A stretch of 64,000 nt of DNA from Alicyclobacillus sp. (GTDB taxonomy: Bacteria > Bacillota > Bacilli > Alicyclobacillales > Alicyclobacillaceae), in the NCBI GenBank assembly GCA_023511725.1, contig JAIMAY010000002.1, positions 62,001 through 126,000 on the forward strand. The letters run 5' to 3'. Below are positions 1 through 64,000 of the stretch, one piece after another. The translations under genes and the position numbers were made by a program. The notes beneath the pieces were generated by a model. The model made no database searches. It worked only from the letters and a program-made list of their open reading frames with translations, and was not told where the DNA came from. Each line of letters opens with the position of its first letter. Position 1 is the first letter of the stretch.

Positions 1-736
1 GCGGCGGAGACGCCATGGCCATTCTTATGAACAGGTCGAGATCCAACCTCTCTTCCGCAAGACAGGCCAACCGTTCAAACAAGGGACCGAGTTCTCCGCG
101 CTCGAGCGACGGGACGAGACCGAGATGGCGTTCCGGAAGACGGACCTCCGGGTCCCTGGGCACGCCGCCCAAGACAGGGACACCACAAGCGGATTCCACC
201 GCCTCCCGCACGAGCGCCAGGTGCCCGCTGCTGGCAATGCCATTGGCGATGACACCCTCCACCCGCACATCCGGCGCCATTCTCAGGTATCCGAGCACCA
301 GCGCTGCTGCGCTGCGCGCTAAACCGGACACGTCCGCCACCAGCACCACCGGCGCATCCAACAGACGCGCGATGTCGACCGTGCTACCTTCGTCGGACGC
401 CGCCGAGCGGCCGTCGTACATGCCCATCACGCCTTCGATGACGGAGATGTCGGCATCGCGGCTGGCCCGCTCAAACACCTCGCGGACGATGTCGGGCGAA
501 CCCATCCAACTGTCAAGGTTGCGGGATGGACGGCCGGTGACCGCCCTGTGATAGGTCGGATCGATATAATCCGGCCCCACTTTAAAGCCCTGCACGCGCA
601 GGCCGCGTCTCCGCAGGGCCGCCATCACGGCAAGCGTCACTGTGGTCTTGCCGACGCCGCTGTGCGTCCCGGCGATGACGATACGCGGCCGACACGCACG
701 CCATGTACCTCCGTCCACAGGCTCACCCCGTTCCAT
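1..736 (-). CDS. cbiA: Cobyrinic acid a,c-diamide synthase (CbiA/CobB), 3' end beyond window
   Basis: Reading the minus strand from an ATG at 736 gives an open frame that runs off the window start, so only about 245 N-terminal residues are seen. It begins MERGEPVDGG and has a deviant Walker A loop, GTHSGVGKTT, near residue 24. The segments GFKVGPDYIDP and SVIEGVMGMYDG follow, both typical of the CobB/CbiA amidotransferase family. These enzymes amidate the a and c carboxylates of cobyrinate using glutamine and ATP in cobalamin synthesis. The glutaminase domain lies outside the window. The start is 8 nt past the folD stop, so the two are probably co-transcribed. No good Shine-Dalgarno is visible, which leaves the exact start uncertain. 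Confidence 0.85.
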   Translation of the reverse strand, partial: MERGEPVDGGTWRACRPRIVIAGTHSGVGKTTVTLAVMAALRRRGLRVQGFKVGPDYIDPTYHRAVTGRPSRNLDSWMGSPDIVREVFERASRDADISVIEGVMGMYDGRSAASDEGSTVDIARLLDAPVVLVADVSGLARSAAALVLGYLRMAPDVRVEGVIANGIASSGHLALVREAVESACGVPVLGGVPRDPEVRLPERHLGLVPSLERGELGPLFERLACLAEERLDLDLFIRMAMASPP

Positions 737-744
737 CGGCCGAG

Positions 745-1656
745 TCAGGTACCGGTACCCATCCGCACCACCGAGCGCCGTCCATCGGTCGCGGAGGCTT
801 CCCGGTCCTTGCTGCCCGCGAACCGCTGCGCTTGCACCGCGTCCATCAGGTTCGCAAACAGTTGCGCGGTAGTCACCACGCCCACCCCACCGGGCACCGG
901 CGTCGCAGCGCGCACCCGCTGCGCGGCCTCCGGCGTCACGTCGCCAGCAATCCCGCCGCCCGGCAACGGGTGGATGCCCACGTCGACGAGGGCGAGATGG
1001 CGATGCACCATGTCCGGCGTGATAAGCCCACGACAACCTGCAGCGATGATGCCGATCTCGCCCCGCCGCAAATGCTGCCCGACATCACGGGTGGCCGCGT
1101 GGCACACATGCACCGTAGCCTCCGCCTGGAGCAGCAGGTCCAGCAGCGGACGACCCACGGTACGCCCACAGCCGACCAGTACCACCTCGCGGCCGCGCAG
1201 GAGCTCGCCGTAATACTCGAGTAACCGCATCACCGCCAGGGGTGTCGCCGGAATGTGAGGACCCGTCTCGGCCCACGGCACCACCGTTCGGCGCAACCCG
1301 TCCACGTCTTTCACAGGTGGGATGGCCTGAATCACCGCGGCGACATCGACGCTCGGCGGCAGAGGCAGTTCCACCAGGATGCCATGCACCCGCGGGTCTT
1401 CGCCCAGCGCCCGAACCCTGCGCAGCCAGGTCTCGGTACCGGCGGTTTCAGGGAGGGTGTGAACCTCCACACGAATCCCCAGCTCGATACCACGCTTCTG
1501 CTTCGCCTTGGCGTACGTCCGAGCAGCACCCCGGCCCTCCGCCAGCACCACGGCCAGCGTCGGCATGACACCCTCGGCATGGTAACACGAAGCCTGGCGC
1601 CGCACATCCTCCAACAGCGACTCCGCCACCGGTTTGCCCGCCCACCAAACGGTCAT
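745..1656 (-). CDS. folD: FolD-like methylenetetrahydrofolate dehydrogenase/cyclohydrolase, divergent
   Basis: A 303-residue FolD-family protein (bifunctional NADP-dependent 5,10-methylene-THF dehydrogenase and cyclohydrolase). The ATG at 1656 is chosen because AGAGGTGA lies 8 nt upstream; a GTG four codons earlier overlaps that site. The catalytic Tyr-x3-Lys is present (TYAKAK, Y48/K52), as are PVKDVDG (Asp119) and TPVPGGVG. Several family motifs deviate. LVQLPLP is LVELPLP, so the Gln that partners the catalytic Lys is Glu. The GRS-IVG-P nucleotide loop reads GCGRTVGRP. The usual GVGPMT reads GVGVVT. It lies directly upstream of cbiA. It may be a second FolD paralogue with altered activity; family membership is secure, bifunctionality is not. 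Confidence 0.82.
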   Translation of the reverse strand: MTVWWAGKPVAESLLEDVRRQASCYHAEGVMPTLAVVLAEGRGAARTYAKAKQKRGIELGIRVEVHTLPETAGTETWLRRVRALGEDPRVHGILVELPLPPSVDVAAVIQAIPPVKDVDGLRRTVVPWAETGPHIPATPLAVMRLLEYYGELLRGREVVLVGCGRTVGRPLLDLLLQAEATVHVCHAATRDVGQHLRRGEIGIIAAGCRGLITPDMVHRHLALVDVGIHPLPGGGIAGDVTPEAAQRVRAATPVPGGVGVVTTAQLFANLMDAVQAQRFAGSKDREASATDGRRSVVRMGTGT

Positions 1657-1720
1657 CTCGTGGGTCACCTCTTGTCGGATTCCGCAGCGACGACCCGGTG
1701 GCTTGTGCCAGAAACGACAC

Positions 1721-1757
1721 GGCCGCCTGGGTCAACGTCTGCGATGCCCAGGCGGCC
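1721..1757. other. Inverted repeat between dabA and folD
   Basis: Perfect 11-bp arms GGCCGCCTGGG and CCCAGGCGGCC are separated by 15 nt. The site lies 137 bp past the dabA stop and 65 bp before the folD start. On the minus strand, the direction of both genes, no T-tract follows, so it is not a standard intrinsic terminator. It could be a folD leader hairpin. The rest of the 237-bp gap shows nothing recognisable. Confidence 0.35.
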
Positions 1758-1893
1758 GGCAATTTTCCTTACGACCGCACTCCCCTGTGGTGCTCCACTT
1801 TGTCCGCCAGTCATGCGGTCGCTATCCGATTGTGTCCAGAAAGCAGGATAACACCCGTGCTTCCCAGCGTCAAGGGGATCCCTTGCCAACACG

Positions 1894-4527
1894 TCACACC
1901 TGCACGGTCACTGCCTCTTCCCCTCTCGACCACTCGCGCCAGTGGCCGCTTACCGGATCAATACTTGCCAGGCGCAACCACCCGCCGGCCACCTTGCGGC
2001 GAAAAGCGGGATCCCTTTCCAGCAGGCGCTCGATCACGCCATCCGGCGCCTCCACCACCACCCACAGGCGCAGGGGTGCATGCTGGAGGGTGCGGTCATC
2101 CGCCGCAACGGACTGCCATGGGAGGCCGGCGAGCAGGTCGCTCCCGTTGCCCTGCATGACGCCGATGCCGCACGTCACCGTCTGCGTCGTCTTGCTGCCG
2201 CTACCGTACACGTCAGGCGATACGGTCGACGCGTAGTATTGCAAATTGATCCACTGGGCGACCGTCACCGGGCCCGCAACGATGGCGGCGAGTCTGTCTC
2301 CGTCCGGATCCAGCCGCCAGTCGTAGCTGTGCAGGAACACACGGCCATCCCAGGCGTGACCCTGGGTGAGCTGGCGGCGCCCGACGACGAACGCGAAATT
2401 GCCCGCCAGCCCCCACTCCGGCCTCACCTCGCTCCAATCCCCGGCCCTCCGCAGCGCTGCTTCCTCCGCCGACGCGCGAGGCCAAGGATCAGGCAATTCC
2501 CGCAGCCGCTCGGCCGTCGTCTCGCGCTGCACCTCGTGGAGCGCCTGCCTCAGCATCAACCACGCGGTCTGCGCGCGCGACGGCAACGGCGGTACGTCCA
2601 GCCACTCCAGCGTATCCGTCGTCGTGATGTGCTCCGCGGCGACAAACACCGTGTCCTCGGGGATCTCGATATCATATTCGGCCGCCAGACGGGTGCGCAC
2701 GTCCTTGCGGTTGCAGATGGCGGCAAACACCCGCGCATTCCAGCGTCCGGCCGCGCCTCCGCAGGCACCGCAGTCCAGCGAAGCGGCGTGCGCGTTGTTG
2801 GCACTCCGGCTTTCGTGACCGCAGACCACCACGAGCGGCGCAAACGACGTGAGTCCGATGCTCCGTAGCAACCCGCCGGCGATGTCGACCATCTCGCTGA
2901 CGGTGAAGCCCAGCGGTAATACGCCGTTCTCGACCTCGGCCTCGGGCGACGCCGTCCGTTCGATCACGGCCTCTGTTCCGCGCGGCCGCTCCAACGCGTT
3001 CGCCGCTTGATGCAGGACGTACCCCGCGCTGCCAGGCGCCAGGGTGCGCGCGATGGCGTACAACCCCAGCCACGGCCCGGACAACTCCGGTAAGGCGAGT
3101 GCGGCGACGACATGCTGCTTCACCTTTTTGAACACATCCCCGGGCAGCCGCAGGGCGTTGCGGCGCGAGCGCTGCCGCGCCAACGCCGGTTGCGGCAACA
3201 CCTCCTGCACCTCGACCACCGGTGTGACGATGGCCGGGCAGGACGGATGCGCGTAGGGGCTGTCGAGATCACGCGTGCGCATCGGCAGGTTGTAAAAGCC
3301 CGCGCAACCGTAGGTTTCAAACGGTCCGGCGGCCTCAATCCGCCTGCGGAAGCGTTCGGATCGGACGTCGATGCAAAACAACAACTGCGCGATGGGTGCA
3401 TCCAGCGATGGCCACCGTCCGCTGGTCATCCGTTCGCGGAGCACTTCACCATAGCTGTCCTCCCATGCCTCGAGCCACACCTGCCATCGCCCCGCCCGCA
3501 GGAACTGGTGCAACGCAGCCAGGGTCTGTCGCCGCAGCGCCCTGGGAAGCGTCTCCCAGCGAGCTGGCGTCATCTGTGCATGCTGTACGAGGGCGGACAG
3601 CAGCGGTACCACGGCCTCCGCGTGATGCACCGGGTCCACAGCGGCAAACGCCCGCCGCTCTCCGTTCAGGATGCGCTCGAGCGAGATGCGGAGTGCCAGA
3701 TAGTCGACGACGAAGCCGAGTTCATCCCCCGCCTCGTGTCCCTCCCAGCGCAGCAGCCCAACCCACCCTGGCAGCGCCGCCAGGTGCGCCCGGAGATAGT
3801 CCACCGCTGCATCGCGCGGTACGCCCAAGTGCCCCAAACCTTCGCGCACCGCCAAGGCCGGGTCCTCGGGCAGTGGGCCCATCCGCCGCCGCTCGCGGCG
3901 GGTGAGTCCGGGATCGGCGGAAGCCAGTCGACGCCACGCCCCGTACAATCCGGCATCGCGCCCGGGCAGCCGCCAGGCCGCCTGACCGCGGTCCAGGAAC
4001 AGCTTGCACCAACGAATGGTGAGCAGGGTCAGCCGGCGAGCGAGGTCCGGCGACGCGTCGGTGACCAGTCGAACCGGTGGATACGCGCTGGGCGCCTCTC
4101 CGCGAGCCACCGTCCGTTCCGCCCACTGACGGACCTCCGGTGCCGCATCGCCGCAGGGCAGCTCTTCCACCATCAGCAGGTCGCGGCACAAGCGCCCCAG
4201 CTGAGGTCGCAGCGAGCTTGGCAGATGCGCCTCCATCCACGCTCGCAGGCGGCGCTCCAGGTGCTGCGGGTGGATGTCGCCGTGCTCGAGGGCGGATCGG
4301 AAAACGGTCAGCGAAGGGTACAGACGCGTCCCCTGCAGGTCCTGCAGCATGCCCATGGCGTCCTCAAACCGGATGTGCTCCAGCGCCGGCCACGGGTGAC
4401 GGGCGATGAAGATAGGTAGCGGCCACTGCAGTGCCACCACATCCAACGCCTCTCGAACCCAATCGCGCACATCCTCTGAGGATGTAGCGCGACGCGTGGC
4501 GCGTTCGTCGGGTATGCGGATGCTCAT
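1894..4527 (-). CDS. dabA: Inorganic carbon transporter subunit DabA (DUF2309/UPF0753, MpsB)
   Basis: An 877-residue DUF2309 protein, the cytoplasmic carbonic-anhydrase-like subunit of the DAB (MpsAB) system that accumulates bicarbonate using cation flux through its membrane partner. The four zinc/active-site ligands known from Halothiobacillus DabA are visible at matching spacing: Cys385 and Asp387 in FCIDVRSE, His571 in CGHESRS and Cys586 in LDCGACG. The H-to-C distance of 15 equals that of the reference protein. An N-terminal RHPWP motif near residue 43 is also typical. Its ATG overlaps the dabB stop by 4 nt (ATGA), indicating translational coupling, and AAAGGAGG precedes it. Length is normal for bacillary homologues. 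No reason to doubt activity. Confidence 0.95.
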   Translation of the reverse strand: MSIRIPDERATRRATSSEDVRDWVREALDVVALQWPLPIFIARHPWPALEHIRFEDAMGMLQDLQGTRLYPSLTVFRSALEHGDIHPQHLERRLRAWMEAHLPSSLRPQLGRLCRDLLMVEELPCGDAAPEVRQWAERTVARGEAPSAYPPVRLVTDASPDLARRLTLLTIRWCKLFLDRGQAAWRLPGRDAGLYGAWRRLASADPGLTRRERRRMGPLPEDPALAVREGLGHLGVPRDAAVDYLRAHLAALPGWVGLLRWEGHEAGDELGFVVDYLALRISLERILNGERRAFAAVDPVHHAEAVVPLLSALVQHAQMTPARWETLPRALRRQTLAALHQFLRAGRWQVWLEAWEDSYGEVLRERMTSGRWPSLDAPIAQLLFCIDVRSERFRRRIEAAGPFETYGCAGFYNLPMRTRDLDSPYAHPSCPAIVTPVVEVQEVLPQPALARQRSRRNALRLPGDVFKKVKQHVVAALALPELSGPWLGLYAIARTLAPGSAGYVLHQAANALERPRGTEAVIERTASPEAEVENGVLPLGFTVSEMVDIAGGLLRSIGLTSFAPLVVVCGHESRSANNAHAASLDCGACGGAAGRWNARVFAAICNRKDVRTRLAAEYDIEIPEDTVFVAAEHITTTDTLEWLDVPPLPSRAQTAWLMLRQALHEVQRETTAERLRELPDPWPRASAEEAALRRAGDWSEVRPEWGLAGNFAFVVGRRQLTQGHAWDGRVFLHSYDWRLDPDGDRLAAIVAGPVTVAQWINLQYYASTVSPDVYGSGSKTTQTVTCGIGVMQGNGSDLLAGLPWQSVAADDRTLQHAPLRLWVVVEAPDGVIERLLERDPAFRRKVAGGWLRLASIDPVSGHWREWSRGEEAVTVQV

Positions 4528-6050
4528 CGCAGGACCGCCTCCTTTGCGTAGTGTGCGAGAGAGCGCGGATGGGGCTCCATGGCGTCGGGTCGCGGATCAC
4601 CGATGTGCACCAACCCCAAGTAGAGGCGCACCGCCCAGCGGGACGAGGGAGCCATGGACACCGCCAACCACACCAAGGCGAGGATGGCCAACAGACCCGC
4701 GGCCACGAGCCCCCAGCCTGGGACGCCCGGGACATTCGGCCAGCCCAGCAGCCTGAGCAGTCCAGCGTCCACGCCCATTCGCACCACTTCTGCGACCCCC
4801 GCCGCCACCAACACGCTGATCAGGCCCGCCCAGCGCCCTTCGCGGACACCGCGCACCTGGCGCACGGTGATGGCCAACCCCGCGCCGAGCATCAGGGCGC
4901 TCATGGCGCGCACCGGCTCCTGCGGCACGGCCCACCAATAGAGCAGCGCGAACACCGCACCGGCCAGCCATGGCCACGGCGCCACCCGATTCTCCGTCGC
5001 GCCCGGCGCGCCCAGCACCTGGGCCGGACGGGGAAGGGCGAAGCCGGATCGGAGGAACAGCGTCGCTTTGAACACGCCATGCAAAATCAGATGCACAATG
5101 GCCGCATCGTACGCGCCGATGGCACACTGCATGAGCATCAGGCCCATCTGCGCCATGGTGGACGCCACCAGCTGCCGTTTGTAATCCACCTGCACCAACA
5201 GCACGCCGGTTCCGAGGGCAACACTGATCCACGCGAAGACCAGCAGCAGCGCGTGCGGGACCGGCCCCGCCGCGCCGAGCACAGGCGCCCAGCGCGTGAG
5301 CAGCAGCCCCCCCGCATTCACCAGCCCCGCGTGCATGATGGCGGAGACCGGTGTCGGTGTTACGGCCGATTCCAACAGCCATCGCCCGAACGGCCAGCCG
5401 CCCGCCTGCGCCAACGCGGCCACCACGAGCAATACGCTGATGCCCATCCGGTCGGCCGCCGGCAGCATCTGCACGCGCGCCATCGCCGTCGCCGCGTCCG
5501 CCGTGCCGGTCGCCAGCCCGCACCAGCATGCGGCTGCGATGACCGCGGCGACGCTGAATGCCAGCCGTCTCGCCGTAAGAGCCGCCACCGCTCGTACCGG
5601 CTGACTTTCCCGGGCGAGCGCGATGAGCAACAGAAGGCCGACATCCATCGCAGTCCACGCCACGGCCTCGAGCCACAGCGTCCGGCTCATCCACACCATG
5701 CTCGCCGCGAGCGTGGTCCACGTGATGCCGCCGAAATACGCACCGTAGCGGTGGTCGCCATGCAGATAGCGCACGGAAAAGCGTTGGACGATGTATCCCA
5801 GCGCCGCGACGTACAGCCCCATCGCCAAGCCGAGGCCGTCGCTGCGCCACGGCCCCATCGATACTGCCGATCTGTGGACGACGAGCGCCCACAATGCCGA
5901 CAGCACGGGCAGAAGCAGTGCACGCACATGCCAGCGGACCCACCTGTCGGGCCTACGCGTGCACACCATGATCAGTCCCGTAATCCCTACGACGGCCCAC
6001 GTCCCCAGCCATACACCAAGCGTGAGCACCTGCACCTGCTGCGTGGTCAT
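4524..6050 (-). CDS. dabB: NuoL-like cation-conducting subunit DabB (MpsA)
   Basis: A 508-residue polytopic membrane protein of the NuoL/MrpA (proton_antipo_M) family. The signature stretch is present: AQAGGWPFGRWLLES, then TPVSAIMHAGLVNAGG, and later LHGVFKATLFLRSG, around residues 215-335. It forms the membrane half of the DAB complex, coupling proton or sodium entry to DabA-dependent hydration and capture of inorganic carbon. It is shorter than NuoL (about 610 aa), as usual for DabB. The ATG at 6050 is preceded by GGAGAGGAG. It overlaps dabA downstream and follows mpsC with a 262-bp structured leader in between. Confidence 0.93.
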   Translation of the reverse strand: MTTQQVQVLTLGVWLGTWAVVGITGLIMVCTRRPDRWVRWHVRALLLPVLSALWALVVHRSAVSMGPWRSDGLGLAMGLYVAALGYIVQRFSVRYLHGDHRYGAYFGGITWTTLAASMVWMSRTLWLEAVAWTAMDVGLLLLIALARESQPVRAVAALTARRLAFSVAAVIAAACWCGLATGTADAATAMARVQMLPAADRMGISVLLVVAALAQAGGWPFGRWLLESAVTPTPVSAIMHAGLVNAGGLLLTRWAPVLGAAGPVPHALLLVFAWISVALGTGVLLVQVDYKRQLVASTMAQMGLMLMQCAIGAYDAAIVHLILHGVFKATLFLRSGFALPRPAQVLGAPGATENRVAPWPWLAGAVFALLYWWAVPQEPVRAMSALMLGAGLAITVRQVRGVREGRWAGLISVLVAAGVAEVVRMGVDAGLLRLLGWPNVPGVPGWGLVAAGLLAILALVWLAVSMAPSSRWAVRLYLGLVHIGDPRPDAMEPHPRSLAHYAKEAVLR

Positions 6051-6097
6051 TGCTGTCTCCTCTCCCTACGTCTTACCCCAGCGGGCCGCCGGGCAAC

Positions 6098-6143
6098 AAA
6101 AAACGGCGCGGTCCCGCGATTCCACGGCTGATCCTTGATCAGC
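6098..6143 (-). promoter_or_regulatory. Hairpins plus T-run in dabB leader (possible attenuator)
   Basis: On the minus strand, upstream of dabB, a perfect stem GCTGATC/GATCAGC (6127-6143) is followed by a GC hairpin CGCG-GGAC-CGCG (6107-6118) and then TTTTTT (6098-6103). That order resembles an intrinsic terminator 48-55 nt before the dabB ATG. It could end mpsC transcription or act as an attenuator controlling dabBA. The element GTGGAATCGCG just upstream of the terminator stem recalls the conserved T-box sequence with one mismatch, but no full stem I/specifier architecture was recognised. Confidence 0.45.
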
Positions 6144-6312
6144 TGGAAACCGCAAGGTCCACGCCGGTCTTCCATCCACCGCTCACCGATGGATTGGACA
6201 CCCAAGCATCTGATCCTGGACTCGGTTGCCGCTCCTCTCCGCTCCTCACGGCAAGGTCCGGCCTCCGAATCCTCGAGCCCTGCATTGTCACCTTATGTGA
6301 GGCGATCCGCCC

Positions 6313-6687
6313 TTACTCCCCGGATGACAACTTCTTCTCGAGATCATCATACAACCGAAACACCATGACCCGCTCACCGGTTCGCGTGCTCAGGTCGGTG
6401 AAGAAGCTCTTGACCTCTTCGCCCGTGATCCGGCGGATGATCTCTTTCAAATCCTCCACCCCGGATTCGACGAGGCTGGTCCGCGTTCGTTTCACAGAGA
6501 GCATGCCCTCGTGCGTCTCGCACAGCGCATACTCCGCCGATGACAGGATACCATGCAGCGAGACGATGATCATATCGCGCAGGATGTCTGTCTTAACTGA
6601 GACCGAGCCGCGTCCGAGGTAGTCCTTCTCCCACTTCGTCAGAGCGTTGCTGATCTCCGCCTCGATGCAGCCCTTGGTCTTCGCCAC
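6313..6687 (-). CDS. mpsC: DUF2294/MpsC family protein
   Basis: A 124-residue DUF2294 protein (Pfam family now called MpsC, after the third gene of the staphylococcal mpsABC membrane-potential operon). Family landmarks are GCIEAEISNAL near the N-terminus, YLGRGSVSVKTDILRDMIIV, and ITGEEVKSFFTDLSTRTGERVMVF near the end. The GTG at 6687 is preferred: GGAGGGGAG lies 9 nt upstream and the protein then begins at the family's usual position. TTG/ATG codons 17-18 codons earlier would fall at the predicted transcription start. It is co-directional with dabB-dabA, which supports a shared role in bicarbonate uptake or membrane potential. Its biochemical function is unknown. Confidence 0.85.
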   Translation of the reverse strand: MAKTKGCIEAEISNALTKWEKDYLGRGSVSVKTDILRDMIIVSLHGILSSAEYALCETHEGMLSVKRTRTSLVESGVEDLKEIIRRITGEEVKSFFTDLSTRTGERVMVFRLYDDLEKKLSSGE

Positions 6688-6746
6688 TACCGCGTTCTCC
6701 CCTCCGGCCGCGAACGCCGCCCCGGCCTCGTTGCACATCAAGTCTC

Positions 6747-6776
6747 ATTGTAACGAGTTTTGCCGCGTTGGGGCAA
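6747..6776 (-). promoter_or_regulatory. Promoter of mpsC
   Basis: On the minus strand, -35 TTGCCC and -10 TACAAT are separated by 18 bp. Transcription would start near 6740. This excludes the upstream TTG/ATG codons as efficient starts for mpsC and supports the GTG at 6687. Confidence 0.55.
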
Positions 6777-6833
6777 GAGTTGTGAAGCCCCAGGGGATCT
6801 GTGCTCGGGGCGACAGCCTCGCGAGGGCGGCGC

Positions 6834-7283
6834 TCAGAGCGACTTGGCCATCCGGACGTGTTCGATGCCGGCGTCCAGGAACACCTCGTCGCTCACACGC
6901 GTATAGCCGAGTCGGCGGTAGAAGCCTTCGGCATGCAGCTGCGCGTCCAGCACGGCACGGCGTTTGCCGCGCTCGCGGATGGCCTGTTCGGCGGCCGCCA
7001 TCACCTGCGCGCCGAAGCCCCGCCCGCGCTGATGGCGCAGCACAGCCACGCGCTGCACTTTGCCGGCATCGTCACTGTACGGAATGAGGCGAGCGGTGGC
7101 CAGCGCCGTCCCATCGTCCGCCCGAAGGAGCAGGTGCACGGGCCACACCTCGCCGGCCGGCGGAAGCCTATCCCATTCGTCCAGCTCCTCTTCAGGAGCC
7201 ACGTTCTGCTCACGGATGAACACCGCCTCGCGGATAGCCAGACAGGCGCGCAGATCATCCTCCGTTCTGACGATGGTGACCAC
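6834..7283 (-). CDS. GNAT family N-acetyltransferase (YjcF/ElaA-like)
   Basis: A 149-residue single-domain GNAT enzyme. The acetyl-CoA binding motif A is VQRVAVLRHQRGRGFGAQVM around residues 74-93, with the Q/R-x-x-G-x-G/A loop QRGRGFG. The N-terminal IREAVFIREQNV segment and C-terminal FYRRLGYTRV are typical of the YjcF/ElaA subgroup. It should transfer acetyl from acetyl-CoA to a small amine; the substrate cannot be told from sequence. The start is GTG at 7283 with GGAAAGGAG 8 nt upstream. It stands between mpsC and fadH on the same strand with no obvious functional link. Confidence 0.85.
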   Translation of the reverse strand: MVTIVRTEDDLRACLAIREAVFIREQNVAPEEELDEWDRLPPAGEVWPVHLLLRADDGTALATARLIPYSDDAGKVQRVAVLRHQRGRGFGAQVMAAAEQAIRERGKRRAVLDAQLHAEGFYRRLGYTRVSDEVFLDAGIEHVRMAKSL

Positions 7284-7342
7284 CCGTCCGTCTCCTTTCC
7301 CTGTCCTGCATCACGTGAACGCGTCGGACGTTCACTGGCCCT

Positions 7343-8188
7343 TCATTTGCCGCGTCGCGTCAACTGGGCAATCTGGTCCCACATCTCTGGCGTCAGCCGC
7401 CGGAGGTCGCTGAACTCTCCGGCGCCCTGCAACCACTCACCACCGTCGATGGTCACGACCTCACCGTTGATGTACGCGGCGTAATCCGAGATCAGGTAGG
7501 CCGCCAGATTCGCCAGTTCCTCTTTTTCCCCGACCCGGCCAAGCGGGATCCGTTCCACCATATGGTTCGACAGTTCCGGTGTCGGCGCCAGGCGCGACCA
7601 AGCCCCCTCCGTCGGGAAAGGACCCGGAGCAATGGCGACTTGGCGAATGCCGTACCGCCCCCACTCGACAGCAAGAGAGCGGGTCAGCGCCAACACGCCA
7701 GCCTTGCTCACCGCCGAGGGCACGACATACGCGGAGCCCGTCCAGGCGTAGGTGGTCACGATGTTGAGCATCGTACCCTTCTGCCCGGCTGCAATCCAGC
7801 GCTTGCCGAGTTCCAGCGTGCAGTACACGGTGCCATGGAGCACGATGCCCATGACGGCGTCGAATGCTCGGTGGGACAGGCGCTCCGTGGGGCTGATGAA
7901 ATTCCCCGCAGCGTTGTTGACCAGCACGTCAATCCGTCCAAAGTGGCCCATGGTGGCATCCATCAATTGCCGGACCGCCTCAGGATCCCTCACATCGCAG
8001 GGATGCCAGAACACCTCGCCGATTTCGCTCATCTCCGCCGCCGCCTGCTCCAGCACCTCCGCGCGGCGGCCGCAGATGGCAAGCCTTGCGCCGAGTTCCA
8101 GGAATCGCTCCCCCATCGCTCGGCCGAGGCCCGTGCCTCCGCCCGTGATGAGCACCACCTTGTCCTTGAGCAACCCGGGTTGAAACAC
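7343..8188 (-). CDS. fadH: 2,4-dienoyl-CoA reductase, SDR (DECR) type
   Basis: A 281-residue short-chain dehydrogenase matching the DECR branch that reduces 2,4-dienoyl-CoA with NADPH in unsaturated fatty acid beta-oxidation. The nucleotide loop is TGGGTGLG near residue 15. VNNAAGNF and the family C-terminus GEFSDLRRLTPEMWD are present. The classical YxxxK is replaced by the DECR arrangement: Tyr in TTYAW lies exactly 15 residues, and Ser in PSAVSK exactly 4, before the catalytic Lys. This matches Tyr199/Ser210/Lys214 of human DECR1. The start is GTG with AAAGGGGAG upstream. It is called fadH as in B. subtilis; E. coli fadH is an unrelated flavoprotein. Confidence 0.9.
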   Translation of the reverse strand: MFQPGLLKDKVVLITGGGTGLGRAMGERFLELGARLAICGRRAEVLEQAAAEMSEIGEVFWHPCDVRDPEAVRQLMDATMGHFGRIDVLVNNAAGNFISPTERLSHRAFDAVMGIVLHGTVYCTLELGKRWIAAGQKGTMLNIVTTYAWTGSAYVVPSAVSKAGVLALTRSLAVEWGRYGIRQVAIAPGPFPTEGAWSRLAPTPELSNHMVERIPLGRVGEKEELANLAAYLISDYAAYINGEVVTIDGGEWLQGAGEFSDLRRLTPEMWDQIAQLTRRGK

Positions 8189-8226
8189 CCGTCTCTCCCC
8201 TTTCCGCCCGCACCTTTGGTCTTCGG

Positions 8227-8242
8227 TTCGGATGTGTCCGAA
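8227..8242. promoter_or_regulatory. Palindromic operator candidate upstream of fadH
   Basis: TTCGGA-4 nt-TCCGAA is a perfect 6-4-6 palindrome centred about 46 bp before the fadH start codon. Its size and position suit a dimeric repressor such as a TetR- or GntR-type fatty-acid regulator. The regulator is not in this window. Confidence 0.4.
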
Positions 8243-8248
8243 TCGAAA

Positions 8249-8274
8249 GAAGGCAGGCTTCCTCGCCTGCCTTC
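8249..8274 (-). terminator. Hairpin between repeat array and fadH
   Basis: A perfect 10-bp stem GAAGGCAGGC/GCCTGCCTTC with a 6-nt loop. On the minus strand it is followed by TTTCGATTC, a weak T-tract. It may terminate transcription coming through the repeat array from the lipoprotein gene before the fadH promoter. Confidence 0.45.
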
Positions 8275-8345
8275 AGCTTACCGTGTTGGACGGGTTTTGG
8301 AAAGCCGGCCCGCGCCTCCGCGCGAAAGGAGCCCCAGCAGGGCGC

Positions 8346-8790
8346 ATAAGCCGGTTTTTCCGCCTAATGCAGCGCGATAGCGGCCCCTTGCGAGGCGGAT
8401 AAGCCGGTTTTTCCGCCTTATGCAGCGCGATCGCGGCTCCGGCGGCGCGGATAAGCCGGTTTTTCCGCCTTATGCAGCGCGATCGCGGCTCCGGCAGGGC
8501 GGATAAGCCGGTTTTTCCGCCTTATGCACCGCGATCGCGGCTCCGGCGGCGCGGATAAGCCGGTTTTTCAGCCTTATGCAGCGCGATCGCGGCTCTGGCG
8601 GCGCGGATAAGCCGGTTTTTCTGCCTTATGTGGCGCGATCGCGGCCCCGGCGAGGCGAATAAGCCGGTTTTCCCGCCTTATTGTGGCGGCCAGGCGGCCT
8701 CGGCGAAGCGAATAGGCGGGTTTTTCCGCCTTATGCGGTGCGATCGCGGCTCCGGCGGCGCGGATAAGCTGGTTTTTCCGCCTTATGCAG
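8346..8790. repeat. Tandem array of nine 52-bp palindromic units
   Basis: Nine units start at 8346, 8399, 8451, 8503, 8555, 8607, 8659, 8712 and 8764, a period of 52 (twice 53). Each begins with a hairpin: ATAAGCCGG, loop TTTTT, CCGCCTTAT (one C-C mismatch). A conserved 29-nt linker follows, usually GCAGCGCGATCGCGGC then TCCGGCGGCGCGG. Most linkers contain the 8-bp palindrome GCGATCGC. Units 3-6 are nearly identical; the outer ones (1, 7, 8) diverge, as expected for an array grown by unit duplication. The period is not a multiple of three and no gene-like frame spans it. Function is unknown. The remainder of 8189-8823 holds only the fadH upstream elements listed separately. Confidence 0.93.
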
Positions 8791-8823
8791 CTGATTGGAG
8801 ATACGAGCCAAGCCACAGATCCT

Positions 8824-9402
8824 TCAAAGGTTCGTGCCGTTCTGCGTGGCGTCCGTACCAGGTCCTCCCCCGTTCCAAGTCCCGTTGTTGCCCCATGGAT
8901 GCCCCGTGAAATTCCCCGTCCAATTGCCTGTTTGATTACCGCCCCAGTGTCCGCGACCCGCCGGCGGGGCGGGTAGCCCTTTCCGCGACAGCAGGGTGGG
9001 GAGCATCTGCTTGAATCGAGACAGCATCTGCTGCCCCTGATCCGATGTGATGCGCCCGCTCTGCACCATCTGGTTGATCCTGGACTGCTCGTCAGCCACC
9101 AGCGCGTTCTCCAGCGTCTGTTCGGATACACCCTGCTTTTTCGCAACGTCCAGGATGGATTCACCGCTCTGCAGGTCCTGCTGCAGCGTGCTGACTGAAA
9201 TCTTCAGCACGTTCGCCACGGTCTGGAGGTTGACGCCGCCGAACATTCCTCTTCCGGCAAAGCGAGCGGCGCCCGCCGCCGCATTGCTGCCAGCCGCGGG
9301 TGTGGTACCGCCGGAAGCGCTGGAGACCGCACCGCAACCCGCCAACACAGCGGCGACTCCGAGCGCAGCCCACAGGCCGCATAAGCGCGTGGCACGACGC
9401 AT
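8824..9402 (-). CDS. Predicted lipoprotein with Gly/Asn/Trp-rich tail
   Basis: A 192-residue exported lipoprotein of unknown function. A signal peptide ends in the lipobox LAGC (Cys23), followed by a Ser/Ala/Gly-rich linker. The middle (about residues 57-135) contains NVLKISVSTLQQDLQSGESI and later DVAKKQGVSEQTLENALV. This helical pattern recurs in secreted Gram-positive proteins whose L-G-I-S-x-x-x-L repeats resemble small helix-turn modules. The tail (about 148-192) is rich in Gly, Asn, Trp and Thr and looks disordered. The ATG is preceded by AAGGGGGG. It is probably anchored on the outer face of the membrane; no enzymatic motif is seen. Confidence 0.75.
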   Translation of the reverse strand: MRRATRLCGLWAALGVAAVLAGCGAVSSASGGTTPAAGSNAAAGAARFAGRGMFGGVNLQTVANVLKISVSTLQQDLQSGESILDVAKKQGVSEQTLENALVADEQSRINQMVQSGRITSDQGQQMLSRFKQMLPTLLSRKGLPAPPAGRGHWGGNQTGNWTGNFTGHPWGNNGTWNGGGPGTDATQNGTNL

Positions 9403-9516
9403 CGTGCCGTTCCCCCCTTGGATTCCAGCTATTCGCTCGGATTATGACGTGCCATCCTTGAAATTGGATTGAGACGAGCCAAACCCCGTTTTCCATCTCC
9501 TGTGCTTGCCCAGGTC

Positions 9517-9525
9517 TGCTACAAT
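9517..9525 (+). promoter_or_regulatory. Extended -10 promoter of the MBL gene
   Basis: TGCTACAAT is an extended -10 element (TGn plus TACAAT) 44 bp before the GTG start. No -35 hexamer is obvious at the usual spacing. The same TGnTACAAT form is found before polA and, with TGG, before the VOC gene. Confidence 0.5.
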
Positions 9526-9569
9526 GAGGGGAAGAAGGCACACACCGTCCGAGACGAGGTGGAGCATCG

Positions 9570-10307
9570 GTGAACATTCACGTTCTGGGCTACTGGGGCG
9601 CCTACCCCGAAGCGGGAGAAGCGACCACGGGCCTGCTCGTGCAAACGGATACGGCCAACGTGCTCGTGGACTGCGGATCCGGTGTATTATCACAACTGTT
9701 CAAAGTGTGCCAATTTCGAGACCTCACTGCAGTCATCATCACGCATCACCATCACGATCACGCCGCGGACCTCGGCGTCCTCAGCTATACCGCCCTCATC
9801 CATCGCCAGATGGGTACGCGCAAGGAAAAGCTGCCGGTGTACATGCCCAGCGGATCCCCGGTCGAGCAGGCGTTGGAACGCGAACCGCTGATACAGTTGC
9901 AGCGGATCACGGATACGAGCCGGATCGACATCGGTGGAATCGACATCACCTTCGCGCGAACGCAGCACCCGGTCTACTGCCTCGCGGTGCGCATGACGTA
10001 CAAGGGACGGACGTTCGTGTTCTCAGCCGACTCGTCACTGTGCCCGAACCTGACACAGATTGCGCGAGACGCTGACCTGTTCCTGTGCGAAGCCAACATG
10101 TACGACGGCCAGGAGGACACCGCCAAACATGCCGGGCACCTCACGGCCGGCCAGGCGGGTGCGCTCGCGCGCGAAGCGGGTGTCAAGAAACTCGCACTCA
10201 CGCATTATCCTCATCATGGGAACCTCGACGATCTAATCCGGCAGGCGTCCGCCGCCTTCCACGGCCCTGTCGAACGCGTGCACACGCTGAAGATACTTCA
10301 GGTCTGA
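9570..10307 (+). CDS. MBL-fold metallohydrolase (YhfI-like)
   Basis: A 245-residue metallo-beta-lactamase-fold hydrolase. The di-metal motif THHHHDHAADL lies at about residues 58-68. Further ligands are in RTQHPV, SADSS and the terminal LTHYPHH. The layout resembles the YhfI/ElaC-like group of phosphodiesterase-type MBL proteins, lacking the long exosite arm of RNase Z. The substrate is unknown; a cyclic phosphodiester or RNA-like substrate is possible. The GTG start has GAGGTGGAG upstream. It is divergent from the lipoprotein gene and followed at 82 bp by the VOC gene. Confidence 0.85.
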   Translation: MNIHVLGYWGAYPEAGEATTGLLVQTDTANVLVDCGSGVLSQLFKVCQFRDLTAVIITHHHHDHAADLGVLSYTALIHRQMGTRKEKLPVYMPSGSPVEQALEREPLIQLQRITDTSRIDIGGIDITFARTQHPVYCLAVRMTYKGRTFVFSADSSLCPNLTQIARDADLFLCEANMYDGQEDTAKHAGHLTAGQAGALAREAGVKKLALTHYPHHGNLDDLIRQASAAFHGPVERVHTLKILQV

Positions 10308-10358
10308 GACGAACATCCTCCGGCGGTCCGCGGCGCCCGGCTCGTGCGTGGTGAGTCG

Positions 10359-10367
10359 TGGTACAAT
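10359..10367 (+). promoter_or_regulatory. Extended -10 promoter of the VOC gene
   Basis: TGGTACAAT, an extended -10 element, lies 22 bp before the TTG start codon of the VOC protein, with GGAGGGG between. No convincing -35 box was found. Confidence 0.45.
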
Positions 10368-10388
10368 CGAGGGTGGAGGGGATGAGCG

Positions 10389-11198
10389 TTGTCGAGTGAC
10401 AGTCCTGGCGGTACAGCCGCCGAGTTTGATCACTTGGTTCACTTTGTCCCAGATCCGGAGACAGCGCGGATGGCGTTTGAGACGCTCGGGATCCACACCG
10501 TCGCCGGCGGACGGCATGTGGAGTGGGGCACCTATAACACGCTCGCCTATTTTGACCTGGCGTACATCGAATGGCTGGGCGTTGAGGATGCCGTCAAGGC
10601 GCGTGAATTCGCACTGGGCCAGCAGGCCATGGCACTGCTGCCGCGCGGCGGCGGGGCAGCGCGGTTCGCCGTTCGCGTCCGCGACATCGAGGCGCGTGCG
10701 GCGCGCTGGCAAGCCGCCGGCCTGTCGTTCGTCGGGCCCATGCCGGGGCGGCGGATGCGGCCGGACGGGAGCGTGATCGAATGGTCGCTCCTCTTTCCGC
10801 TGCACGAGGACTGGATGCGGCTCCCAGTGCCGTTCGCCATCCAGTGGCAACAGGATGATGAGACGCGCAGAAAGGACCTGCTGGACCGCGGCGCATTGTC
10901 CGCAGCCCCGGAAGGACAGTGGGCACTGCGCAGACTGATTGGCATGGTGAGGCAACCATCCGAGACGGTGGCGCGGTGGCTGGCGTATTACCCGGAGTGG
11001 CGCGTGGACAGCGACGGGCAGGATACGGTGGTGCACGCCGGTCAGATAGACGTCGTCCTGCGACCGCTCCTGCAATCGGAGGAGCCGGAACGCTTCACGC
11101 AGGTCATCCTGAGGCCGCTGCTGCAGGGCGCGGCCGAGACCGCCGTCAAGGAGGTACGCCACCAGCATCTGTCACTGACGGTGGACGGCGCCATGTGA
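10389..11198 (+). CDS. VOC superfamily protein, glyoxalase-like
   Basis: A 269-residue protein of the glyoxalase-like group (Pfam Glyoxalase_3 type). The N-terminus FDHLVHFVPD starts a typical beta-alpha-beta-beta-beta module with GGRHVEWGTYNTLAYF and YIEWLGVED (about residues 35-60). A second module covers the C-terminal half. Family members bind a divalent metal, but many of this group are uncharacterised, and ligand residues cannot be assigned safely. The start is TTG at 10389, with GGAGGGG 7 nt upstream. No functional link with the MBL gene is evident beyond orientation. Confidence 0.75.
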   Translation: MSSDSPGGTAAEFDHLVHFVPDPETARMAFETLGIHTVAGGRHVEWGTYNTLAYFDLAYIEWLGVEDAVKAREFALGQQAMALLPRGGGAARFAVRVRDIEARAARWQAAGLSFVGPMPGRRMRPDGSVIEWSLLFPLHEDWMRLPVPFAIQWQQDDETRRKDLLDRGALSAAPEGQWALRRLIGMVRQPSETVARWLAYYPEWRVDSDGQDTVVHAGQIDVVLRPLLQSEEPERFTQVILRPLLQGAAETAVKEVRHQHLSLTVDGAM

Positions 11199-11208
11199 AG
11201 GGGTGGAA

Positions 11209-11298
11209 ATGGCAGCGGAACTCCAGCGCATCGTGGAACGGTTCCAGCCGGATTCCGCTGCCTCCATCTCGAAAGCACTCACATCGACAGGACGGTGA
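11209..11298 (+). pseudogene. Truncated 29-codon ORF after the VOC gene
   Basis: An ATG at 11209 with GAAGGGGTGG directly upstream opens a 29-codon frame starting MAAELQRIVERFQPDSAASI. The good ribosome binding site and amphipathic start look like the beginning of a real gene. The frame ends where it meets the broken acyl-CoA ligase on the other strand. The start recalls SCP2-type sterol-carrier proteins, but the match is too short to assign. It is probably the 5' remnant of a gene cut by the rearrangement that produced the neighbouring scar. Confidence 0.4.
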
Positions 11299-11841
11299 GT
11301 CGGGTCCCATCACACCAGTACGGGTCCGGTACCCCGATGGCCGCTACTTCCGACACGCCCTCGAACTGATAGATGACCTCCTCCACTTCGCGACTGGCCA
11401 CATTGATGCCGCCGGTCTTGATCATGTCCTTCTTCCGATCGTGTACAGGATCTGGGCCACATCCGCACCATCCACGGGGTAATCCGGTCCGGCCCCCGCG
11501 GCGCAGAACGTTTCATCGCGGTAAGCGTCGGCCAGGGTGCGCCAACCATCCGCCACCTCGTCCTCGCTGGGCGCCTCCACGTCGATCAGCCAGCGCACCT
11601 TCAAGTCCAAGGGCCGCCCTTCGTCTGCCAACTGGGCCAATGCTGCCTCAGCCACGCCGCGCAGCGATGGCGCCACCAACAGCGCGGCAGCTTCTATATG
11701 GCCAAGGATGTGCGCCACCTCACCCGGGGTCCGCATGTAATTCATGGGCACCCAACTGGCTCCCACGCGCAGCGCTGCGTAGTAGCCGATGACGCCATCC
11801 AGGTTGTTCTTCGCCAACACCGCCACCCTATCGGCTCGGCC
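11279..11841 (-). pseudogene. Acyl-CoA synthetase (AMP-binding) with internal deletion
   Basis: Two pieces of an acyl-CoA ligase are fused. The upstream piece reads DRVAVLAKNNLDGVIGYYAA, then GASWVPMNYMRTPGEVAHIL, and ends at DVAQILYT, just where the P-loop SGTTGxPKG should begin. The next bases are in another frame and read [20 protein letters not shown], the conserved C-terminal region. It ends early after LTVLSM. About 250 codons between A3/A5 and A8 are missing, the junction is out of frame, and both ends are truncated. It adjoins the AT-richer Fic gene, suggesting that insertion and deletion together destroyed it. It cannot make an active ligase. Confidence 0.88.
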
Positions 11842-12043
11842 TTGGCTTGGGCACTATTACACTAAGCCCTTGAGGATTCAGGTTAGTTAGTTGGCGCCCA
11901 GGCTGGATGCCGACAACAAAACTGAACCCCCCTTCGCTCCAGCCGCCGACAGTGCACGTTAAGCCCGTTGTGACCCACTGCAGGACCTTCAGCTTGTCTC
12001 GCTGGAGGTTCGTCATCAGCACCTGCCCAACTTGCTCAATCAA
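11828..12043 (-). CDS. Small hypothetical protein downstream of Fic
   Basis: A TTG start overlaps the fic stop by 8 nt, and GGAAG lies just upstream. It gives 71 residues including LKVLQWVTTGLTCTVGGWSE and GGFSFVVGIQPGRQL, an even mix of hydrophobic and small residues with no known motif. It ends at the boundary with the acyl-CoA ligase remnant. Overlap and shared base composition suggest it arrived with fic. It could be a partner or simply the C-terminal relic of another gene. Confidence 0.4.
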   Translation of the reverse strand: MIEQVGQVLMTNLQRDKLKVLQWVTTGLTCTVGGWSEGGFSFVVGIQPGRQLTNLNPQGLSVIVPKPRPSR

Positions 12044-13094
12044 TTCGCTTCCAACGGGCGTGTCTGCCTCGCTGAATACACTCGATGACGCCTTGCCGAC
12101 TTAATTCGTTGAGCACTCTCGTAATCAGCGGGCGACTGATGCCAGGGCACAACTCTGCTACGTCTGCAATGCTAAAGTCAGCAACGAAACCTTCCACCAC
12201 CTGGATGATTCGTTCTTTCTTCCAACCTCGCCGTTGCGATGCTTCCACATCGCCCACCCGTTGTTCAAAGCGATGATAGGCCTCCAAGAGCATGATTAAA
12301 AAATATTCGAACCACGCAACGAGGTCATGGTTTCCTTCATGCCAACCCTGAGATGAACGATATAGCGTGTCGTAGTATTGCTCCTTCGTGTCTTCGATCA
12401 CTCGCTCCAAGCTAATGTAGCGGCCCACAATATAGCCGCTCTGGTACAGTAACAGAAGCGTGAGCAGCCGTGCCATTCGCCCGTTGCCATCTGCAAACGG
12501 ATGGATGCACAAAAAATCCAGCACGAATGCCGCGATTAACAAAACGTCCGGCCACTCATTTCGCTCTCTTGCACGTCGAAACAAGGCGCATAAGTTATCA
12601 ATGGCAGCAGGTGTTTGCCAAGCGGGGACCGCTTGAAACCGAATACGCCGCACTCCGTCCGAAGTGATTTCCTCGATGTAATTGTCATTGATTTTCCATT
12701 GCCCGCCCGCTCCCGTGTATTTCATCAAATCCCGATGCAACTGAAGGATAAGGCTGGGCGTAAGCCGCATATGTTCGTGATGCTCATGAATCGTCTTCAG
12801 CACATCACGATACCCTGCAATCTCCGCTTCTGAACGGGTTTGCGGCTCTGTGGCGTGGCGCATAAGCGAATCGAACCTGCGCGTGGAAACAACAATCCCT
12901 TCGATACGGTTGGACGACTCCGTGCTCTGAATGACCGCGTGCTCTCGCAACGTGTCCAGTACCTGAGGAATCTGACGTTGATACAGTGCTTGTTTCCCGC
13001 GATATTCGGCAATTTGGTTCGTTAACGACAGAATACTCTTTGTAACAGGCCATTGAGATATGACGCTCGGTTCAAAGGACCGCAAAGATATCAC
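12036..13094 (-). CDS. Fic family protein (AMPylase), class II, with C-terminal winged helix
   Basis: A 352-residue Fic/DOC protein. The catalytic motif is complete: HPFADGNGRMAR (about residues 196-207), with the His that deprotonates the target hydroxyl. An inhibitory-helix motif S-x3-E-G is seen in SSNRIEG near residue 62, marking a self-inhibited class II Fic. The last about 60 residues (IADVAELCPGISRPLITRVL) form a winged helix-turn-helix. Such proteins transfer AMP (or another nucleotide) to target proteins. The GTG start has a poor ribosome site; a TTG three codons later with GGAAG 8 nt upstream is an alternative. The gene is AT-richer than its neighbours, suggesting horizontal transfer. 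Confidence 0.9.
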   Translation of the reverse strand: MISLRSFEPSVISQWPVTKSILSLTNQIAEYRGKQALYQRQIPQVLDTLREHAVIQSTESSNRIEGIVVSTRRFDSLMRHATEPQTRSEAEIAGYRDVLKTIHEHHEHMRLTPSLILQLHRDLMKYTGAGGQWKINDNYIEEITSDGVRRIRFQAVPAWQTPAAIDNLCALFRRARERNEWPDVLLIAAFVLDFLCIHPFADGNGRMARLLTLLLLYQSGYIVGRYISLERVIEDTKEQYYDTLYRSSQGWHEGNHDLVAWFEYFLIMLLEAYHRFEQRVGDVEASQRRGWKKERIIQVVEGFVADFSIADVAELCPGISRPLITRVLNELSRQGVIECIQRGRHARWKRID

Positions 13095-13295
13095 TTCCGC
13101 TCAAAACTATATAAATTAGGATCTACATTATAACATTATTTCAGGGACAAAATACACGATTCCTAGTCCTGAACCCACCTTCCAAGCGCCAGGTGGTATG
13201 GAATGGGTACTGGATGTCAAAGCTCGACGGAATAACGCTTGTTCCTTGCGCCTAGAACATCGCGTTATGATTCTTGAAGCAGGCCGATTGACACG

Positions 13296-13325
13296 AAAAA
13301 AGAAACCGCGCCCATGCGCGGTTTT
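13296..13325 (-). terminator. Intrinsic terminator of the M24 peptidase gene
   Basis: On the minus strand, 5 bp after the peptidase stop, a perfect stem AACCGCGC/GCGCGGTT with a 4-nt loop is followed by TCTTTTTT. Confidence 0.85.
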
Positions 13326-13329
13326 CGAC

Positions 13330-14415
13330 TCACACCCCCGGCCACGCCTTCGGCGCGCGAGTCAGCGGCTCACAGCCATCGTCGGTGACGACCACGCAGT
13401 CCTCGATGCGCACCCCAAAATCTCCCTCCAGGTAGATGCCCGGCTCAATCGAAAATACCATACCCGCCTCCACGCGCTCCTCGCTCCCCGCGCTTACGTC
13501 CGGCGCCTCATGGATATCGATGCCGAGGCCGTGACCCGTCCGGTGCGTGAAGTACGGCCCGTAACCTGCGGCTTCTATCACTTCGCGGGCGGCCCGGTCG
13601 ATCTCGCCCAATGCCACGCCGGGCCTCACCGCCCGGAGCGCCGCTTCCTGAGCGGCGAGCACCACGTTGTACACCTCCCGCACCCTATCCGGCGGATGGC
13701 CCAGGATAAAGGTGCGCGTGACATCCGAACAGTAGCGCTGCCAGCGTCCACCCATATCGATGATCACGACATCATCCTCGGCCAACACATGATCCCCCGG
13801 TTCATGGTGCGGCCGCGCGCCGTTGGGACCCGCGGCAATGATGGGCGGGAACGACTGTTCCGCCACGCCCTCGGCGCGCCACATCCCCACCAACGCTTCC
13901 GCCACCTCACGCTCGCTCAGCCCCGGCTGCAGCCACGCCCGCAGCCGGGCCAGCACCTGGTCCGTCCTCCGCCCAATTTCGCGCATCCGCTCAATCTCTG
14001 CCGCATCTTTGATCCTGCGCAGCCGGCCCAGCACCTCCTTACCCGTGCGCCAGGCCAAGCCGGGCGCCGTCTCCCAGAGCGGCACCAGGTGTCGCGCGGG
14101 AAACTCGTCATCCACAGCCACCGTTCCACGTTTCGGTAGCACGGACGCCAGCCGCTCGGCGGCGGGCTCACCGTCGCGCACCGTGACGGTCTGCACCCGT
14201 ACGCTCGCCACATCCGCTGTGTGCATCTGCGGTACGAGCAGTACCGGATCGCCCAGCTTCGGGATCACCAAGGCCAGCAGCCGCTCGTGCGGCTCCAGCC
14301 ACACGCCCGTGAAGTAGAAGACATTGGCCGGCGATGCGGCCAACACCGCGTCCACACCCTGCGCCTCCAACAGCTGCTGCGCACGCCTCCAACGCTGCTG
14401 ATGAATCTCGTCCAT
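13330..14415 (-). CDS. pepQ: Xaa-Pro peptidase, M24B family
   Basis: A 361-residue aminopeptidase P/prolidase-type enzyme, cutting X-Pro bonds in the cytoplasm. The five metal ligands of the pita-bread fold are visible: Asp in IDMGG, Asp in YCSDVTRTF, His in HRTGHGLG, Glu in SIEPG and Glu in VRIEDC. The N-terminal creatinase-like domain covers about residues 1-130. The ATG at 14415 is chosen because GAGGAGG lies 9 nt upstream; the frame extends further up without a ribosome site. Whether it acts on dipeptides (PepQ) or longer peptides (PepP/YkvY-like) cannot be decided from sequence. Confidence 0.88.
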   Translation of the reverse strand: MDEIHQQRWRRAQQLLEAQGVDAVLAASPANVFYFTGVWLEPHERLLALVIPKLGDPVLLVPQMHTADVASVRVQTVTVRDGEPAAERLASVLPKRGTVAVDDEFPARHLVPLWETAPGLAWRTGKEVLGRLRRIKDAAEIERMREIGRRTDQVLARLRAWLQPGLSEREVAEALVGMWRAEGVAEQSFPPIIAAGPNGARPHHEPGDHVLAEDDVVIIDMGGRWQRYCSDVTRTFILGHPPDRVREVYNVVLAAQEAALRAVRPGVALGEIDRAAREVIEAAGYGPYFTHRTGHGLGIDIHEAPDVSAGSEERVEAGMVFSIEPGIYLEGDFGVRIEDCVVVTDDGCEPLTRAPKAWPGV

Positions 14416-14503
14416 GCTGGGAACCTCCTCGCTGTCCATTCTCCTCCAGTCTACCGCATCGGCAGCATGTGGAGGACAGTTCCTCTCGCTGGTGCGGTTG
14501 TTG

Positions 14504-14509
14504 TACAAT
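14504..14509 (+). promoter_or_regulatory. -10 element of the thioesterase gene
   Basis: TACAAT, within TTGTACAATT, lies 34 bp before the thioesterase ATG. The -35 region is weak (TTCCTC at a longer spacing). Confidence 0.35.
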
Positions 14510-14542
14510 TCTGACACACGACAATAGCGAGGGAGGTTCGTC

Positions 14543-14959
14543 ATGACACGCGCGGGCTTTGCGTTTTCGTACCCCATTCGCGTTCGTTACCACGAGATCG
14601 ACGGGCAGAAGCTGGTGTACCACTCCATCTATCTGAACTACATCGACGTGGCGGTGACGGAGTACTTCCGGTCCCTGGGCATTGAGATTCTGGCCGATCC
14701 GCCCGAGTTCGACTTCGCCCTCGCCAAAACGACCGTCGAGTTCCGGCATCCGGCGCGCCTCGACGACCTGCTGGAGGTGTGCGTGCGCCCTGTCGGCGTG
14801 GGGACCAAAAGCTTCACCATGCACTATGAGATCTATCGACAGTCGGATGACCAGCTCATCTGCATCGCCGATACCGTCTATGTGAGTTACGATGCACACG
14901 CGGGGAAAGCGGTGGAGGTCCCTGACAAAGTGCGGGGCTACTTGCAAGCGTTTTCATAA
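14543..14959 (+). CDS. Acyl-CoA thioesterase, hot-dog fold (4HBT/YbgC type)
   Basis: A 138-residue single hot-dog domain. The N-terminus PIRVRYHEIDGQKLVYHSIY aligns with the YbgC/4-hydroxybenzoyl-CoA thioesterase active site, where the Asp and the following His-x2-Tyr region act on the thioester. The central helix LNYIDVAVTEYFRSLG is typical. It should hydrolyse acyl-CoAs to CoA and free acid; the chain is unknown. The ATG is preceded by GAGGGAGG 6 nt away. It is divergent from pepQ and monocistronic. Confidence 0.85.
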   Translation: MTRAGFAFSYPIRVRYHEIDGQKLVYHSIYLNYIDVAVTEYFRSLGIEILADPPEFDFALAKTTVEFRHPARLDDLLEVCVRPVGVGTKSFTMHYEIYRQSDDQLICIADTVYVSYDAHAGKAVEVPDKVRGYLQAFS

Positions 14960-15042
14960 CAGGGCGAAAACCGCGCCACCGCCGGAGGCTGAGTCACGGC
15001 GATGACGCGTGCCGCGGAAGGAACTTATAAATTATGTACGCA

Positions 15043-15063
15043 GGTGGTCTCTGAAGTACCACC
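15043..15063. other. Short inverted repeat after phzF and the thioesterase
   Basis: GGTGGT-9 nt-ACCACC in the 180-bp gap between the convergent thioesterase and phzF genes. No T-run follows on either strand, so terminator function is doubtful. Confidence 0.3.
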
Positions 15064-15139
15064 CGGTTGTCTGAGAGGATAACAAACTTCCGGGGATGTT
15101 GCAAGGTCAGAAAAAGGAAATCGATTGCGTTGATGAAAT

Positions 15140-16027
15140 TCAACCGTTCGCCGTGATCCAGGTTCCGAAAGCGACGGGCACCACCTGGCCGCCGACCCGC
15201 ACGCGCAACCCACCCTGGTGCGTGGTGTCGACCGCGATGGACAACTGCGACGGCCTGCCTATCTCATATCCCTGCTCCACCACGGCACGCACGGGACCTT
15301 CCCCCAGCACGCGGTGCTTCGCGACGTAGGCGGCCAGACAGCCGCACGCGCTGCCCGTCGCCGGGTCCTCCGGCACGCCGACGCTGTCGACAAACACCCG
15401 CGCATGCAGGTGATGCGCAGGCTCGAGCGCGCCACACGCGAAGGCGAGCACCCCCGTGGCGCCCGTACGCGCCGCCACATCGACCTGAAGCGCCCGGTCC
15501 ATGCGGCGGAGATCCAGGTTCTGCACAGTCTCCACCGTCTGCACCGGCACAATCAGAAACGGTAACCCCGTCGACACCACCTGCGCGGACAGGTCCGCGC
15601 GCAGGTCACCTTCCGCGACGCCGAGCACCTGTGCGACCGTCGCGGGATCGACCGTATCGCCGAACGTCGGGACGGGCTGCGTCATCCACCACGCGCCGGC
15701 GGCATCCTGCTGCACGGGCACGGAACCGACACCGAGCGCCAGGGTGACCTCCGGCCCTGCGCCGTAGACCTGGCAGATCACGGCGGCCGTCCCCAGCGTG
15801 GGGTGGCCAGCGAACGGCAACTCCTTCTCCGGCGTGAAGATGCGCACGGGCCACGCCCCCGCCACGGGTTCGGTCGAGCACACGAAGGTGGTTTCGGAGA
15901 AATGGATCTCCCGCGCGATGGCCTGCATTTCATCGGCTGTCAGATCCCCGGCTTCCAATACCACCGCCAACGGGTTGCCCGCATAGCGGCGGTCTGTGAA
16001 GACATCCACAATGTGGAATGGACGCAA
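15140..16027 (-). CDS. PhzF family isomerase/epimerase
   Basis: A 295-residue PhzF-family protein with the two-domain diaminopimelate-epimerase-like fold. The catalytic Glu of PhzF is present in HFSETTFV (about residue 45). GHPTLGTAA and DPATGSACG loops bind the substrate at the domain interface. Members isomerise small acids such as trans-2,3-dihydro-3-hydroxyanthranilate, but most genomic members have unknown substrates, and no phenazine genes are here. The start is TTG, preceded by GGGAGG 8 nt upstream. The MFS exporter gene ends 35 bp upstream on the same strand. Confidence 0.87.
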   Translation of the reverse strand: MRPFHIVDVFTDRRYAGNPLAVVLEAGDLTADEMQAIAREIHFSETTFVCSTEPVAGAWPVRIFTPEKELPFAGHPTLGTAAVICQVYGAGPEVTLALGVGSVPVQQDAAGAWWMTQPVPTFGDTVDPATVAQVLGVAEGDLRADLSAQVVSTGLPFLIVPVQTVETVQNLDLRRMDRALQVDVAARTGATGVLAFACGALEPAHHLHARVFVDSVGVPEDPATGSACGCLAAYVAKHRVLGEGPVRAVVEQGYEIGRPSQLSIAVDTTHQGGLRVRVGGQVVPVAFGTWITANG

Positions 16028-16062
16028 ATCACGAAACCTCCCTCGCCGTACTGCGAAAATCT

Positions 16063-17709
16063 TCAGCGAGCCGTGCCGGCTTTATCGCTCACCGCGGCCG
16101 CTTCTCGGCCGCCACCGCCTGCCTCATCCTCAAAGTACTCCTTGCCCTTCAGCCGAACTTCGGGCAGCAGCCAAGTGCCCAAAAAGGTCAGGATGGCAAA
16201 CGCCAAACCGAGCAGGAACATGGTGTGCGTGGCCTGCGTCAAGGAGAGCTTGAGCCCCGCAATGAACTGCTGGTACAGCTGTTCACCCGCCGGCCCGAAC
16301 GACGTGAACGCCGCATGAATCTGCTCCTGCGCCTGGCGCGTGATGAGCGACTGCGGATTCAGCTTGGCGAGCGCAGAGCCTTGCGCCCCCTGCAGGGCAG
16401 CCGGCAGATTGGCCTTGAGCGCTGAAGCAAAGCGGTGGTTCATCACCGTACCGAAGATGGGCGCGGCCACCACCCCTCCCAGCGAGTTCACGAACTGCTG
16501 CGTGCTGTTGACCGTACCCATCATGCGATACGGGAAGGCGTTCTGCACCGCCACGTTGGCCAGCGGCATCAGCCCGCCGATGCCGAGCCCCAGCACCACC
16601 ATGTCCGCCGACACCACCCAGTAGGATGTGTCCACGTGGAGTTGCGTCAGCAGCACGGATCCGAGGATGATGACCAGACCGCAACCGTTGGCCAGGCGCA
16701 GGTAGCGGCCCGTGCGGCTCATCCACTGACCGGTCACGATGCTGCCGATGATGAAGCTGAACATCATCGGTGTCATCAGGTAACCGCTGTTCTGCGGATT
16801 CAGGCCGATCACGCCCTGCACGTACAGCGGCAAAAACATCAGGCTGCTGAACATGGTCATGGACACGAACAACGCCAGCACCAGCGAAACGACGAACACC
16901 CGGTTTTTGAAGAGGGAGGGGGTGAGGACGGGATCGGCCGCACGCGACTCATACCAGAAGAAGACCACGAGCAGCACCGCGCCACCCGCAAACCACGCCC
17001 ACAGCACGGGGTCCGACCAGGCGTAGCGGCTGCCCGCCCAGGTGAAGGCGAGCAGGATGGGCATCAGGCCGGCAATCAGGAGCAGCGTACCCCACCAGTC
17101 CACCTTCGCCTCGTGGGGCAAACGCACCCTCGGCAGCGCGAAGATGACGCCCAGAATGGCGAGCGCCGCCACGGGCAGATTGATGTAGAACACCCAGCGC
17201 CACGACCAGTGCGTGGTGATGAAGCCACCGATGGCGGGACCCAGGATGCTGGAGAGGCCGAACAGCGCACCCATGGCACCCATCCAGCGCCCCCGCTCCT
17301 TGGGATCAAAGATATCCCCGATGGTGGCCCGCGGCATGCTCATCATGGCCCCTGCGCCAATGCCCTGAAATGCCCGCGCCAGAACGAGTTGCAGCATGGT
17401 CTGCGCCATGCCGGAGATGGCCGAACCGATGGCAAAGACAATGAGGCCGAACAGATAGAACGGCCGCCGCCCAAAGACGTCGGACAACTTGCCGTAGATG
17501 GGAACGGTGACGGCCGACGCCAGCATGTATGCGCTGAACACCCAGGTGTAGAGAGAGAACCCATGCAGGTCAGCAATCACGGTCGGCATCGCCGTCGAGA
17601 CCACCGTCTGATCCAGCGATGCAAACAGCATGGTCAGCATCACCGTGGCAAGCGCCCACCAGCGCCGGCGACCTGTGATTCGATTCGTCGTCTGCAGCAA
17701 ACGCGTCAC
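16063..17709 (-). CDS. MFS multidrug exporter, DHA2 (EmrB/QacA) family
   Basis: A 548-residue 14-TM major-facilitator drug:H+ antiporter. Motifs include LDQTVVSTAMP in TM1 (motif D1), GKLSDVFGRRPF between TM2 and TM3 (motif A) and LGPAIGG in TM5 (motif C). A cytoplasmic tail follows (VRLKGKEYFEDEAGG). The GTG at 17709 is chosen. An earlier in-frame GTG (17751) lies inside the promoter spacer, and AAAGGA lies just before 17709. A TTG three codons on is possible. It exports hydrophobic or cationic toxic compounds in this family; the substrate is unpredictable. Confidence 0.87.
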   Translation of the reverse strand: MTRLLQTTNRITGRRRWWALATVMLTMLFASLDQTVVSTAMPTVIADLHGFSLYTWVFSAYMLASAVTVPIYGKLSDVFGRRPFYLFGLIVFAIGSAISGMAQTMLQLVLARAFQGIGAGAMMSMPRATIGDIFDPKERGRWMGAMGALFGLSSILGPAIGGFITTHWSWRWVFYINLPVAALAILGVIFALPRVRLPHEAKVDWWGTLLLIAGLMPILLAFTWAGSRYAWSDPVLWAWFAGGAVLLVVFFWYESRAADPVLTPSLFKNRVFVVSLVLALFVSMTMFSSLMFLPLYVQGVIGLNPQNSGYLMTPMMFSFIIGSIVTGQWMSRTGRYLRLANGCGLVIILGSVLLTQLHVDTSYWVVSADMVVLGLGIGGLMPLANVAVQNAFPYRMMGTVNSTQQFVNSLGGVVAAPIFGTVMNHRFASALKANLPAALQGAQGSALAKLNPQSLITRQAQEQIHAAFTSFGPAGEQLYQQFIAGLKLSLTQATHTMFLLGLAFAILTFLGTWLLPEVRLKGKEYFEDEAGGGGREAAAVSDKAGTAR

Positions 17710-17738
17710 GCATCCTTTCGCGTTTTCACATCGCCTCC

Positions 17739-17767
17739 ATCTTACGCGCACTTATTTTAGCTGTCAA
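17739..17767 (-). promoter_or_regulatory. Promoter with overlapping palindrome upstream of the MFS exporter
   Basis: On the minus strand, -35 TTGACA and -10 TAAGAT are 17 bp apart. The -35 box is embedded in the palindrome GTCATTTGAC (17763-17772). This suggests a repressor site blocking sigma factor access, as in MarR/TetR-regulated efflux genes. No such regulator is adjacent. The promoter lies in the 21-bp space after the upstream dehydrogenase gene, so the exporter is transcribed separately. Confidence 0.65.
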
Positions 17768-17772
17768 ATGAC

Positions 17773-18858
17773 TTAAACTGTTAATGGTATCTCCGCAAGG
17801 CGAACCTCCCGGCCGGTTTCCGCCGACTTGTACAGCGCGGCCAAGGTGCGCATCACCAACAGCCCATGCTCCGCGTCTGCGCCGGAGTCGTCGTTGCGCC
17901 TCACCCTGTCGAGAAACGCGCGCAGCATCCGCACCCGGTCACCCTCGTCCGCGGCCGGGGGTGTGAGCGGAATGTCCACCAGGTGGCCGTGCCACTCCGT
18001 GCGCCAGTGACCCCCGCGCGTGGAGAGCTGTACGCCGCCTTCCGCGCCGAGCAACTCCACCTTCGGCTGATTGTCCGTCTCCAGATGCCCCGCCCAACTC
18101 GCCTGCAGCTCGATGGTGGACCCGTGCTCAAGCCGGATCAGCGCCACAGCGAAGTCCTCCACATCGAACACCCCGTCCCAATCCGGCGTCCCCCAACCGC
18201 CAATGCCTTTGCGACGCGGGCCGAGTTCCGCGTAGGTCGCCGCCGATACCGCCACGGGCTGCGGCCAGCCGAGAAGGTGGAGGGTGAGGTCCAGCATGTG
18301 GACGCCTAGATCCATCACGGGCCCGCCCCCAGCCTCCGCCCGCCGCGTGAACCATGATCCCCAGCCGGGGATACCCTTGCGCCGCAGCCAAGCCGCGTGG
18401 GCGTGATAGACGCGGCCGAGGGCACCCTGCTCCATCAATCGAACGGCCTCCAGCGTCGGCCATGTCCAGCGCATCTGATGCGCCATCATGAGCGGCCGTT
18501 TCGCACTCCGCTGTGCCTCGACAATCCGGGCTGCCTGCGCGACGTTGTACGCCATCGGCTTTTCCAACAACACGGCTTTCCCAGCACTGAGCGCCGCCAC
18601 CGCCGCGTCTGCGTGCCAGCGGTTAGGCAACGCGACAATGACGGCGTCCACCTCTGAATCCCGCACCAAGTCGTCCGTGCTGTCATACACGCGCCGAATC
18701 TGGTGCGTGGCCGCGCGCGCATGAGCCGCCTCAAGATTCACATCCGCGATGGCCACTACCTCGGCGTCCCCTGCGAGCGCGTGCAGGGTCTGCAGATGCA
18801 GTTCCGCGATGCTGCCCGCCCCGATGATGCCGATACCAACTCTGCTGTCCTGGGCCAC
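17773..18858 (-). CDS. Gfo/Idh/MocA family oxidoreductase (second in cluster)
   Basis: A 361-residue NAD(P)-dependent sugar dehydrogenase. The Rossmann loop GIIGAGSIAELH is at the N-terminus, the EKPMAYN motif supplies the catalytic Lys, and VMDLGVHMLDL supplies the Asp/His pair. The GTG at 18858 has GAGGGG 7 nt upstream and sits 1 nt after the previous stop, so it is translationally linked to the preceding gene. In lgd-like pathways a second dehydrogenase of this family (LgdC) reduces 3-keto-glucose to glucose; that role is an inference from cluster composition. A myo-inositol- or galactose-type dehydrogenase is the alternative. Confidence 0.85.
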   Translation of the reverse strand: MAQDSRVGIGIIGAGSIAELHLQTLHALAGDAEVVAIADVNLEAAHARAATHQIRRVYDSTDDLVRDSEVDAVIVALPNRWHADAAVAALSAGKAVLLEKPMAYNVAQAARIVEAQRSAKRPLMMAHQMRWTWPTLEAVRLMEQGALGRVYHAHAAWLRRKGIPGWGSWFTRRAEAGGGPVMDLGVHMLDLTLHLLGWPQPVAVSAATYAELGPRRKGIGGWGTPDWDGVFDVEDFAVALIRLEHGSTIELQASWAGHLETDNQPKVELLGAEGGVQLSTRGGHWRTEWHGHLVDIPLTPPAADEGDRVRMLRAFLDRVRRNDDSGADAEHGLLVMRTLAALYKSAETGREVRLAEIPLTV

Positions 18859-18859
18859 C

Positions 18860-19627
18860 CTATGTCCCCTCTTTTCTGTTGTATTTCCGCAGGTAGTCAA
18901 GACTCATCCGGATGGCCTCCATCGGCGGCCGTCGACACACGTCCTGCTCCACCATCCACCACATCACGCCGGTCTCGGTGATGAGCGGCAGCCACACGTC
19001 CCACGGCAGCACGCCCTGTCCCACCTCGGCGAAGAAGCGCTCGTCATCCGCCGTCATATCCTTCAGGTGTACCAGCGGCAGGCGACCCGCCAAGCGCCGG
19101 ATCCAGCCGGGTACGTCCTCACCCGCGTAGGCCGCCCAGTACAGGTCCAGCTCAAAACCCACCAACACCGGGTCCGTCTCCGCCACAAGGATGTCCATGC
19201 CGGTGCCACCCTCCGGAAGCGGCTCGAACTCGAACGCGTGGTTGTGGTACACGAGGCGCAGTCCCGCATCCCAGCAGCGGGCGCCGAGCGTGTTCAGCCA
19301 CGCGCCCAGCCGGCGCCAATCCTCCGAGTTTCGGCGAACCTCCGGAGGCACCCAGGGTACCACGAGATAGGTGGCGCCGAGTTCCGCCACCGTGGCCACC
19401 GCGGCGGCCTCGTCCGCAAGGAGCGCGTCCCACCGCACGTGGATGGACGGGATGAGGGCGCCGCAGGCCTCGGCGGCAGCCCGCACCTCGGCCGGCGTAC
19501 AGCGGCCGAGCCCGGCAGGCTCTACCGCGTCATAGCCGAGATGGCGCACGGTCTGAACCAGCCAGGCCACATCGTCCGTAACGTCGCGCAGCGTGTATAG
19601 TTGCACCCCCAAACGCGGCGCCGTCAT
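18860..19627 (-). CDS. Sugar phosphate isomerase/epimerase-fold protein (second)
   Basis: A 255-residue TIM barrel of the AP-endonuclease-2/xylose-isomerase-like family. Expected metal ligands are seen in NHAFEFEP (Glu), ELDLYWAAYAGED (Glu/Asp), LVHLKDM (His) and MVEQDV (Glu). The ATG at 19627 overlaps the upstream gene's stop (ATGA), showing coupling; a longer upstream reading frame lacks support. Members isomerise, epimerise or dehydrate sugars and keto-sugars (IolE, IolI, LgdB). Here it is one of two such proteins between two Gfo/Idh dehydrogenases. Confidence 0.85.
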   Translation of the reverse strand: MTAPRLGVQLYTLRDVTDDVAWLVQTVRHLGYDAVEPAGLGRCTPAEVRAAAEACGALIPSIHVRWDALLADEAAAVATVAELGATYLVVPWVPPEVRRNSEDWRRLGAWLNTLGARCWDAGLRLVYHNHAFEFEPLPEGGTGMDILVAETDPVLVGFELDLYWAAYAGEDVPGWIRRLAGRLPLVHLKDMTADDERFFAEVGQGVLPWDVWLPLITETGVMWWMVEQDVCRRPPMEAIRMSLDYLRKYNRKEGT

Positions 19628-20595
19628 GCCCACCACATCCGCGGCATCGGTTCCCGGAAGATCACCCGCTGCAAAAGCTCCACTGCTTTGCGGAAGCCTT
19701 CCCCAGGTGAAGCCAGCGGGTCTTCGTGCTCGATGCTCAGCACCCCGTCGTATCCCACCGTGCGCAGTGTGCTGACGATGGCCCGCCAGCGCTCCTCCGG
19801 CATGCCGTAGCCGACGCTGCGGAACGTCCACGAACGCTCGGGCACGTTGGCGTACGGCTTGGTGTCAAGCACCCCGTTCACCCGCACATTGGCGGGATCG
19901 AGGTACACATCCTTCGCGTGGAAGTGGAACAGCGCCTCGTGCCGCGCCAGATGGCGAATGGCCTCCACGGGGTCAATGCCCTGCCAGAGCAGGTGGCTGG
20001 GATCAAAGTTGGCGCCAATCTCCGGCCCCACCGCCTCTCTCAGCCGTAACAGGGTCTCGGGATTGTACACCATGAACCCGGGATGCATCTCGAACGCGAT
20101 GTGGCGAACACCGTGCTGTTGCGCGAACACGGCTTCGCGCCGCCAGTAGGGAATCAGCTGCGTGTTCCATTGCCATTCGAGCAGCCGCGCATACTCGGGA
20201 GGCCAGGTGCAGGTGACCCAGTTGGGGTACTTGGCGTCCTCCGAGTCGCCCGGGCAACCCGAGAACACGTTGATGCAGTCCACACCCAGGCGCTCCGCGA
20301 GCAAAACCGTCTTGCGCCAGGTCTCATGCGACTGCGTGGCAAAACCCTTGTCGGGATGCAGGGGATTGCCGTGACAACTGAGCGCCGAGATGATTAAGCC
20401 GCGGTCTGCCAGCGCCTTCTGAAACGCCTGCAGTTTCGCCTCATCCTCCAAGAGGATGTCGGGATCACAGTGGGCGGGGCCGGGATAGTTGCCCGTGCCC
20501 AGTTCCACCGCGTCCAGGCCATGCGCCTTCACCACGTCGAGCATCTGCTCGAACGGCAGGTCCTGAAACAACACCGTAAACACGCCAATCTTCAT
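19624..20595 (-). CDS. Sugar phosphate isomerase/epimerase-fold protein (first)
   Basis: A 323-residue TIM-barrel protein. Metal-binding residues are in AFEMHPGF (Glu), GANFDPSHLLWQG (Asp/His), FHFHAKDV (His) and LSIEHED (Glu). SCHGNPLHP and NVFSGCPGDS are typical of the large sugar-isomerase subgroup found beside Gfo/Idh enzymes. The ATG at 20595 has GGGGAGGG about 9 nt upstream. It starts 17 nt after the dehydrogenase stop and overlaps the next gene by 4 nt. A likely role is opening or hydrating a 3-keto-glycoside made by the adjacent dehydrogenase; the exact chemistry is not readable. Confidence 0.85.
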   Translation of the reverse strand: MKIGVFTVLFQDLPFEQMLDVVKAHGLDAVELGTGNYPGPAHCDPDILLEDEAKLQAFQKALADRGLIISALSCHGNPLHPDKGFATQSHETWRKTVLLAERLGVDCINVFSGCPGDSEDAKYPNWVTCTWPPEYARLLEWQWNTQLIPYWRREAVFAQQHGVRHIAFEMHPGFMVYNPETLLRLREAVGPEIGANFDPSHLLWQGIDPVEAIRHLARHEALFHFHAKDVYLDPANVRVNGVLDTKPYANVPERSWTFRSVGYGMPEERWRAIVSTLRTVGYDGVLSIEHEDPLASPGEGFRKAVELLQRVIFREPMPRMWWA

Positions 20596-20612
20596 TGAAC
20601 CCACGCCCTCCC

Positions 20613-21782
20613 CTACAGGTTGTCGTCGTCGATAGCCACCCACGCGGCGCGCTCGTGGCTGAGGCGAACCGCATCAAGGATGCGCTGCATGCGGTGCCCG
20701 TCGTCAAAGGTGGCGAAGCCGTAGGGTCGGACGGCATCCCCGCGGGCACCGTCACGCACCGCGGAGTAGAAAGCCATCAGCAGGTTCTTGAGCCCGTCCG
20801 GCCAGCCCTGGTTGTGCCCCCCTGGATAGTGCAGTGCTGACCGGGCTGCGTCCGACACGAGCGCAGGGTCCGCCAGCAGCACTTCATTGGGTTTGTCGCG
20901 ATACCCGAGCCACAGCCGCTCCGACTCCTCCTGCGACCACTCGGCCGCCGCTCGGCTTCCATCCAGCGCCACCACCAGCCGGTTCTTGCGCCCGGCGCTC
21001 ACCTGCGACACGGTGACGCTGCCGATGGCACCCCCGTCAAAGCGCAACAGCAACGTCGCCGCATCCTCGCTCTCCACGCGAACAGGCTCACCGGCCGCAT
21101 CGGCGGCCGACGTGAAGGTCTCCCGGCTACCCGCGGCGGGCCGCCGGCGAACCGGGAGGAGCGTGGCGAGATCTGCAAACACGCGCGTCACCCGCTGCCC
21201 GCTGATGAACTGGACCGTGTCGAGCCAGTGCGATCCGATGTCCGCCACCGCCCGCAGCGGCCCGCCGAGGGCGGGATCGACACGCCAGTTGTAATCCGTC
21301 TCCCATAGCAGCCAATCCTGGAGGTAGTGCCCCCGGATTATCCGGACCTCCCCCAGGTCTCCCCGCAGCACGCGCTGACGGAGCTCCTGCACCATGGCGT
21401 AGTGGCGATAGTTGAAGCAGACGCCATGCACCACCCCCGCTTCGCGCGCCAACTGCAGCAACTGCCCCGTTTCCGCCGAGGAGATGCCCAGCGGTTTCTC
21501 GGAGAGCAGGTGCTTGCCCGCCCGCAGCACATCGCGGTTCATGGGGAAGTGCAGATGGTTGGGCGTGCAGTTGTGAACGACATCCACGTCTGCATCCGCC
21601 AAGAGTTGGTGGTAATCCCCGTACGCCCGCGGGATGCCGTACCTGTCCGCCACGGCCCGCGCCTTCTCCTCACTGGAGCCCACCACCGCCACCACGTCAG
21701 CCAGCCCTGTGCGCAGAGCCGCCTCGATGTGCGCCGGCCCAACGAAACCGGTTCCGATGATGCCGACACGCAGTTTGGCCAT
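20613..21782 (-). CDS. Gfo/Idh/MocA family oxidoreductase (first in cluster)
   Basis: A 389-residue NAD(P)-dependent dehydrogenase. The Rossmann loop is GIIGTGFVGPAH, the catalytic motif EKPLGIS, followed by VCFNYRHYAMV, RGHYLQDW and ADIGSHWLD (Asp/His). The R-G-x-Y-L-Q-D-W segment is also found in levoglucosan dehydrogenases, which oxidise the C3 hydroxyl of a non-phosphorylated sugar. The ATG at 21782 gives 7 nt spacing to AAGGAG; the adjacent ATG at 21785 is closer. It lies 44 bp after the LacI-type regulator gene. Proposed as the pathway's first oxidation step; substrate unproven. Confidence 0.85.
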   Translation of the reverse strand: MAKLRVGIIGTGFVGPAHIEAALRTGLADVVAVVGSSEEKARAVADRYGIPRAYGDYHQLLADADVDVVHNCTPNHLHFPMNRDVLRAGKHLLSEKPLGISSAETGQLLQLAREAGVVHGVCFNYRHYAMVQELRQRVLRGDLGEVRIIRGHYLQDWLLWETDYNWRVDPALGGPLRAVADIGSHWLDTVQFISGQRVTRVFADLATLLPVRRRPAAGSRETFTSAADAAGEPVRVESEDAATLLLRFDGGAIGSVTVSQVSAGRKNRLVVALDGSRAAAEWSQEESERLWLGYRDKPNEVLLADPALVSDAARSALHYPGGHNQGWPDGLKNLLMAFYSAVRDGARGDAVRPYGFATFDDGHRMQRILDAVRLSHERAAWVAIDDDNL

Positions 21783-21826
21783 CATCCCTCTCCTTTCCAA
21801 GTCACATCGACGCCACGGATGCGGTC

Positions 21827-22891
21827 TCAGCCCATATCCGACATCTCGTCCGCCGCATCGGCGCGCGGAGGCGCCACGGTCCCTCGGTCCATCCACTCAT
21901 GCGGCAGCACCACGCGTAGCCTCGGCACGTCGCGACCCTCGACGAGATCCAGCAACAGCGACATGGCGCGCCGGCCAATCTCTGCCTTCGGCTGCCGTAC
22001 TGTCGTCAGTTCTGGCGTCACCCATGTGGAGGCCGGGATGTCGTCAAAACCCACGACGGAGACGTCCGCTGGGACGTGCAGACCGTGATCCTGCAACCAC
22101 TTCATGCAGCCCAGCGCCATCTCATCGTTGGAGCAAAACAGCGCCGTCGGCGGCGGTCCATAGGCGAACAGCGTGGCCGCCGCCGCGTAGCCGGACGCAA
22201 AGGTCCAGTCGCCGCGGGCGATGAGCCGGTCTTCCGGCGTGATGCCGGCCGCGCGCAGCGCTTCCAGGTACCCCTGCAGCCGATCCCGGCTCAACACCAC
22301 CTCCATCGGCCCGGTCACGCACGCAATGCGCCGATGGCCTGCCGCAATCAGGCGTTCCACCGCGTCGCGCGCCGCTGCCCGGTTGTCGATGGCCACGGTG
22401 GGCACCTCATCCGCATCCACGTACTCACAAGCCATCACCAGCGGTACGCGCGGCTTGCGTCGCTGCAGCACGGATCGCGGCAGTCTCGCCGTCGCCAGGA
22501 TCACACCGTCCACGAACCGCTCGTCCGTCAACCCGAGAAGTTCCTGCTCACGCTCGACCGAGTTGCCGGTGTTGCCGAGCAGCACATGAAAGCCTCGCTC
22601 TGCGGCGGCTTCTTCCAAGCCTTTCACGATTTCTGAGAAGAACGGGTTGGTGATGTCCGGCAGGATCACCACCACGAGCTTCGACGCACTTCTGCGCAAG
22701 CTGCGCGCCAGACGGTTGGGGTGATACTGCAGATCCTCGATGGCCTGCAGCACACGTTGCCGCGTCTCTGTGGACACGTGAGGGTACCCGGCGAGCACCC
22801 GCGAAACCGTTGCCGTTGACACCCGCGCTCTTCTTGCCACGTCGCTCATGCGAATGGAGCCGCTGTCGCCTCTGTACTGCAACCACGTCAC
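21827..22891 (-). CDS. LacI family transcriptional regulator
   Basis: A 354-residue LacI/GalR repressor. The N-terminal helix-turn-helix and hinge read MSDVARRARVSTATVSRVLA, then RLARSLRRSASKLVVVILPD (about residues 15-75). A periplasmic-binding-protein-like effector domain follows, with CSNDEMALGCMKWL and VSVVGFDDIP. The first GTG (22891) has only AAGG nearby; the ATG 14 codons later matches the usual LacI start but lacks a ribosome site. It sits between the ABC transporter and catabolic genes. It is the likely regulator of the operon, with a CG-centred operator found before the binding-protein gene. Confidence 0.92.
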   Translation of the reverse strand: MTWLQYRGDSGSIRMSDVARRARVSTATVSRVLAGYPHVSTETRQRVLQAIEDLQYHPNRLARSLRRSASKLVVVILPDITNPFFSEIVKGLEEAAAERGFHVLLGNTGNSVEREQELLGLTDERFVDGVILATARLPRSVLQRRKPRVPLVMACEYVDADEVPTVAIDNRAAARDAVERLIAAGHRRIACVTGPMEVVLSRDRLQGYLEALRAAGITPEDRLIARGDWTFASGYAAAATLFAYGPPPTALFCSNDEMALGCMKWLQDHGLHVPADVSVVGFDDIPASTWVTPELTTVRQPKAEIGRRAMSLLLDLVEGRDVPRLRVVLPHEWMDRGTVAPPRADAADEMSDMG

Positions 22892-22942
22892 CGCCTTGAG
22901 AAAAATGCATGAGTGGCTTGCCCTGTGGGATCATTCCGCCTC

Positions 22943-23866
22943 TCACGCCTCTCTACGCTGCAGAAGCACGGCCGCGATGATGATGGCTCCCTTGACAAAG
23001 CCCTGAAGGTACGGAGAAACATTCAGCAGGTTGATCAAGTTATTCAGGATCTCCATGATCAGGACGCCCACAAAGGTGCCTGCGATGCTGCCCTTACCAC
23101 CGGCGAGCCTTGTACCTCCAATCACGACGGCCGCAATCGAGTCCAATTCGTAGTTGATGCCCGAGCTCGATGACGAAATGGAATCCAATCGCGATGACTC
23201 AATCACGGCGGCCAGTCCCGTCAAGGTGCCGCACACGACATAGGTCCACACCTTAATACGGTCCACGCGGATGCCGGACAGTCGCGCGGCACGCTCGTTG
23301 CTGCCTATCGCGTAGACGTACCGCCCAAACCGCGTCCAATGGAGGACCAGAAACATGACGACCGTAGCAATCACAAAGATGTACGTTGGATAGGAAAGGC
23401 CAAACAAGGAACCCATTCCTATATTACTGTAGGATTCAATGTTGCCGCTCACCGTTCCCCCTTGGGCCATGTACAAAATTACCGACCGCGCCATCGCCAT
23501 GGTTGCAAGAGTGGCGATAAACGGCGTAATCCGAGCCTTTGCGACCAGCAATCCATTGATGGCACCGGCCACAAGGCCACCTGCAAGTGTTGCGAGGATA
23601 GCGACGAGTCCGCTCCCACTAGCGTTGAGGCACATCAGGCCCACGGCTCCCACCAAGGCCAAGACGGATCCGACGGAGAGGTCCAAGCCTCCGGCCAGAA
23701 TGACCACCGTTTGTCCCAAAGCGATGATGCCAGTGATGGCTACCTGGGACAAAATATTTAAGAGATTTCCCTGGGTCAGGAAGTTCGGGCTCAGTATACT
23801 TGCCGCAACGAAAATGACCACGAAGGCCACCACAACACTGTACTTACTCCACAACGTCCGGATCAT
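22943..23866 (-). CDS. Sugar ABC transporter permease (RbsC-like)
   Basis: A 307-residue integral membrane protein of the branched-chain/ribose permease family with eight to ten hydrophobic segments. It carries GLDLSVGSVLALVGAVG and the family coupling region ANRAARLSGI-type, here SNERAARLSGIRVDRIK, plus VVIGGTRLAGGKGSIAGT near the C-terminus. It moves a sugar or polyol across the membrane with the ATPase gene upstream, which it overlaps by 4 nt. A single permease gene is present, implying a homodimer as for RbsC. Confidence 0.92.
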   Translation of the reverse strand: MIRTLWSKYSVVVAFVVIFVAASILSPNFLTQGNLLNILSQVAITGIIALGQTVVILAGGLDLSVGSVLALVGAVGLMCLNASGSGLVAILATLAGGLVAGAINGLLVAKARITPFIATLATMAMARSVILYMAQGGTVSGNIESYSNIGMGSLFGLSYPTYIFVIATVVMFLVLHWTRFGRYVYAIGSNERAARLSGIRVDRIKVWTYVVCGTLTGLAAVIESSRLDSISSSSSGINYELDSIAAVVIGGTRLAGGKGSIAGTFVGVLIMEILNNLINLLNVSPYLQGFVKGAIIIAAVLLQRREA

Positions 23867-25380
23867 CTGGCTTCACCTTGACCCTCCTGTGCCCCGGTTG
23901 CGTACAACATCAGCAGTTCCTCTGACGCATCTCCTGCGCTCACCTCAGCGACAACCGCACCTTTGAACATCACAACAATTCTGTCGCAGATGCGCAGAGC
24001 CTCCTGCATGTCAGGCGTCAGAACGATCACTGCTCGGTGGTCGTCTGCAAACCGGCGGACAATGGTATAAATATCTTGCTTGGCAGCCACGTCAACACCT
24101 TGCGTGGGGTTGTCCAGGATGAGCAGATCCACATCGGCCATCAGCCAACGAGCCAGCAATGATTTTTGCTGATTACCTCCGCTGAGGCTTCGGATGGCGC
24201 CCGACGGAGACGCGGCCTTGATGTTCAGGTCCTGCTGGTATCGCATGAACTCGGATCGTTCCTTGCCCAAGTGGATGAACCCTGCGCGGCTGAGCCGGTG
24301 CAATGTGGAAATGGTCGTGTTGTGCAGCACGCTTCTTTCAGGAAAAATACCGTTGACCTGACGATCCCGCGGGACATACCCGACGCCGCGGTACGCCGCT
24401 TCCACCGGAGCACGAGGCCGAAACTCCTTACCGCGGAGCAGACATTCTCCACTCCACCCACGGCGCTGCCCGAAGAGACACTCGAACAGTTCCTCATATC
24501 CCGCCCCCAGCAAGCCAGTGAAACCGAGGATCTCCCCTTCGCGAAGCGTAAAAGAAACGTTTCTGAAATGAGGTTCGCATGTCACTTTGATGGCCTGCAA
24601 TATCGGCTCATCGCGGTTCGCCACTGATTCGCGAGGGTTGCGTTGCGACACTTCTCCCATTTCACGGCCAATCATAGCCCGCACAAGACGCTTTTCATCG
24701 ACATCTGAAATCTCGCCGTCAGCGGCAACCATCCCGTCACGGAGGACCGTGTAGCGGTTGCACATGTTCACGACTTCCTGAAGTCGATGCGATATGAAGA
24801 TAATGCCCACGCCTTGCCCGCTGAGCGTCTTGATCAACTCTGCCAATCTCTCCGTCTCTCGCACGGTAAGAGACGTAGTCGGTTCGTCCAGGATCAGGAT
24901 TTTGGCGTTCTGCCTTACGGCTCGAGCTATCTCCACCACTTGCCTCAGCGGCGCATCCAGGTCCCGCACGGGCGTGCGAGGGGGCACAGACACGCCAAGC
25001 CGTTCAAGTACCTCTGTGGTGTCGCGCACCATTTTTGAGTAATCGATGACTCGTCCGAACTTCTGTGGCTCCTCGCCCAAAAAAATGTTCTCCGCGACCG
25101 TTAAATCTTCTGCCAACATCGCCTCCTGGTGCACGAAAGCAATCCCTAAGGAGCGTGCGTGTCTCGGACTGTAAATTTGGACAGGTCTCCCATTCAGAAG
25201 AATCTCTCCGGTGTCGGGAGGTAGGACTCCACCCAAGATGTTCATGAGGGTGGTTTTGCCGGCTCCATTTTCACCTAGAAGAGCACGTACTTCCCCCGCT
25301 TCCAGCGTCAAATCGACGCCGCGCAGGACGGGCACACCATGAAAAGATTTGTGGATGGATCTCATGGTGAGTAGGGCCAA
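23863..25380 (-). CDS. Sugar ABC transporter ATPase, double NBD (RbsA-like)
   Basis: A 505-residue tandem ATPase. NBD1 has Walker A GENGAGKTT and Walker B LILDEPTT, but its signature is degenerate (LDAPLRQVVEIARAV instead of LSVGQQQ). NBD2 has the usual degenerate Walker A (GLLGAGYEE), an intact signature LSGGNQQKSLLARW, and a Walker B reading LILDNPTQG, where Asn replaces the catalytic Glu normal in RbsA. The enzyme may therefore rely on NBD1's Glu with NBD2's signature. It lies downstream of the binding-protein gene across a strong hairpin. It belongs to the CUT2 class of monosaccharide transporters. Confidence 0.92.
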   Translation of the reverse strand: MALLTMRSIHKSFHGVPVLRGVDLTLEAGEVRALLGENGAGKTTLMNILGGVLPPDTGEILLNGRPVQIYSPRHARSLGIAFVHQEAMLAEDLTVAENIFLGEEPQKFGRVIDYSKMVRDTTEVLERLGVSVPPRTPVRDLDAPLRQVVEIARAVRQNAKILILDEPTTSLTVRETERLAELIKTLSGQGVGIIFISHRLQEVVNMCNRYTVLRDGMVAADGEISDVDEKRLVRAMIGREMGEVSQRNPRESVANRDEPILQAIKVTCEPHFRNVSFTLREGEILGFTGLLGAGYEELFECLFGQRRGWSGECLLRGKEFRPRAPVEAAYRGVGYVPRDRQVNGIFPERSVLHNTTISTLHRLSRAGFIHLGKERSEFMRYQQDLNIKAASPSGAIRSLSGGNQQKSLLARWLMADVDLLILDNPTQGVDVAAKQDIYTIVRRFADDHRAVIVLTPDMQEALRICDRIVVMFKGAVVAEVSAGDASEELLMLYATGAQEGQGEAR

Positions 25381-25409
25381 CTCTCGTCACCTCAGCCCTT
25401 CAGGTCGTC

Positions 25410-25432
25410 GGCCGCGACCATGGGTCGCGGCC
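25410..25432 (-). other. Strong hairpin between binding-protein and ATPase genes
   Basis: A perfect 10-bp stem GGCCGCGACC/GGTCGCGGCC with a 3-nt loop, 49 nt after the binding-protein stop, with no T-tract. Such hairpins protect the upstream mRNA from 3' decay and let the binding protein be made in excess over the membrane subunits. Confidence 0.6.
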
Positions 25433-25481
25433 GTGCCAGGTTGATCCAAGAAATGTGGTTGATCAAAGAAATGTGTATGGA

Positions 25482-26471
25482 TTAGTAGTTGGCATTGGGA
25501 TCATAGTATTGATCCACATTGCTGCTGTCCACCTGAGTGGGCGGTATGACCTTATCCTTTTGTTGGGGTTTCTGTCCGGATGCAATCGCGATGGCTTCAT
25601 CCACCGCCTGCTTGACCATCAACGGGCTGTAGGTAAAGGTGGCCAGCGTGATGCCGGGATAGCTGCCGTTCTTGATGGCCGCGTAGAAATTCTTGTCACC
25701 GCCAGTGCCGGTGACGAACTTGATATCCGTGCGATGAGCCTGCTGAATGGCCTTCAGGACACCCAGCGACATCTCATCGTCCTCGCTGTATACGGCATCA
25801 ATATGGGAGTGCGCCTGGAGGATGTTTTGCATCACGTTGTAGGCGTTTTGCTCCGTGAAATTCCCGCTCTGGTTCGCAAGAACATGGATGTTGGGGTAGT
25901 TCTTGATGACATTCATGAACCCTTGGGTGCGGGCATTCGTCACGTCGCCAGGCACACCTGAAATGATCACGACATCACCCTTGCCACCGAGCTCCTGCGC
26001 TAGCCATTGGGCCGCTTTTTCGCCAATGGCCGTGTTATCCCCCGTTACAATTTCCGTGTAGTTGTCGTTCGCGATACCCCTGTCGAATAGCACGAGTGGA
26101 ATGCCTGCATTCATGATTTGTCCGGCTTCAGGGGTCAACGCATTGGTATCGATGGGATCCATGACGATCACGTTCACATGCTTCGACACCAGATCCTGCA
26201 ACCCATTCACTTGATCATTGGGATTGGAAGCCGTCGTCAACGTGAAGTTGACCCCTTTGGCGCGGGCCTCATCCTGGGCATCTGCAATCACCGCTGCCAT
26301 CCACCCGTGATCAGCCGCGGGAAAGGACAGACCGATTGTGATTTGCTTGCTGCCGCTGGTCCCTCCCGTTGCTGTATTACTGCTATTCGCTGTCGTGTTG
26401 GTTGAACCGCAACCAACCACGGCGAGCGCGGCAACCAGGCCGAGTGCTCCAACAAGCGCCGCACGTTTCAT
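25482..26471 (-). CDS. Sugar-binding lipoprotein of ABC transporter (RbsB-like)
   Basis: A 329-residue substrate-binding protein. The signal peptide ends at the lipobox AVVGC (Cys21). A Ser/Thr/Asn linker precedes the type I periplasmic-binding fold, beginning ITIGLSFPAADHGWMAAV and including VIVMDPIDTNALTPEAG, GDNTAIGEKAAQWLAQEL and VYSEDDEMSLGVLKAI. It catches the sugar outside the membrane for the RbsA/RbsC-type transporter encoded next. It is the first gene of the sugar cluster, behind a good promoter with operator-like sequences. The ligand is unknown; the ligand-contact pattern resembles ribose/inositol binders more than maltose types. Confidence 0.92.
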   Translation of the reverse strand: MKRAALVGALGLVAALAVVGCGSTNTTANSSNTATGGTSGSKQITIGLSFPAADHGWMAAVIADAQDEARAKGVNFTLTTASNPNDQVNGLQDLVSKHVNVIVMDPIDTNALTPEAGQIMNAGIPLVLFDRGIANDNYTEIVTGDNTAIGEKAAQWLAQELGGKGDVVIISGVPGDVTNARTQGFMNVIKNYPNIHVLANQSGNFTEQNAYNVMQNILQAHSHIDAVYSEDDEMSLGVLKAIQQAHRTDIKFVTGTGGDKNFYAAIKNGSYPGITLATFTYSPLMVKQAVDEAIAIASGQKPQQKDKVIPPTQVDSSNVDQYYDPNANY

Positions 26472-26560
26472 CCACCAGAACCCCCTTTAAATGGTGAAAA
26501 TGGTGACTACCAAAGTCCTGAGACCCCAGTCCATGCCAGTCCGCCTGCAAACACCCCCTT

Positions 26561-26586
26561 TGCAATCGATTACAAAACCGCTTACA
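26561..26586. promoter_or_regulatory. Two overlapping LacI/CcpA-type operators
   Basis: TGCAATCGATTACA (26561-26574) is a near-perfect CG-centred palindrome. It overlaps by 2 bp the cre-like CAAAACCGCTTACA (26573-26586). Both fit TGWAANCGNTNWCA with one or two mismatches. They lie about 20-45 nt after the predicted transcription start of the binding-protein gene, a roadblock position. The ligand could be the cluster's LacI-type regulator, CcpA, or both. Confidence 0.65.
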
Positions 26587-26612
26587 ATGCTCCTCTCGCT
26601 GCTTCGACGCAT

Positions 26613-26642
26613 ATTGTAATTCTACTTGACCCAGTATGTCTA
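26613..26642 (-). promoter_or_regulatory. Promoter of the sugar ABC/catabolic operon
   Basis: On the minus strand, -35 TAGACA and -10 TACAAT (each 5/6) with an 18-bp spacer. The predicted start near 26606 gives a leader of about 135 nt carrying the operators. Confidence 0.65.
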
Positions 26643-26697
26643 TACTGTAATTTGCGTGAGACCGCAGAAATCTGAACGACATCTACCGCAAGTCCAT

Positions 26698-26739
26698 GCG
26701 CGCCGCACAACAGGCACTTGAAACATCGCGGCGGCGCGC
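26698..26739. other. Inverted repeat downstream of the amidase
   Basis: GCGCGCCGC and GCGGCGCGC, 9-bp perfect arms 24 nt apart, just past the amidase stop. No T-tract follows, so a terminator call is weak. Otherwise the 286-bp gap 26472-26757 contains the operon promoter and operators. Confidence 0.3.
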
Positions 26740-26757
26740 ACAGCACTGTGATGAGCC

Positions 26758-28278
26758 TCACCCCCTCACTTGCTCATACGCGTGCGCGACGCGCAGCACC
26801 ACGTCATCCTCGCCACGACGGCCGACCAGCATCATGCCCACGGGCAGGCCTTCGGACACACCGCAGGGCACGCTGATGGCCGGATGACCCGTCAGGTCGA
26901 ACGGCGCGGTGTTGTTAATCATCTCCAGTGCCCGCATCACCCGCTCCGGGCGGCTGGCGCCAGGTCCGGGAAGCGGCGTGGCCTTCATGGGCGTCGTCGG
27001 GAGCACCAGGACGTCGTAGCGTGAGAGGACCTCGTCATAAGCGGCAGTGAGCGCACGCACCAGGTTCTGCGCCTTGCCGTACAGACCGCCAGGCACCTGT
27101 TGACGCACGGCCACGGCGCCGAGGATCACCAGCTTGACCGTGTCGGTCAGCCGGTTCGCGCGGGTCTTGAGCCCTTCGGCGTAGGCGAGGGCGAGATCGG
27201 TCGGATAGTAGCCCTTCCAGCCGGTCCCGAGACCCAGTCCGTCAATCATCCGGTCCAGTGTACCCTCGCTGCCGATCACGTTCCAGATATGCACCCCGTC
27301 GCGATGCAGCGGCACACTTACGTCCTCCACCACCGCACCGGCGCGTGCCAGCTGGTGGGCTGCTGTGCGCACTGCCTCGTCCACGTCGGCCTCGGATCGG
27401 CCCTCCCAAGCAAAGCCTTCCCGAAGAATGCCCACGCGCAGCCCTCGGATCCCCTGCTCCAGCGCCGCTGTGTACGCTTTCGCCTGGAGGGCGTCGCTCT
27501 GTCTTGGATCGAACCCGTCCGGTCCCGCAATGACCTCGAGCAGAAGCGCAACGTCGCGTACCGTACGGGCGATAGGACCGGTGTGGTCCAGCGTCTGCTC
27601 GATGGGGAAGATGCCGGTGTACGGCACCAACCCATACGTGGGCTTGAGTCCCGTTACGCCACACCAACTGCTGGGGATGCGGATGGACCCGCCCTGGTCC
27701 CCGCCGACGGCCATATCGGCTTCCCCGGTTGCCACCAGCACAGCGCATCCGCTGGAAGACCCGCCAGCCGCTCGCTCGGGGTTGTGCGGATTGCGCACCG
27801 GCCCCGTGTCGGATGTGAAGCTGCTGCCGGAGAAGCAGAGATGCTCGCACACGGCCTTGCCGATGATTTCTCCGCCCGCGTCGAGGATGCGCCGAACAAC
27901 CGTGGCATCCGTTTGCGGCACATATCCTTCCAACACCGCCGTGCCGTTCATCATCGGCACGCCGGCCAAGCTGATGTTATCCTTGAGCACAACCTTTTTC
28001 CCGGCCAACTTGCCCTCGTGGCGGGTGCGAATCGAGGTGCGCCAATACCATGCGCCCAGTGGGTTCTCCTCGGGCGTCGGCGCTCGTCCCGCTGGCCGAT
28101 CCGGCTCCGCCCGCAACTCGGCAGGCACCTCGTCCGGCAATTCCGCCACCCGCTGATAGGAGTACAGCGACGCTCCGAGCAACCACCGAAACTCCTCGAC
28201 ATCCTGGGGGCTCAGGCCGAGGCGATAGCGCTCCGCAATGTCGAGCAGTTCCGACGAAGAAGGCATGTCCCAATTCAC
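26758..28278 (-). CDS. Amidase signature family protein
   Basis: A 506-residue amidase with the Ser-cisSer-Lys triad: Lys in VVLKDNIS, the first Ser in GGSSSGCAV and the nucleophile in GGSIRIPSSWCG (about residues 107, 183 and 207). GLKPTYGLVPYTGIFP and AISVPCG complete the fold. The length and N-terminal extension suit indole-acetamide/nicotinamide-type or broad aliphatic amidases, rather than GatA, as no gatB/gatC is nearby. The GTG at 28278 has GGAGGG 7 nt upstream, giving MNWDMPSSSE; a longer frame starting at 28344 has no ribosome site. Substrate unknown. Confidence 0.87.
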   Translation of the reverse strand: MNWDMPSSSELLDIAERYRLGLSPQDVEEFRWLLGASLYSYQRVAELPDEVPAELRAEPDRPAGRAPTPEENPLGAWYWRTSIRTRHEGKLAGKKVVLKDNISLAGVPMMNGTAVLEGYVPQTDATVVRRILDAGGEIIGKAVCEHLCFSGSSFTSDTGPVRNPHNPERAAGGSSSGCAVLVATGEADMAVGGDQGGSIRIPSSWCGVTGLKPTYGLVPYTGIFPIEQTLDHTGPIARTVRDVALLLEVIAGPDGFDPRQSDALQAKAYTAALEQGIRGLRVGILREGFAWEGRSEADVDEAVRTAAHQLARAGAVVEDVSVPLHRDGVHIWNVIGSEGTLDRMIDGLGLGTGWKGYYPTDLALAYAEGLKTRANRLTDTVKLVILGAVAVRQQVPGGLYGKAQNLVRALTAAYDEVLSRYDVLVLPTTPMKATPLPGPGASRPERVMRALEMINNTAPFDLTGHPAISVPCGVSEGLPVGMMLVGRRGEDDVVLRVAHAYEQVRG

Positions 28279-28355
28279 ATCCGATCCCTCCGTTTCGTAG
28301 AACGTGGACCCCGGGTTCTGTCTCCCCGGGGCCCTGTCACTCACGCAAGCGGCGC

Positions 28356-29528
28356 TTACGGCGCATTCACCAGCTGCTGGATGAGACTGTTCGCCTTCGG
28401 GCTGCCGATGCCGGTCACCAGGTCGTAGCCTGCGCTTGCGCTGTAACCATTGCTCCCGGTGGTGACGTCATGATAGTTGTTCACATAGCCGCTGCTGCCC
28501 GTGGTGCCCGCGATGTTGTACAGATCCGCGTTCAGGCTGGCGTTGGACAGCGGCGTTGACCGTTCCTCGTCCGCCAGGGCAACCAGCGCGGCCCAGCACG
28601 GCGCACCGACGCTCGTGCCGCCAATCACGAACCAGCCCTTCTGCCCCTGGTAGTTGGTGCTGTCATACACGGCCACACCGGTGTTGGGGTCCGCATCCCA
28701 GGCTACGTCCGGAATGCCGCGCTGACTCCCGACCACACCCGTCCAGTTGCTCTGATAGGATGGTCGCGCCTCGTACGCGCTCGTCCCGCCACCCGAATCC
28801 GTCCAGGCGGATTCGCTGTTATACGTGCCATTCGAGTTGAGCGTCAACGACGTTCCACCGACGGACAGCACGTACGGCGAAGCCGCCGGCCACTCTGCAC
28901 CGGCACCACTGTCACCCGCCGACGCCGTGTACACCACGCCCGCATGCTGGAAGTGGCTATCATAGCTGGTCTCAGAAGAAAATTCGGAGCCACCCCAGCT
29001 GTTGGACACCACCTGCGCGCCGTGGGAAGTGGCGTAGTCGATGGCCGTGACCAGATCCGAGATCGACGCGGATTTCGCCACCACCAACAGAATCTTGGCA
29101 CCCGGCGCAATGGCGTGCGCCCACTCCACATCCAGTGAGGTCTCGAGTGCCCAACCGCTGTCACTGCGGCTGGGTTTGCCGGACGGATAGGCGATGGTCA
29201 GACTGGCCGCCGGCAGTCCGAACTGATTGTCGAACACCTGCAGGTCGTTGGCGATGGTCGGGCTTCCGTACGCGTCGACGATGGCAATGGTCTGACCCGC
29301 TCCCGTAAAGCTGACCTGCGTCAATCCGTACGCGGTCCGAATCTGGGAGGGCGAGTAACCACTCTGATACGTGGACGTCGCGTTCCCCTTGAGATGAACC
29401 GGCGGCCGTGCCAATGCGCCGACCACCTGCGTAGCAGGTTTTGCCGTGGCCGGCACCGTAGCCGCCACCACGCCGAGACTCGCTGTCAACGTCACCGCTG
29501 CACCCGTCATCCATACAGCCTTCCGCAC
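28356..29528 (-). CDS. Secreted serine-carboxyl protease, S53 (sedolisin/kumamolisin) family, no pro-domain
   Basis: A 390-residue exported protease. A signal peptide VRKAVWMTGAAVTLTASLGV ends near ATVPATA. The catalytic domain has the S53 Glu-x3-Asp pair in ALETSLDVEW, the oxyanion-region SNSWGGSE, and the nucleophile in GGTSVGAPCW. The C-terminal calcium site is DVTTGSNG with GYDLVTGIG. Sedolisins cut proteins at low pH. The family usually carries a propeptide of about 180 residues; here only about 55 residues separate the signal peptide from the catalytic domain, so the folding chaperone part is absent. Either of two GTG codons (29534, 29528) can start; the second is better spaced from GAGG. 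Confidence 0.87.
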   Translation of the reverse strand: MRKAVWMTGAAVTLTASLGVVAATVPATAKPATQVVGALARPPVHLKGNATSTYQSGYSPSQIRTAYGLTQVSFTGAGQTIAIVDAYGSPTIANDLQVFDNQFGLPAASLTIAYPSGKPSRSDSGWALETSLDVEWAHAIAPGAKILLVVAKSASISDLVTAIDYATSHGAQVVSNSWGGSEFSSETSYDSHFQHAGVVYTASAGDSGAGAEWPAASPYVLSVGGTSLTLNSNGTYNSESAWTDSGGGTSAYEARPSYQSNWTGVVGSQRGIPDVAWDADPNTGVAVYDSTNYQGQKGWFVIGGTSVGAPCWAALVALADEERSTPLSNASLNADLYNIAGTTGSSGYVNNYHDVTTGSNGYSASAGYDLVTGIGSPKANSLIQQLVNAP

Positions 29529-29672
29529 ACTCACACCACCCTCGTAAAGGTTCACAGAGCGATGATATGAGGATGGCGCCCGACGCATGCCGGGGGATGA
29601 GGGCAGTGGCCGGTCCTTGACCTTCGGTCACGCCCGCTGAGGATGCCCTCACCAAGCTCGTCGAGTGGAAGA

Positions 29673-30306
29673 TCACTGCGCCACGTACCCACCGTCGATG
29701 ACGACGGCCTGTCCGGTCACGCCCCGCGCCATGTCGGAAGCCAGGAACACGGCGTAATTCGCCACCTCCGACGGATCCAACAGGCGCCGCTGCGGTACCA
29801 GCGGGAACAGCACCTCCTCCAGCACCTTCTCCACCGGCACGCCGCGCGTCTGGGCGAGCTGCCCCATCTGACCGCGCACCAGCGGCGTATCCACATATCC
29901 TGGACACAGCGCATTGACTGTGATGTCATACGTGGCCGTCTCCAGGGCCGCCACTTTGGTCAAACCAATCAGCCCGTGCTTCGCCGCGTTGTACGCAGCT
30001 TTTCCCGCGAAACCAATCAGTCCGTTGATGGATGCGATGTTGATGATGCGGCCAAACCCCTGCCGCTTCATTACCGGCAGCACCCGCTTCATGCTCAGGA
30101 AGGGACCAGTCAACATAAGGTCCACCATCTGTCGAAACTTCTCCGTCGGGAACTCCTCAATCAGAGCCACATGCTGCATGCCGGCGTTGTTGACCACAAT
30201 GTCGATCCGTCCGTGGCGTTGCTCGACGTGATCAAACAGCTTTCCCAGGTCCGCCTCCGACGAAGCGTCCGCTGCGAAGGGTTCCACCTTAAATCTACCT
30301 TCACAC
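29673..30306 (-). pseudogene. 3-hydroxybutyrate dehydrogenase-like SDR lacking its Rossmann N-terminus
   Basis: From about 30285 downstream the frame reads like 3-hydroxybutyrate dehydrogenase (HBDH): ASSEADLGKLFDHVEQRHG, VNNAGMQHVALIEEFPTEKF, the Ser in NIASINGL, YNAAKHG and the end VTGQAVVIDGGYVAQ. The first about 60 residues, including the TGxxxGIG cofactor loop, are missing. A good start site remains (GAGGAGG, 8 nt, GTG at 30306), but the GTG is followed at once by TGA and further stops. This looks like a deletion just after the start codon. The frame open further upstream encodes unrelated low-complexity sequence. Catalytic Ser/Tyr/Lys survive, but NAD binding cannot. Confidence 0.8.
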
Positions 30307-30530
30307 TCAGTCACCCTCCTCGATGTTGTTCGCAGACAGTAGACTGTATAACCGCAGCGACAGCACCCCGTAGAGGTTGTCATAGGTCTCCCAATACGCT
30401 TCCGCCTCGGCCGGCAACCCCCGCGTCCACAGCACTTGAGCGCTCGACGCCCTTCCGTCTCGGCAAGCGCTTGCACCGTGATCGTCAAAGCCAAGGACTT
30501 GTACAAAGACATGGTATCACGACAAACGTT
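30307..30530 (-). pseudogene. Probable 3' remnant of a gene upstream of the broken SDR
   Basis: In the frame ending with the TGA at 30307-30309, the minus strand reads TRGLPAEAEAYWETYDNLYG followed by VLSLRLYSLLSANNIEEGD. This is a protein-like C-terminus that stops 8 nt before... the lost SDR start codon region, inside that gene's ribosome site, as in a real operon. Upstream the frame loses gene character. Next to an HBDH-like gene, a polyhydroxyalkanoate-related subunit is a guess only; I do not recognise the family. Confidence 0.35.
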
Positions 30531-30624
30531 GACTTTTCACAAAATCTATTGAATCGTATTGCCATAGTGGTAGCAGAGGACATGTGCGACAAGTGCGTGG
30601 GCAGCGAACAGAGGAGGGATGACG

Positions 30625-31389
30625 ATGAAATTCCAAGGTAAGGTGGCCGTTGTGACGGGCGCCGGCTCCGGGATGGGGCGCGAGATCGCGAAACTCTTCG
30701 CATCACAAGGGGCCCGTGTGGTGGCAGCCGATGTGATGGAAGACCGGCTCCGCGAGGTGGAGACGGAGATTCAGCAGGCCGGTGGGACGGTCCGAACCGT
30801 ACTGTGCGACGTGGCCAAGGAAGAAGATATCCGGCGTATGATCAGTACCGCCACGGAAGCCTTTGGAACACTGGACATCCTGGTGAACAACGCGGGCATC
30901 ATGGACCGGATGACGACCGTGGCCGATGTGACCGACGAGCTCTGGGAGCGGGTATTCGCCGTCAACGTCACGGGTCCAATGCGCGCGATTCGCAGGGCGA
31001 TTCCCATCATGGTGGAGAAGGGGCGCGGTGTGATCATCAATGTGGCGTCTGTGGGCGGACTGTTTGGATCGAGGGCCGGCGTGGCATACACGGCATCAAA
31101 GCACGCCGTGATTGGCCTTACGCGCAACGTCGGCTTTCAGTACGCGCAGCTCGGCATCCGCTGCAACGCCATCGCGCCTGGCGGCGTCGAAACGAACATT
31201 ATGGCCGGCGCTGCGGCGATGGACATGAACGATCTCGGTGTACAACGCACGATGATTGGCATGGCGCTGAATCCGCGCGTGGGCAAACCGGACGAGATTG
31301 CGCGCATCGCACTGTTCCTGGCGTCGGACGACTCGAGCATGATCAACGGCGCTGTGATTGTTGCGGATGCCGGTTGGACCGCGTACTGA
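30625..31389 (+). CDS. SDR family oxidoreductase
   Basis: A 254-residue classical short-chain dehydrogenase. The cofactor loop TGAGSGMG (residues about 11-18) and the D in VVAADVMED suggest NAD preference. VNNAG, Ser in NVASVGG and YTASKHAVIG (Tyr/Lys) form the active site, and the C-terminus is SMINGAVIVADAGWTAY. Substrate unknown; the closest general type is 3-oxoacyl-ACP/glucose-dehydrogenase-like SDRs. Of two ATG codons (30619 and 30625), the second has proper 7-nt spacing from GAGGAGGG. It is divergent from the broken SDR. Confidence 0.88.
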   Translation: MKFQGKVAVVTGAGSGMGREIAKLFASQGARVVAADVMEDRLREVETEIQQAGGTVRTVLCDVAKEEDIRRMISTATEAFGTLDILVNNAGIMDRMTTVADVTDELWERVFAVNVTGPMRAIRRAIPIMVEKGRGVIINVASVGGLFGSRAGVAYTASKHAVIGLTRNVGFQYAQLGIRCNAIAPGGVETNIMAGAAAMDMNDLGVQRTMIGMALNPRVGKPDEIARIALFLASDDSSMINGAVIVADAGWTAY

Positions 31390-31677
31390 TGCGTTCATCC
31401 GCCGCTGGGCTGGACGGGCTGGTCCGGCCCCTGCTTCCCCGTGTGCTTCTTACTCCCTGTACGCATGTGCGCTTGGAGAGTTCCCTATGACTGAATTATC
31501 GTGTATTATGGAGTATGAACAAAGATATTTTTCAGTTTTCTGGGACGGTGTCATTGAGTCGCGCTGAAGGCCGGTGACCTAGACCCATGGGCGAAGAATG
31601 GCGATGCTCTCCCATGGGACACATTTCCGAGCGTCCCTCAGCCTTGGGCGAGGGTGCCGTGAGAGGGGAGACCTGTG
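31390..31677 (+). other. Non-coding stretch before the DUF5316 gene
   Basis: No gene is visible. The stretch is AT-richer around 31490-31560. It then holds two copies of the self-complementary CCCATGGG (31584-31591 and 31611-31618), able to form a stem 57-94 nt before the DUF5316 start. This may be a structured leader; no known riboswitch pattern was recognised. Confidence 0.4.
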
Positions 31678-31968
31678 GTGAGATCCCTCATCGCCGGACT
31701 GATTGTCGCCGTCCTCCTGTTCGCCGCTTCTTTGATGATGCATGACCCGTATCTGTCGTACTGGGGCAATGGCATGGTCGCGCTGGCCTGCTTGGGTCTC
31801 AGCGCCATCGTTGTGGGTGCACTGATCAGCGGGGATAGAGTTCGCGCAGGGTACCGCAACGAGACGCAGGAAGGGCAGGACGAGCGAATGTCATGGGCGA
31901 CCAAGCTATTCTTGTTTGGCCTTCCGAACCTTGTTTGCCTGCTCTTCATGCTCACCATGACGCAGTGA
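31678..31968 (+). CDS. Small membrane protein, DUF5316-like
   Basis: A 96-residue protein with three predicted membrane segments: SLIAGLIVAVLLFAASLMM, ALACLGLSAIVVGALIS and LFLFGLPNLVCLLFMLTM. A polar loop SGDRVRAGYRNETQEGQDER lies between the second and third, a pattern I associate with Bacillales DUF5316 proteins. Function is unknown. Two GTG codons are possible; the one at 31678 is 7 nt from AGGGGAG and is preferred over 31675. An intrinsic terminator follows at 32075. Confidence 0.7.
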   Translation: MRSLIAGLIVAVLLFAASLMMHDPYLSYWGNGMVALACLGLSAIVVGALISGDRVRAGYRNETQEGQDERMSWATKLFLFGLPNLVCLLFMLTMTQ

Positions 31969-32074
31969 ATGAAAGGGCTTTCATAGAGTTGATGGGGTGT
32001 CACCTTCCGCTGCCGACTTGCTGATCGTGAATGTACCGAGCATCTCTCAGCGCGAATCTGTGGTGCTCGTCCGT

Positions 32075-32104
32075 CCCCCTCCGGCGAGATCGGAGGGGGA
32101 TTTT
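32075..32104 (+). terminator. Intrinsic terminator after the DUF5316 gene
   Basis: A perfect 9-bp stem CCCCCTCCG/CGGAGGGGG with a 7-nt loop followed by ATTTTGTTG on the plus strand. It lies 106 bp after the DUF5316 stop. Confidence 0.8.
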
Positions 32105-32149
32105 GTTGGGATCTGCCCGGTCATCGTCACGGCCTGAGTTCCACGATCT

Positions 32150-32290
32150 GCTGATACGTACCCCGATTGGAAACCTCGACATCCCCGGGTTGCGCCGCGG
32201 AGAATGACAAACCAGGCGTAGTTGGGCGCTAAACCTGTCAGCAAGCCAAGTTCCCACCACCTTGAAGGTAAGCGCTTTCCCACGACAACA
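32150..32290 (-). pseudogene. Possible decayed MFS transporter fragment
   Basis: One minus-strand frame contains LLTGLAPNYAWFVILRGATR, closely resembling the TM3-TM4 junction of major-facilitator transporters (G-L-A-P-N ... L-x-x-R-G-L-Q-G). The flanks are not membrane-like and no full gene exists. A cre-like GGTAAGCGCTTTCC lies at its upstream edge (32267-32280). Probably a relic; it may be chance. Confidence 0.3.
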
Positions 32291-32318
32291 CATGCATATG
32301 TTCTTAAAATTCAATTTC

Positions 32319-32354
32319 ATACGATATCGTATATGGTTTAAGATATACTGTCAA
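32319..32354 (-). promoter_or_regulatory. Orphan promoter with palindromic operator
   Basis: On the minus strand, TTGACA (32349-32354) and TACGAT (32326-32331) are 17 bp apart. The -10 is embedded in the perfect 14-bp palindrome ATACGATATCGTAT (32319-32332), a GntR-like operator arrangement. No intact gene follows on that strand; only the possible MFS relic does. The surrounding 60 bp are strikingly AT-rich for this genome. Confidence 0.5.
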
Positions 32355-32387
32355 GTAGGTCCGCGGGTCGAATCGTCACACACTGAA

Positions 32388-32426
32388 CATAAACAGAAAG
32401 TCCCCGGGGTCTAACCCCGAGGACTT
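32388..32426 (-). terminator. Intrinsic terminator of tRNA-Leu
   Basis: A 12-bp stem AAGTCCTCGGGG/CCCCGGGGACTT (one T-G wobble) with a 5-nt loop, followed by TCTGTTT on the minus strand, 10 nt beyond the tRNA CCA end. Confidence 0.85.
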
Positions 32427-32435
32427 CGATACTCA

Positions 32436-32520
32436 TGGTGTCGAGAGCGGGACTTGAACCCGCACGGGTTTCCCCACACGCCCCTCAAACGTGCGCGTCT
32501 GCCAATTCCGCCATCTCGAC
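32436..32520 (-). tRNA. tRNA-Leu (anticodon GAG)
   Basis: A complete 85-nt class II tRNA. The acceptor GTCGAGA pairs perfectly with TCTCGAC, followed by discriminator A and an encoded CCA. The D arm starts GCGGAATTGGCAGACGC. The anticodon stem CACGT/GCGTG carries loop TTGAGGG, with anticodon GAG (reads CUC/CUU). A long variable arm TGTGGGGAAACCCGT-type and the T arm GCGGGTTCAAGTCCCGC follow. It has its own consensus promoter and terminator. Confidence 0.97.
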
Positions 32521-32595
32521 ACGATCACGCTATCCTTTTGGTGTCGGCGTACCATCCCGAATCGAAGTGAGCGTCCAATTGAGCCGACATCGAGC

Positions 32596-32624
32596 ATTAT
32601 ACCGGCGTTTGCACTGCCTGTCAA
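32596..32624 (-). promoter_or_regulatory. Perfect-consensus promoter of tRNA-Leu
   Basis: TTGACA and TATAAT on the minus strand with exactly 17 bp between them, 75 bp before the mature tRNA 5' end. This is the strongest sigma-A promoter in the window. Confidence 0.92.
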
Positions 32625-32671
32625 CACATCTAGCGTTGGTACAACCTGGTCGCGCCTGCCGGTGCAGCTGA

Positions 32672-33292
32672 TCAGGCGCGGTGCCATGCCGGATCGGCGC
32701 CATAGATGCGCTTGTACAGGTCATAGTTGTAGAAGACGCGATCCACGAAGTGACGCGTCTCCCCGACCGGAATGGACTGCAGCGTTTCCAGCCTGCCGTC
32801 CCACAACCCGTTCTGCAGCCAGTCCTGCACGCGCTGCGGCCCCGCGTTGTAGGCAGCAATGGCCGCCACGACGTTCCCGTTAAACCGATTCACCAGGTAG
32901 CGCAGATAGAGACATCCCAACTGAATGTTGACCTCCGGCTGCGCGAGCTGCGCGTTGTTCAGCACCATCGGCCGGCCGTTTCTCGCGGCAATCCAACGCG
33001 CCGTATCCGGCATGAGCTGCATCAATCCAACCGCACCCGCGTGCGACACGTCTTCGGAGCGAAACTGGCTCTCCACCCGGATCACGCTGGCGACGAGAAG
33101 CGGGTCCAGCTGCGCCCCTCGCGCCGACGTTTGAATCAGCGACTGATATTCGATGGGATACATCCAACGCCAAAAGGTGTTGGAGGTGATGATGAAGATG
33201 ACGCAGATCAGCAGCACCAGGCTGATCAGCACCCGACGGTTGAGTATCAGGATGCGCCACCGCGGCTCGCCCGGGCGCGCAGGGTCTGCCAT
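32672..33292 (-). CDS. Membrane-anchored lytic transglycosylase (SLT domain)
   Basis: A 206-residue protein with one N-terminal membrane helix (RVLISLVLLICVIFIITSN) and an extracellular SLT/GEWL domain. The catalytic Glu lies in ASVIRVESQF, followed by GAVGLMQLMPDTARWIA, NIQLGCLYLRYL and AAIAAYNAGP. It cleaves the MurNAc-GlcNAc bond of peptidoglycan, giving 1,6-anhydro ends. The ATG has AGGTGG upstream and overlaps the coaE 3' end by 46 nt, so it is read with coaE. It resembles B. subtilis YjbJ-like SLT proteins in size. Confidence 0.92.
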   Translation of the reverse strand: MADPARPGEPRWRILILNRRVLISLVLLICVIFIITSNTFWRWMYPIEYQSLIQTSARGAQLDPLLVASVIRVESQFRSEDVSHAGAVGLMQLMPDTARWIAARNGRPMVLNNAQLAQPEVNIQLGCLYLRYLVNRFNGNVVAAIAAYNAGPQRVQDWLQNGLWDGRLETLQSIPVGETRHFVDRVFYNYDLYKRIYGADPAWHRA

Positions 33293-33864
33293 AGCTGTTC
33301 CACCTGCTTCCTCGTCTCTTCTATCGTACCCCGGTTGTCGATCACGTAATCCGCACGCCGCCTCTTCTCCTCCATCGGCATCTGGGCGCGGATGCGGGCG
33401 TCGGCTTCCTCCGCCGACAGGTGATTGCGTCTCATCAGCCTCTGGCGTTGCGTCTGCTCATCCACATACACCACGATCGTTGCATCACACACGCGCCACA
33501 TGCCACCCTCAAACAACAGCGGCACGTCCCACACCACAGGCAGGTCCGGGTGTGCGGCCAGCGCCTCCTCCGTTTCCCGCCACATTCCCTCGCGGATACG
33601 TGGGTGGGTGATGGCGTTCAACCGGTTCCGTGCGGAGGCGTCGTGGAACACGATGCTGCCGAGCCTGGCGCGATCCAACGTACCGTCCGGCTGGAGCACA
33701 TCCGCGCCAAACGTCTTCACTATCTCCGCCAATGCGGGCTGACCCGGCTCCACGACGCGCCGCGCCCACAAATCCGCATCGACCACGGTGGCCCCTAGCT
33801 CGCGCAGCATGGCGCTCACCGTACTCTTTCCACTGGCGATCCCGCCCGTCAATCCGATGATCAC
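33247..33864 (-). CDS. coaE: Dephospho-CoA kinase
   Basis: A 205-residue P-loop kinase catalysing ATP + dephospho-CoA to CoA, the last step of CoA synthesis. The Walker A GLTGGIASGKST is at residues 4-15. DADLWARRV, HPRIR, DVPLLFEGGMW and the lid R-rich segment RLMRRNHLSAEEADARI are family features. The start is GTG at 33864, overlapping the mutM stop by 4 nt, which matches the conserved polA-mutM-coaE order of Bacillales. Together with coaA at 58-59 kb it represents two of the CoA pathway steps in the window. Confidence 0.95.
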   Translation of the reverse strand: MIIGLTGGIASGKSTVSAMLRELGATVVDADLWARRVVEPGQPALAEIVKTFGADVLQPDGTLDRARLGSIVFHDASARNRLNAITHPRIREGMWRETEEALAAHPDLPVVWDVPLLFEGGMWRVCDATIVVYVDEQTQRQRLMRRNHLSAEEADARIRAQMPMEEKRRRADYVIDNRGTIEETRKQVEQLWQTLRARASRGGAS

Positions 33865-34727
33865 ACCCTCGCCCCCCGTTGACCTGCACGTCTGGACCGC
33901 CGTGGTTGTGGCTGACAGCGCGGGCAGACGTGCGTGCCGCGTCCTGCCACACGCAGCTTCTCAATCGCGGTCCCGCACCGGCGACATGGCTCGCCCTCGC
34001 GCCCGTACACATGCAGCGCCATTTGAAAGCCGCCGTGCCTCCCGTAACCATTCACATAACTTCGCACCGAGGAACCGCCGGCCGCAATCGCGCGCGTGAG
34101 CACATCGCGGATAGCCGCGAGCAGCGCCTCGGCCTGAGCGGGACGAAGCCGATGGGCCGGCGTCGCAGGGTGGATACCCACCAGAAACAGCGCCTCGTCG
34201 ACATAGATATTGCCGAGGCCGGCGATGCATGTCTGGTCCAGCAGCACCGCTTTGATGGGCGCCGTGCGGTGGTGGAAACGGCGGCGGAAGGCGCCGTGGT
34301 CCAGGGCCGGATCGAACGGCTCCGGGCCCAGTTCGGCAAGACCCTTGGGTAACTCGCCGCCCGGAGGCACCAGGTCCATCGTCCCGAACTGGCGCACGTC
34401 CCGGTAACGGAGTTCTTCGCCTCCGTCGAGGTGGAACACCACGTGCGTGTGTGGGGCTTCAGGCTCGCCCGCGCGCACGAGGCGATACTGTCCCTCCATG
34501 CGCAGATGCGAGACGAGTGTGTATGGCGGAATCTCAAACAAGAGGTATTTGCCGCGCCGGCCCACGCCCTGAATTCGGTGGCCGGCCAGCAAGGCCTCAA
34601 ACACGCGCGGGTCTGGCGGCGTGCGGACAATCCTCGCAAGCCGCACCTCCACGCGATCAATGGTGCGTCCCACCACCAGGGCCTCGAGGTCCCGCCTCAC
34701 ATTTTCGACCTCTGGCAACTCCGGCAA
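33861..34727 (-). CDS. mutM: Formamidopyrimidine-DNA glycosylase (Fpg)
   Basis: A 288-residue base-excision repair enzyme removing 8-oxoguanine and formamidopyrimidines, with AP lyase activity. The catalytic N-terminal Pro2-Glu3 is in MPELPEVENV, and Lys58 in RRGKYLLF. The helix-two-turn-helix GLGNIYVDEALF and the C-terminal zinc finger (Cys-x2-Cys...Cys-x2-Cys, CRRCG to CPRCQ) are complete. A basic tail RRSRRAGQRGARV extends beyond the finger. The TTG start has GAGGAGGG upstream. It lies 48 bp after polA. Confidence 0.96.
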   Translation of the reverse strand: MPELPEVENVRRDLEALVVGRTIDRVEVRLARIVRTPPDPRVFEALLAGHRIQGVGRRGKYLLFEIPPYTLVSHLRMEGQYRLVRAGEPEAPHTHVVFHLDGGEELRYRDVRQFGTMDLVPPGGELPKGLAELGPEPFDPALDHGAFRRRFHHRTAPIKAVLLDQTCIAGLGNIYVDEALFLVGIHPATPAHRLRPAQAEALLAAIRDVLTRAIAAGGSSVRSYVNGYGRHGGFQMALHVYGREGEPCRRCGTAIEKLRVAGRGTHVCPRCQPQPRRSRRAGQRGARV

Positions 34728-34775
34728 ATCCGCGGTCCCTCCTCGTAGGCGCCATGGCTGACAGGTCGATGGATC

Positions 34776-37451
34776 CTACTTCGCGTCGTACCAGGTGCGA
34801 CCGACGTGAACGTCGACCTGTAACGGCACGCTCAACGCCACGGCATTCTCCATGTTCTCTCGGACCAACTGCTCAAGCGCCTCCGCCTCCGTCTGCGGAC
34901 ACTCGAAGATCAGTTCATCGTGCACCTGGAGCAACATGCGTGCCTCGAGACCGGCCTTCCTCAACGCTTCGTCGATCCGCACCATCGCCAACTTGATGAT
35001 GTCCGCCGCCGTGCCCTGGATGGGCGTGTTCATCGCCGTCCGCTCCGCGAAGCTGCGCAGATTGTAGTTCTTGCTGTGGATGTCCTTGAGATACCGGCGA
35101 CGGTTGAGCAGCGTCGTCACATACCCCTGCCGTCTCGCCGTCTCCACAATCTCTTTCATATAGCGAGCCACACCTGGAAACTTCTCAAAGTAGTCCTGGA
35201 TGAATTTGGCCGCCTGCGCCCGGGGAATGTTCAGGTTCTGCGCCAAACCATAGTCGCTGATGCCGTAGACAATACCGAAGTTCACAGCCTTCGCCTGTCT
35301 GCGCATCAGGGGTGTGACCTCCTCCGGCGCCACCTCGAACACATCCGCGGCGGTGCGGGTGTGGATGTCCATGCCTTCGCGGAATGCCTGGATCAGCGCT
35401 TCATCTCCGGACAGGTGCGCCAACACGCGCAGTTCAATCTGCGAGTAGTCAGCCGAGAGGATGACCCAGTCTTCATACGTGGCCTCAAACGCCTGCCGAA
35501 GCCTGCGCCCTTCTTCCATGCGAATGGGGATGTTCTGCAGATTCGGCTCACTGCTGGAAAGTCGGCCCGTGGCCGTCAGCGCCTGGTGAAAGCGGGTGTG
35601 CACACGTCCCGTCTCCGGCCGGATCACCTTGAGCAGTCCCTCCACGTAGGTGGAGAGCAGTTTCCCGACCTGGCGGTAGTCCAGGATCTTCTGGACGATC
35701 TCGTGAAACGGCGCCAGCTTCTCCAACACGTCGGCACTGGTCGAGTACCCCGTCTTTGTTTTCTTCTGCGCAGGCAGTCCGAGCTTGTCAAACAGGATTT
35801 CACCCAACTGCTTGGGCGAATTGATGTTGAACTCGGTTCCGGCGAGGTCATAGATCTCGCGCGTGAGTTGCTCCAACTGCGCCTCGAGCTCGTGGCCAAT
35901 CTCCCGCAGCCGATCTGCGTTGACGTAAAAACCAAGGATCTCCATCCGCGCCAGCACAAACGCGAGGGGCATTTCGACGCGCGTGAACAGATCATCCAGC
36001 TCCTGCGCGCCGAGCGCCTGCCGGAGCGCCTTATGCAGCGGCGGGAGAGCGGCGGCGAGGCGGCCGAGGGAGAGGGCGGGATCGGCTGCGTCCGATGTCT
36101 CCGGCAGCCTGACATGCAGCTCTCGCTCCACCAGCTCGGACAGCTTCAGTTCACCATCCGACGGGTTGAGAAGATATCCTGCAAGCATCAGATCCACCCA
36201 GCTACCGTCCCAGGTGAGCCGCTGTCCGTAGCCATCCAAAGCCACCGCCAGCGCCTTGACATCGAATGTGCACTTCTCCCTGTCACACTGCCACAAAGGC
36301 GCCAGATCCGAGACGGTCAACGCCTCGCCGAAGGAGATGTAATACGCCTTGTCCTTGTCGGCGACGGCCATGCCCGTCAGTCGCCCGGTCTGGTAATCCC
36401 CGTCGGCGATATGCGGCAGGATGCCCACCGGATCCCCGAGGTCTTCGAGCACGCGTTGCCAACCTTCCCGCGTGTCGATCCGCACCACCTCGCGCTCCAG
36501 CAGAGGGTGCGCCGCTGGATTTTCCGCCCCCTCGGGGGCGGTCGCCGAGGCCGCATCGGCGTCATGGATGGTGCCTTCTGCCGGCGCGACGCGTGACAGC
36601 AGGGATCGGAACCCCAGCGTTTGAAAGACGCGGCGGACCTGGGCGGGGTCATAGCCGGGGTAGGCCAAATCGTCGAGCGTGACGTCCAGCGGGGCATCGC
36701 GGCGAATGGTGGCCAGCCGCTTGCTCAGCAGCGCATCTTCCCGATGCGCCGACAGCCGCTCCCGCAGCTTGGCGCCGGAGACCTCGTCGATGTGTTCCAG
36801 CACCGCCTCCACGCTCGGGAACTGTTGAAGCAGCTTGATGGCTGTTTTCTCGCCAACGCCCGGGACGCCCGGGATGTTGTCGGAGGCGTCGCCCATGAGA
36901 CCCTTGAGGTCGATGATCTGCGCCGGCGTGATGCCGAATCGAGCCTGCACAGCGGCGGGATCAAACCTTTCGACCTCGGTGATGCCTTTGCGCGTGAGCA
37001 GCGCGTGGACGTTGTCGGATACGAGCTGCAGGAGGTCCTTGTCACCGGAGACAATCACGGTCTCAATGCCCGCGGCGTCGGAAAGGCGCGCGATGGTGCC
37101 GATGATGTCATCCGCCTCGTACTCCGGCAGCTGCAGCACGGGGATGCGAAACGCATGAAGCACCTCGTGCACCAGCGGGAACTGCTCCGACAGTTCCCCC
37201 GGCGTCTCCTGCCGCGTCCCTTTGTATGCCTCGTACAGCCCATGGCGAAACGTGGTCTTGCCCGCGTCGAACGCCACGGCGATGTGCGTGGGCTGTTCGT
37301 CCTCCAACAGTTTCAGCAGCATCATCGTAAAGCCGTAAACCGCGTTTGTGAAGTGCCCGTCCGCATTCTGCAGCGGCGGCAGTGCAAAAAAAGCGCGGTA
37401 GGTGATGCTGTTGCCGTCGACCAGGACAAGCTTGTCCGCCCGCTTCGCCAT
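34776..37451 (-). CDS. polA: DNA polymerase I, 5'-3' exonuclease plus polymerase, inactive 3'-5' domain
   Basis: An 891-residue family A polymerase. The 5'-nuclease domain (1-about 290) has LVDGNS, EADDIIGT, SGDKDLLQLV and GLMGDASDNIPGV. The proofreading region (about 300-470) lacks the D-x-E triad (VGILPHIADGDYQTG), as in Bacillus/Taq-like enzymes, so it is probably inactive. The polymerase domain has motif A LSADYSQIELRVLAHLSGD, the O-helix RRQAKAVNFGIVYG and motif C LLQVHDELIFE. The ATG at 37451 is supported by GAGGGG 8 nt upstream and an extended -10 promoter just before. It fills gaps and processes Okazaki fragments. Confidence 0.96.
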   Translation of the reverse strand: MAKRADKLVLVDGNSITYRAFFALPPLQNADGHFTNAVYGFTMMLLKLLEDEQPTHIAVAFDAGKTTFRHGLYEAYKGTRQETPGELSEQFPLVHEVLHAFRIPVLQLPEYEADDIIGTIARLSDAAGIETVIVSGDKDLLQLVSDNVHALLTRKGITEVERFDPAAVQARFGITPAQIIDLKGLMGDASDNIPGVPGVGEKTAIKLLQQFPSVEAVLEHIDEVSGAKLRERLSAHREDALLSKRLATIRRDAPLDVTLDDLAYPGYDPAQVRRVFQTLGFRSLLSRVAPAEGTIHDADAASATAPEGAENPAAHPLLEREVVRIDTREGWQRVLEDLGDPVGILPHIADGDYQTGRLTGMAVADKDKAYYISFGEALTVSDLAPLWQCDREKCTFDVKALAVALDGYGQRLTWDGSWVDLMLAGYLLNPSDGELKLSELVERELHVRLPETSDAADPALSLGRLAAALPPLHKALRQALGAQELDDLFTRVEMPLAFVLARMEILGFYVNADRLREIGHELEAQLEQLTREIYDLAGTEFNINSPKQLGEILFDKLGLPAQKKTKTGYSTSADVLEKLAPFHEIVQKILDYRQVGKLLSTYVEGLLKVIRPETGRVHTRFHQALTATGRLSSSEPNLQNIPIRMEEGRRLRQAFEATYEDWVILSADYSQIELRVLAHLSGDEALIQAFREGMDIHTRTAADVFEVAPEEVTPLMRRQAKAVNFGIVYGISDYGLAQNLNIPRAQAAKFIQDYFEKFPGVARYMKEIVETARRQGYVTTLLNRRRYLKDIHSKNYNLRSFAERTAMNTPIQGTAADIIKLAMVRIDEALRKAGLEARMLLQVHDELIFECPQTEAEALEQLVRENMENAVALSVPLQVDVHVGRTWYDAK

Positions 37452-37483
37452 AGGCCACCCCTCATCCAGTTTGATCGCCGTCC

Positions 37484-37492
37484 ATTGTAGCA
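37484..37492 (-). promoter_or_regulatory. Extended -10 promoter of polA
   Basis: TGCTACAAT on the minus strand, an extended -10 giving a leader of about 27 nt before the polA ATG. No clear -35. Confidence 0.55.
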
Positions 37493-37601
37493 TACCGGCG
37501 CCGTTCCCGGCGGGCACCGCATCCCATACATGTGGTCATGATCAGCGGTCGTCACCGCATGAGGGACACCGCATGGATGCCATGCCATGGAGGGACATGT
37601 C

Positions 37602-38387
37602 ATGTGGATAGCTGTTACCGCCGCCGTGTGCGCGGGCCTGGCCGTTCTGGCGGGAACACGGTTGGTGTTGGCGCAGCCCCCCGGGGTCTGGGGCGGAGCG
37701 CCGTCGGCGCGTTTGGCGGCCGTGACCGGCATGGGAACCGGGGCCTTTCTCGCCGCGGTGTGCGGGGACCGGCTGCCCGATGCACTATCCGAGGCCAGCG
37801 CGTGGTGGCTGTTGGGAGGCGTCGTCTTCATGTGGATCCTCGGCCTTGCGGTGGATGCGGGCTTTCAAAGGACGGCGATGAGCGCCGACGAGACCGCACC
37901 GGCGTCGGGACTGCAATTATCCCGCGCCGCAGCGTGGGTGCTGGTGGTCGGACTGTGCGCGCACACCTTGATGGAAGGTGGCGCGCTGGCGCTCGCCGCA
38001 CATGAGGGGACGGATCACGCCCTCGCGCTGGGTCTCGCGCTCGCCGTCCACAAGTTTCCGGAGGGCATCCTGTGGGGTATGGCCATCACTGCCGCGTTTC
38101 CCCAGACGCGCGCCGCACTCCCGCGCTGGATGTGGTTTCCCGCCGCGTGGACGCTTGTCGGTCTCGCTGTCGGGATGGGGATTGCGGATTGGGCGGAAGC
38201 CGCATGGTCCGCACGTGCCATGGCGGCAACCAGCGGCGCCATGCTCTACATCGCCTTGGCCGAATTGGTTCCCTCGACACGTGAGTTGGCACAGACGCGG
38301 CCAGCCGCGACGTGGCTGGGCGCGGCCGGTGGACTGGCGTTCATGACGGTGCTGCTCCTCGTCATCCAGGTCCTTGGCGGAGATTGA
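37602..38387 (+). CDS. ZIP-family divalent metal transporter-like protein
   Basis: A 261-residue protein with about eight hydrophobic segments. TM4-TM5-type ZIP motifs are present: VVGLCAHTLMEGGALAL and LALAVHKFPEGILWGMA (His-x3-Glu and His-K-x-P-E-G), and later MLYIALAELVP. These residues line the binuclear metal path in ZIP transporters. The His-rich cytosolic loop is absent. It probably imports or exports Zn2+, Fe2+ or Mn2+. The ATG at 37602 has GGAGGG 7 nt upstream; an earlier ATG at 37587 overlaps that site. Divergent from polA, convergent with the copper cluster. Confidence 0.85.
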   Translation: MWIAVTAAVCAGLAVLAGTRLVLAQPPGVWGGAPSARLAAVTGMGTGAFLAAVCGDRLPDALSEASAWWLLGGVVFMWILGLAVDAGFQRTAMSADETAPASGLQLSRAAAWVLVVGLCAHTLMEGGALALAAHEGTDHALALGLALAVHKFPEGILWGMAITAAFPQTRAALPRWMWFPAAWTLVGLAVGMGIADWAEAAWSARAMAATSGAMLYIALAELVPSTRELAQTRPAATWLGAAGGLAFMTVLLLVIQVLGGD

Positions 38388-38391
38388 TCCT

Positions 38392-38979
38392 TCAACCCGA
38401 GGACAACACCTGCTGCCAGACACTGAGTGTATGCTCGCCGTACAACATGCGAAGTTGGCCGTCTGCGGCGTAGACCAGCGTCGGGTACCCGTTGGGCACC
38501 CACGCACGCGAACTCGGGTCTACCGCGTAGTAGATGGTGAGACCCGCCAGGTGAAGGGCCTGCTCCTCCTGGCGGGTCAGAGAAACGGCTTGCTCCACCG
38601 AGGTGCCAGGAACGAAACCCATACTGACCACCACAGGCAACCGGGCGAGGCGATCCCGGTTCTGAACAAGGAGTTGCAGGGTGCGCTGACAGTGCGGGCA
38701 CCAGTAGGCCACGAACAGAATCGGTGTGCGCCGCGCGTCGAGCTCAACCTTGTGACCGGACGCATCCAGAACGTGAAGCGCCCCGTAGATGTTCGTGGCC
38801 GCAGGTATGGGATCCACCGTGTTGTCGGGTGTCACCCGTTGCTCGGCCGTTTTTACACTGAAGGGAGGATTCTGGAGTGGTCTGCTCACGCTGAACCCGC
38901 ACGCGGTGCACAGCAGGGCCGCGAGTATCGTCACACCCCACACCCTGCACGCCGCGATGCTGCGCTGTACGCCTGGCAA
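38392..38979 (-). CDS. Thioredoxin-like lipoprotein (TlpA/ResA type)
   Basis: A 195-residue exported thioredoxin-fold protein. A signal peptide ends near LLCTACGFS, a marginal lipobox. The redox motif is WCPHC (about residue 93), followed by a cis-Pro in NGYPTLVYAADG. The CPHC pair is typical of oxidising/disulfide-handling proteins of the DsbA kind rather than the reducing CGPC. It likely forms or breaks disulfides outside the membrane. Lying directly downstream of ycnJ-ycnI, it may serve copper-related thiols or cytochrome oxidase assembly. The start is TTG with GGGGGAG 5 nt upstream. Confidence 0.82.
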   Translation of the reverse strand: MPGVQRSIAACRVWGVTILAALLCTACGFSVSRPLQNPPFSVKTAEQRVTPDNTVDPIPAATNIYGALHVLDASGHKVELDARRTPILFVAYWCPHCQRTLQLLVQNRDRLARLPVVVSMGFVPGTSVEQAVSLTRQEEQALHLAGLTIYYAVDPSSRAWVPNGYPTLVYAADGQLRMLYGEHTLSVWQQVLSSG

Positions 38980-39067
38980 GCTGTCTCCCCCTTCAGAGCA
39001 CTCTACCGTGATCTGCGTTGCTGCTCAAGGTTCGGACCCCGGCGCGTATTCACGTACGATGTTATCG

Positions 39068-39712
39068 CTAGCGACGGCGCAATCCCAGCACCAGCGCGAC
39101 GACGGAGACGACCAGGGACACTACCGAAATGCCGAGGGCCCAGTGGCGTTCCCCGGCCCCTGCCGCAGGAGTGGCTGACACCTGGGCGGTGGTGGCGTTC
39201 GCGGGCGCACCCGTCGCATTGGACAGCGGCTGCGCCGCCAGCACATGGGTGATGGAGTGGGGCGTGTCACTGTTCGGATCGCCCGTCCAGGTCACGATGC
39301 TGCCGTCCGCATAGTACTGGAACGCATTCCAGGCCAGATCTGTCGGGGACCCCGGATTCTTGGCGATGAACGCGAACTGCATGAACTGCCCGGGCGCAAT
39401 ACCGCCACCCGTCGCCGCCCAGGTCACACGGTCAATGCGGCCGGATGCGTCCTTGTGCTCTGACACCGTCCACCCCGGCGTCGGCTGATAATCCTCAAAC
39501 GTGGCACCGCTGGGGATCTCCAGCACAATCTTCGTGGTGGGCACTGTTTTTTCGGTCGGCACCCGCATGGTGTAGAGTTCGTAGGCGTTCACCGTCGACT
39601 GCTGCGGCCAGACCGTGACGTGTGCGCTCGCTGCCAACGCGCCGAGGCTGAGTGTGGTTCCCGCCGCGGCGGCCGCCAGCGTCCAGCGCACGGCGTGCTT
39701 CCATGGCAACAT
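39068..39712 (-). CDS. ycnI: YcnI family copper-binding membrane protein (DUF1775)
   Basis: A 214-residue YcnI protein. The signal peptide ends ALAASA, leaving His31 as the first mature residue, in HVTVWPQQS. His and Trp of this motif form the Cu(II) site known for B. subtilis YcnI. The DUF1775 domain runs to about residue 150 (PTEKTVPTTKIVLEIPSG, TPGWTVSEH, FMQFAFIAKNP). A Thr/Ala-rich linker leads to a single C-terminal membrane helix and LGLRRR. It lies 67 bp after the copCD-like gene, as in ycnJI of B. subtilis. It probably works in extracytoplasmic copper handling. Confidence 0.9.
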   Translation of the reverse strand: MLPWKHAVRWTLAAAAAGTTLSLGALAASAHVTVWPQQSTVNAYELYTMRVPTEKTVPTTKIVLEIPSGATFEDYQPTPGWTVSEHKDASGRIDRVTWAATGGGIAPGQFMQFAFIAKNPGSPTDLAWNAFQYYADGSIVTWTGDPNSDTPHSITHVLAAQPLSNATGAPANATTAQVSATPAAGAGERHWALGISVVSLVVSVVALVLGLRRR

Positions 39713-39779
39713 TCACATAACCCCCCTTGATGCCCTTCCCAAAGGATTCGCTCCGATCATGCTCACCATGACCCGGGTG

Positions 39780-41465
39780 TCAGGCGCCCGGTTCTCCGAC
39801 GTGGATCTCCACGTCGGCGTTCAGTTGCTGAAAATCTGCCGTCAATGCCTGAAGCTGCACGTCCCAGCGCCCAGCCATGGTCAAGTAGAGTCCGGTGGCC
39901 TCGTACACGCCGGGTGACACCTGCGGCAGCCGCACCGTCACTGTGCCCATGTCCATGTCCAAAGATCGCATCGTCAAAGTGACCTGCTGCAGATCAGTGA
40001 CCGGCCGACCGTTCGCATCCTCCACCTGCACCGTGAAGTGGTTACTGCCGGCGATGTTGGGCGTGATGGACAGCGTGAACTCGTCCTGGCCCAAGGACCG
40101 CGCCACATGCACCGGGCCCGGGTTGGCCTGCGCGGGCGGCAGGTTGGTCAGGAGAGCCGTGACGATGAACACGGCGATGCCGACGAGCCACTCCGCCACC
40201 AGCGTGCCCCGGATGCCGCGCGGTGAGCGCCCTTGCTCGAGTTCCGCCGCCTGCCCCGGCGCTGCGGCGAGTTGTGCGCGAAGCGCGTGGTACAGGGCAA
40301 AGCCGAGCATCACCGCGAACAACGCCAGTTTCACCAACAGCGTGCGGCCATAGGTGGTATGCGTCAGCGCATACACCGTCGGGATCTGCAGAAGGGCCGC
40401 GAAAACACCCGTCACGCCGATCACGCCCACGGCCGCCAGCCCTACCGGCGTGAAGCGCCGTAGGACCTCCCAGACCTGGTTCCCCGCCTCGTCATCCGCA
40501 CCTCGCAGCAGGCGCCACACCACGTGGACCAGCGCCAGCAGACCGCCGACCCACGTGCCGGCAGCCAGCATGTGGAGGACATCCAAAGTGACGGCCAAGA
40601 CCGGGACGTCGGTGGCCGCAGCATGGGCAGTGAGCGCCTTCGTGACCACCACACCCGCTATCAGGAGCAGGGCGAGCACATGCGCCGTCGTTTTCGGCAG
40701 CATCCGCCGCCAGCCAAACACATTGGCGAGCACCGCGGTGAGCAGAAGCTGCACGAACCAGAGGACACCGAATGTGGTGCCGAGCAACACACGCATCTGT
40801 GCAGGGTTGAGGGCGGCCGTCCAGGGAACGCCGAGATCGACATGCACCTGCAAGGGCAAGGAAGTGAGCACAGCGACGAGCAGGAGGGCCCAAAGCAGCC
40901 AAATCACGCGACCCTCGCGCCCATGCCACTGCTCCCGCACGGGAGCAGGCAGCACCCACGCGGTCAGCACGAGATAGCCGAACAGTCCCAGCGTGCCCAC
41001 GTACAGCGCTGTCCGCTGGAGGATGGCCACGGGACCGGGTACATAACTTTGCAACACGGGGTTGGCATGCACCATGCCCGCGGGCGCCTGACCGACCTGG
41101 AACGGGATGACACCGCTGACCGGATGGCCGTCCGCCGAGATGACGTGCCACGTGGCCGTGTACAGACCGTCCGGCAGGTTGGGGCGGAGGGAGACCTCGA
41201 GCAGGCGTGGATCCGCCGGATCGACGTGGGCGTTGCCCTGATCCACCCGCTGACCGCTCGAGCCGGCAACCGTCAGCGTGTCGAGCGGGGAGGCGATGGG
41301 TTCGTCGAACCACACCTGCACCTCGGACGGCGCGCTGCGCAGCACCTGGCCCGGTGCGGGTGAGGACTTCACGACATAGGCGTGTGCCCACGCGATCACG
41401 GTGCTCAGCCAAAGGATGACCGTGGCCGCCACGGCCATGCGGCCGATCCGCGCCCCTGTCCGCAT
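39780..41465 (-). CDS. ycnJ: CopC-CopD-YtkA fusion copper import protein (YcnJ)
   Basis: A 561-residue three-part protein. After a signal peptide the CopC domain begins at His28 (HAYVVKSSPAPGQ) and contains DEPIASPLDTL and SADGHPVSG, with His residues expected for Cu(II). A CopD domain of about eight membrane helices follows (about 160-430). The C-terminal extracellular YtkA-like domain (about 450-561) includes HFTVQVEDANGRPVTDL and a Met-rich LDMDMGT, a possible Cu(I) contact. YcnJ imports copper under limitation. The ATG at 41465 is chosen for GAGTGAGGGG upstream. No CsoR/YcnK regulator is in the window. Confidence 0.92.
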   Translation of the reverse strand: MRTGARIGRMAVAATVILWLSTVIAWAHAYVVKSSPAPGQVLRSAPSEVQVWFDEPIASPLDTLTVAGSSGQRVDQGNAHVDPADPRLLEVSLRPNLPDGLYTATWHVISADGHPVSGVIPFQVGQAPAGMVHANPVLQSYVPGPVAILQRTALYVGTLGLFGYLVLTAWVLPAPVREQWHGREGRVIWLLWALLLVAVLTSLPLQVHVDLGVPWTAALNPAQMRVLLGTTFGVLWFVQLLLTAVLANVFGWRRMLPKTTAHVLALLLIAGVVVTKALTAHAAATDVPVLAVTLDVLHMLAAGTWVGGLLALVHVVWRLLRGADDEAGNQVWEVLRRFTPVGLAAVGVIGVTGVFAALLQIPTVYALTHTTYGRTLLVKLALFAVMLGFALYHALRAQLAAAPGQAAELEQGRSPRGIRGTLVAEWLVGIAVFIVTALLTNLPPAQANPGPVHVARSLGQDEFTLSITPNIAGSNHFTVQVEDANGRPVTDLQQVTLTMRSLDMDMGTVTVRLPQVSPGVYEATGLYLTMAGRWDVQLQALTADFQQLNADVEIHVGEPGA

Positions 41466-41561
41466 GTTCGACCCCTCACTCCCGCATGTCCTCGCCCTCA
41501 GTATAGCCCTCCCCGCGTCAGAACCCAGGCGCAGCGCAGGCTTGAGGTGTGACAAACCCCT

Positions 41562-41605
41562 AAAAATCGAAACGGGCACCGCCCGCCGAACGCGGGCGAT
41601 ACCCG
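41562..41605 (-). terminator. Intrinsic terminator of mdh
   Basis: On the minus strand, 31 bp after the mdh stop, a 14-bp stem (CGGGTATCGCCCGC with GCGGGCGGTGCCCG, two wobbles) is followed by TTTCGATTTTT. It separates the TCA genes from the copper cluster. Confidence 0.9.
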
Positions 41606-41635
41606 TCTTCGCCAAACCCTCGACTGGAAAGCGCG

Positions 41636-42577
41636 TCACTTGCCCAGGGCAACTTTGGTCGTACGCCGCACCGACTCCGCGGACTTGTCGAGCGCCGCCT
41701 TCTCTTCCGGCAGCAGTTCAATCTCGACAATCCTCTCGATGCCCTGTCCACCGAGGATGGTCGGTACACCCAGGCAGAGGTCGGTGTAACCGAACTCCCC
41801 TTCCAGATAGGCGATTGCCGGGAGCAGGCGCCGCTTGTCCTTGAGAATGGCCTCCGCCATCTCCACCAACGATGCGGCGGGCGCATAGTAAGCGCTGCCG
41901 TTGCCCAGCAGGTTGACAATTTCGCCACCGCCATTGCGCGTCCGCTGCACGATGGCATCAATCCGATCCTTCGGCAGCAACCGCTCCAGCGGAATCCCGC
42001 CGACGTACGAGTAGCGCACGAGCGGCACCATATCGTCCCCATGCACGCCGAGCACGAAGCCGGACACATCCTCGACGGAGACGCTGAGCTCTTCCGCCAC
42101 AAAGGTGCGGAAGCGCGCGGTGTCGAGCACGCCGGCCTGACCGATGACGCGGTGCTTCGGGAAACCGGACACCTTGTAGGCCACATGCGTCATGGCGTCG
42201 ACCGGGTTGCTCAGGATGATGAGGATGGCGTTCGGCGAGAACTTCGCCACCTGCTCGGTGACGGAGCGAACAATGCCCGCATTGGTCGTGACGAGGTCAT
42301 CGCGGCTCATGCCGGGCTTGCGCGCGACACCCGCCGTGATGATGACCAGATCCGAGTTGGCCGTGTCCTCGTAGCTGGAGGTGCCGATGATGTGCACATC
42401 CTTGCCGACCACCGGCATGGCCTCCAGCATGTCCAGCGCCTTACCCTTGGTCGGGTCCTCCAGCTGCGGGATGTCGAGCAGCACCACATCGCCGAGTTCC
42501 TTCAGACCGAGCATGAAGGCCGTGGTCGCACCTGTGAAACCGGCGCCGATGACCGAGATCTTCTTGCGCTTGATCAC
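41636..42577 (-). CDS. mdh: Malate dehydrogenase (LDH-like)
   Basis: A 313-residue NAD-dependent malate dehydrogenase of the LDH-like group. The Rossmann loop is [13 protein letters not shown], with Asp in LLDIPQ for NAD preference. The substrate Arg residues are in [14 protein letters not shown], and the dicarboxylate-specific Arg and catalytic pair in [17 protein letters not shown] and [10 protein letters not shown]. The GTG at 42577 has GGGGGAGGG 7 nt upstream. It follows icd by 22 nt, as in the citZ-icd-mdh operon, but no citrate synthase gene is present here. Confidence 0.95.
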
Positions 42578-42599
42578 GTCGGGTCCCTCCCCCAGATTT

Positions 42600-43895
42600 T
42601 CACAGATTGCGGATGATGGCATCGGCAAACTCGGAGGTCTTGACCTCGGTCGCACCTTCCATCAACCGGGCGAAATCGTAGGTGACAATCTTCTGCTCAA
42701 TCGTGGTCTCCATCGCACGGATGATGGCGTCCGCAGCTTCCTGCCACCCCATGTACTCGAACATCATCACGCCGGACAGAATGACCGATCCGGGGTTCAC
42801 CTTGTCCAGGTTTGCGTATTTCGGCGCCGTACCGTGCGTAGCCTCGAACACCGCGTGACCCGTCACATAGTTGATGTTGGCACCGGGCGCGATGCCGATG
42901 CCGCCGACCTGCGCCGCCAAGGCGTCGGAGATGTAGTCGCCGTTCAGGTTCATGGTGGCTATCACGTCATACTCCGCCGGCCGCGTCAGCACCTGTTGCA
43001 GGAACGCGTCGGCAATGACGTCCTTGATGATCACCTTACCCTCCTGCTGCGCCTTGCGCTGCGCTTCATCGGCCGCAGCCTGCCCCTGCTCCGCCTTGAT
43101 GCGGTCGTACTGGGCCCAGGTGAAGACCTTGTCGCTGAACTCGCGCTCCGCGAGCTCGTAGCCCCAGTTCTTAAACGCACCCTCGGTGAACTTCATGATG
43201 TTGCCCTTGTGGACAAGCGTCACCGACTTACGGCCGTGCCGCAGCGCGTACTCGATGGCCGCACGCACCAAGCGCTCGGTCCCCTCGCGCGAAACCGGCT
43301 TGATCCCGATGCCCGACGTCTGCGGGAAGCGGATCTTATGTACGCCCATCTCCTTTTCCAGGAACTCGATGACCTTGCGCGCCTCGGGTGACTCCGCGGG
43401 CCACTCAATACCGGCGTAGATGTCCTCGGAGTTTTCCCGGAAAATCACCATATCCACGAGTTCAGGATGCTTGACCGGAGACGGCACACCGCGGAAGTAG
43501 CGGACGGGCCGCTGGCAGACATACAAGTCGAGTTCCTGCCGCAGCGCGACGTTGAGGCTTCGGATACCGCCGCCGACCGGCGTCGTCAAAGGACCTTTGA
43601 TGCTCACCAGATACTCGCTGAGGATCTCGAGCGTCTTCGGGGGAAGCCACTCGCCGAACAGGTTGTATGCCTTTTCACCGGCGTACACTTCATACCAGGC
43701 GATGCGGCGCTTACCGCCGTACACCTTTTCCACCGCGGCATCGAACACGCGGACCGACGCTCGCCAAATGTCGGGCCCGGTGCCGTCGCCCTCGATGAAC
43801 GGAATGATAGGATGGTCCGGCACCTGCAGACGGCCGTTTTGAATGGTGATCTTCTCACCGTCGGCAGGGGGAGTCCAGTGCTCAGTCTGCGCCAT
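42600..43895 (-). CDS. icd: Isocitrate dehydrogenase, NADP-dependent
   Basis: A 431-residue decarboxylating isocitrate dehydrogenase. Substrate residues are in [20 protein letters not shown] (phospho-Ser region and Arg cluster) and the metal Asp residues in [14 protein letters not shown] specificity is shown by Lys-Tyr in [17 protein letters not shown], matching E. coli Lys344/Tyr345. The ATG at 43895 follows GAAGGAGG at 8 nt; a longer frame without ribosome site extends upstream. It lies 69 bp after trpS, so the T-box-controlled trpS transcript may read into the TCA genes. Confidence 0.95.
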
Positions 43896-43964
43896 CTTTC
43901 GGGCCTCCTTCTGCTGGGCATCGGCTGCCTTGACACCATGGATCATGATACTGCAACGTAGAAA

Positions 43965-45283
<1,319 letters not shown>

Positions 45284-45289
45284 TGCTCC

Positions 45290-45319
45290 ATTATAGCGGC
45301 TTCGCTCCGGCCACTGCAA
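45290..45319 (-). promoter_or_regulatory. Promoter of the T-box/trpS transcript
   Basis: A perfect -10 TATAAT with an 18-bp spacer to TTGCAG on the minus strand; the start falls near 45283. Confidence 0.7.
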
Positions 45320-45373
45320 ATGCAAAGCGCCGCCCTCTGTACGAAGGTGCGGCGCCACCTTGCCTGAACGGTC

Positions 45374-45673
45374 TCACCGCCGGCGCAGCAACTCACCGAG
45401 CTGCAGCAACCGGTGCAGCGCGATAAACAGAGCCGCCAGGTAGTACCAGATGAGGACCAGCACATGCGTCGGGTCCGCACGCGTCAGCAGCGCCAACAAG
45501 AGCAGCGGCAACAGATCCAGCAACACGGGCCGGGTGATGCACTCCGCCAGCTCGCCCATGGCCTTGGAGCCGCGCAGTCCTCGGATCAGATGCGCGAGGA
45601 TGGTCAGACCGACGAGGATCATGACAATCCACAACGCGACCTTCATACCCAGGCTCGCCAGGATGATGCTCAT
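45374..45673 (-). CDS. Small membrane protein of unknown function
   Basis: A 99-residue hydrophobic protein with two to three membrane segments: MKVALWIVMILVGLTILAHL, LLDLLPLLLLALL and VLVLIWYYLAALFIAL. A basic C-terminus LGELLRRR suggests a cytoplasmic tail. The ATG at 45673 has AAGGGGG 8 nt upstream. It lies 139 bp after pyk in the slot often occupied by fxsA in Bacillus, but the sequence does not resemble FxsA to me. No motif allows a role. Confidence 0.65.
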   Translation of the reverse strand: MSIILASLGMKVALWIVMILVGLTILAHLIRGLRGSKAMGELAECITRPVLLDLLPLLLLALLTRADPTHVLVLIWYYLAALFIALHRLLQLGELLRRR

Positions 45674-45812
45674 GACCAAGACCCCCTTGTCCAGTGATGA
45701 ACGATGAGTTCACTGGTACGCTACGCGACGCTGGGGGTGCTTGGCACGGCATCCGCGTGGCGGGCTGGTGTCCGGGGATGCCACAACGCCGCGCTCGGCA
45801 CGCGCGATGGTG

Positions 45813-47567
45813 TCACAATACCTGCGCGCGACCGCTGTACACCAGTCCTCGCAGCGGATCCACCGTGATCACAGCGCCGTCCTGGATCCGCGCCAGCGCG
45901 CCCTGTGCTCCGACAATCACGGGCTTCCCCAGACTGAGCCCCACCACCGCCGCGTGCGACGTGAGGCCGCCTTCCTCCGTGATGATGGCCGCTGCGCGCT
46001 CCATGGCAGGCACCACGTCCCTGTCGGTGGTGGTCGTCACCAGGATGTCGCCGGGCCGTACGCGCGACACAAGATCCTCGACGCGAGTCGAGACGACCGC
46101 CGTTCCGCTGACGGCGCGCTGACCGATGCCCTGACCCTGCACCAGCACATCGCCGATAGTGTGCACCTTCACCAGGTTGGTGGTGCCGCGCTGACCGACG
46201 GGTACGCCCGCGACGATGAGGACGAGATCGCCCCGCTTCACCAAGCCGCTCTCGAGTGCCCCCTGCACCGCCGCCTCCAGCAAAGCGTCGGTGTCGGTCA
46301 CGTCCGGAATGACCACCGGGTACACGCCCCAACTGACCGTCAGTCGGCGCGCCACGCGTTCATCCGGCGTGGCGGCGATGATCCCCGTGGCCGGACGGTG
46401 CTTCGAGATCATGCGCGCCGTGTGGCCGGACGCCGTCGCGGCGATGATGGCCGACGGTCCTAGATCCGCCGCCATGGTCTGCACCGCGTGACCAATCACG
46501 TCCGTCACCGTCTTCTCCACAAGCGTCGCGCGTCGGTCCGGTACCTCGTGCGCCTGCAGCGCCTGCTCAGCCCGCTCCGCGATGCGCGCCATCGTCCGCA
46601 CAGCTTCGAGTGGGTATTTGCCGGCCGCCGTTTCCCCGCTGAGCATGATGGCATCCGTTCCGTCGAAGATGGCGTTCGCCACATCCGATGCCTCCGCGCG
46701 CGTCGGCCGCGGGTTGCGCTGCATGGAATCCAGCATCTGCGTGGCGGTGATCACCGGCTTGCCCGCGCGGTTGCACAGCATGATCATGCGCTTTTGCGCC
46801 AGGGGCACGTCTTCGGTAGCAATTTCGACCCCCAAATCCCCCCGCGCCACCATCAGGCCGTCGGCAACTTCGATGATCTCCTCCAGCCGGTCGAGCGCTT
46901 CCTGGGTCTCGATCTTGGCGATGATATCCGCCTCATACCCGGCCTCCTCGAGCAACCGCCGGACTTCCAGCACGTCCGCCGCCTTGCGCACGAACGAGGC
47001 GGCGATGAAGTCCACCCCCTGCTCAATCCCGAACCGGATATCGGCGACGTCTTTCTCCGTGATGCCAGGGATGCGCAGCGTCACACCCGGTACGTTGATG
47101 CCCTTGCGGTCCTTGAGGACCCCACCGTTGGTCACGCGGCAGATGATGTCCTGCCCTTCCACGCGCTCGACCACCAGTCCAATCAGCCCGTCATCGATGC
47201 GGATAGGCGCACCGGGATGCACATCCTCCACCAGGCCGGGGTACGAGATGGAGATCCGCTCGGCCGTTCCCACCTCCAGCGGCTCGGCGGTCAGGCGGAT
47301 GATCTGGCCCTCCGCCAATTCGACCTGCCCGCCTTCGACACGTCCGGTCCGGATCTTCGGTCCCTTGATGTCGAGCATGATGCCGACGTGCTTGCCGACG
47401 TCCGCCGCCGCCGCCCGGATGCGCTCGATGCGAGTGCGGTGCTCGTCGTAGGTGCCGTGCGAAAAGTTCAGCCGCGCCACATCCATGCCGGCCCGGATGA
47501 TCTCGCGCAACATCTCCGGGGATTCGCTCGCCGGTCCAATCGTGCACACAATCTTGGTCCGTCTCAT
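45813..47567 (-). CDS. pyk: Pyruvate kinase with C-terminal PEP-utilising-like domain
   Basis: A 584-residue pyruvate kinase making pyruvate and ATP from PEP and ADP. The barrel has TKIVCTIGPAS, LNFSHGTYDEH, the catalytic Lys in AKIETQEALD and MVARGDLGVEI. The allosteric domain follows at about 350-470. The last about 110 residues form the extra domain found in Bacillales, with the PEP-synthase-like segment EEGGLTSHAAVVGLSLGKP including a His. It starts 36 nt after pfkA, giving a pfkA-pyk glycolytic operon as in Bacillus. Confidence 0.96.
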   Translation of the reverse strand: MRRTKIVCTIGPASESPEMLREIIRAGMDVARLNFSHGTYDEHRTRIERIRAAAADVGKHVGIMLDIKGPKIRTGRVEGGQVELAEGQIIRLTAEPLEVGTAERISISYPGLVEDVHPGAPIRIDDGLIGLVVERVEGQDIICRVTNGGVLKDRKGINVPGVTLRIPGITEKDVADIRFGIEQGVDFIAASFVRKAADVLEVRRLLEEAGYEADIIAKIETQEALDRLEEIIEVADGLMVARGDLGVEIATEDVPLAQKRMIMLCNRAGKPVITATQMLDSMQRNPRPTRAEASDVANAIFDGTDAIMLSGETAAGKYPLEAVRTMARIAERAEQALQAHEVPDRRATLVEKTVTDVIGHAVQTMAADLGPSAIIAATASGHTARMISKHRPATGIIAATPDERVARRLTVSWGVYPVVIPDVTDTDALLEAAVQGALESGLVKRGDLVLIVAGVPVGQRGTTNLVKVHTIGDVLVQGQGIGQRAVSGTAVVSTRVEDLVSRVRPGDILVTTTTDRDVVPAMERAAAIITEEGGLTSHAAVVGLSLGKPVIVGAQGALARIQDGAVITVDPLRGLVYSGRAQVL

Positions 47568-47603
47568 GCCTTCATCTCCCGTCCATTGCTCACTGTCAAG
47601 CCC

Positions 47604-48701
<1,098 letters not shown>

Positions 48702-49658
48702 TCACGCCTCCACAAACACACCCATCTTCCTGTATTTATCGTACCGCCTTGCCAGCCGTTCATCAACGGAGAGCGCCGACAGTTCCTCGAGTGCGCTCAC
48801 CAGCTTGCCGCGCACCGTCCGAATCATCGCCGCCGGATCCTTTTGCGCACCCCCGCGCGGCTCCCGGATCAGTTCGTCCGCGATGCCGAGCGCAACGAGG
48901 TCCGGCGCGGTGATCCGCATCGTCTCCGCGGCCCGTGGCGCCTGCGCGCTGTCGCGCCACAGAATCGCTGCCGCGGATTCGGGAGCAATCACAGAATACC
49001 AGGCGTACTCCAGCACGTAGATCCTGTCCGTCACACCCAGTCCCAGCGCGCCCCCGCTGCCACCCTCGCCGGTGACAAAACACACCGTCGGCACGCGCAG
49101 TCCCGCCATTTCCATGAGGTTGCGCGCAATCGCTTCACTCTGACCGCGCTCCTCCCCGGATGCGCCCGGATAGGCGCCCGCGGTATCAATGAACAACGCC
49201 ACCGGCCGGCCAAACTTCTCCGCCTGCTTCATCAGCCGCAGCGCCTTTCGGTAGCCCTCCGGATGCGCCATGCCGAAGTTGCGGTGGATGTTGTCCTTGG
49301 TGTCCTTGCCCTTCTGCGTACCAATCAGCGTGATGGGCCGGCCATCCACCAGGCCGATGCCGCCGACTACGGCAGGATCATCCCGGAAATTGCGGTCCCC
49401 GTGCAGTTCCACGAACTCCTCGCAGATCCCACGGATATAGTCCAGCGTCGTCGGTCGTCCCGGTTGACGCGCCAATTGCACGCGCTGCCACGGCGTCAGA
49501 TTGGCGTAGATGCTCTCGGTGAGCTCCTCCAGCCGAGCCTCGAGCTTTTGGATCTCATCCGACAGGTCCACGCCGCTCTCGCTGGTGAAGCGGCGCAGTT
49601 CCTCAATCTTCGCCCTCAGCTCGACGATGGGGCGTTCAAACTCCAGTTCACCGGCCAT
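48702..49658 (-). CDS. accA: Acetyl-CoA carboxylase carboxyltransferase alpha subunit
   Basis: A 318-residue CT alpha subunit that, with AccD, moves CO2 from carboxybiotin to acetyl-CoA for fatty acid synthesis. The N-terminal helical segment [18 protein letters not shown] is typical. The crotonase-like core has [20 protein letters not shown] and [16 protein letters not shown], which builds the oxyanion hole. It overlaps accD by 11 nt. Confidence 0.96.
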
Positions 49659-50550
49659 CCGCCCACCCCCGTCCGCTGTGCACGCGCAGGATCAGGGACA
49701 GCGTGGGCCGCAGTTCCTTGCGATGCACCACCTTATCCACCATGCCGTGCTTGAGATTGAACTCGGCGGTCTGAAAATCATCCGGAAGTTTCTGGCGAAT
49801 GGTTTGCTCGATCACGCGCCGACCCGCAAACCCGAACAGCGCCCCGGGTTCGGCGAGGATAATGTCGCCCAGGCTGGCAAAGCTGGCGCTCACGCCCCCG
49901 GTGGTGGGATGCGTGATCACGGACACGAACAGCACCCCCGCGTCCGACAAGCGGCGCAGCGCTGCGCTTGTCTTGGCCATCTGCATCAACGACAGGATAC
50001 CCTCCTGCATGCGCGCGCCGCCCGAAGCGGTGAACAGGATCAGCGGATAGCGCTTTTCCGCCGCCCGCTCCATCGCACGCGCAATCTTCTCGCCGACGGC
50101 CGAACCCATGCTGCCCATGATGAAGCGCGAGTCCATGACGCCAATCACAACCGGATGTCCGTCGAGCGTCCCCTCGCCGGTCACGACCGCTTCCCGCAGA
50201 CCGCTGGCCTGCTGCGCCCGGCGCAGCTTATCGGCGTACCCGGGAAACGGCAGCGGATCCGCCGACGTCAGCCCCGCATCGTATTCGAAGAAGGCTCCTT
50301 CGTCCAGCGTCACCTGGATCCGCGTGGGTGCGTCGAGCGGAAAGTGGTAGTCGCAGTTTGGGCAGGTGTACAGGTGTTTCTGGAGCTCCTTCGCGATCAG
50401 CAGCGCCCCGCACGTCTGACACTTGTTCACGAGTCCCTGCGGGATCTGGTCGGTCTTTTCCGATCTCGCGGCAGACACACGCGCGGGCGCCGTCTCGGGG
50501 GCGCCCAGCGTCGCATACTGACGCTTCTTTTGGAACAGGTCCTTAAGCAC
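49648..50550 (-). CDS. accD: Acetyl-CoA carboxylase carboxyltransferase beta subunit
   Basis: A 300-residue CT beta subunit. The N-terminal zinc ribbon has two Cys-x2-Cys pairs (CQTCG and CPNCD, about residues 42-64). The catalytic core contains [20 protein letters not shown] and [19 protein letters not shown]. The start is GTG with GAGGTG upstream. It forms the biotin-dependent heterotetramer with AccA; accB/accC are elsewhere. Confidence 0.96.
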
Positions 50551-50565
50551 CGTGTCACCTCGTCC

Positions 50566-50760
50566 TCAGTACGCGGAGTGCAAGACGTCCTTGAGCACTT
50601 CCTGCACCTCGTCGAGCTCGCTCTCAGGGACCAGGATTTCGTACTGTTGACGCGCCACGCTGACCGGGCGGACTTTCACGAGAAAACCCTCACCGGATAG
50701 CCGTTCGCGAATCGTCTCCGCCTGCTTGTCTGATTGCGCAATGTAGATGACCGTCCACAT
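50566..50760 (-). CDS. Small conserved protein upstream of accD
   Basis: A 64-residue protein beginning MWTVIYIAQSDKQAETIRER and ending with ELDEVQEVLKDVLHSAY. The beta-alpha-beta pattern (VIYIA, helix, FLVKVRPV, YEILVP, helix) resembles small ferredoxin-like/DUF2007-type modules. Homologues commonly sit just upstream of accD in Bacillales, sometimes mislabelled glutamate decarboxylase. The ATG at 50760 has GGAGGAG upstream. Function unknown. Confidence 0.75.
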   Translation of the reverse strand: MWTVIYIAQSDKQAETIRERLSGEGFLVKVRPVSVARQQYEILVPESELDEVQEVLKDVLHSAY

Positions 50761-50937
50761 GCGGAATCTCCTCCGGTCCTCGTTCATCACGAACCCATAG
50801 CGAGTCTATGCCGGATCATAGCATGTATGTACAAGCGCGGGCAAGAAAGGGGCGTCCCCTCCCCCACCGCGGGCGCGGCAGACGGGCGGCGGCTGCCCGC
50901 CCCGCCCCACCTGCATGAAGCGAACGTTCATCGCGCC

Positions 50938-52167
50938 TCAGCGGATGCTTGCCATCGCCCGCGTCCGCTCCGCCACCTCGGCGGCGGACACCCTAGTGCG
51001 AGCCAGCCCCGCGTCCATGGCCGCCTGCGCCACGGAGGCCGCCACGGCCGGAGCCACCCGCGGGTCAAACGGCTTGGGCAGGATGTAATCGGGACGCAGC
51101 TCGTCGTCGCTGACCAGCGCGGCGATGGCGTGCGCTGCCGCCACCTTCATATCTTCCGTGATGGCGGTGGCGCGCGTGTCCAGCGCGCCGCGGAAAATGC
51201 CGGGGAAGGCCAGCACATTGTTGACCTGGTTGGGATAGTCTGATCTGCCCGTCCCGACCACACGCGCCCCGAGGGCCAGCGCCTCCTCCGGGTGGATCTC
51301 CGGATCTGGATTCGCCATCGCGAAGATGATGGGGTCCTCGTTCATCGACCGGACCATCTCGCCGGTCAACGCCCCCGCCGCAGACAATCCAATGAACACA
51401 TCCGCGCCGCGGATCACCTCGGCGAGGGTGCCACGCTGCCGCTCGAGGTTGGTGTTGCGGGCGACAAGCTCCTTCACGGCGTTCATGCCTTCCGTCCGGC
51501 CCTCGTAGATGGCGCCGCGCGTGTCGCACAGGATGATGTGCCGTACACCGGCCGTGAGCAGCAGCTTGACGGTGGCGATGCCCGCCGCCCCTGCGCCGTT
51601 CACGACCACCCGGATCTCCTGGATCCGCTTGTCCACGACCTTCAGCGCGTTGATCAAAGCGGCCAGGGTGACGATGGCCGTCCCATGCTGATCATCGTGA
51701 AACACCGGAATATCGAGTTCCCGTTTGAGGCGCTCCTCAATCTCGAAGCAGTGCGGCGCCGCGATGTCCTCCAGGTTGATCCCCCCGAACTGCGGCTCCA
51801 ACAGGTGCACGGCGTGGACCACCTCGTCCGGGTCCTCGGTGTTGAGGCAGATGGGCACCGCATCCACACCCGCAAACGCCTTAAACAGCACGCACTTACC
51901 CTCCATCACCGGGATGGCCGCGTGCGCGCCGATATTGCCCAGTCCGAGCACGGCCGTACCGTTGGTCACCACCGCCACCAGATTGCCCTTGGCGGTGTAC
52001 TCGTACACCCGTTCCCGTTGCAGGTAGATCTCCTTGCAAGGTTCCGCCACGCCCGGCGAATAGGCGAGGCTGAGGTCCGCCGCATTCTCAACCTTCACCT
52101 TCGGCTGCACCGCCAGCTTCCCCTGGCGGCTTCGGTGCAGTTCCAACGCATCCTCGCGCAGCGCCAT
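50938..52167 (-). CDS. NAD(P)-dependent malic enzyme
   Basis: A 409-residue malic enzyme oxidising malate to pyruvate and CO2, of the short YtsJ type (about 410 aa). YSPGVAEPCKEI holds the catalytic Tyr region, the Lys is in CVLFKAFAGVDAVPI, and metal acids are in LEDIAAPHCFEIEERL and VFHDDQHGT. The cofactor loop is VNGAGAAGIATVKLL. No ACT domain is present. In B. subtilis the equivalent position (dnaE-ytsJ-accD) carries the main NADP-linked malic enzyme. Confidence 0.95.
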   Translation of the reverse strand: MALREDALELHRSRQGKLAVQPKVKVENAADLSLAYSPGVAEPCKEIYLQRERVYEYTAKGNLVAVVTNGTAVLGLGNIGAHAAIPVMEGKCVLFKAFAGVDAVPICLNTEDPDEVVHAVHLLEPQFGGINLEDIAAPHCFEIEERLKRELDIPVFHDDQHGTAIVTLAALINALKVVDKRIQEIRVVVNGAGAAGIATVKLLLTAGVRHIILCDTRGAIYEGRTEGMNAVKELVARNTNLERQRGTLAEVIRGADVFIGLSAAGALTGEMVRSMNEDPIIFAMANPDPEIHPEEALALGARVVGTGRSDYPNQVNNVLAFPGIFRGALDTRATAITEDMKVAAAHAIAALVSDDELRPDYILPKPFDPRVAPAVAASVAQAAMDAGLARTRVSAAEVAERTRAMASIR

Positions 52168-52292
52168 CCCGTTCCGCTCCTTTCATCGCGTGGGCATCCC
52201 GCGCCGCGGGCGCAAGGCCCGGACGTTCGATTGATCGAATTATAGCATGGTTCGGATCATTTGATGCACACGGACGCGAGAACACGCTCGCG

Positions 52293-52769
52293 TCACGGGG
52301 TTCCGCCGCCCTCCAGCTGGTGCGCGATGCGCGCGGAGGCGGAGGCGGCGATGCTGGCCACGAGATCGTCCAAGAACACGTGGATCTGCGAGCCGTGATT
52401 GTTGAGTTTGCCAATCACGCCCATCTTCGTCTTGTCGAGATAACCGAAGTTGGTCAGTCCGATGGACCCGTACACGTTGGTCACGGCCAACGCGAGCACC
52501 TCGTCCACGCCGTACAGCGGTTCATCGCGCTCCATGATGGCCTGCAGCGGCTGCGGGAGCAACCTCTTTTCCGCAAGAACGTCGAGGGCGATGCCCGTGA
52601 GCACCGCGTGTTGCACCTCGCGCTTATGCAGCACCTGCACCACGCTCTCACGGCAGGCGGCCAGGCTGAGTTCTGGGTGATACGGCCTTTGCAATGTCAA
52701 CACAATTTCCGCAATGTCGTCAATCTCCACGCCGCGCTCGCGCAGCGCCGCGACCACTTCCTGATACAA
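52293..52769 (-). CDS. Phosphatidylglycerophosphatase A-related protein (YutG/PgpA family)
   Basis: A 158-residue PgpA-like protein. The conserved NVYGSIGLTNFGYLDKTKMG and HVFLDDLVASIAAS segments match the family, including acidic residues that bind Mg2+. Unlike PgpA of E. coli the helices are only weakly hydrophobic, as in firmicute YutG. It may dephosphorylate phosphatidylglycerol phosphate; firmicute members are less certain. The TTG start has AAGGAGGAG 6 nt upstream, and that sequence is also the end of dnaE. Confidence 0.85.
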   Translation of the reverse strand: MYQEVVAALRERGVEIDDIAEIVLTLQRPYHPELSLAACRESVVQVLHKREVQHAVLTGIALDVLAEKRLLPQPLQAIMERDEPLYGVDEVLALAVTNVYGSIGLTNFGYLDKTKMGVIGKLNNHGSQIHVFLDDLVASIAASASARIAHQLEGGGTP

Positions 52770-52772
52770 GGG

Positions 52773-55700
52773 TCACTCCTCCTTCACCATCCGGCCGGCA
52801 TCCCGCGCCGTGCTTCTGGCCGACGCCGGCAGACGCCCCATACGGGCATTGCCCATGCCGACCCAATCCTCGAGCACACTGATCAACTCCGGTGAGATGG
52901 ACACGCGGTATCGCTCGGGGAGCAGACGCAGACTGCGCCGAGAAGCATCATACAGGACCACCGGCACATCACCGGGCCGCCCGCTGAGCAGATCCCGCAG
53001 GCGCGCCAAGCCCCCGGCCTGCACGAACCGTTCGTCCACACGGATGTACAGCGCTTCATCACCGCCGTCCAGCGCGAGGCCGATGGCACCCGTGGTATGA
53101 CGATGCCACTGCGCCGACTCGTAAGCTTGCTCCAGGATATGCAGGGCCGCCTTCGGTGACACATGATCCGGCAGGAGGGGCGCCAATGCACCTGCCTCGA
53201 GGAGGCTCTCCACCGCCTTGCGGTTGACGGCGCGCGGGTTGACGCGTTGCAGAAAGTCGACGAGCGACGTGAATGGCCCCTCGCGACGCGCGTCCAGGAT
53301 GGCGTCGACAACCGCTGTTCCGACACCGCGAACCGCCAGCAGCCCGGTGAGGATCTCCTGGTCGGAGAGCGCCACATAGTTCGGCGCGCTGGTCAAGACG
53401 TTGGGTGGGAGCACGCGGATGCCATGCCGGCGCGCATCGCGGATGTACTCCGCCGTCTTCTCGGCGGACCCCATCGACATCGTCAGCAGTGCGGCGAGAA
53501 AATCCGGCAGATGGTGCGCGCGCAGGTACGCGGTGCGGAACGCCAACACGGCGTAAGCTGCGGCGTGTGAACGGTTGAACCCATAATCGGCGAAACGCAC
53601 AATCAGGTCGTACACCTCGTGCGCCGTCTCCTCGGCGTAGCCGCGGGCGATGCACCCGGCGACGAAGCGGGATCGCTCGGCATCCAGCACCTCCCGCTTT
53701 TTCTTGCTCACCGCGCGCCGCAACAGATCCGCTTCGCCCAGCGAGAAGCCCGCCATGCGCGCGGCAATCTGCATGATCTGCTCCTGGTACACGATGACCC
53801 CGTACGTATCCTTCAGGATGGGTTCCAGGTCCGGATGCGGATAACGCACGGGGGTCCGCCCGTGGCGGGCGGCGATGAACGCCGGAATGTTCTCCATCGG
53901 CCCGGGGCGATACAGTGAGATCACGGCCACGAGATCATCCAGCTGGGTGGGCTGGAGATCGCGCAGCACGCGCCGCATCCCCGTCGATTCGAGCTGGAAG
54001 CAGCCCTCCGTCTCGCCGCGGCCGAGCATCTCGTAGGTGGCGGGATCGTCCGTCGGAATTCGGCGCCAGTCGATGCGCCCCTTACCGCGACGGGCGACGC
54101 TCGCGACCACCGTGTCAATCAGCGTCAGGGTCCGCAGACCGAGAAAGTCCATCTTGACGAGACCGAGGCGCTCGATGTCCTCCATGGCGTACTGCGTGAC
54201 GGGGATACCGTCCGCGCCGGGGACCACGGGGACCAAGTCCGTCAGCGGCTCCGGCGAGATCACCACGCCCGCCGCATGCACCGAGGTGTGCCGAGGAAGT
54301 CCTTCCAGTGCTGCGGCCGCCTGCCAAACGCGCCGGGCATCCGGGTCCTGGTCCAGCTGCTCACGCAACGCCGGCACCTGCGCAAGCGCCTGCGACAAGG
54401 TGATCCCTGGCGTCGAGGGTACGCGCCGTGCCAGGCTGTCCACCACTTTCGCCGGCGCTCCCAGCGCACGCCCGGCGTCGCGGAGCGCTGCACGCGCGGC
54501 CAACGTGCCGAAGGTGCCAATCTGCGCCACGCGGTCGGCGCCGTAGCGCTCGACCACATAGCGGATCACCTCACCGCGGCGCTCATACTCGAAATCGGTG
54601 TCGATGTCCGGCCAGGACACGCGTTCGGGATTCAGAAAGCGCTCAAACAATAACTTGTGCGCCAGGGGATCCACGTCGGTGATGCGGAGCGCGTACGCCA
54701 CCAGGCTGCCGGCGGCGGAACCGCGACCGGGCCCGGTGGAGATGCCCTGCCGATGGGCGTAGCGGATAAAGTCCGCGACGACGAGGAAGTAGTCGGCGAA
54801 GCCGAGACGCTCAATGATGTCGAGTTCGTAATCGAGACGCTGCCGCACTTCCTCGGTCAGCGCGCCGTAGCGCCGGCGCGCGCCCTCTTCCGCCGCCCGG
54901 CGAAGCACCGCACCGGCGCTCTCCCCCTCCGGTACCGGGTACCGCGGGAGCCGAAGCTCGCCGAGCGGCAGCGTGAGGTCGCAGCGTTCGGCAATCTCCA
55001 ACGTGGACGCGACCGCTTCCGGTAGCTTGGCAAAGCGGCGCGTCATCTCGTCCGGGGACGCGAGGTGGTACCGGTCTCCCTCGAGCCCCTCTCGCCCCTC
55101 GATGGCCGCCAGCACCCGCTGGATGGGTGCATCGTCGGGGTCCGCGTAATGGACGTCGTTGGTCGCCACCAGCGGTAAGCCGTGCCGACGCGCCAGCCGG
55201 ATCAGCGCGGGCAATCCGCGCCGCTCCCACGCCAGGTGATGGTCCTGCACGTCCACGTACAGCGACCGGGGAGGGATGGCGGCCTGCCACCGCCGCAGCC
55301 ATGATTCGGCCGCGGCTTCATCCCCCGCCGACAGCGCCTTGAGGATGGCGGACTCCCCTCCGCCAATGAGGCCGATCACGCCCAATGCACGCGCCGCCAC
55401 CTCGTCCACGCAAACGTACGGCAGCCGCTCGCGCCTGTGCGCGAGGGTCACCAGCTGCACCAGGTGGCGATACCCGGTGAATGATTCGGCCAGCAGCACC
55501 GCGCTGTCGAAGGCGTCCGGACGCAGGTTTGGCGCACCAGGCCCGCCGCTGGTCGCGGCGCCCTCATCCGACCGCCAGGGCGCCAGTCGCAGCTGCACCC
55601 CGAGGATGGGCTTCACACCCGCCTCCCGCGCCAGCGTGTAGAACTGAATGGCACCGTACAGGCCATCGCTGTCGGTGACGGCAACGGCGGGCATGTTCAT

Positions 55701-55802
55701 CTCGACCGCCCGCCGCACCAGGTCCGGCAGCCGCAGGGTACTCTCCCGCAGCGAGTATTCACTGTGCACATGCAGGTGCACAAACCCGGCCAATCCGCTC
55801 AC
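52773..55802 (-). CDS. dnaE: DNA polymerase III alpha subunit DnaE, short form
   Basis: A 1009-residue family C polymerase. The N-terminal PHP domain has HLHVHSEYS (His9/11/13) and VTDSDGLYGA. The palm aspartates are in PDIDTDFE (about 398/400) and VKMDFLGLRT (about 550). KKKREVLDAERSRFVAG and FNRSHAAAYAVLAFRTAYLR are typical. After VNRKAVESLLEAGAL the OB-fold domain of about 100 residues present in 1115-residue B. subtilis DnaE is missing; the sequence passes directly to the C-terminal domain (LYIRVDERFVQAGG to the end). The GTG start overlaps the ytoI stop by 4 nt. Replicative PolC is presumably elsewhere. Confidence 0.93.
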   Translation of the reverse strand: MSGLAGFVHLHVHSEYSLRESTLRLPDLVRRAVEMNMPAVAVTDSDGLYGAIQFYTLAREAGVKPILGVQLRLAPWRSDEGAATSGGPGAPNLRPDAFDSAVLLAESFTGYRHLVQLVTLAHRRERLPYVCVDEVAARALGVIGLIGGGESAILKALSAGDEAAAESWLRRWQAAIPPRSLYVDVQDHHLAWERRGLPALIRLARRHGLPLVATNDVHYADPDDAPIQRVLAAIEGREGLEGDRYHLASPDEMTRRFAKLPEAVASTLEIAERCDLTLPLGELRLPRYPVPEGESAGAVLRRAAEEGARRRYGALTEEVRQRLDYELDIIERLGFADYFLVVADFIRYAHRQGISTGPGRGSAAGSLVAYALRITDVDPLAHKLLFERFLNPERVSWPDIDTDFEYERRGEVIRYVVERYGADRVAQIGTFGTLAARAALRDAGRALGAPAKVVDSLARRVPSTPGITLSQALAQVPALREQLDQDPDARRVWQAAAALEGLPRHTSVHAAGVVISPEPLTDLVPVVPGADGIPVTQYAMEDIERLGLVKMDFLGLRTLTLIDTVVASVARRGKGRIDWRRIPTDDPATYEMLGRGETEGCFQLESTGMRRVLRDLQPTQLDDLVAVISLYRPGPMENIPAFIAARHGRTPVRYPHPDLEPILKDTYGVIVYQEQIMQIAARMAGFSLGEADLLRRAVSKKKREVLDAERSRFVAGCIARGYAEETAHEVYDLIVRFADYGFNRSHAAAYAVLAFRTAYLRAHHLPDFLAALLTMSMGSAEKTAEYIRDARRHGIRVLPPNVLTSAPNYVALSDQEILTGLLAVRGVGTAVVDAILDARREGPFTSLVDFLQRVNPRAVNRKAVESLLEAGALAPLLPDHVSPKAALHILEQAYESAQWHRHTTGAIGLALDGGDEALYIRVDERFVQAGGLARLRDLLSGRPGDVPVVLYDASRRSLRLLPERYRVSISPELISVLEDWVGMGNARMGRLPASARSTARDAGRMVKEE

Positions 55803-57106
55803 CTCTCCAGCAGTTGCGTGGTCAGGAGGGCCTTCGCCATGCGCTCTGTCCCCTCCAGGACCTCCACATCGACCTTCGCGAATCGGCGGCCGAAGTCCAG
55901 CAGCCGCGCGCGGACCTCAATCCGTGTGTCCACCGAGATCGGCTTGATGGCATACAGGGTCAGGTTCTCGACCACCATCTCCACGTGGCGCGTCCGCTGT
56001 ACGCACAGCACCGCACAACTCTCAATCAGCGCCGTCAGCGGGCCCGTCGCCAGCGTACCCACCGTGGACGTCATCTGCGGCGTGACCTCACCGACGAGGG
56101 AGAGCGACCGGTCGTCGTTTCGAATCTCCTCAAAGCCCTGAAGGATCAGGTCATGCAGGGTCTGAGCCACCTGGGGTTGGCGGTTCATGTACTGCAGCGC
56201 CCGGATCACGTCCTGCCGGCTGATCACGGCCACGAGCTTGCGGTTCTGGACGACCGGCAGCAGCTCGATGCCCTCCCACACCATGCGGTGGGCTGCCGAG
56301 GCCACCGTCGTCTTCAGCGTCACGGTGTACGGATTGCGCGACATGTGGACCTCGATGGGATCCTCGGGGTCCGCTTCCGCCACGTCGCGCGCCGTGACGA
56401 TGCCGACCAATCGGAAATGATCATCCACGACGGGGATGCGGGCGTGACCGGTTTGATCCACCAGGTTGAAGTAATCGCGCACCTTCTGGTGGCGGTACAG
56501 GACGGTCAGATCCTGCCGGCCCACGACGTCCTCGACGAAGAGAATATCCTTTTTGATCAGGCGGTCGTAGATGGCACGGTTGATCAGCGCTGCGGTCGTA
56601 AAGGTGTCGTAGGCGCAGGAGATCAGCGGCAACTGCCGTTCGTCAGCCAGCCGCACCACGTCCTCCGGTGCGTCGAAGCCGCCCGTGATCAGCACCGCCG
56701 CTCCGTGCTCCAGGCTGGTCCGCTGCACCTGCTCGCGATTGCCGACAATCATCAGGCTGCCGGGCTCGATGTAGCGAACGGCGGCCTCGAGTTGCATGGC
56801 GCCGATCACGAACTTGTGCAAGGTCTTGTGCAATCCCTCATGGCCGCCCAGCACCGTTCCCTCGACAATGTTGACGACCTCGGCGAACGTCAATCGTTCG
56901 ATGTTCTTCTTCTGCTGCCGCTCGATCCGCACCGTCCCGATGCGTTCCATCGAGCTGACCAATCCCTGCAGTTCCGCATCCTTGATGGCCCGGTACGCGG
57001 TGCCTTCCGACACGGACAGGTCGCGGGCGATACCGCGCACAGAAATGCGGCTGCCGACCGGCAGGGATTTGATATATTCAAGGATCTGTTCGTGCTTTGT
57101 CGCCAC
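55799..57106 (-). CDS. ytoI: YtoI-like HTH-DRTGG-CBS-hotdog regulatory protein
   Basis: A 435-residue multidomain protein. An N-terminal winged helix (ISVRGIARDLSVSEGTAYRA) is followed by a DRTGG domain (about 80-190), a CBS pair (about 200-310, with GHARIPVVDDHFRLVGIVTARDVAE-type cores), and a C-terminal hot-dog/thioesterase-like domain (PISVDTRIEVRARLLDFGRR). CBS modules sense adenine nucleotides or SAM and the hot-dog may bind acyl-CoA, so it may link DNA binding to energy or acyl-CoA state; this is inference. The GTG at 57106 has GGAGGG 8 nt upstream. It is coupled to dnaE. Confidence 0.9.
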   Translation of the reverse strand: MATKHEQILEYIKSLPVGSRISVRGIARDLSVSEGTAYRAIKDAELQGLVSSMERIGTVRIERQQKKNIERLTFAEVVNIVEGTVLGGHEGLHKTLHKFVIGAMQLEAAVRYIEPGSLMIVGNREQVQRTSLEHGAAVLITGGFDAPEDVVRLADERQLPLISCAYDTFTTAALINRAIYDRLIKKDILFVEDVVGRQDLTVLYRHQKVRDYFNLVDQTGHARIPVVDDHFRLVGIVTARDVAEADPEDPIEVHMSRNPYTVTLKTTVASAAHRMVWEGIELLPVVQNRKLVAVISRQDVIRALQYMNRQPQVAQTLHDLILQGFEEIRNDDRSLSLVGEVTPQMTSTVGTLATGPLTALIESCAVLCVQRTRHVEMVVENLTLYAIKPISVDTRIEVRARLLDFGRRFAKVDVEVLEGTERMAKALLTTQLLER

Positions 57107-57123
57107 CAGGCAGACCCTCCGCA

Positions 57124-57153
57124 TTGACGATGGGCACAGTTAGCCCTATTATA
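57124..57153 (+). promoter_or_regulatory. Overlapping divergent promoters of yitT and ytoI
   Basis: Plus strand: TTGACG (57124-57129), 17-bp spacer, TATTAT (57147-57152) for yitT. Minus strand: extended -10 TGTATAAT (TATAAT at 57148-57153) for ytoI. The two -10 boxes occupy the same bases, so polymerase binding for one gene should exclude the other. Confidence 0.75.
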
Positions 57154-57183
57154 CACCTCGTTAAACGACGAGGAGGTTGCGCC

Positions 57184-58077
57184 GTGACCGACCTGAGCCG
57201 GCGTTTCGACGTCGACCGGATGCTCTATCAAAACCAGCGTTCGTTCGCGGGGTTCCTGCTGCGCATCCTGCTGATCCTCGCGGGCACTTTCGTGGGTTCC
57301 ATCGCGGTGAATGAGTTCATGACACCCGCCCACATCCTGGCCGGTGGCGTGACCGGTATTGCGCAGTTGATGGGTCACTTCACCGGGATCGGCATGGGCA
57401 CGCTGTATTTTCTGCTCAACATCCCGCTCTTCCTGCTCGGCTACCGCTTTCTCGGGCGACGCTTCATCGCCCTCACGGGCGTCGGCATTCTCAGCTTCTC
57501 CGTGTTCACAGACGTGGTGCGTATTCGCAATCTGGCACTGCCCCAGGATCCGCTGCTGCTCAGCATCTACGCCGGCGTCCTGCTGGGGATCTCCAGCAGC
57601 ATCGTCTTCCGCGCCGGCGGTTCCACAGGTGGCACGGACATTCTCAGCCTGGTGCTCAACCGCCTCACAGGCAAGAGCGTCGGCGGCATTTCGTTCGCCC
57701 TGAACGTGGTCGTTGTACTGCTCTCCATGGGCTTCTTCGGGGTGGACGCAGGGCTGTACACACTCGTCGCGCTGTTCGCCTCCGCCCGCGTGGTGAATTC
57801 GCTCCTGCACTTCCAGCACCGCAAAACCGTGCTGATTGTCAGCAGTAAGGCGACGGAGATCTCAAGGCGCATCGGCGAGCGGTTGGGAAGAGGCAGCACG
57901 CTGGTGGCGGCGAGCGGCGCCTACACCGGCCACGCCACCAGCGTCCTGATGTGCGTGCTCACTCACCTGGAGGTGCCGGAGTTGCGTGAGCTCGCGCTGG
58001 AGGTGGACCCCCAGGCGTTCATTACGGTGTTGGACACGACCGAAGTGGTCGGGAAGTTCCGCCAACCGGTCCTGTGA
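57184..58077 (+). CDS. YitT family membrane protein (DUF161 + DUF2179)
   Basis: A 297-residue YitT protein. Five to six membrane segments (about 25-205), including FMTPAHILAGGVTGIAQL and IVFRAGGSTGGTDILSLVLN, are followed by a cytoplasmic DUF2179 domain ending VLTHLEVPELRELALEVDPQ and FITVLDTTEVVGKF. The role of the family is not established; transport has been suggested. The GTG at 57184 has GAGGAGG 7 nt upstream. Confidence 0.92.
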   Translation: MTDLSRRFDVDRMLYQNQRSFAGFLLRILLILAGTFVGSIAVNEFMTPAHILAGGVTGIAQLMGHFTGIGMGTLYFLLNIPLFLLGYRFLGRRFIALTGVGILSFSVFTDVVRIRNLALPQDPLLLSIYAGVLLGISSSIVFRAGGSTGGTDILSLVLNRLTGKSVGGISFALNVVVVLLSMGFFGVDAGLYTLVALFASARVVNSLLHFQHRKTVLIVSSKATEISRRIGERLGRGSTLVAASGAYTGHATSVLMCVLTHLEVPELRELALEVDPQAFITVLDTTEVVGKFRQPVL

Positions 58078-58096
58078 CGCGGATGGCTGGGCTTTG

Positions 58097-59044
58097 TCAC
58101 AGCTTGCGCAGCCACACGCGCTGCACGGCGTGGTTGGGACCCTTCTCAAGGATCAGCCGGGCGCGTGGCCAGGTCGGATAGATGTTCTCGCGCAGATTGG
58201 GCCCGTTGATCTCGCGCCAGATGCCAAGCGCTGTCTGCTCCGCCTCCTCCTCGGTCAACCCGGCATAGCGGTGAAAATACGACTGCGGATTGCGGAAGGC
58301 CGTATGCCGCAACAGATGGAACCGCTCCACGTACCACCGCTCAATCAGCGCTTCCTCCGCATGTACATAGATGGAAAAGTCGAAGAAGTCCGAGACGTAT
58401 ATCCTCGGCACATGGTTGGGGTTGCCGTCGCGCGGGGTCTGCAGCACATTCAACCCCTCGACAATCAGGATATCCGGGCGCCGAATGACCTGGTACTCCC
58501 CCGGTACGATGTCGTACACCAGATGCGAATACACCGGCACCCGCACCTCCGGCGCGCCCGATTTCACCTCCATCAGGAACCGGATCAGGCTGCGCACGTC
58601 GTAGCTTTCCGGAAATCCCTTGCGCTTCATCAAACCGCGCTCCTCGAGCACGCGGTTCGGATACAGAAAGCCGTCCGTCGTCACGAGGTCCACCTTCGGG
58701 TGGTTGGGCCAGCGGCTGAGTAGCGCCTGGATGATACGTGCCGTGGTGCTCTTGCCCACGGCCACGCTCCCCGCGATGCCGATGATGTACGGTACCTGAT
58801 GGACAATGCTCCCGAGGAACGCCTGGGTGATCTTGTACAACTGCTGCGTGCCCGACACGTACAGGTTGAGCAGTCGGGAAAGTGGCAGATAGATTTGTGC
58901 CACTTCCTCCAGGGAGATGCGTTCATTGATGCTGTGAATGCGGCTGAGGTCCGCTTCGGACAGCGGAAGCGGGGTGGACAACCGCAGATGCGCCCACTCT
59001 TCACGGCTGAACTCCAGAAACGGCGAGAATTCGCTCCGGTACAT
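58097..59044 (-). CDS. coaA: Pantothenate kinase, type I
   Basis: A 315-residue bacterial type I pantothenate kinase, first committed step of CoA synthesis. The P-loop [49 protein letters not shown] and [12 protein letters not shown] are all in place. CoaA of this type is feedback-inhibited by CoA. Many Bacillales use type III CoaX instead or in addition. It is convergent with yitT and divergent from the small membrane protein pair. Confidence 0.95.
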
Positions 59045-59091
59045 CGTCTCGACTCCGTTCTCTGCAGCACTCTGGCAGTGTTTAGAAAGCT

Positions 59092-59120
59092 TGCAACCGG
59101 TCCATAACGAGAATATAAAA
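59092..59120 (+). promoter_or_regulatory. Promoter of the small membrane protein pair
   Basis: TTGCAA and TATAAA with a 17-bp spacer, followed at once by a cre-like TAAAAACGCTTTCC (59117-59130) over the expected start site. This may give catabolite control. Confidence 0.6.
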
Positions 59121-59162
59121 ACGCTTTCCTTCCTATTTCAAGAACAGAAAGGAGTTGCCTTG

Positions 59163-59381
59163 ATGCGGTATATTCCGAGCACCGTTGTCCTGGCCGTACT
59201 GTGTCTGATTGCGGCCGAATGGCCCGGTGTGCAGGCATGGGCGATGCAGAGCGAACTCCACCATTATCTGTCGCACCTGTTGTTTCTCCTGGCCGGCGGG
59301 TTGTTTGGGCTCCAGACCGCCTGGTGGGTCCATCAACCCATGGCCTTCAGCGACGAGGCGGAAGCGGGGGTTACGCCGTGA
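59163..59381 (+). CDS. Small His-containing membrane protein (first of pair)
   Basis: A 72-residue protein with two membrane segments: STVVLAVLCLIAAEWPGVQA and YLSHLLFLLAGGLFGLQTAW. His residues HH-x3-H flank the second helix (LHHYLSHL) and another lies in WVHQP. AAAGGAG is 8 nt before the ATG. The stop overlaps the next start by 2 nt (GTGA), so the two proteins are coupled. The His pattern recalls short membrane proteins associated with haem/copper oxidase assembly, but I cannot assign a family. Confidence 0.75.
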   Translation: MRYIPSTVVLAVLCLIAAEWPGVQAWAMQSELHHYLSHLLFLLAGGLFGLQTAWWVHQPMAFSDEAEAGVTP

Positions 59382-59593
59382 AGAAGTCCGCACTGCGTGC
59401 CACGCTGCTCGCCTATCTGGGACTGGTGCTGCTCGTCGCATCGTTCTTGCCCATGCCCGACGCGTGGTTCGATATGCATCCCGTGCTGCACACCACGTGG
59501 CATCTGGCCAAGCTGATCAGCGCCGCGCTGATCATCTACGGCCTCGAGACGCTGCGCCTGCTCGCGCGTCGCCAGCGGCGTCTGGGTCTCTGA
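59378..59593 (+). CDS. Small His-containing membrane protein (second of pair)
   Basis: A 71-residue protein starting MKKSALRATLLAYLGLVLLV, with two membrane segments and a central HPVLHTTWHLAKLISAAL containing three His residues, followed by a basic C-terminus RLLARRQRRLGL. The GTG start lies inside the stop of the first protein, and GCGGGGG is the ribosome site. Together with its partner it may form one His-rich four-helix unit able to bind haem or metal; this is inference from spacing only. Confidence 0.75.
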   Translation: MKKSALRATLLAYLGLVLLVASFLPMPDAWFDMHPVLHTTWHLAKLISAALIIYGLETLRLLARRQRRLGL

Positions 59594-59626
59594 AGGTGCA
59601 CCGTGATGGCCGCCCGATCCGCCCCA

Positions 59627-60268
59627 TCAACCGCGACCCTGCCACAGGCGGACCAAGTCTGCCGCGGCCTGGCGCGGGTCGGGCGCGCTCATGACGGCGG
59701 ATACCACCGCCACACCGTCCGCTCCCGTCGCCATGACCTCCGGCGCGCGCGATGCATCGATGCCGCCGATGGCCACCACCGGAATCCGCACGGCCGCGCG
59801 GATCTGGCGCAGGCCGTCCAAGCCCGTGTAGCCGGCATCGGGTTTCGACTGGGTCGGATACACGGCACCCACGCCGAGATAGTCCGCACCGTCCCGCTCT
59901 GCCTGCAACGCCTCCTCGACGGTTTCAGCCGATACGCCGATCCACTTGCCCGGCCCGAGAAGCCGCCGCGCATCCTGGCAGGAGATATCCTCTTGCCCCA
60001 CGTGTACGCCGTCCGCATCGACGATGGCGGCCACATCCACGCGATCATTCACGAAGAACAGCGCCCCCGCCTCGGCTGTCAGGCGGCGGATGGCGCGGCC
60101 GAGATCGACAAAGCGGCGCCCCAACTCCTGTTTCCGACGAAGCTGGATGGCCGTCGCACCGCCTGCGAGCGCGGCCTCCACCACCTGCAGCAGGCTCTCT
60201 GCATCCGGCCGCTCGTCGGTCACCACATACACGCGCAGGCCACGCAGCAGCCGATCACGGTCTGTCAT
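59627..60268 (-). CDS. thiE: Thiamine-phosphate synthase
   Basis: A 213-residue TIM-barrel enzyme joining HMP-PP and thiazole phosphate to thiamine phosphate. Diphosphate and substrate contacts are in GATAIQLRRK, FFVNDRVDVA, GVHVGQEDI, VGAVYPTQSKPDA and VAIGGIDA, then GVAVVSAV. It overlaps thiM by 4 nt, the last gene of the thiD-thiM-thiE set. Confidence 0.95.
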   Translation of the reverse strand: MTDRDRLLRGLRVYVVTDERPDAESLLQVVEAALAGGATAIQLRRKQELGRRFVDLGRAIRRLTAEAGALFFVNDRVDVAAIVDADGVHVGQEDISCQDARRLLGPGKWIGVSAETVEEALQAERDGADYLGVGAVYPTQSKPDAGYTGLDGLRQIRAAVRIPVVAIGGIDASRAPEVMATGADGVAVVSAVMSAPDPRQAAADLVRLWQGRG

Positions 60269-61104
60269 TCGCTCACTTCCTCCATCCTGGCCCGCTCCGC
60301 CACCTGTTCCGGTGTCACGGCGTAGAGCGCGTCGAACAATGCGGCCTGAAAGCTGCCCGGACCCTGGGCGCGTTCAGCCGCAAGCTCCGCCGCGACGTTG
60401 TACACGGTGATGGCGGCCACGGTCGCTTCGAGCACCGCCTCGCGCGAAGGGTGGCGACCGGCGGCGCCGACAAAGCCGCCAATCACGGCAGTCAACATGC
60501 AGCCCGAGCCCGTGATGGCGGCGAGCAAGGGATGACCGTTGGCCAGCTTCAGCGTGTGAGTACCATCGCTGACCCAATCCTCCGCGCCGGTGGCCACGGT
60601 GACGCACCCTGCCCGGCGCGCGTAGTTGGCGAGCGCGTCCGGTAAACCCGACGCCGCCCCGGCGCTGTCGACGCCTTTCACCGCGCCGCCCGCACCCAGC
60701 AGCACGCCCATCTCCCCCGCATTGCCGCGCAGCACAGCGAGCGGCAGGGTGTCGAGAATACGCCGGGCGGTCTCCGTACGGTAGGGCGTGGCGCCGACAC
60801 CCACAGGGTCAAACACGATGGGCACGCCAGCTTCAGCGGCGGCGCGACCCGCGAGCAGCATCGCTTCCACCGTCGGCTCGTCCAGCGTCCCCATGTTCAG
60901 CGCCAGCGCAGCGCTGATGCGCGCCATGTCCGCCACCTCCCGCCGCGCATACGCCATCACCGGCGAGGCACCCACGGCGAGCAGCGCGTTGGCCGCGATG
61001 TTGGTCACGACCCAATTCGTGATGTTGTGGACCAGCGGGCGGGTCTCCCGAACGCGCCGCAGCCAGTCGGCGCACCGCTCGCCCCAATCTGCGCCTGTAC
61101 GCAT
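60265..61104 (-). CDS. thiM: Hydroxyethylthiazole kinase
   Basis: A 279-residue ribokinase-like enzyme phosphorylating the thiazole alcohol for salvage. LVHNITNWVVTNIAANALLA, GASPVMAYA, FDPVGVGATPYRTE and the anion-hole ITGSGCMLTAVIGGF are diagnostic. The ATG at 61104 shares one base with the thiD stop and is 9 nt from AGGAGGGGG; an ATG three codons up (61113) sits on that site. Confidence 0.94.
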   Translation of the reverse strand: MRTGADWGERCADWLRRVRETRPLVHNITNWVVTNIAANALLAVGASPVMAYARREVADMARISAALALNMGTLDEPTVEAMLLAGRAAAEAGVPIVFDPVGVGATPYRTETARRILDTLPLAVLRGNAGEMGVLLGAGGAVKGVDSAGAASGLPDALANYARRAGCVTVATGAEDWVSDGTHTLKLANGHPLLAAITGSGCMLTAVIGGFVGAAGRHPSREAVLEATVAAITVYNVAAELAAERAQGPGSFQAALFDALYAVTPEQVAERARMEEVSE

Positions 61105-62060
61105 CACCTGCATCCCCCTCCTGCGTCCTCACGCGCCCAACTCGTGCCCTGCCAGCGATACTTCCCACCCGCCGGCAGGTGATCCGGAATCCGCGGTGAC
61201 ACCGAATGGTCTGTCGGCCCATGGCCCGCGCCGACATCCCAATCCGCCGCAGCGGCGATGGCCTCGTGCACATACGCCTTGGCACTCGCCGCCGCTCGTA
61301 CCAGCAGATCCGCCTGCGGGCGTCGTTCACCCGGCGCCAATCGCGCGAGTGCCGCCGCCATGGCCGCGGAGAAGGTGCACCCTGTGCCGTGCGTTTTTCG
61401 ACTGGGTACCCTCCGTGCCGCCAACCACGTCCATGTCTGTCCGTCAAACAGCAGATCCACCGACCACGTCTCGGCATCCCAGCCGGGCGCCAAGGGGCCC
61501 CAGTTCACCTGGGCGTGGCCGCCCTTGATGATGACGGCGTACGGCCCCCGCGCCAGGATGGCCTCGGCAGCCCGTTGCGCATCCGCCCAGCTTTCAATGG
61601 GATGCCCCCATAGCGCGGACGCCTCCGGGATGTTGGGCGTCACCACCGTCGCCAGCGGTAGCAAGCGCGTGATCAGCGCGTGCTGCGCGTCCGGTTCCAG
61701 CAGCGGTTCTCCGCCCTTCGCCATCATCACCGGATCGACCACCAGCGGCGCGGGATGCTGCGCCAGCCTGTCCGCCACTGTTGCGGTGATCTCCGCCGTC
61801 GCCAGCATCCCCGTCTTGATGGCGTCGGCCCCAATGTCGGACAGCACCGAATCCAACTGCTCACGCACAAAGGCGGGGTCCGTCGCCCGGACCCCCTGTA
61901 CGCCCAGCGTATTCTGCGCGGTGAGCGCCGTGATGACAGAGGCACCGTAGACTTCGTAGGCGGCGAAGGCCTTCAGGTCGGCTTGAATGCCTGCACCGCC
62001 ACCGCTGTCCGATCCCGCCACCGTCAGCGCCCGGACCACATGGCCGTTGCTCCGAATCAC
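61104..62060 (-). CDS. thiD: Hydroxymethylpyrimidine (phosphate) kinase
   Basis: A 318-residue ribokinase-fold kinase that phosphorylates HMP and HMP-P. ALTVAGSDSGGGAGIQADLK, VDPVMMAKGG and KTHGTGCTFSAA (catalytic region) are complete. The C-terminus is about 40 residues longer than usual (after GHGPTDH). The GTG at 62060 has GGGAGG 8 nt upstream; the open frame upstream of it is without support. It follows cysK by 25 nt. Confidence 0.94.
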   Translation of the reverse strand: MIRSNGHVVRALTVAGSDSGGGAGIQADLKAFAAYEVYGASVITALTAQNTLGVQGVRATDPAFVREQLDSVLSDIGADAIKTGMLATAEITATVADRLAQHPAPLVVDPVMMAKGGEPLLEPDAQHALITRLLPLATVVTPNIPEASALWGHPIESWADAQRAAEAILARGPYAVIIKGGHAQVNWGPLAPGWDAETWSVDLLFDGQTWTWLAARRVPSRKTHGTGCTFSAAMAAALARLAPGERRPQADLLVRAAASAKAYVHEAIAAAADWDVGAGHGPTDHSVSPRIPDHLPAGGKYRWQGTSWAREDAGGGCR

Positions 62061-62085
62061 AAGCGTCGCCTCCCGTGCGGCAGCA

Positions 62086-63009
62086 TCATACCGGGAACAG
62101 GTCACTCGACAGGTAACGTTCGCCCGAATCCGGCGCGATGGCGAGCACGCGCGCATCCTTCGGCAGGTTTTTGGCAATCTGCACCGCGAAAAAGGTGGAC
62201 GCGGCGCCCGACGGCCCAATCAGGATGCCTTCCTCGGCCGCGACACGACGCGCCATCTCCTCCGCGTCCCGGTCCTCGATGTGCAGCAGCTCGTCGTAGA
62301 TATTCCGATTCAGGATCTTCGGGATGAATCCCGGACCCGTTCCTGGGATCTTGTGCGGCCCCGGCTTCCCGCCGGCCAATACGGGCGATCCCGCGGGCTC
62401 GACGACACAGATGCGCAACCCCGGGATCTTCTGCTTCAGGACTTCACCCGTGCCGGTGACCGTACCGCCCGTGCCCGCTGTGCAGACCAGCACGTCCAGC
62501 TTACCGTCGAATGCCTCGTAGATCTCGATGGCCGTCGTGTCGCGATGCGCGTCCGGGTTCGCGGGGTTCTCGAACTGCATTGGGATGAAGCTGCCGGGAA
62601 TCTCTTTCGCCAGCCGGTTGGCTTCATCGATGGCGCCCTGCATGCGCTGCGCCGCCGGCGTCAGGTGAACCTCAGCACCATAGGCCTTCAGGATCTTGAC
62701 GCGCTCCTCGGTGGCGTTGTCCGGCATGGTGATCACGCAACGATAACCCTTCGCTGCGCACACCATCGCCAGGCCAATCCCCGTGTTCCCAGACGTCGGT
62801 TCGATGATGGTGCTCTCCCCAGGTTTGATCAGACCCTGCTCCTCTGCGCGCTGGATCATCCTCAGCGCCGGCCTATCCTTGACGCTGCCCGCAGGATTGA
62901 ACGATTCCAGTTTGAGATACACAGATGCACCGTTGGGATCTGGAATACGGTTGAGCTTCACGATAGGCGTGTTGCCAACCAGGTCCAGGATGGAATTGTA
63001 GATCTTCAT
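62086..63009 (-). CDS. cysK: Cysteine synthase (O-acetylserine sulfhydrylase)
   Basis: A 307-residue PLP enzyme making cysteine from O-acetylserine and sulfide. The PLP Lys is in NPAGSVKDRPA (about 44), with SGNTGIGLAM, the phosphate loop GTGGTVTGTG and ILIGPSGAA. It precedes the thi genes closely, and cysteine-derived sulfur feeds thiazole formation; a common transcript is likely though unusual. No S-box or cysteine T-box was seen in the 91-bp gap to argR. Confidence 0.95.
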   Translation of the reverse strand: MKIYNSILDLVGNTPIVKLNRIPDPNGASVYLKLESFNPAGSVKDRPALRMIQRAEEQGLIKPGESTIIEPTSGNTGIGLAMVCAAKGYRCVITMPDNATEERVKILKAYGAEVHLTPAAQRMQGAIDEANRLAKEIPGSFIPMQFENPANPDAHRDTTAIEIYEAFDGKLDVLVCTAGTGGTVTGTGEVLKQKIPGLRICVVEPAGSPVLAGGKPGPHKIPGTGPGFIPKILNRNIYDELLHIEDRDAEEMARRVAAEEGILIGPSGAASTFFAVQIAKNLPKDARVLAIAPDSGERYLSSDLFPV

Positions 63010-63100
63010 CTCGTGCGTCGCCTCATTTCCGCAAAACTTGATGCCACGGTCGAGCGTAGCGGTGGGTCACCCAAGGTTGCAGCCCAAAGCGCCAGCCTGC

Positions 63101-63523
63101 TCACGAGGACAGCCATGTCTCGATCCGAACAGCCGCTTCCTCGTCCCGGCAGATAAGGAGCAGTGTATCGTCTCCGGCGATGGTGCCGAGCAGACCCGGC
63201 ATGTCCACGTTGTCAATCATTGCGCCGACGGAATGCGCATTGCCCGGCATCACCTTGAGGACAATCAGATTACCCGCCCGCGCCACGGATACAAACACCT
63301 CGGCGATTTTCCGCCGCAGCGCCTCCTCCGGCACGACCGCGGGTTGGGCCGGGATGGCGTACTTGTACCGGCCATTGCTGCCAATGACCTTGATCAACTG
63401 GAGTTCCTTGATATCCCTGGAGATGGTCGCCTGCGTCACATGGAAGCCGGCCTCTTCAAGGGCACGCACCAACTCTTCCTGCGTTTCGATCTCGTGCTGG
63501 CTGACAATCTCCTTGATCTTCAT
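63101..63523 (-). CDS. argR: Arginine repressor ArgR/AhrC
   Basis: A 140-residue ArgR. The winged HTH is in the first about 70 residues (TQATISRDIKELQLIKVIGS). The C-terminal hexamerisation and arginine-binding domain includes VGAMIDNVDMPGLLGTIAGD and DTLLLICRDE, with the Asp residues that hold arginine. It controls arginine synthesis and breakdown. The ATG at 63523 has GGAAAGG 6 nt upstream. Confidence 0.95.
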   Translation of the reverse strand: MKIKEIVSQHEIETQEELVRALEEAGFHVTQATISRDIKELQLIKVIGSNGRYKYAIPAQPAVVPEEALRRKIAEVFVSVARAGNLIVLKVMPGNAHSVGAMIDNVDMPGLLGTIAGDDTLLLICRDEEAAVRIETWLSS

Positions 63524-63585
63524 GTGGCGCCTTTCCTTCACCGTCCATGCCTCCCGCCGCAGCAACGCCGCCCGCCGCCGGGTCC

Positions 63586-64000
63586 TCACTGCTGTATCGG
63601 CCCCGCCTTCCACAGCGGCCAGATCACAAAGTCCGCACGTCCGAGTATGCTGGCCCGCGGGACGAACTTGTGTATCCAATAGCGGCTGTCATCCGAATCC
63701 CCGCGGTTATCGCCCAGCATGAAGTAGCTGTTGGCCGGAACCTTATACGGGCCGAAATCGCCCGTGGTGGGGACCTTGAGATAGGGTTCGTTCAGCACCT
63801 TGCCGTTGATGTACACGTGCCCGTCGTGGATGCTCACCGTTTCACCGGGCATTCCCACCACCCGCTTGACGTAGATGGTCGTTGGATCATCCGGCGCCGG
63901 AAACAGGACAACCTCGCCGCGCCGAATCGGGAAAAACTCCGTCGCGATGTGGTTCACGACGATGGTGCACGGGTTGGGAATGGTGGGATACATGGATCCG
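63586..64000 (-). CDS. lepB: Signal peptidase I, 5' end outside window
   Basis: Only the extracytoplasmic part is seen. The window edge falls just before GSMYPTIPNP, whose Ser (codon 63994-63996) is the nucleophile. The general-base Lys is in YVKRVVGMPGETV, and GDNRGDSDDSRYW is box E. The N-terminal membrane anchor lies beyond 64000. The protein removes signal peptides from exported proteins such as the lipoprotein-free secreted S53 protease here. It is on the same strand as argR, 62 bp before it. Confidence 0.94.
   Translation of the reverse strand, partial: GSMYPTIPNPCTIVVNHIATEFFPIRRGEVVLFPAPDDPTTIYVKRVVGMPGETVSIHDGHVYINGKVLNEPYLKVPTTGDFGPYKVPANSYFMLGDNRGDSDDSRYWIHKFVPRASILGRADFVIWPLWKAGPIQQ

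Follow-up and report, generated by a model that had tools for sequence, protein, structure and literature searches.

Mycobacterial MIRU loci are minisatellites of the VNTR type, in which units of about 50 bp are repeated in tandem at many intergenic loci. In cyanobacteria, the abundance of the palindrome GCGATCGC (HIP1) goes with methyltransferases for GATC and CGATCG, and restriction enzymes have been linked to its depletion in one of the strains (PMC4390886). Dispersed palindromes as such are common among genomes. The array analysed here belongs to a family whose tandem units vary in copy number from locus to locus, as in a VNTR, and six of its own nine units contain GCGATCGC. No account of these arrays, or of their dyad words, was found in the open literature that was searched.

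Structure and surroundings of the array

The window, i.e., the whole 64-kb stretch of DNA that was analysed, holds a tandem array at positions 8342 to 8791 with a period of 52, 8.6 copies and an 87% match (TRF). It contains nine dyads of 23 bp, with start-to-start steps of 52 bp except for two of 53 bp; none is expected by chance (100 shuffles). The nine-unit array of period 52 reported in the initial annotation is thereby confirmed. The features of the region are listed below, where the plus strand of the array is the one that carries the T loop.

7343 to 8188, minus strand: SDR gene, PF13561/PF00106 (adh_short_C2)
8249 to 8274, minus strand: terminator-like hairpin whose tail contains T, located between the array and the SDR gene
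8342 to 8791, plus strand: 52-bp tandem array, nine units (TRF, dyad scan)
8346 to 8368, plus strand: unit 1 dyad, 23 bp, outer and diverged, with GCGATAGC in its linker
8399 to 8421, plus strand: unit 2 dyad, ATAAGCCGGTTTTTCCGCCTTAT
8427 to 8434, no strand: GCGATCGC of unit 2, centred 20.5 bp (about two turns) from the dyad centre
8451 to 8473, plus strand: unit 3 dyad, with GCGATCGC at 8479 to 8486
8503 to 8525, plus strand: unit 4 dyad, with GCGATCGC at 8531 to 8538
8555 to 8577, plus strand: unit 5 dyad, with GCGATCGC at 8583 to 8590
8607 to 8629, plus strand: unit 6 dyad, with GCGATCGC at 8635 to 8642
8659 to 8681, plus strand: unit 7 dyad, whose linker has lost the palindrome
8712 to 8734, plus strand: unit 8 dyad, with GCGATCGC at 8740 to 8747
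8764 to 8786, plus strand: unit 9 dyad, the last, with its linker broken off
8824 to 9402, minus strand: gene of a 192-aa putative lipoprotein with a lipobox, no Pfam match

The palindrome GCGATCGC is exact in six of the nine units, in agreement with the claim that most units carry it, and all six copies present in the window fall inside the array. The inner units are near-identical and the outer ones diverged, as had also been described. That the array is non-coding holds insofar as a simple codon model called no gene there, although mechanical open reading frames do cross it. No Rfam family matched the array; elsewhere in the window, a T-box leader (45003 to 45241, minus strand) and a ZMP/ZTP riboswitch (1739 to 1824, minus strand) lie above the Rfam gathering score.

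Regarding the neighbours, the lipoprotein gene named in the initial annotation corresponds to a putative lipoprotein with a lipobox, and the identification of the SDR gene as fadH is plausible but not proven. If the terminator-like hairpin at 8249 to 8274 ends the lipoprotein transcript, the array would lie within the 3' UTR of that transcript. Within the array itself no terminator-like site was called, and the T run of each unit lies in the hairpin loop rather than as a tract after the hairpin.

Dispersal in the source genome

The unit was found by BLAST at 146 places in its own genome (G000; 2,660,096 bases in 76 contigs). About 25 intergenic arrays of at least three units are present, comprising about 170 units and 10.6 kb in total, where 25 is the number of entries in contigs, several of them at contig ends and contig C29 counted on both strands, such that the true number is perhaps slightly lower. 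Given their shared units, the starts of contigs C35 and C71 resemble two halves of one array. A subfamily with another linker occupies contigs C29, C75, C11, C5 and C50. These other arrays of the same genome exclude a local slippage product, which had been considered as the refuting outcome.

None of the arrays overlaps a called gene (codon model). Taken relative to the genes on either side, array placement is ++ in five cases, -- in five, +- in five and -+ in four; since the orientation of array and flanking gene is random, no transcript-level orientation is kept. The number of units per array ranges from 3 to 15. Identity between units drops with their distance within arrays, from 0.815 for neighbours to 0.717 at lag 9, which fits local duplication, and linker identity is 0.71 within arrays and 0.59 between arrays. 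The earlier suggestion that the array expands and contracts fits both this decay and the range of unit numbers.

The search of the genome and its relatives that had been proposed thus yielded many arrays in the genome and none in the sampled relatives: BLAST found the unit in none of 60 relatives, and a pattern search found the dyad in none of 80, both samples being composed of genomes from outside the genus. One relative (G007; L243, 2760 to 12904) carries many direct repeats of GTTGATAGCCTGCCTTAGAGGGATCGAAAC, about 66 bp apart and with differing spacers, which resemble a CRISPR array. The window array was unmatched in plasmid and phage collections. Among viral contigs, two patterns gave one match each, and on reading neither proved to be such an array.

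The flanking genes of the window array were covered by a Pfam scan, and the genes beside other arrays were listed by sequence or compared via BLAST. When the open frames beside arrays were compared across genomes by BLAST, no family recurred in most of them; the sole exception is one syntenic pair of sister species. Genes near arrays may nonetheless share a function.

Spacing and conservation of the dyads

When 84,980 species genomes were scanned by pattern, most of what remained were lone hairpins. Paenibacillus cymbidii and Cohnella nanjingensis, however, carry tandem ATAAG-N13-CTTAT dyads with a period of 50-51 and differing linkers. A class-wide pattern search, with the loci fetched, further revealed four dyads in symmetric arrangement, at steps of 51-62-51, in five genomes (G063, G001, G192, G202 and G343), which represent three families, G063 and G001 being one. 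Fourteen such quartets (±1) were found in these genomes. The identity of quartet linkers between genomes is 0.425, versus 0.395 when shuffled. In the other genomes, distances between dyads are mostly 51±1, 62±1, 102 and 113 bp, and dyad spacing presents a vector strength of 0.89 at 10.25-10.3 bp (n = 164; the pairs are not independent, as copies are of shared descent). Dyads thus recur at whole helical turns across linkers that are near random between genomes, which is the pattern expected of a platform.

The distribution is patchy. The strict pattern matched in 18 of 399 sampled Bacilli, with about half of these being single matches at the control rate, and a phylum-wide pattern search outside the source genome returned scattered spacings, with at most two per genome.

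Several other repeats were observed in these genomes. G063 has 63-bp tandem arrays (six turns) at L152:4196-4688 and L150:7-301, built on a related dyad with a T loop, ATAGCGG..TTTT..CCCTTAT, and several units of the L152 array contain GCGATCGC. Short tandem repeats often flank the phased elements of G063 (L148-L153) and G343 (L160-L161); those of L151 are (GGGTAGC)n, while others have units of 8-11 bp. In P. cymbidii, a separate 34-bp tandem array of 14.6 copies (L121:3951-4448) lies about 50 bp before a 50-bp dyad array.

In the source genome, most dyad columns hold 1.2-1.9 bits, whereas for most linker columns the value is 0.3-1.4 bits, the dyad figures being inflated by the fact that units were found by their dyads. 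The outer ATAAG/CTTAT of the dyads is almost invariant, and in 61 of 172 units the centre of GCGATCGC lies 20.5 bp away from that of the dyad. At a site where two species of one genus (G343 and G169) share an orthologous element, 1 of 92 dyad positions changed, versus 10 of 94 linker positions and one gap.

That the spacing, and not the linker, is conserved from one genus to another points to a specific assembly of protein and DNA, for which the literature consulted gave no match. With the 51-62-51 quartet, the family has a clear signature by which any genome can be screened.

Avoidance of CGATCG outside the arrays

Word counts were obtained for 463 kb outside arrays, consisting of loci L198-L217 of the source genome and the window outside 8230-8900. 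Under an order-2 model, CGATCG occurs 8 times in this sample versus 365 expected, and GCGATCGC 0 times versus 44 expected; no other 6-bp palindrome of sizeable expectation is as depleted as CGATCG. Genome-wide, CGATCG occurs 176 times, 65 of them in the 10.6 kb of arrays, and GCGATCGC occurs 86 times, 65 of them in array zones, for which a wider masking was used. Scaling the expectation from sample to genome gives about 2,090 CGATCG and about 250 GCGATCGC, and hence a depletion outside arrays of roughly 19-fold for the former and 10- to 12-fold for the latter.

That both words are purged elsewhere and retained in the arrays is the most surprising point of this analysis. The avoidance suggests restriction pressure directed at CGATCG. 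Given that sampled members of the same family avoid CGATCG too (about 3-fold in G032; 2 versus 41 expected in G005; 5 versus 32 in G003), avoidance does not simply track the arrays. As for the likeness to HIP1 noted in the initial annotation, the word is indeed identical, yet the analogy reverses. With GCGATCGC retained in the arrays of a genome that otherwise purges CGATCG, restriction avoidance and function can be tested against each other.

Interpretation of the arrays

About 25 dispersed copies, together with whole-turn palindrome clusters in distant relatives too, indicate that the array is probably a docking platform for a DNA-binding protein. In its specific form, namely a DNA-level, multi-site platform for a putative dimeric DNA-binding protein, we hold this reading with about even confidence. 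It fits the conserved dyads, the variable linkers, the whole-turn spacing and the indifference to gene orientation. One dimer would bind each 23-bp dyad, with half-sites of ATAAG plus four bases around a 5-bp centre, and the fixed step of 52 bp, equal to five turns, would place all dimers on the same face of the helix. In relatives, the assembly would take a compact form of four dyads 51-62-51 bp apart (five, six and five turns) or that of tandem 50-51-bp arrays, and the number of units may shift via recombination or slippage. Phased binding at about five turns, one of the possibilities raised initially, gains support in this respect, given that the dyads of unrelated genomes lie 51 or 62 bp apart with near-random linkers. 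Dispersal, phasing, dyad conservation, intergenic placement in random orientation and the retention of GCGATCGC are observations, while the binding protein and an architectural role are what we infer; because placement ignores gene orientation, a nucleoid-organising, bridging or titrating role would fit better than control of single genes. Against this reading, no binding protein was identified, no array-adjacent gene family stood out across genomes, the distribution among sampled Bacilli is patchy, and certain stem pairs covary in genomes other than the source genome, as described below.

A broader and more speculative proposal, which we consider rather unlikely as a whole, is a chromosome-architecture system of Bacilli in which a dimer reads ATAAG-N13-CTTAT at five or six turns, in quartets or arrays, and in which the arrays of the present lineage also reserve GCGATCGC, purged elsewhere since stray copies would be recognised.

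Given that no binding protein was found, the chief rival to the platform is a selfish or neutral minisatellite: a MITE-like palindrome that some mobilising enzyme would have spread, that would then have expanded through slippage or unequal crossing-over, and that would serve no function in the host. This is a possibility that we take seriously, at less than even confidence. It would account for patchy occurrence in single species, for arrays of 3-15 units in which identity decays with lag, for intergenic placement throughout, and for several elements of G063 and G343 that adjoin short tandem repeats. It accounts less well for phasing conserved across near-random linkers and for orthologous elements that keep dyads more than linkers. 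Moreover, no target-site duplication was noticed in the flanks, which were inspected by eye only, and no Y1 transposase was found in G000, G063, G343 or P. cymbidii.

An RNA-level element, such as a tandem-hairpin terminator, a 3'-end stabiliser or an attenuator, is considerably less probable. The window array does lie between two minus-strand genes and before a terminator-like hairpin, and its palindromes are able to fold as hairpins. Nevertheless, orientation relative to genes is random, and RNA folding of two single units, on both strands, gave structures no stabler than those of dinucleotide shuffles (z of -0.2 to +0.7). Stem pair 6-18 is mostly mismatched: C-C is its commonest state, in 78 of 164 distinct units of the source genome. 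This pair does not covary there (53 paired versus 64 expected under independence), as is expected of half-sites and not of a structural stem. Further, GCGATCGC, as the second palindrome, lacks a loop, and the array has no Rfam match. Of the hairpin initially assigned to each unit, the dyad stands, while most units have a C-C mismatch at this pair of the stem and the two folded units showed no distinctive RNA fold; the proposed mRNA structure is disfavoured on these grounds. In G063, and likewise in pooled Paenibacillus/Cohnella dyads, covariation is present at some stem pairs. In the pool this is in part a difference between species, and a cruciform or hairpin role would likewise yield stem covariation in both sets.

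The proposed membership of a BIME/REP-like family holds loosely, in the sense of many-copy, dispersed intergenic palindromes. That a RAYT (Y1) transposase mobilised the family is, however, highly improbable: Y1_Tnp (PF01797) had no match in the whole genome of G000 or in G063, G343 and P. cymbidii, with control genomes positive, and the units are strictly head-to-tail and of a single length. Finally, a CRISPR array of 23-nt repeats and 29-nt spacers has lengths close to CRISPR values but a negligible probability, as the "spacers" are themselves repeats, none of them unique, and about 25 such arrays occur in one genome.

Relation to described repeat systems

The stem-loop sequence families of bacterial genomes, among them Bcr1 of Bacillus anthracis, share with the arrays the form of repeated palindromic intergenic families (PMC2267715). 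The part of that source consulted describes neither phased arrays in tandem nor a quartet spaced 51-62-51, the comparison being one of descriptions only. HIP1 of cyanobacteria is the identical 8-bp palindrome, likewise in many copies; it is over-represented across cyanobacterial genomes (PMC4390886), whereas here it is depleted in the genome and retained in arrays.

REP/BIME elements with RAYT are, like these arrays, clustered palindromic intergenic repeats that are dispersed in the genome. They differ in that here there is no Y1 transposase and a fixed 52-bp head-to-tail period, and in that relatives of the present family carry the compact symmetric 51-62-51 form. MIRU-type VNTRs resemble the arrays in having tandem units of about 50 bp at many intergenic loci. 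In contrast with them, nearly every unit here has a conserved 23-bp dyad, and this dyad and its helical spacing recur in other families whose linkers differ.
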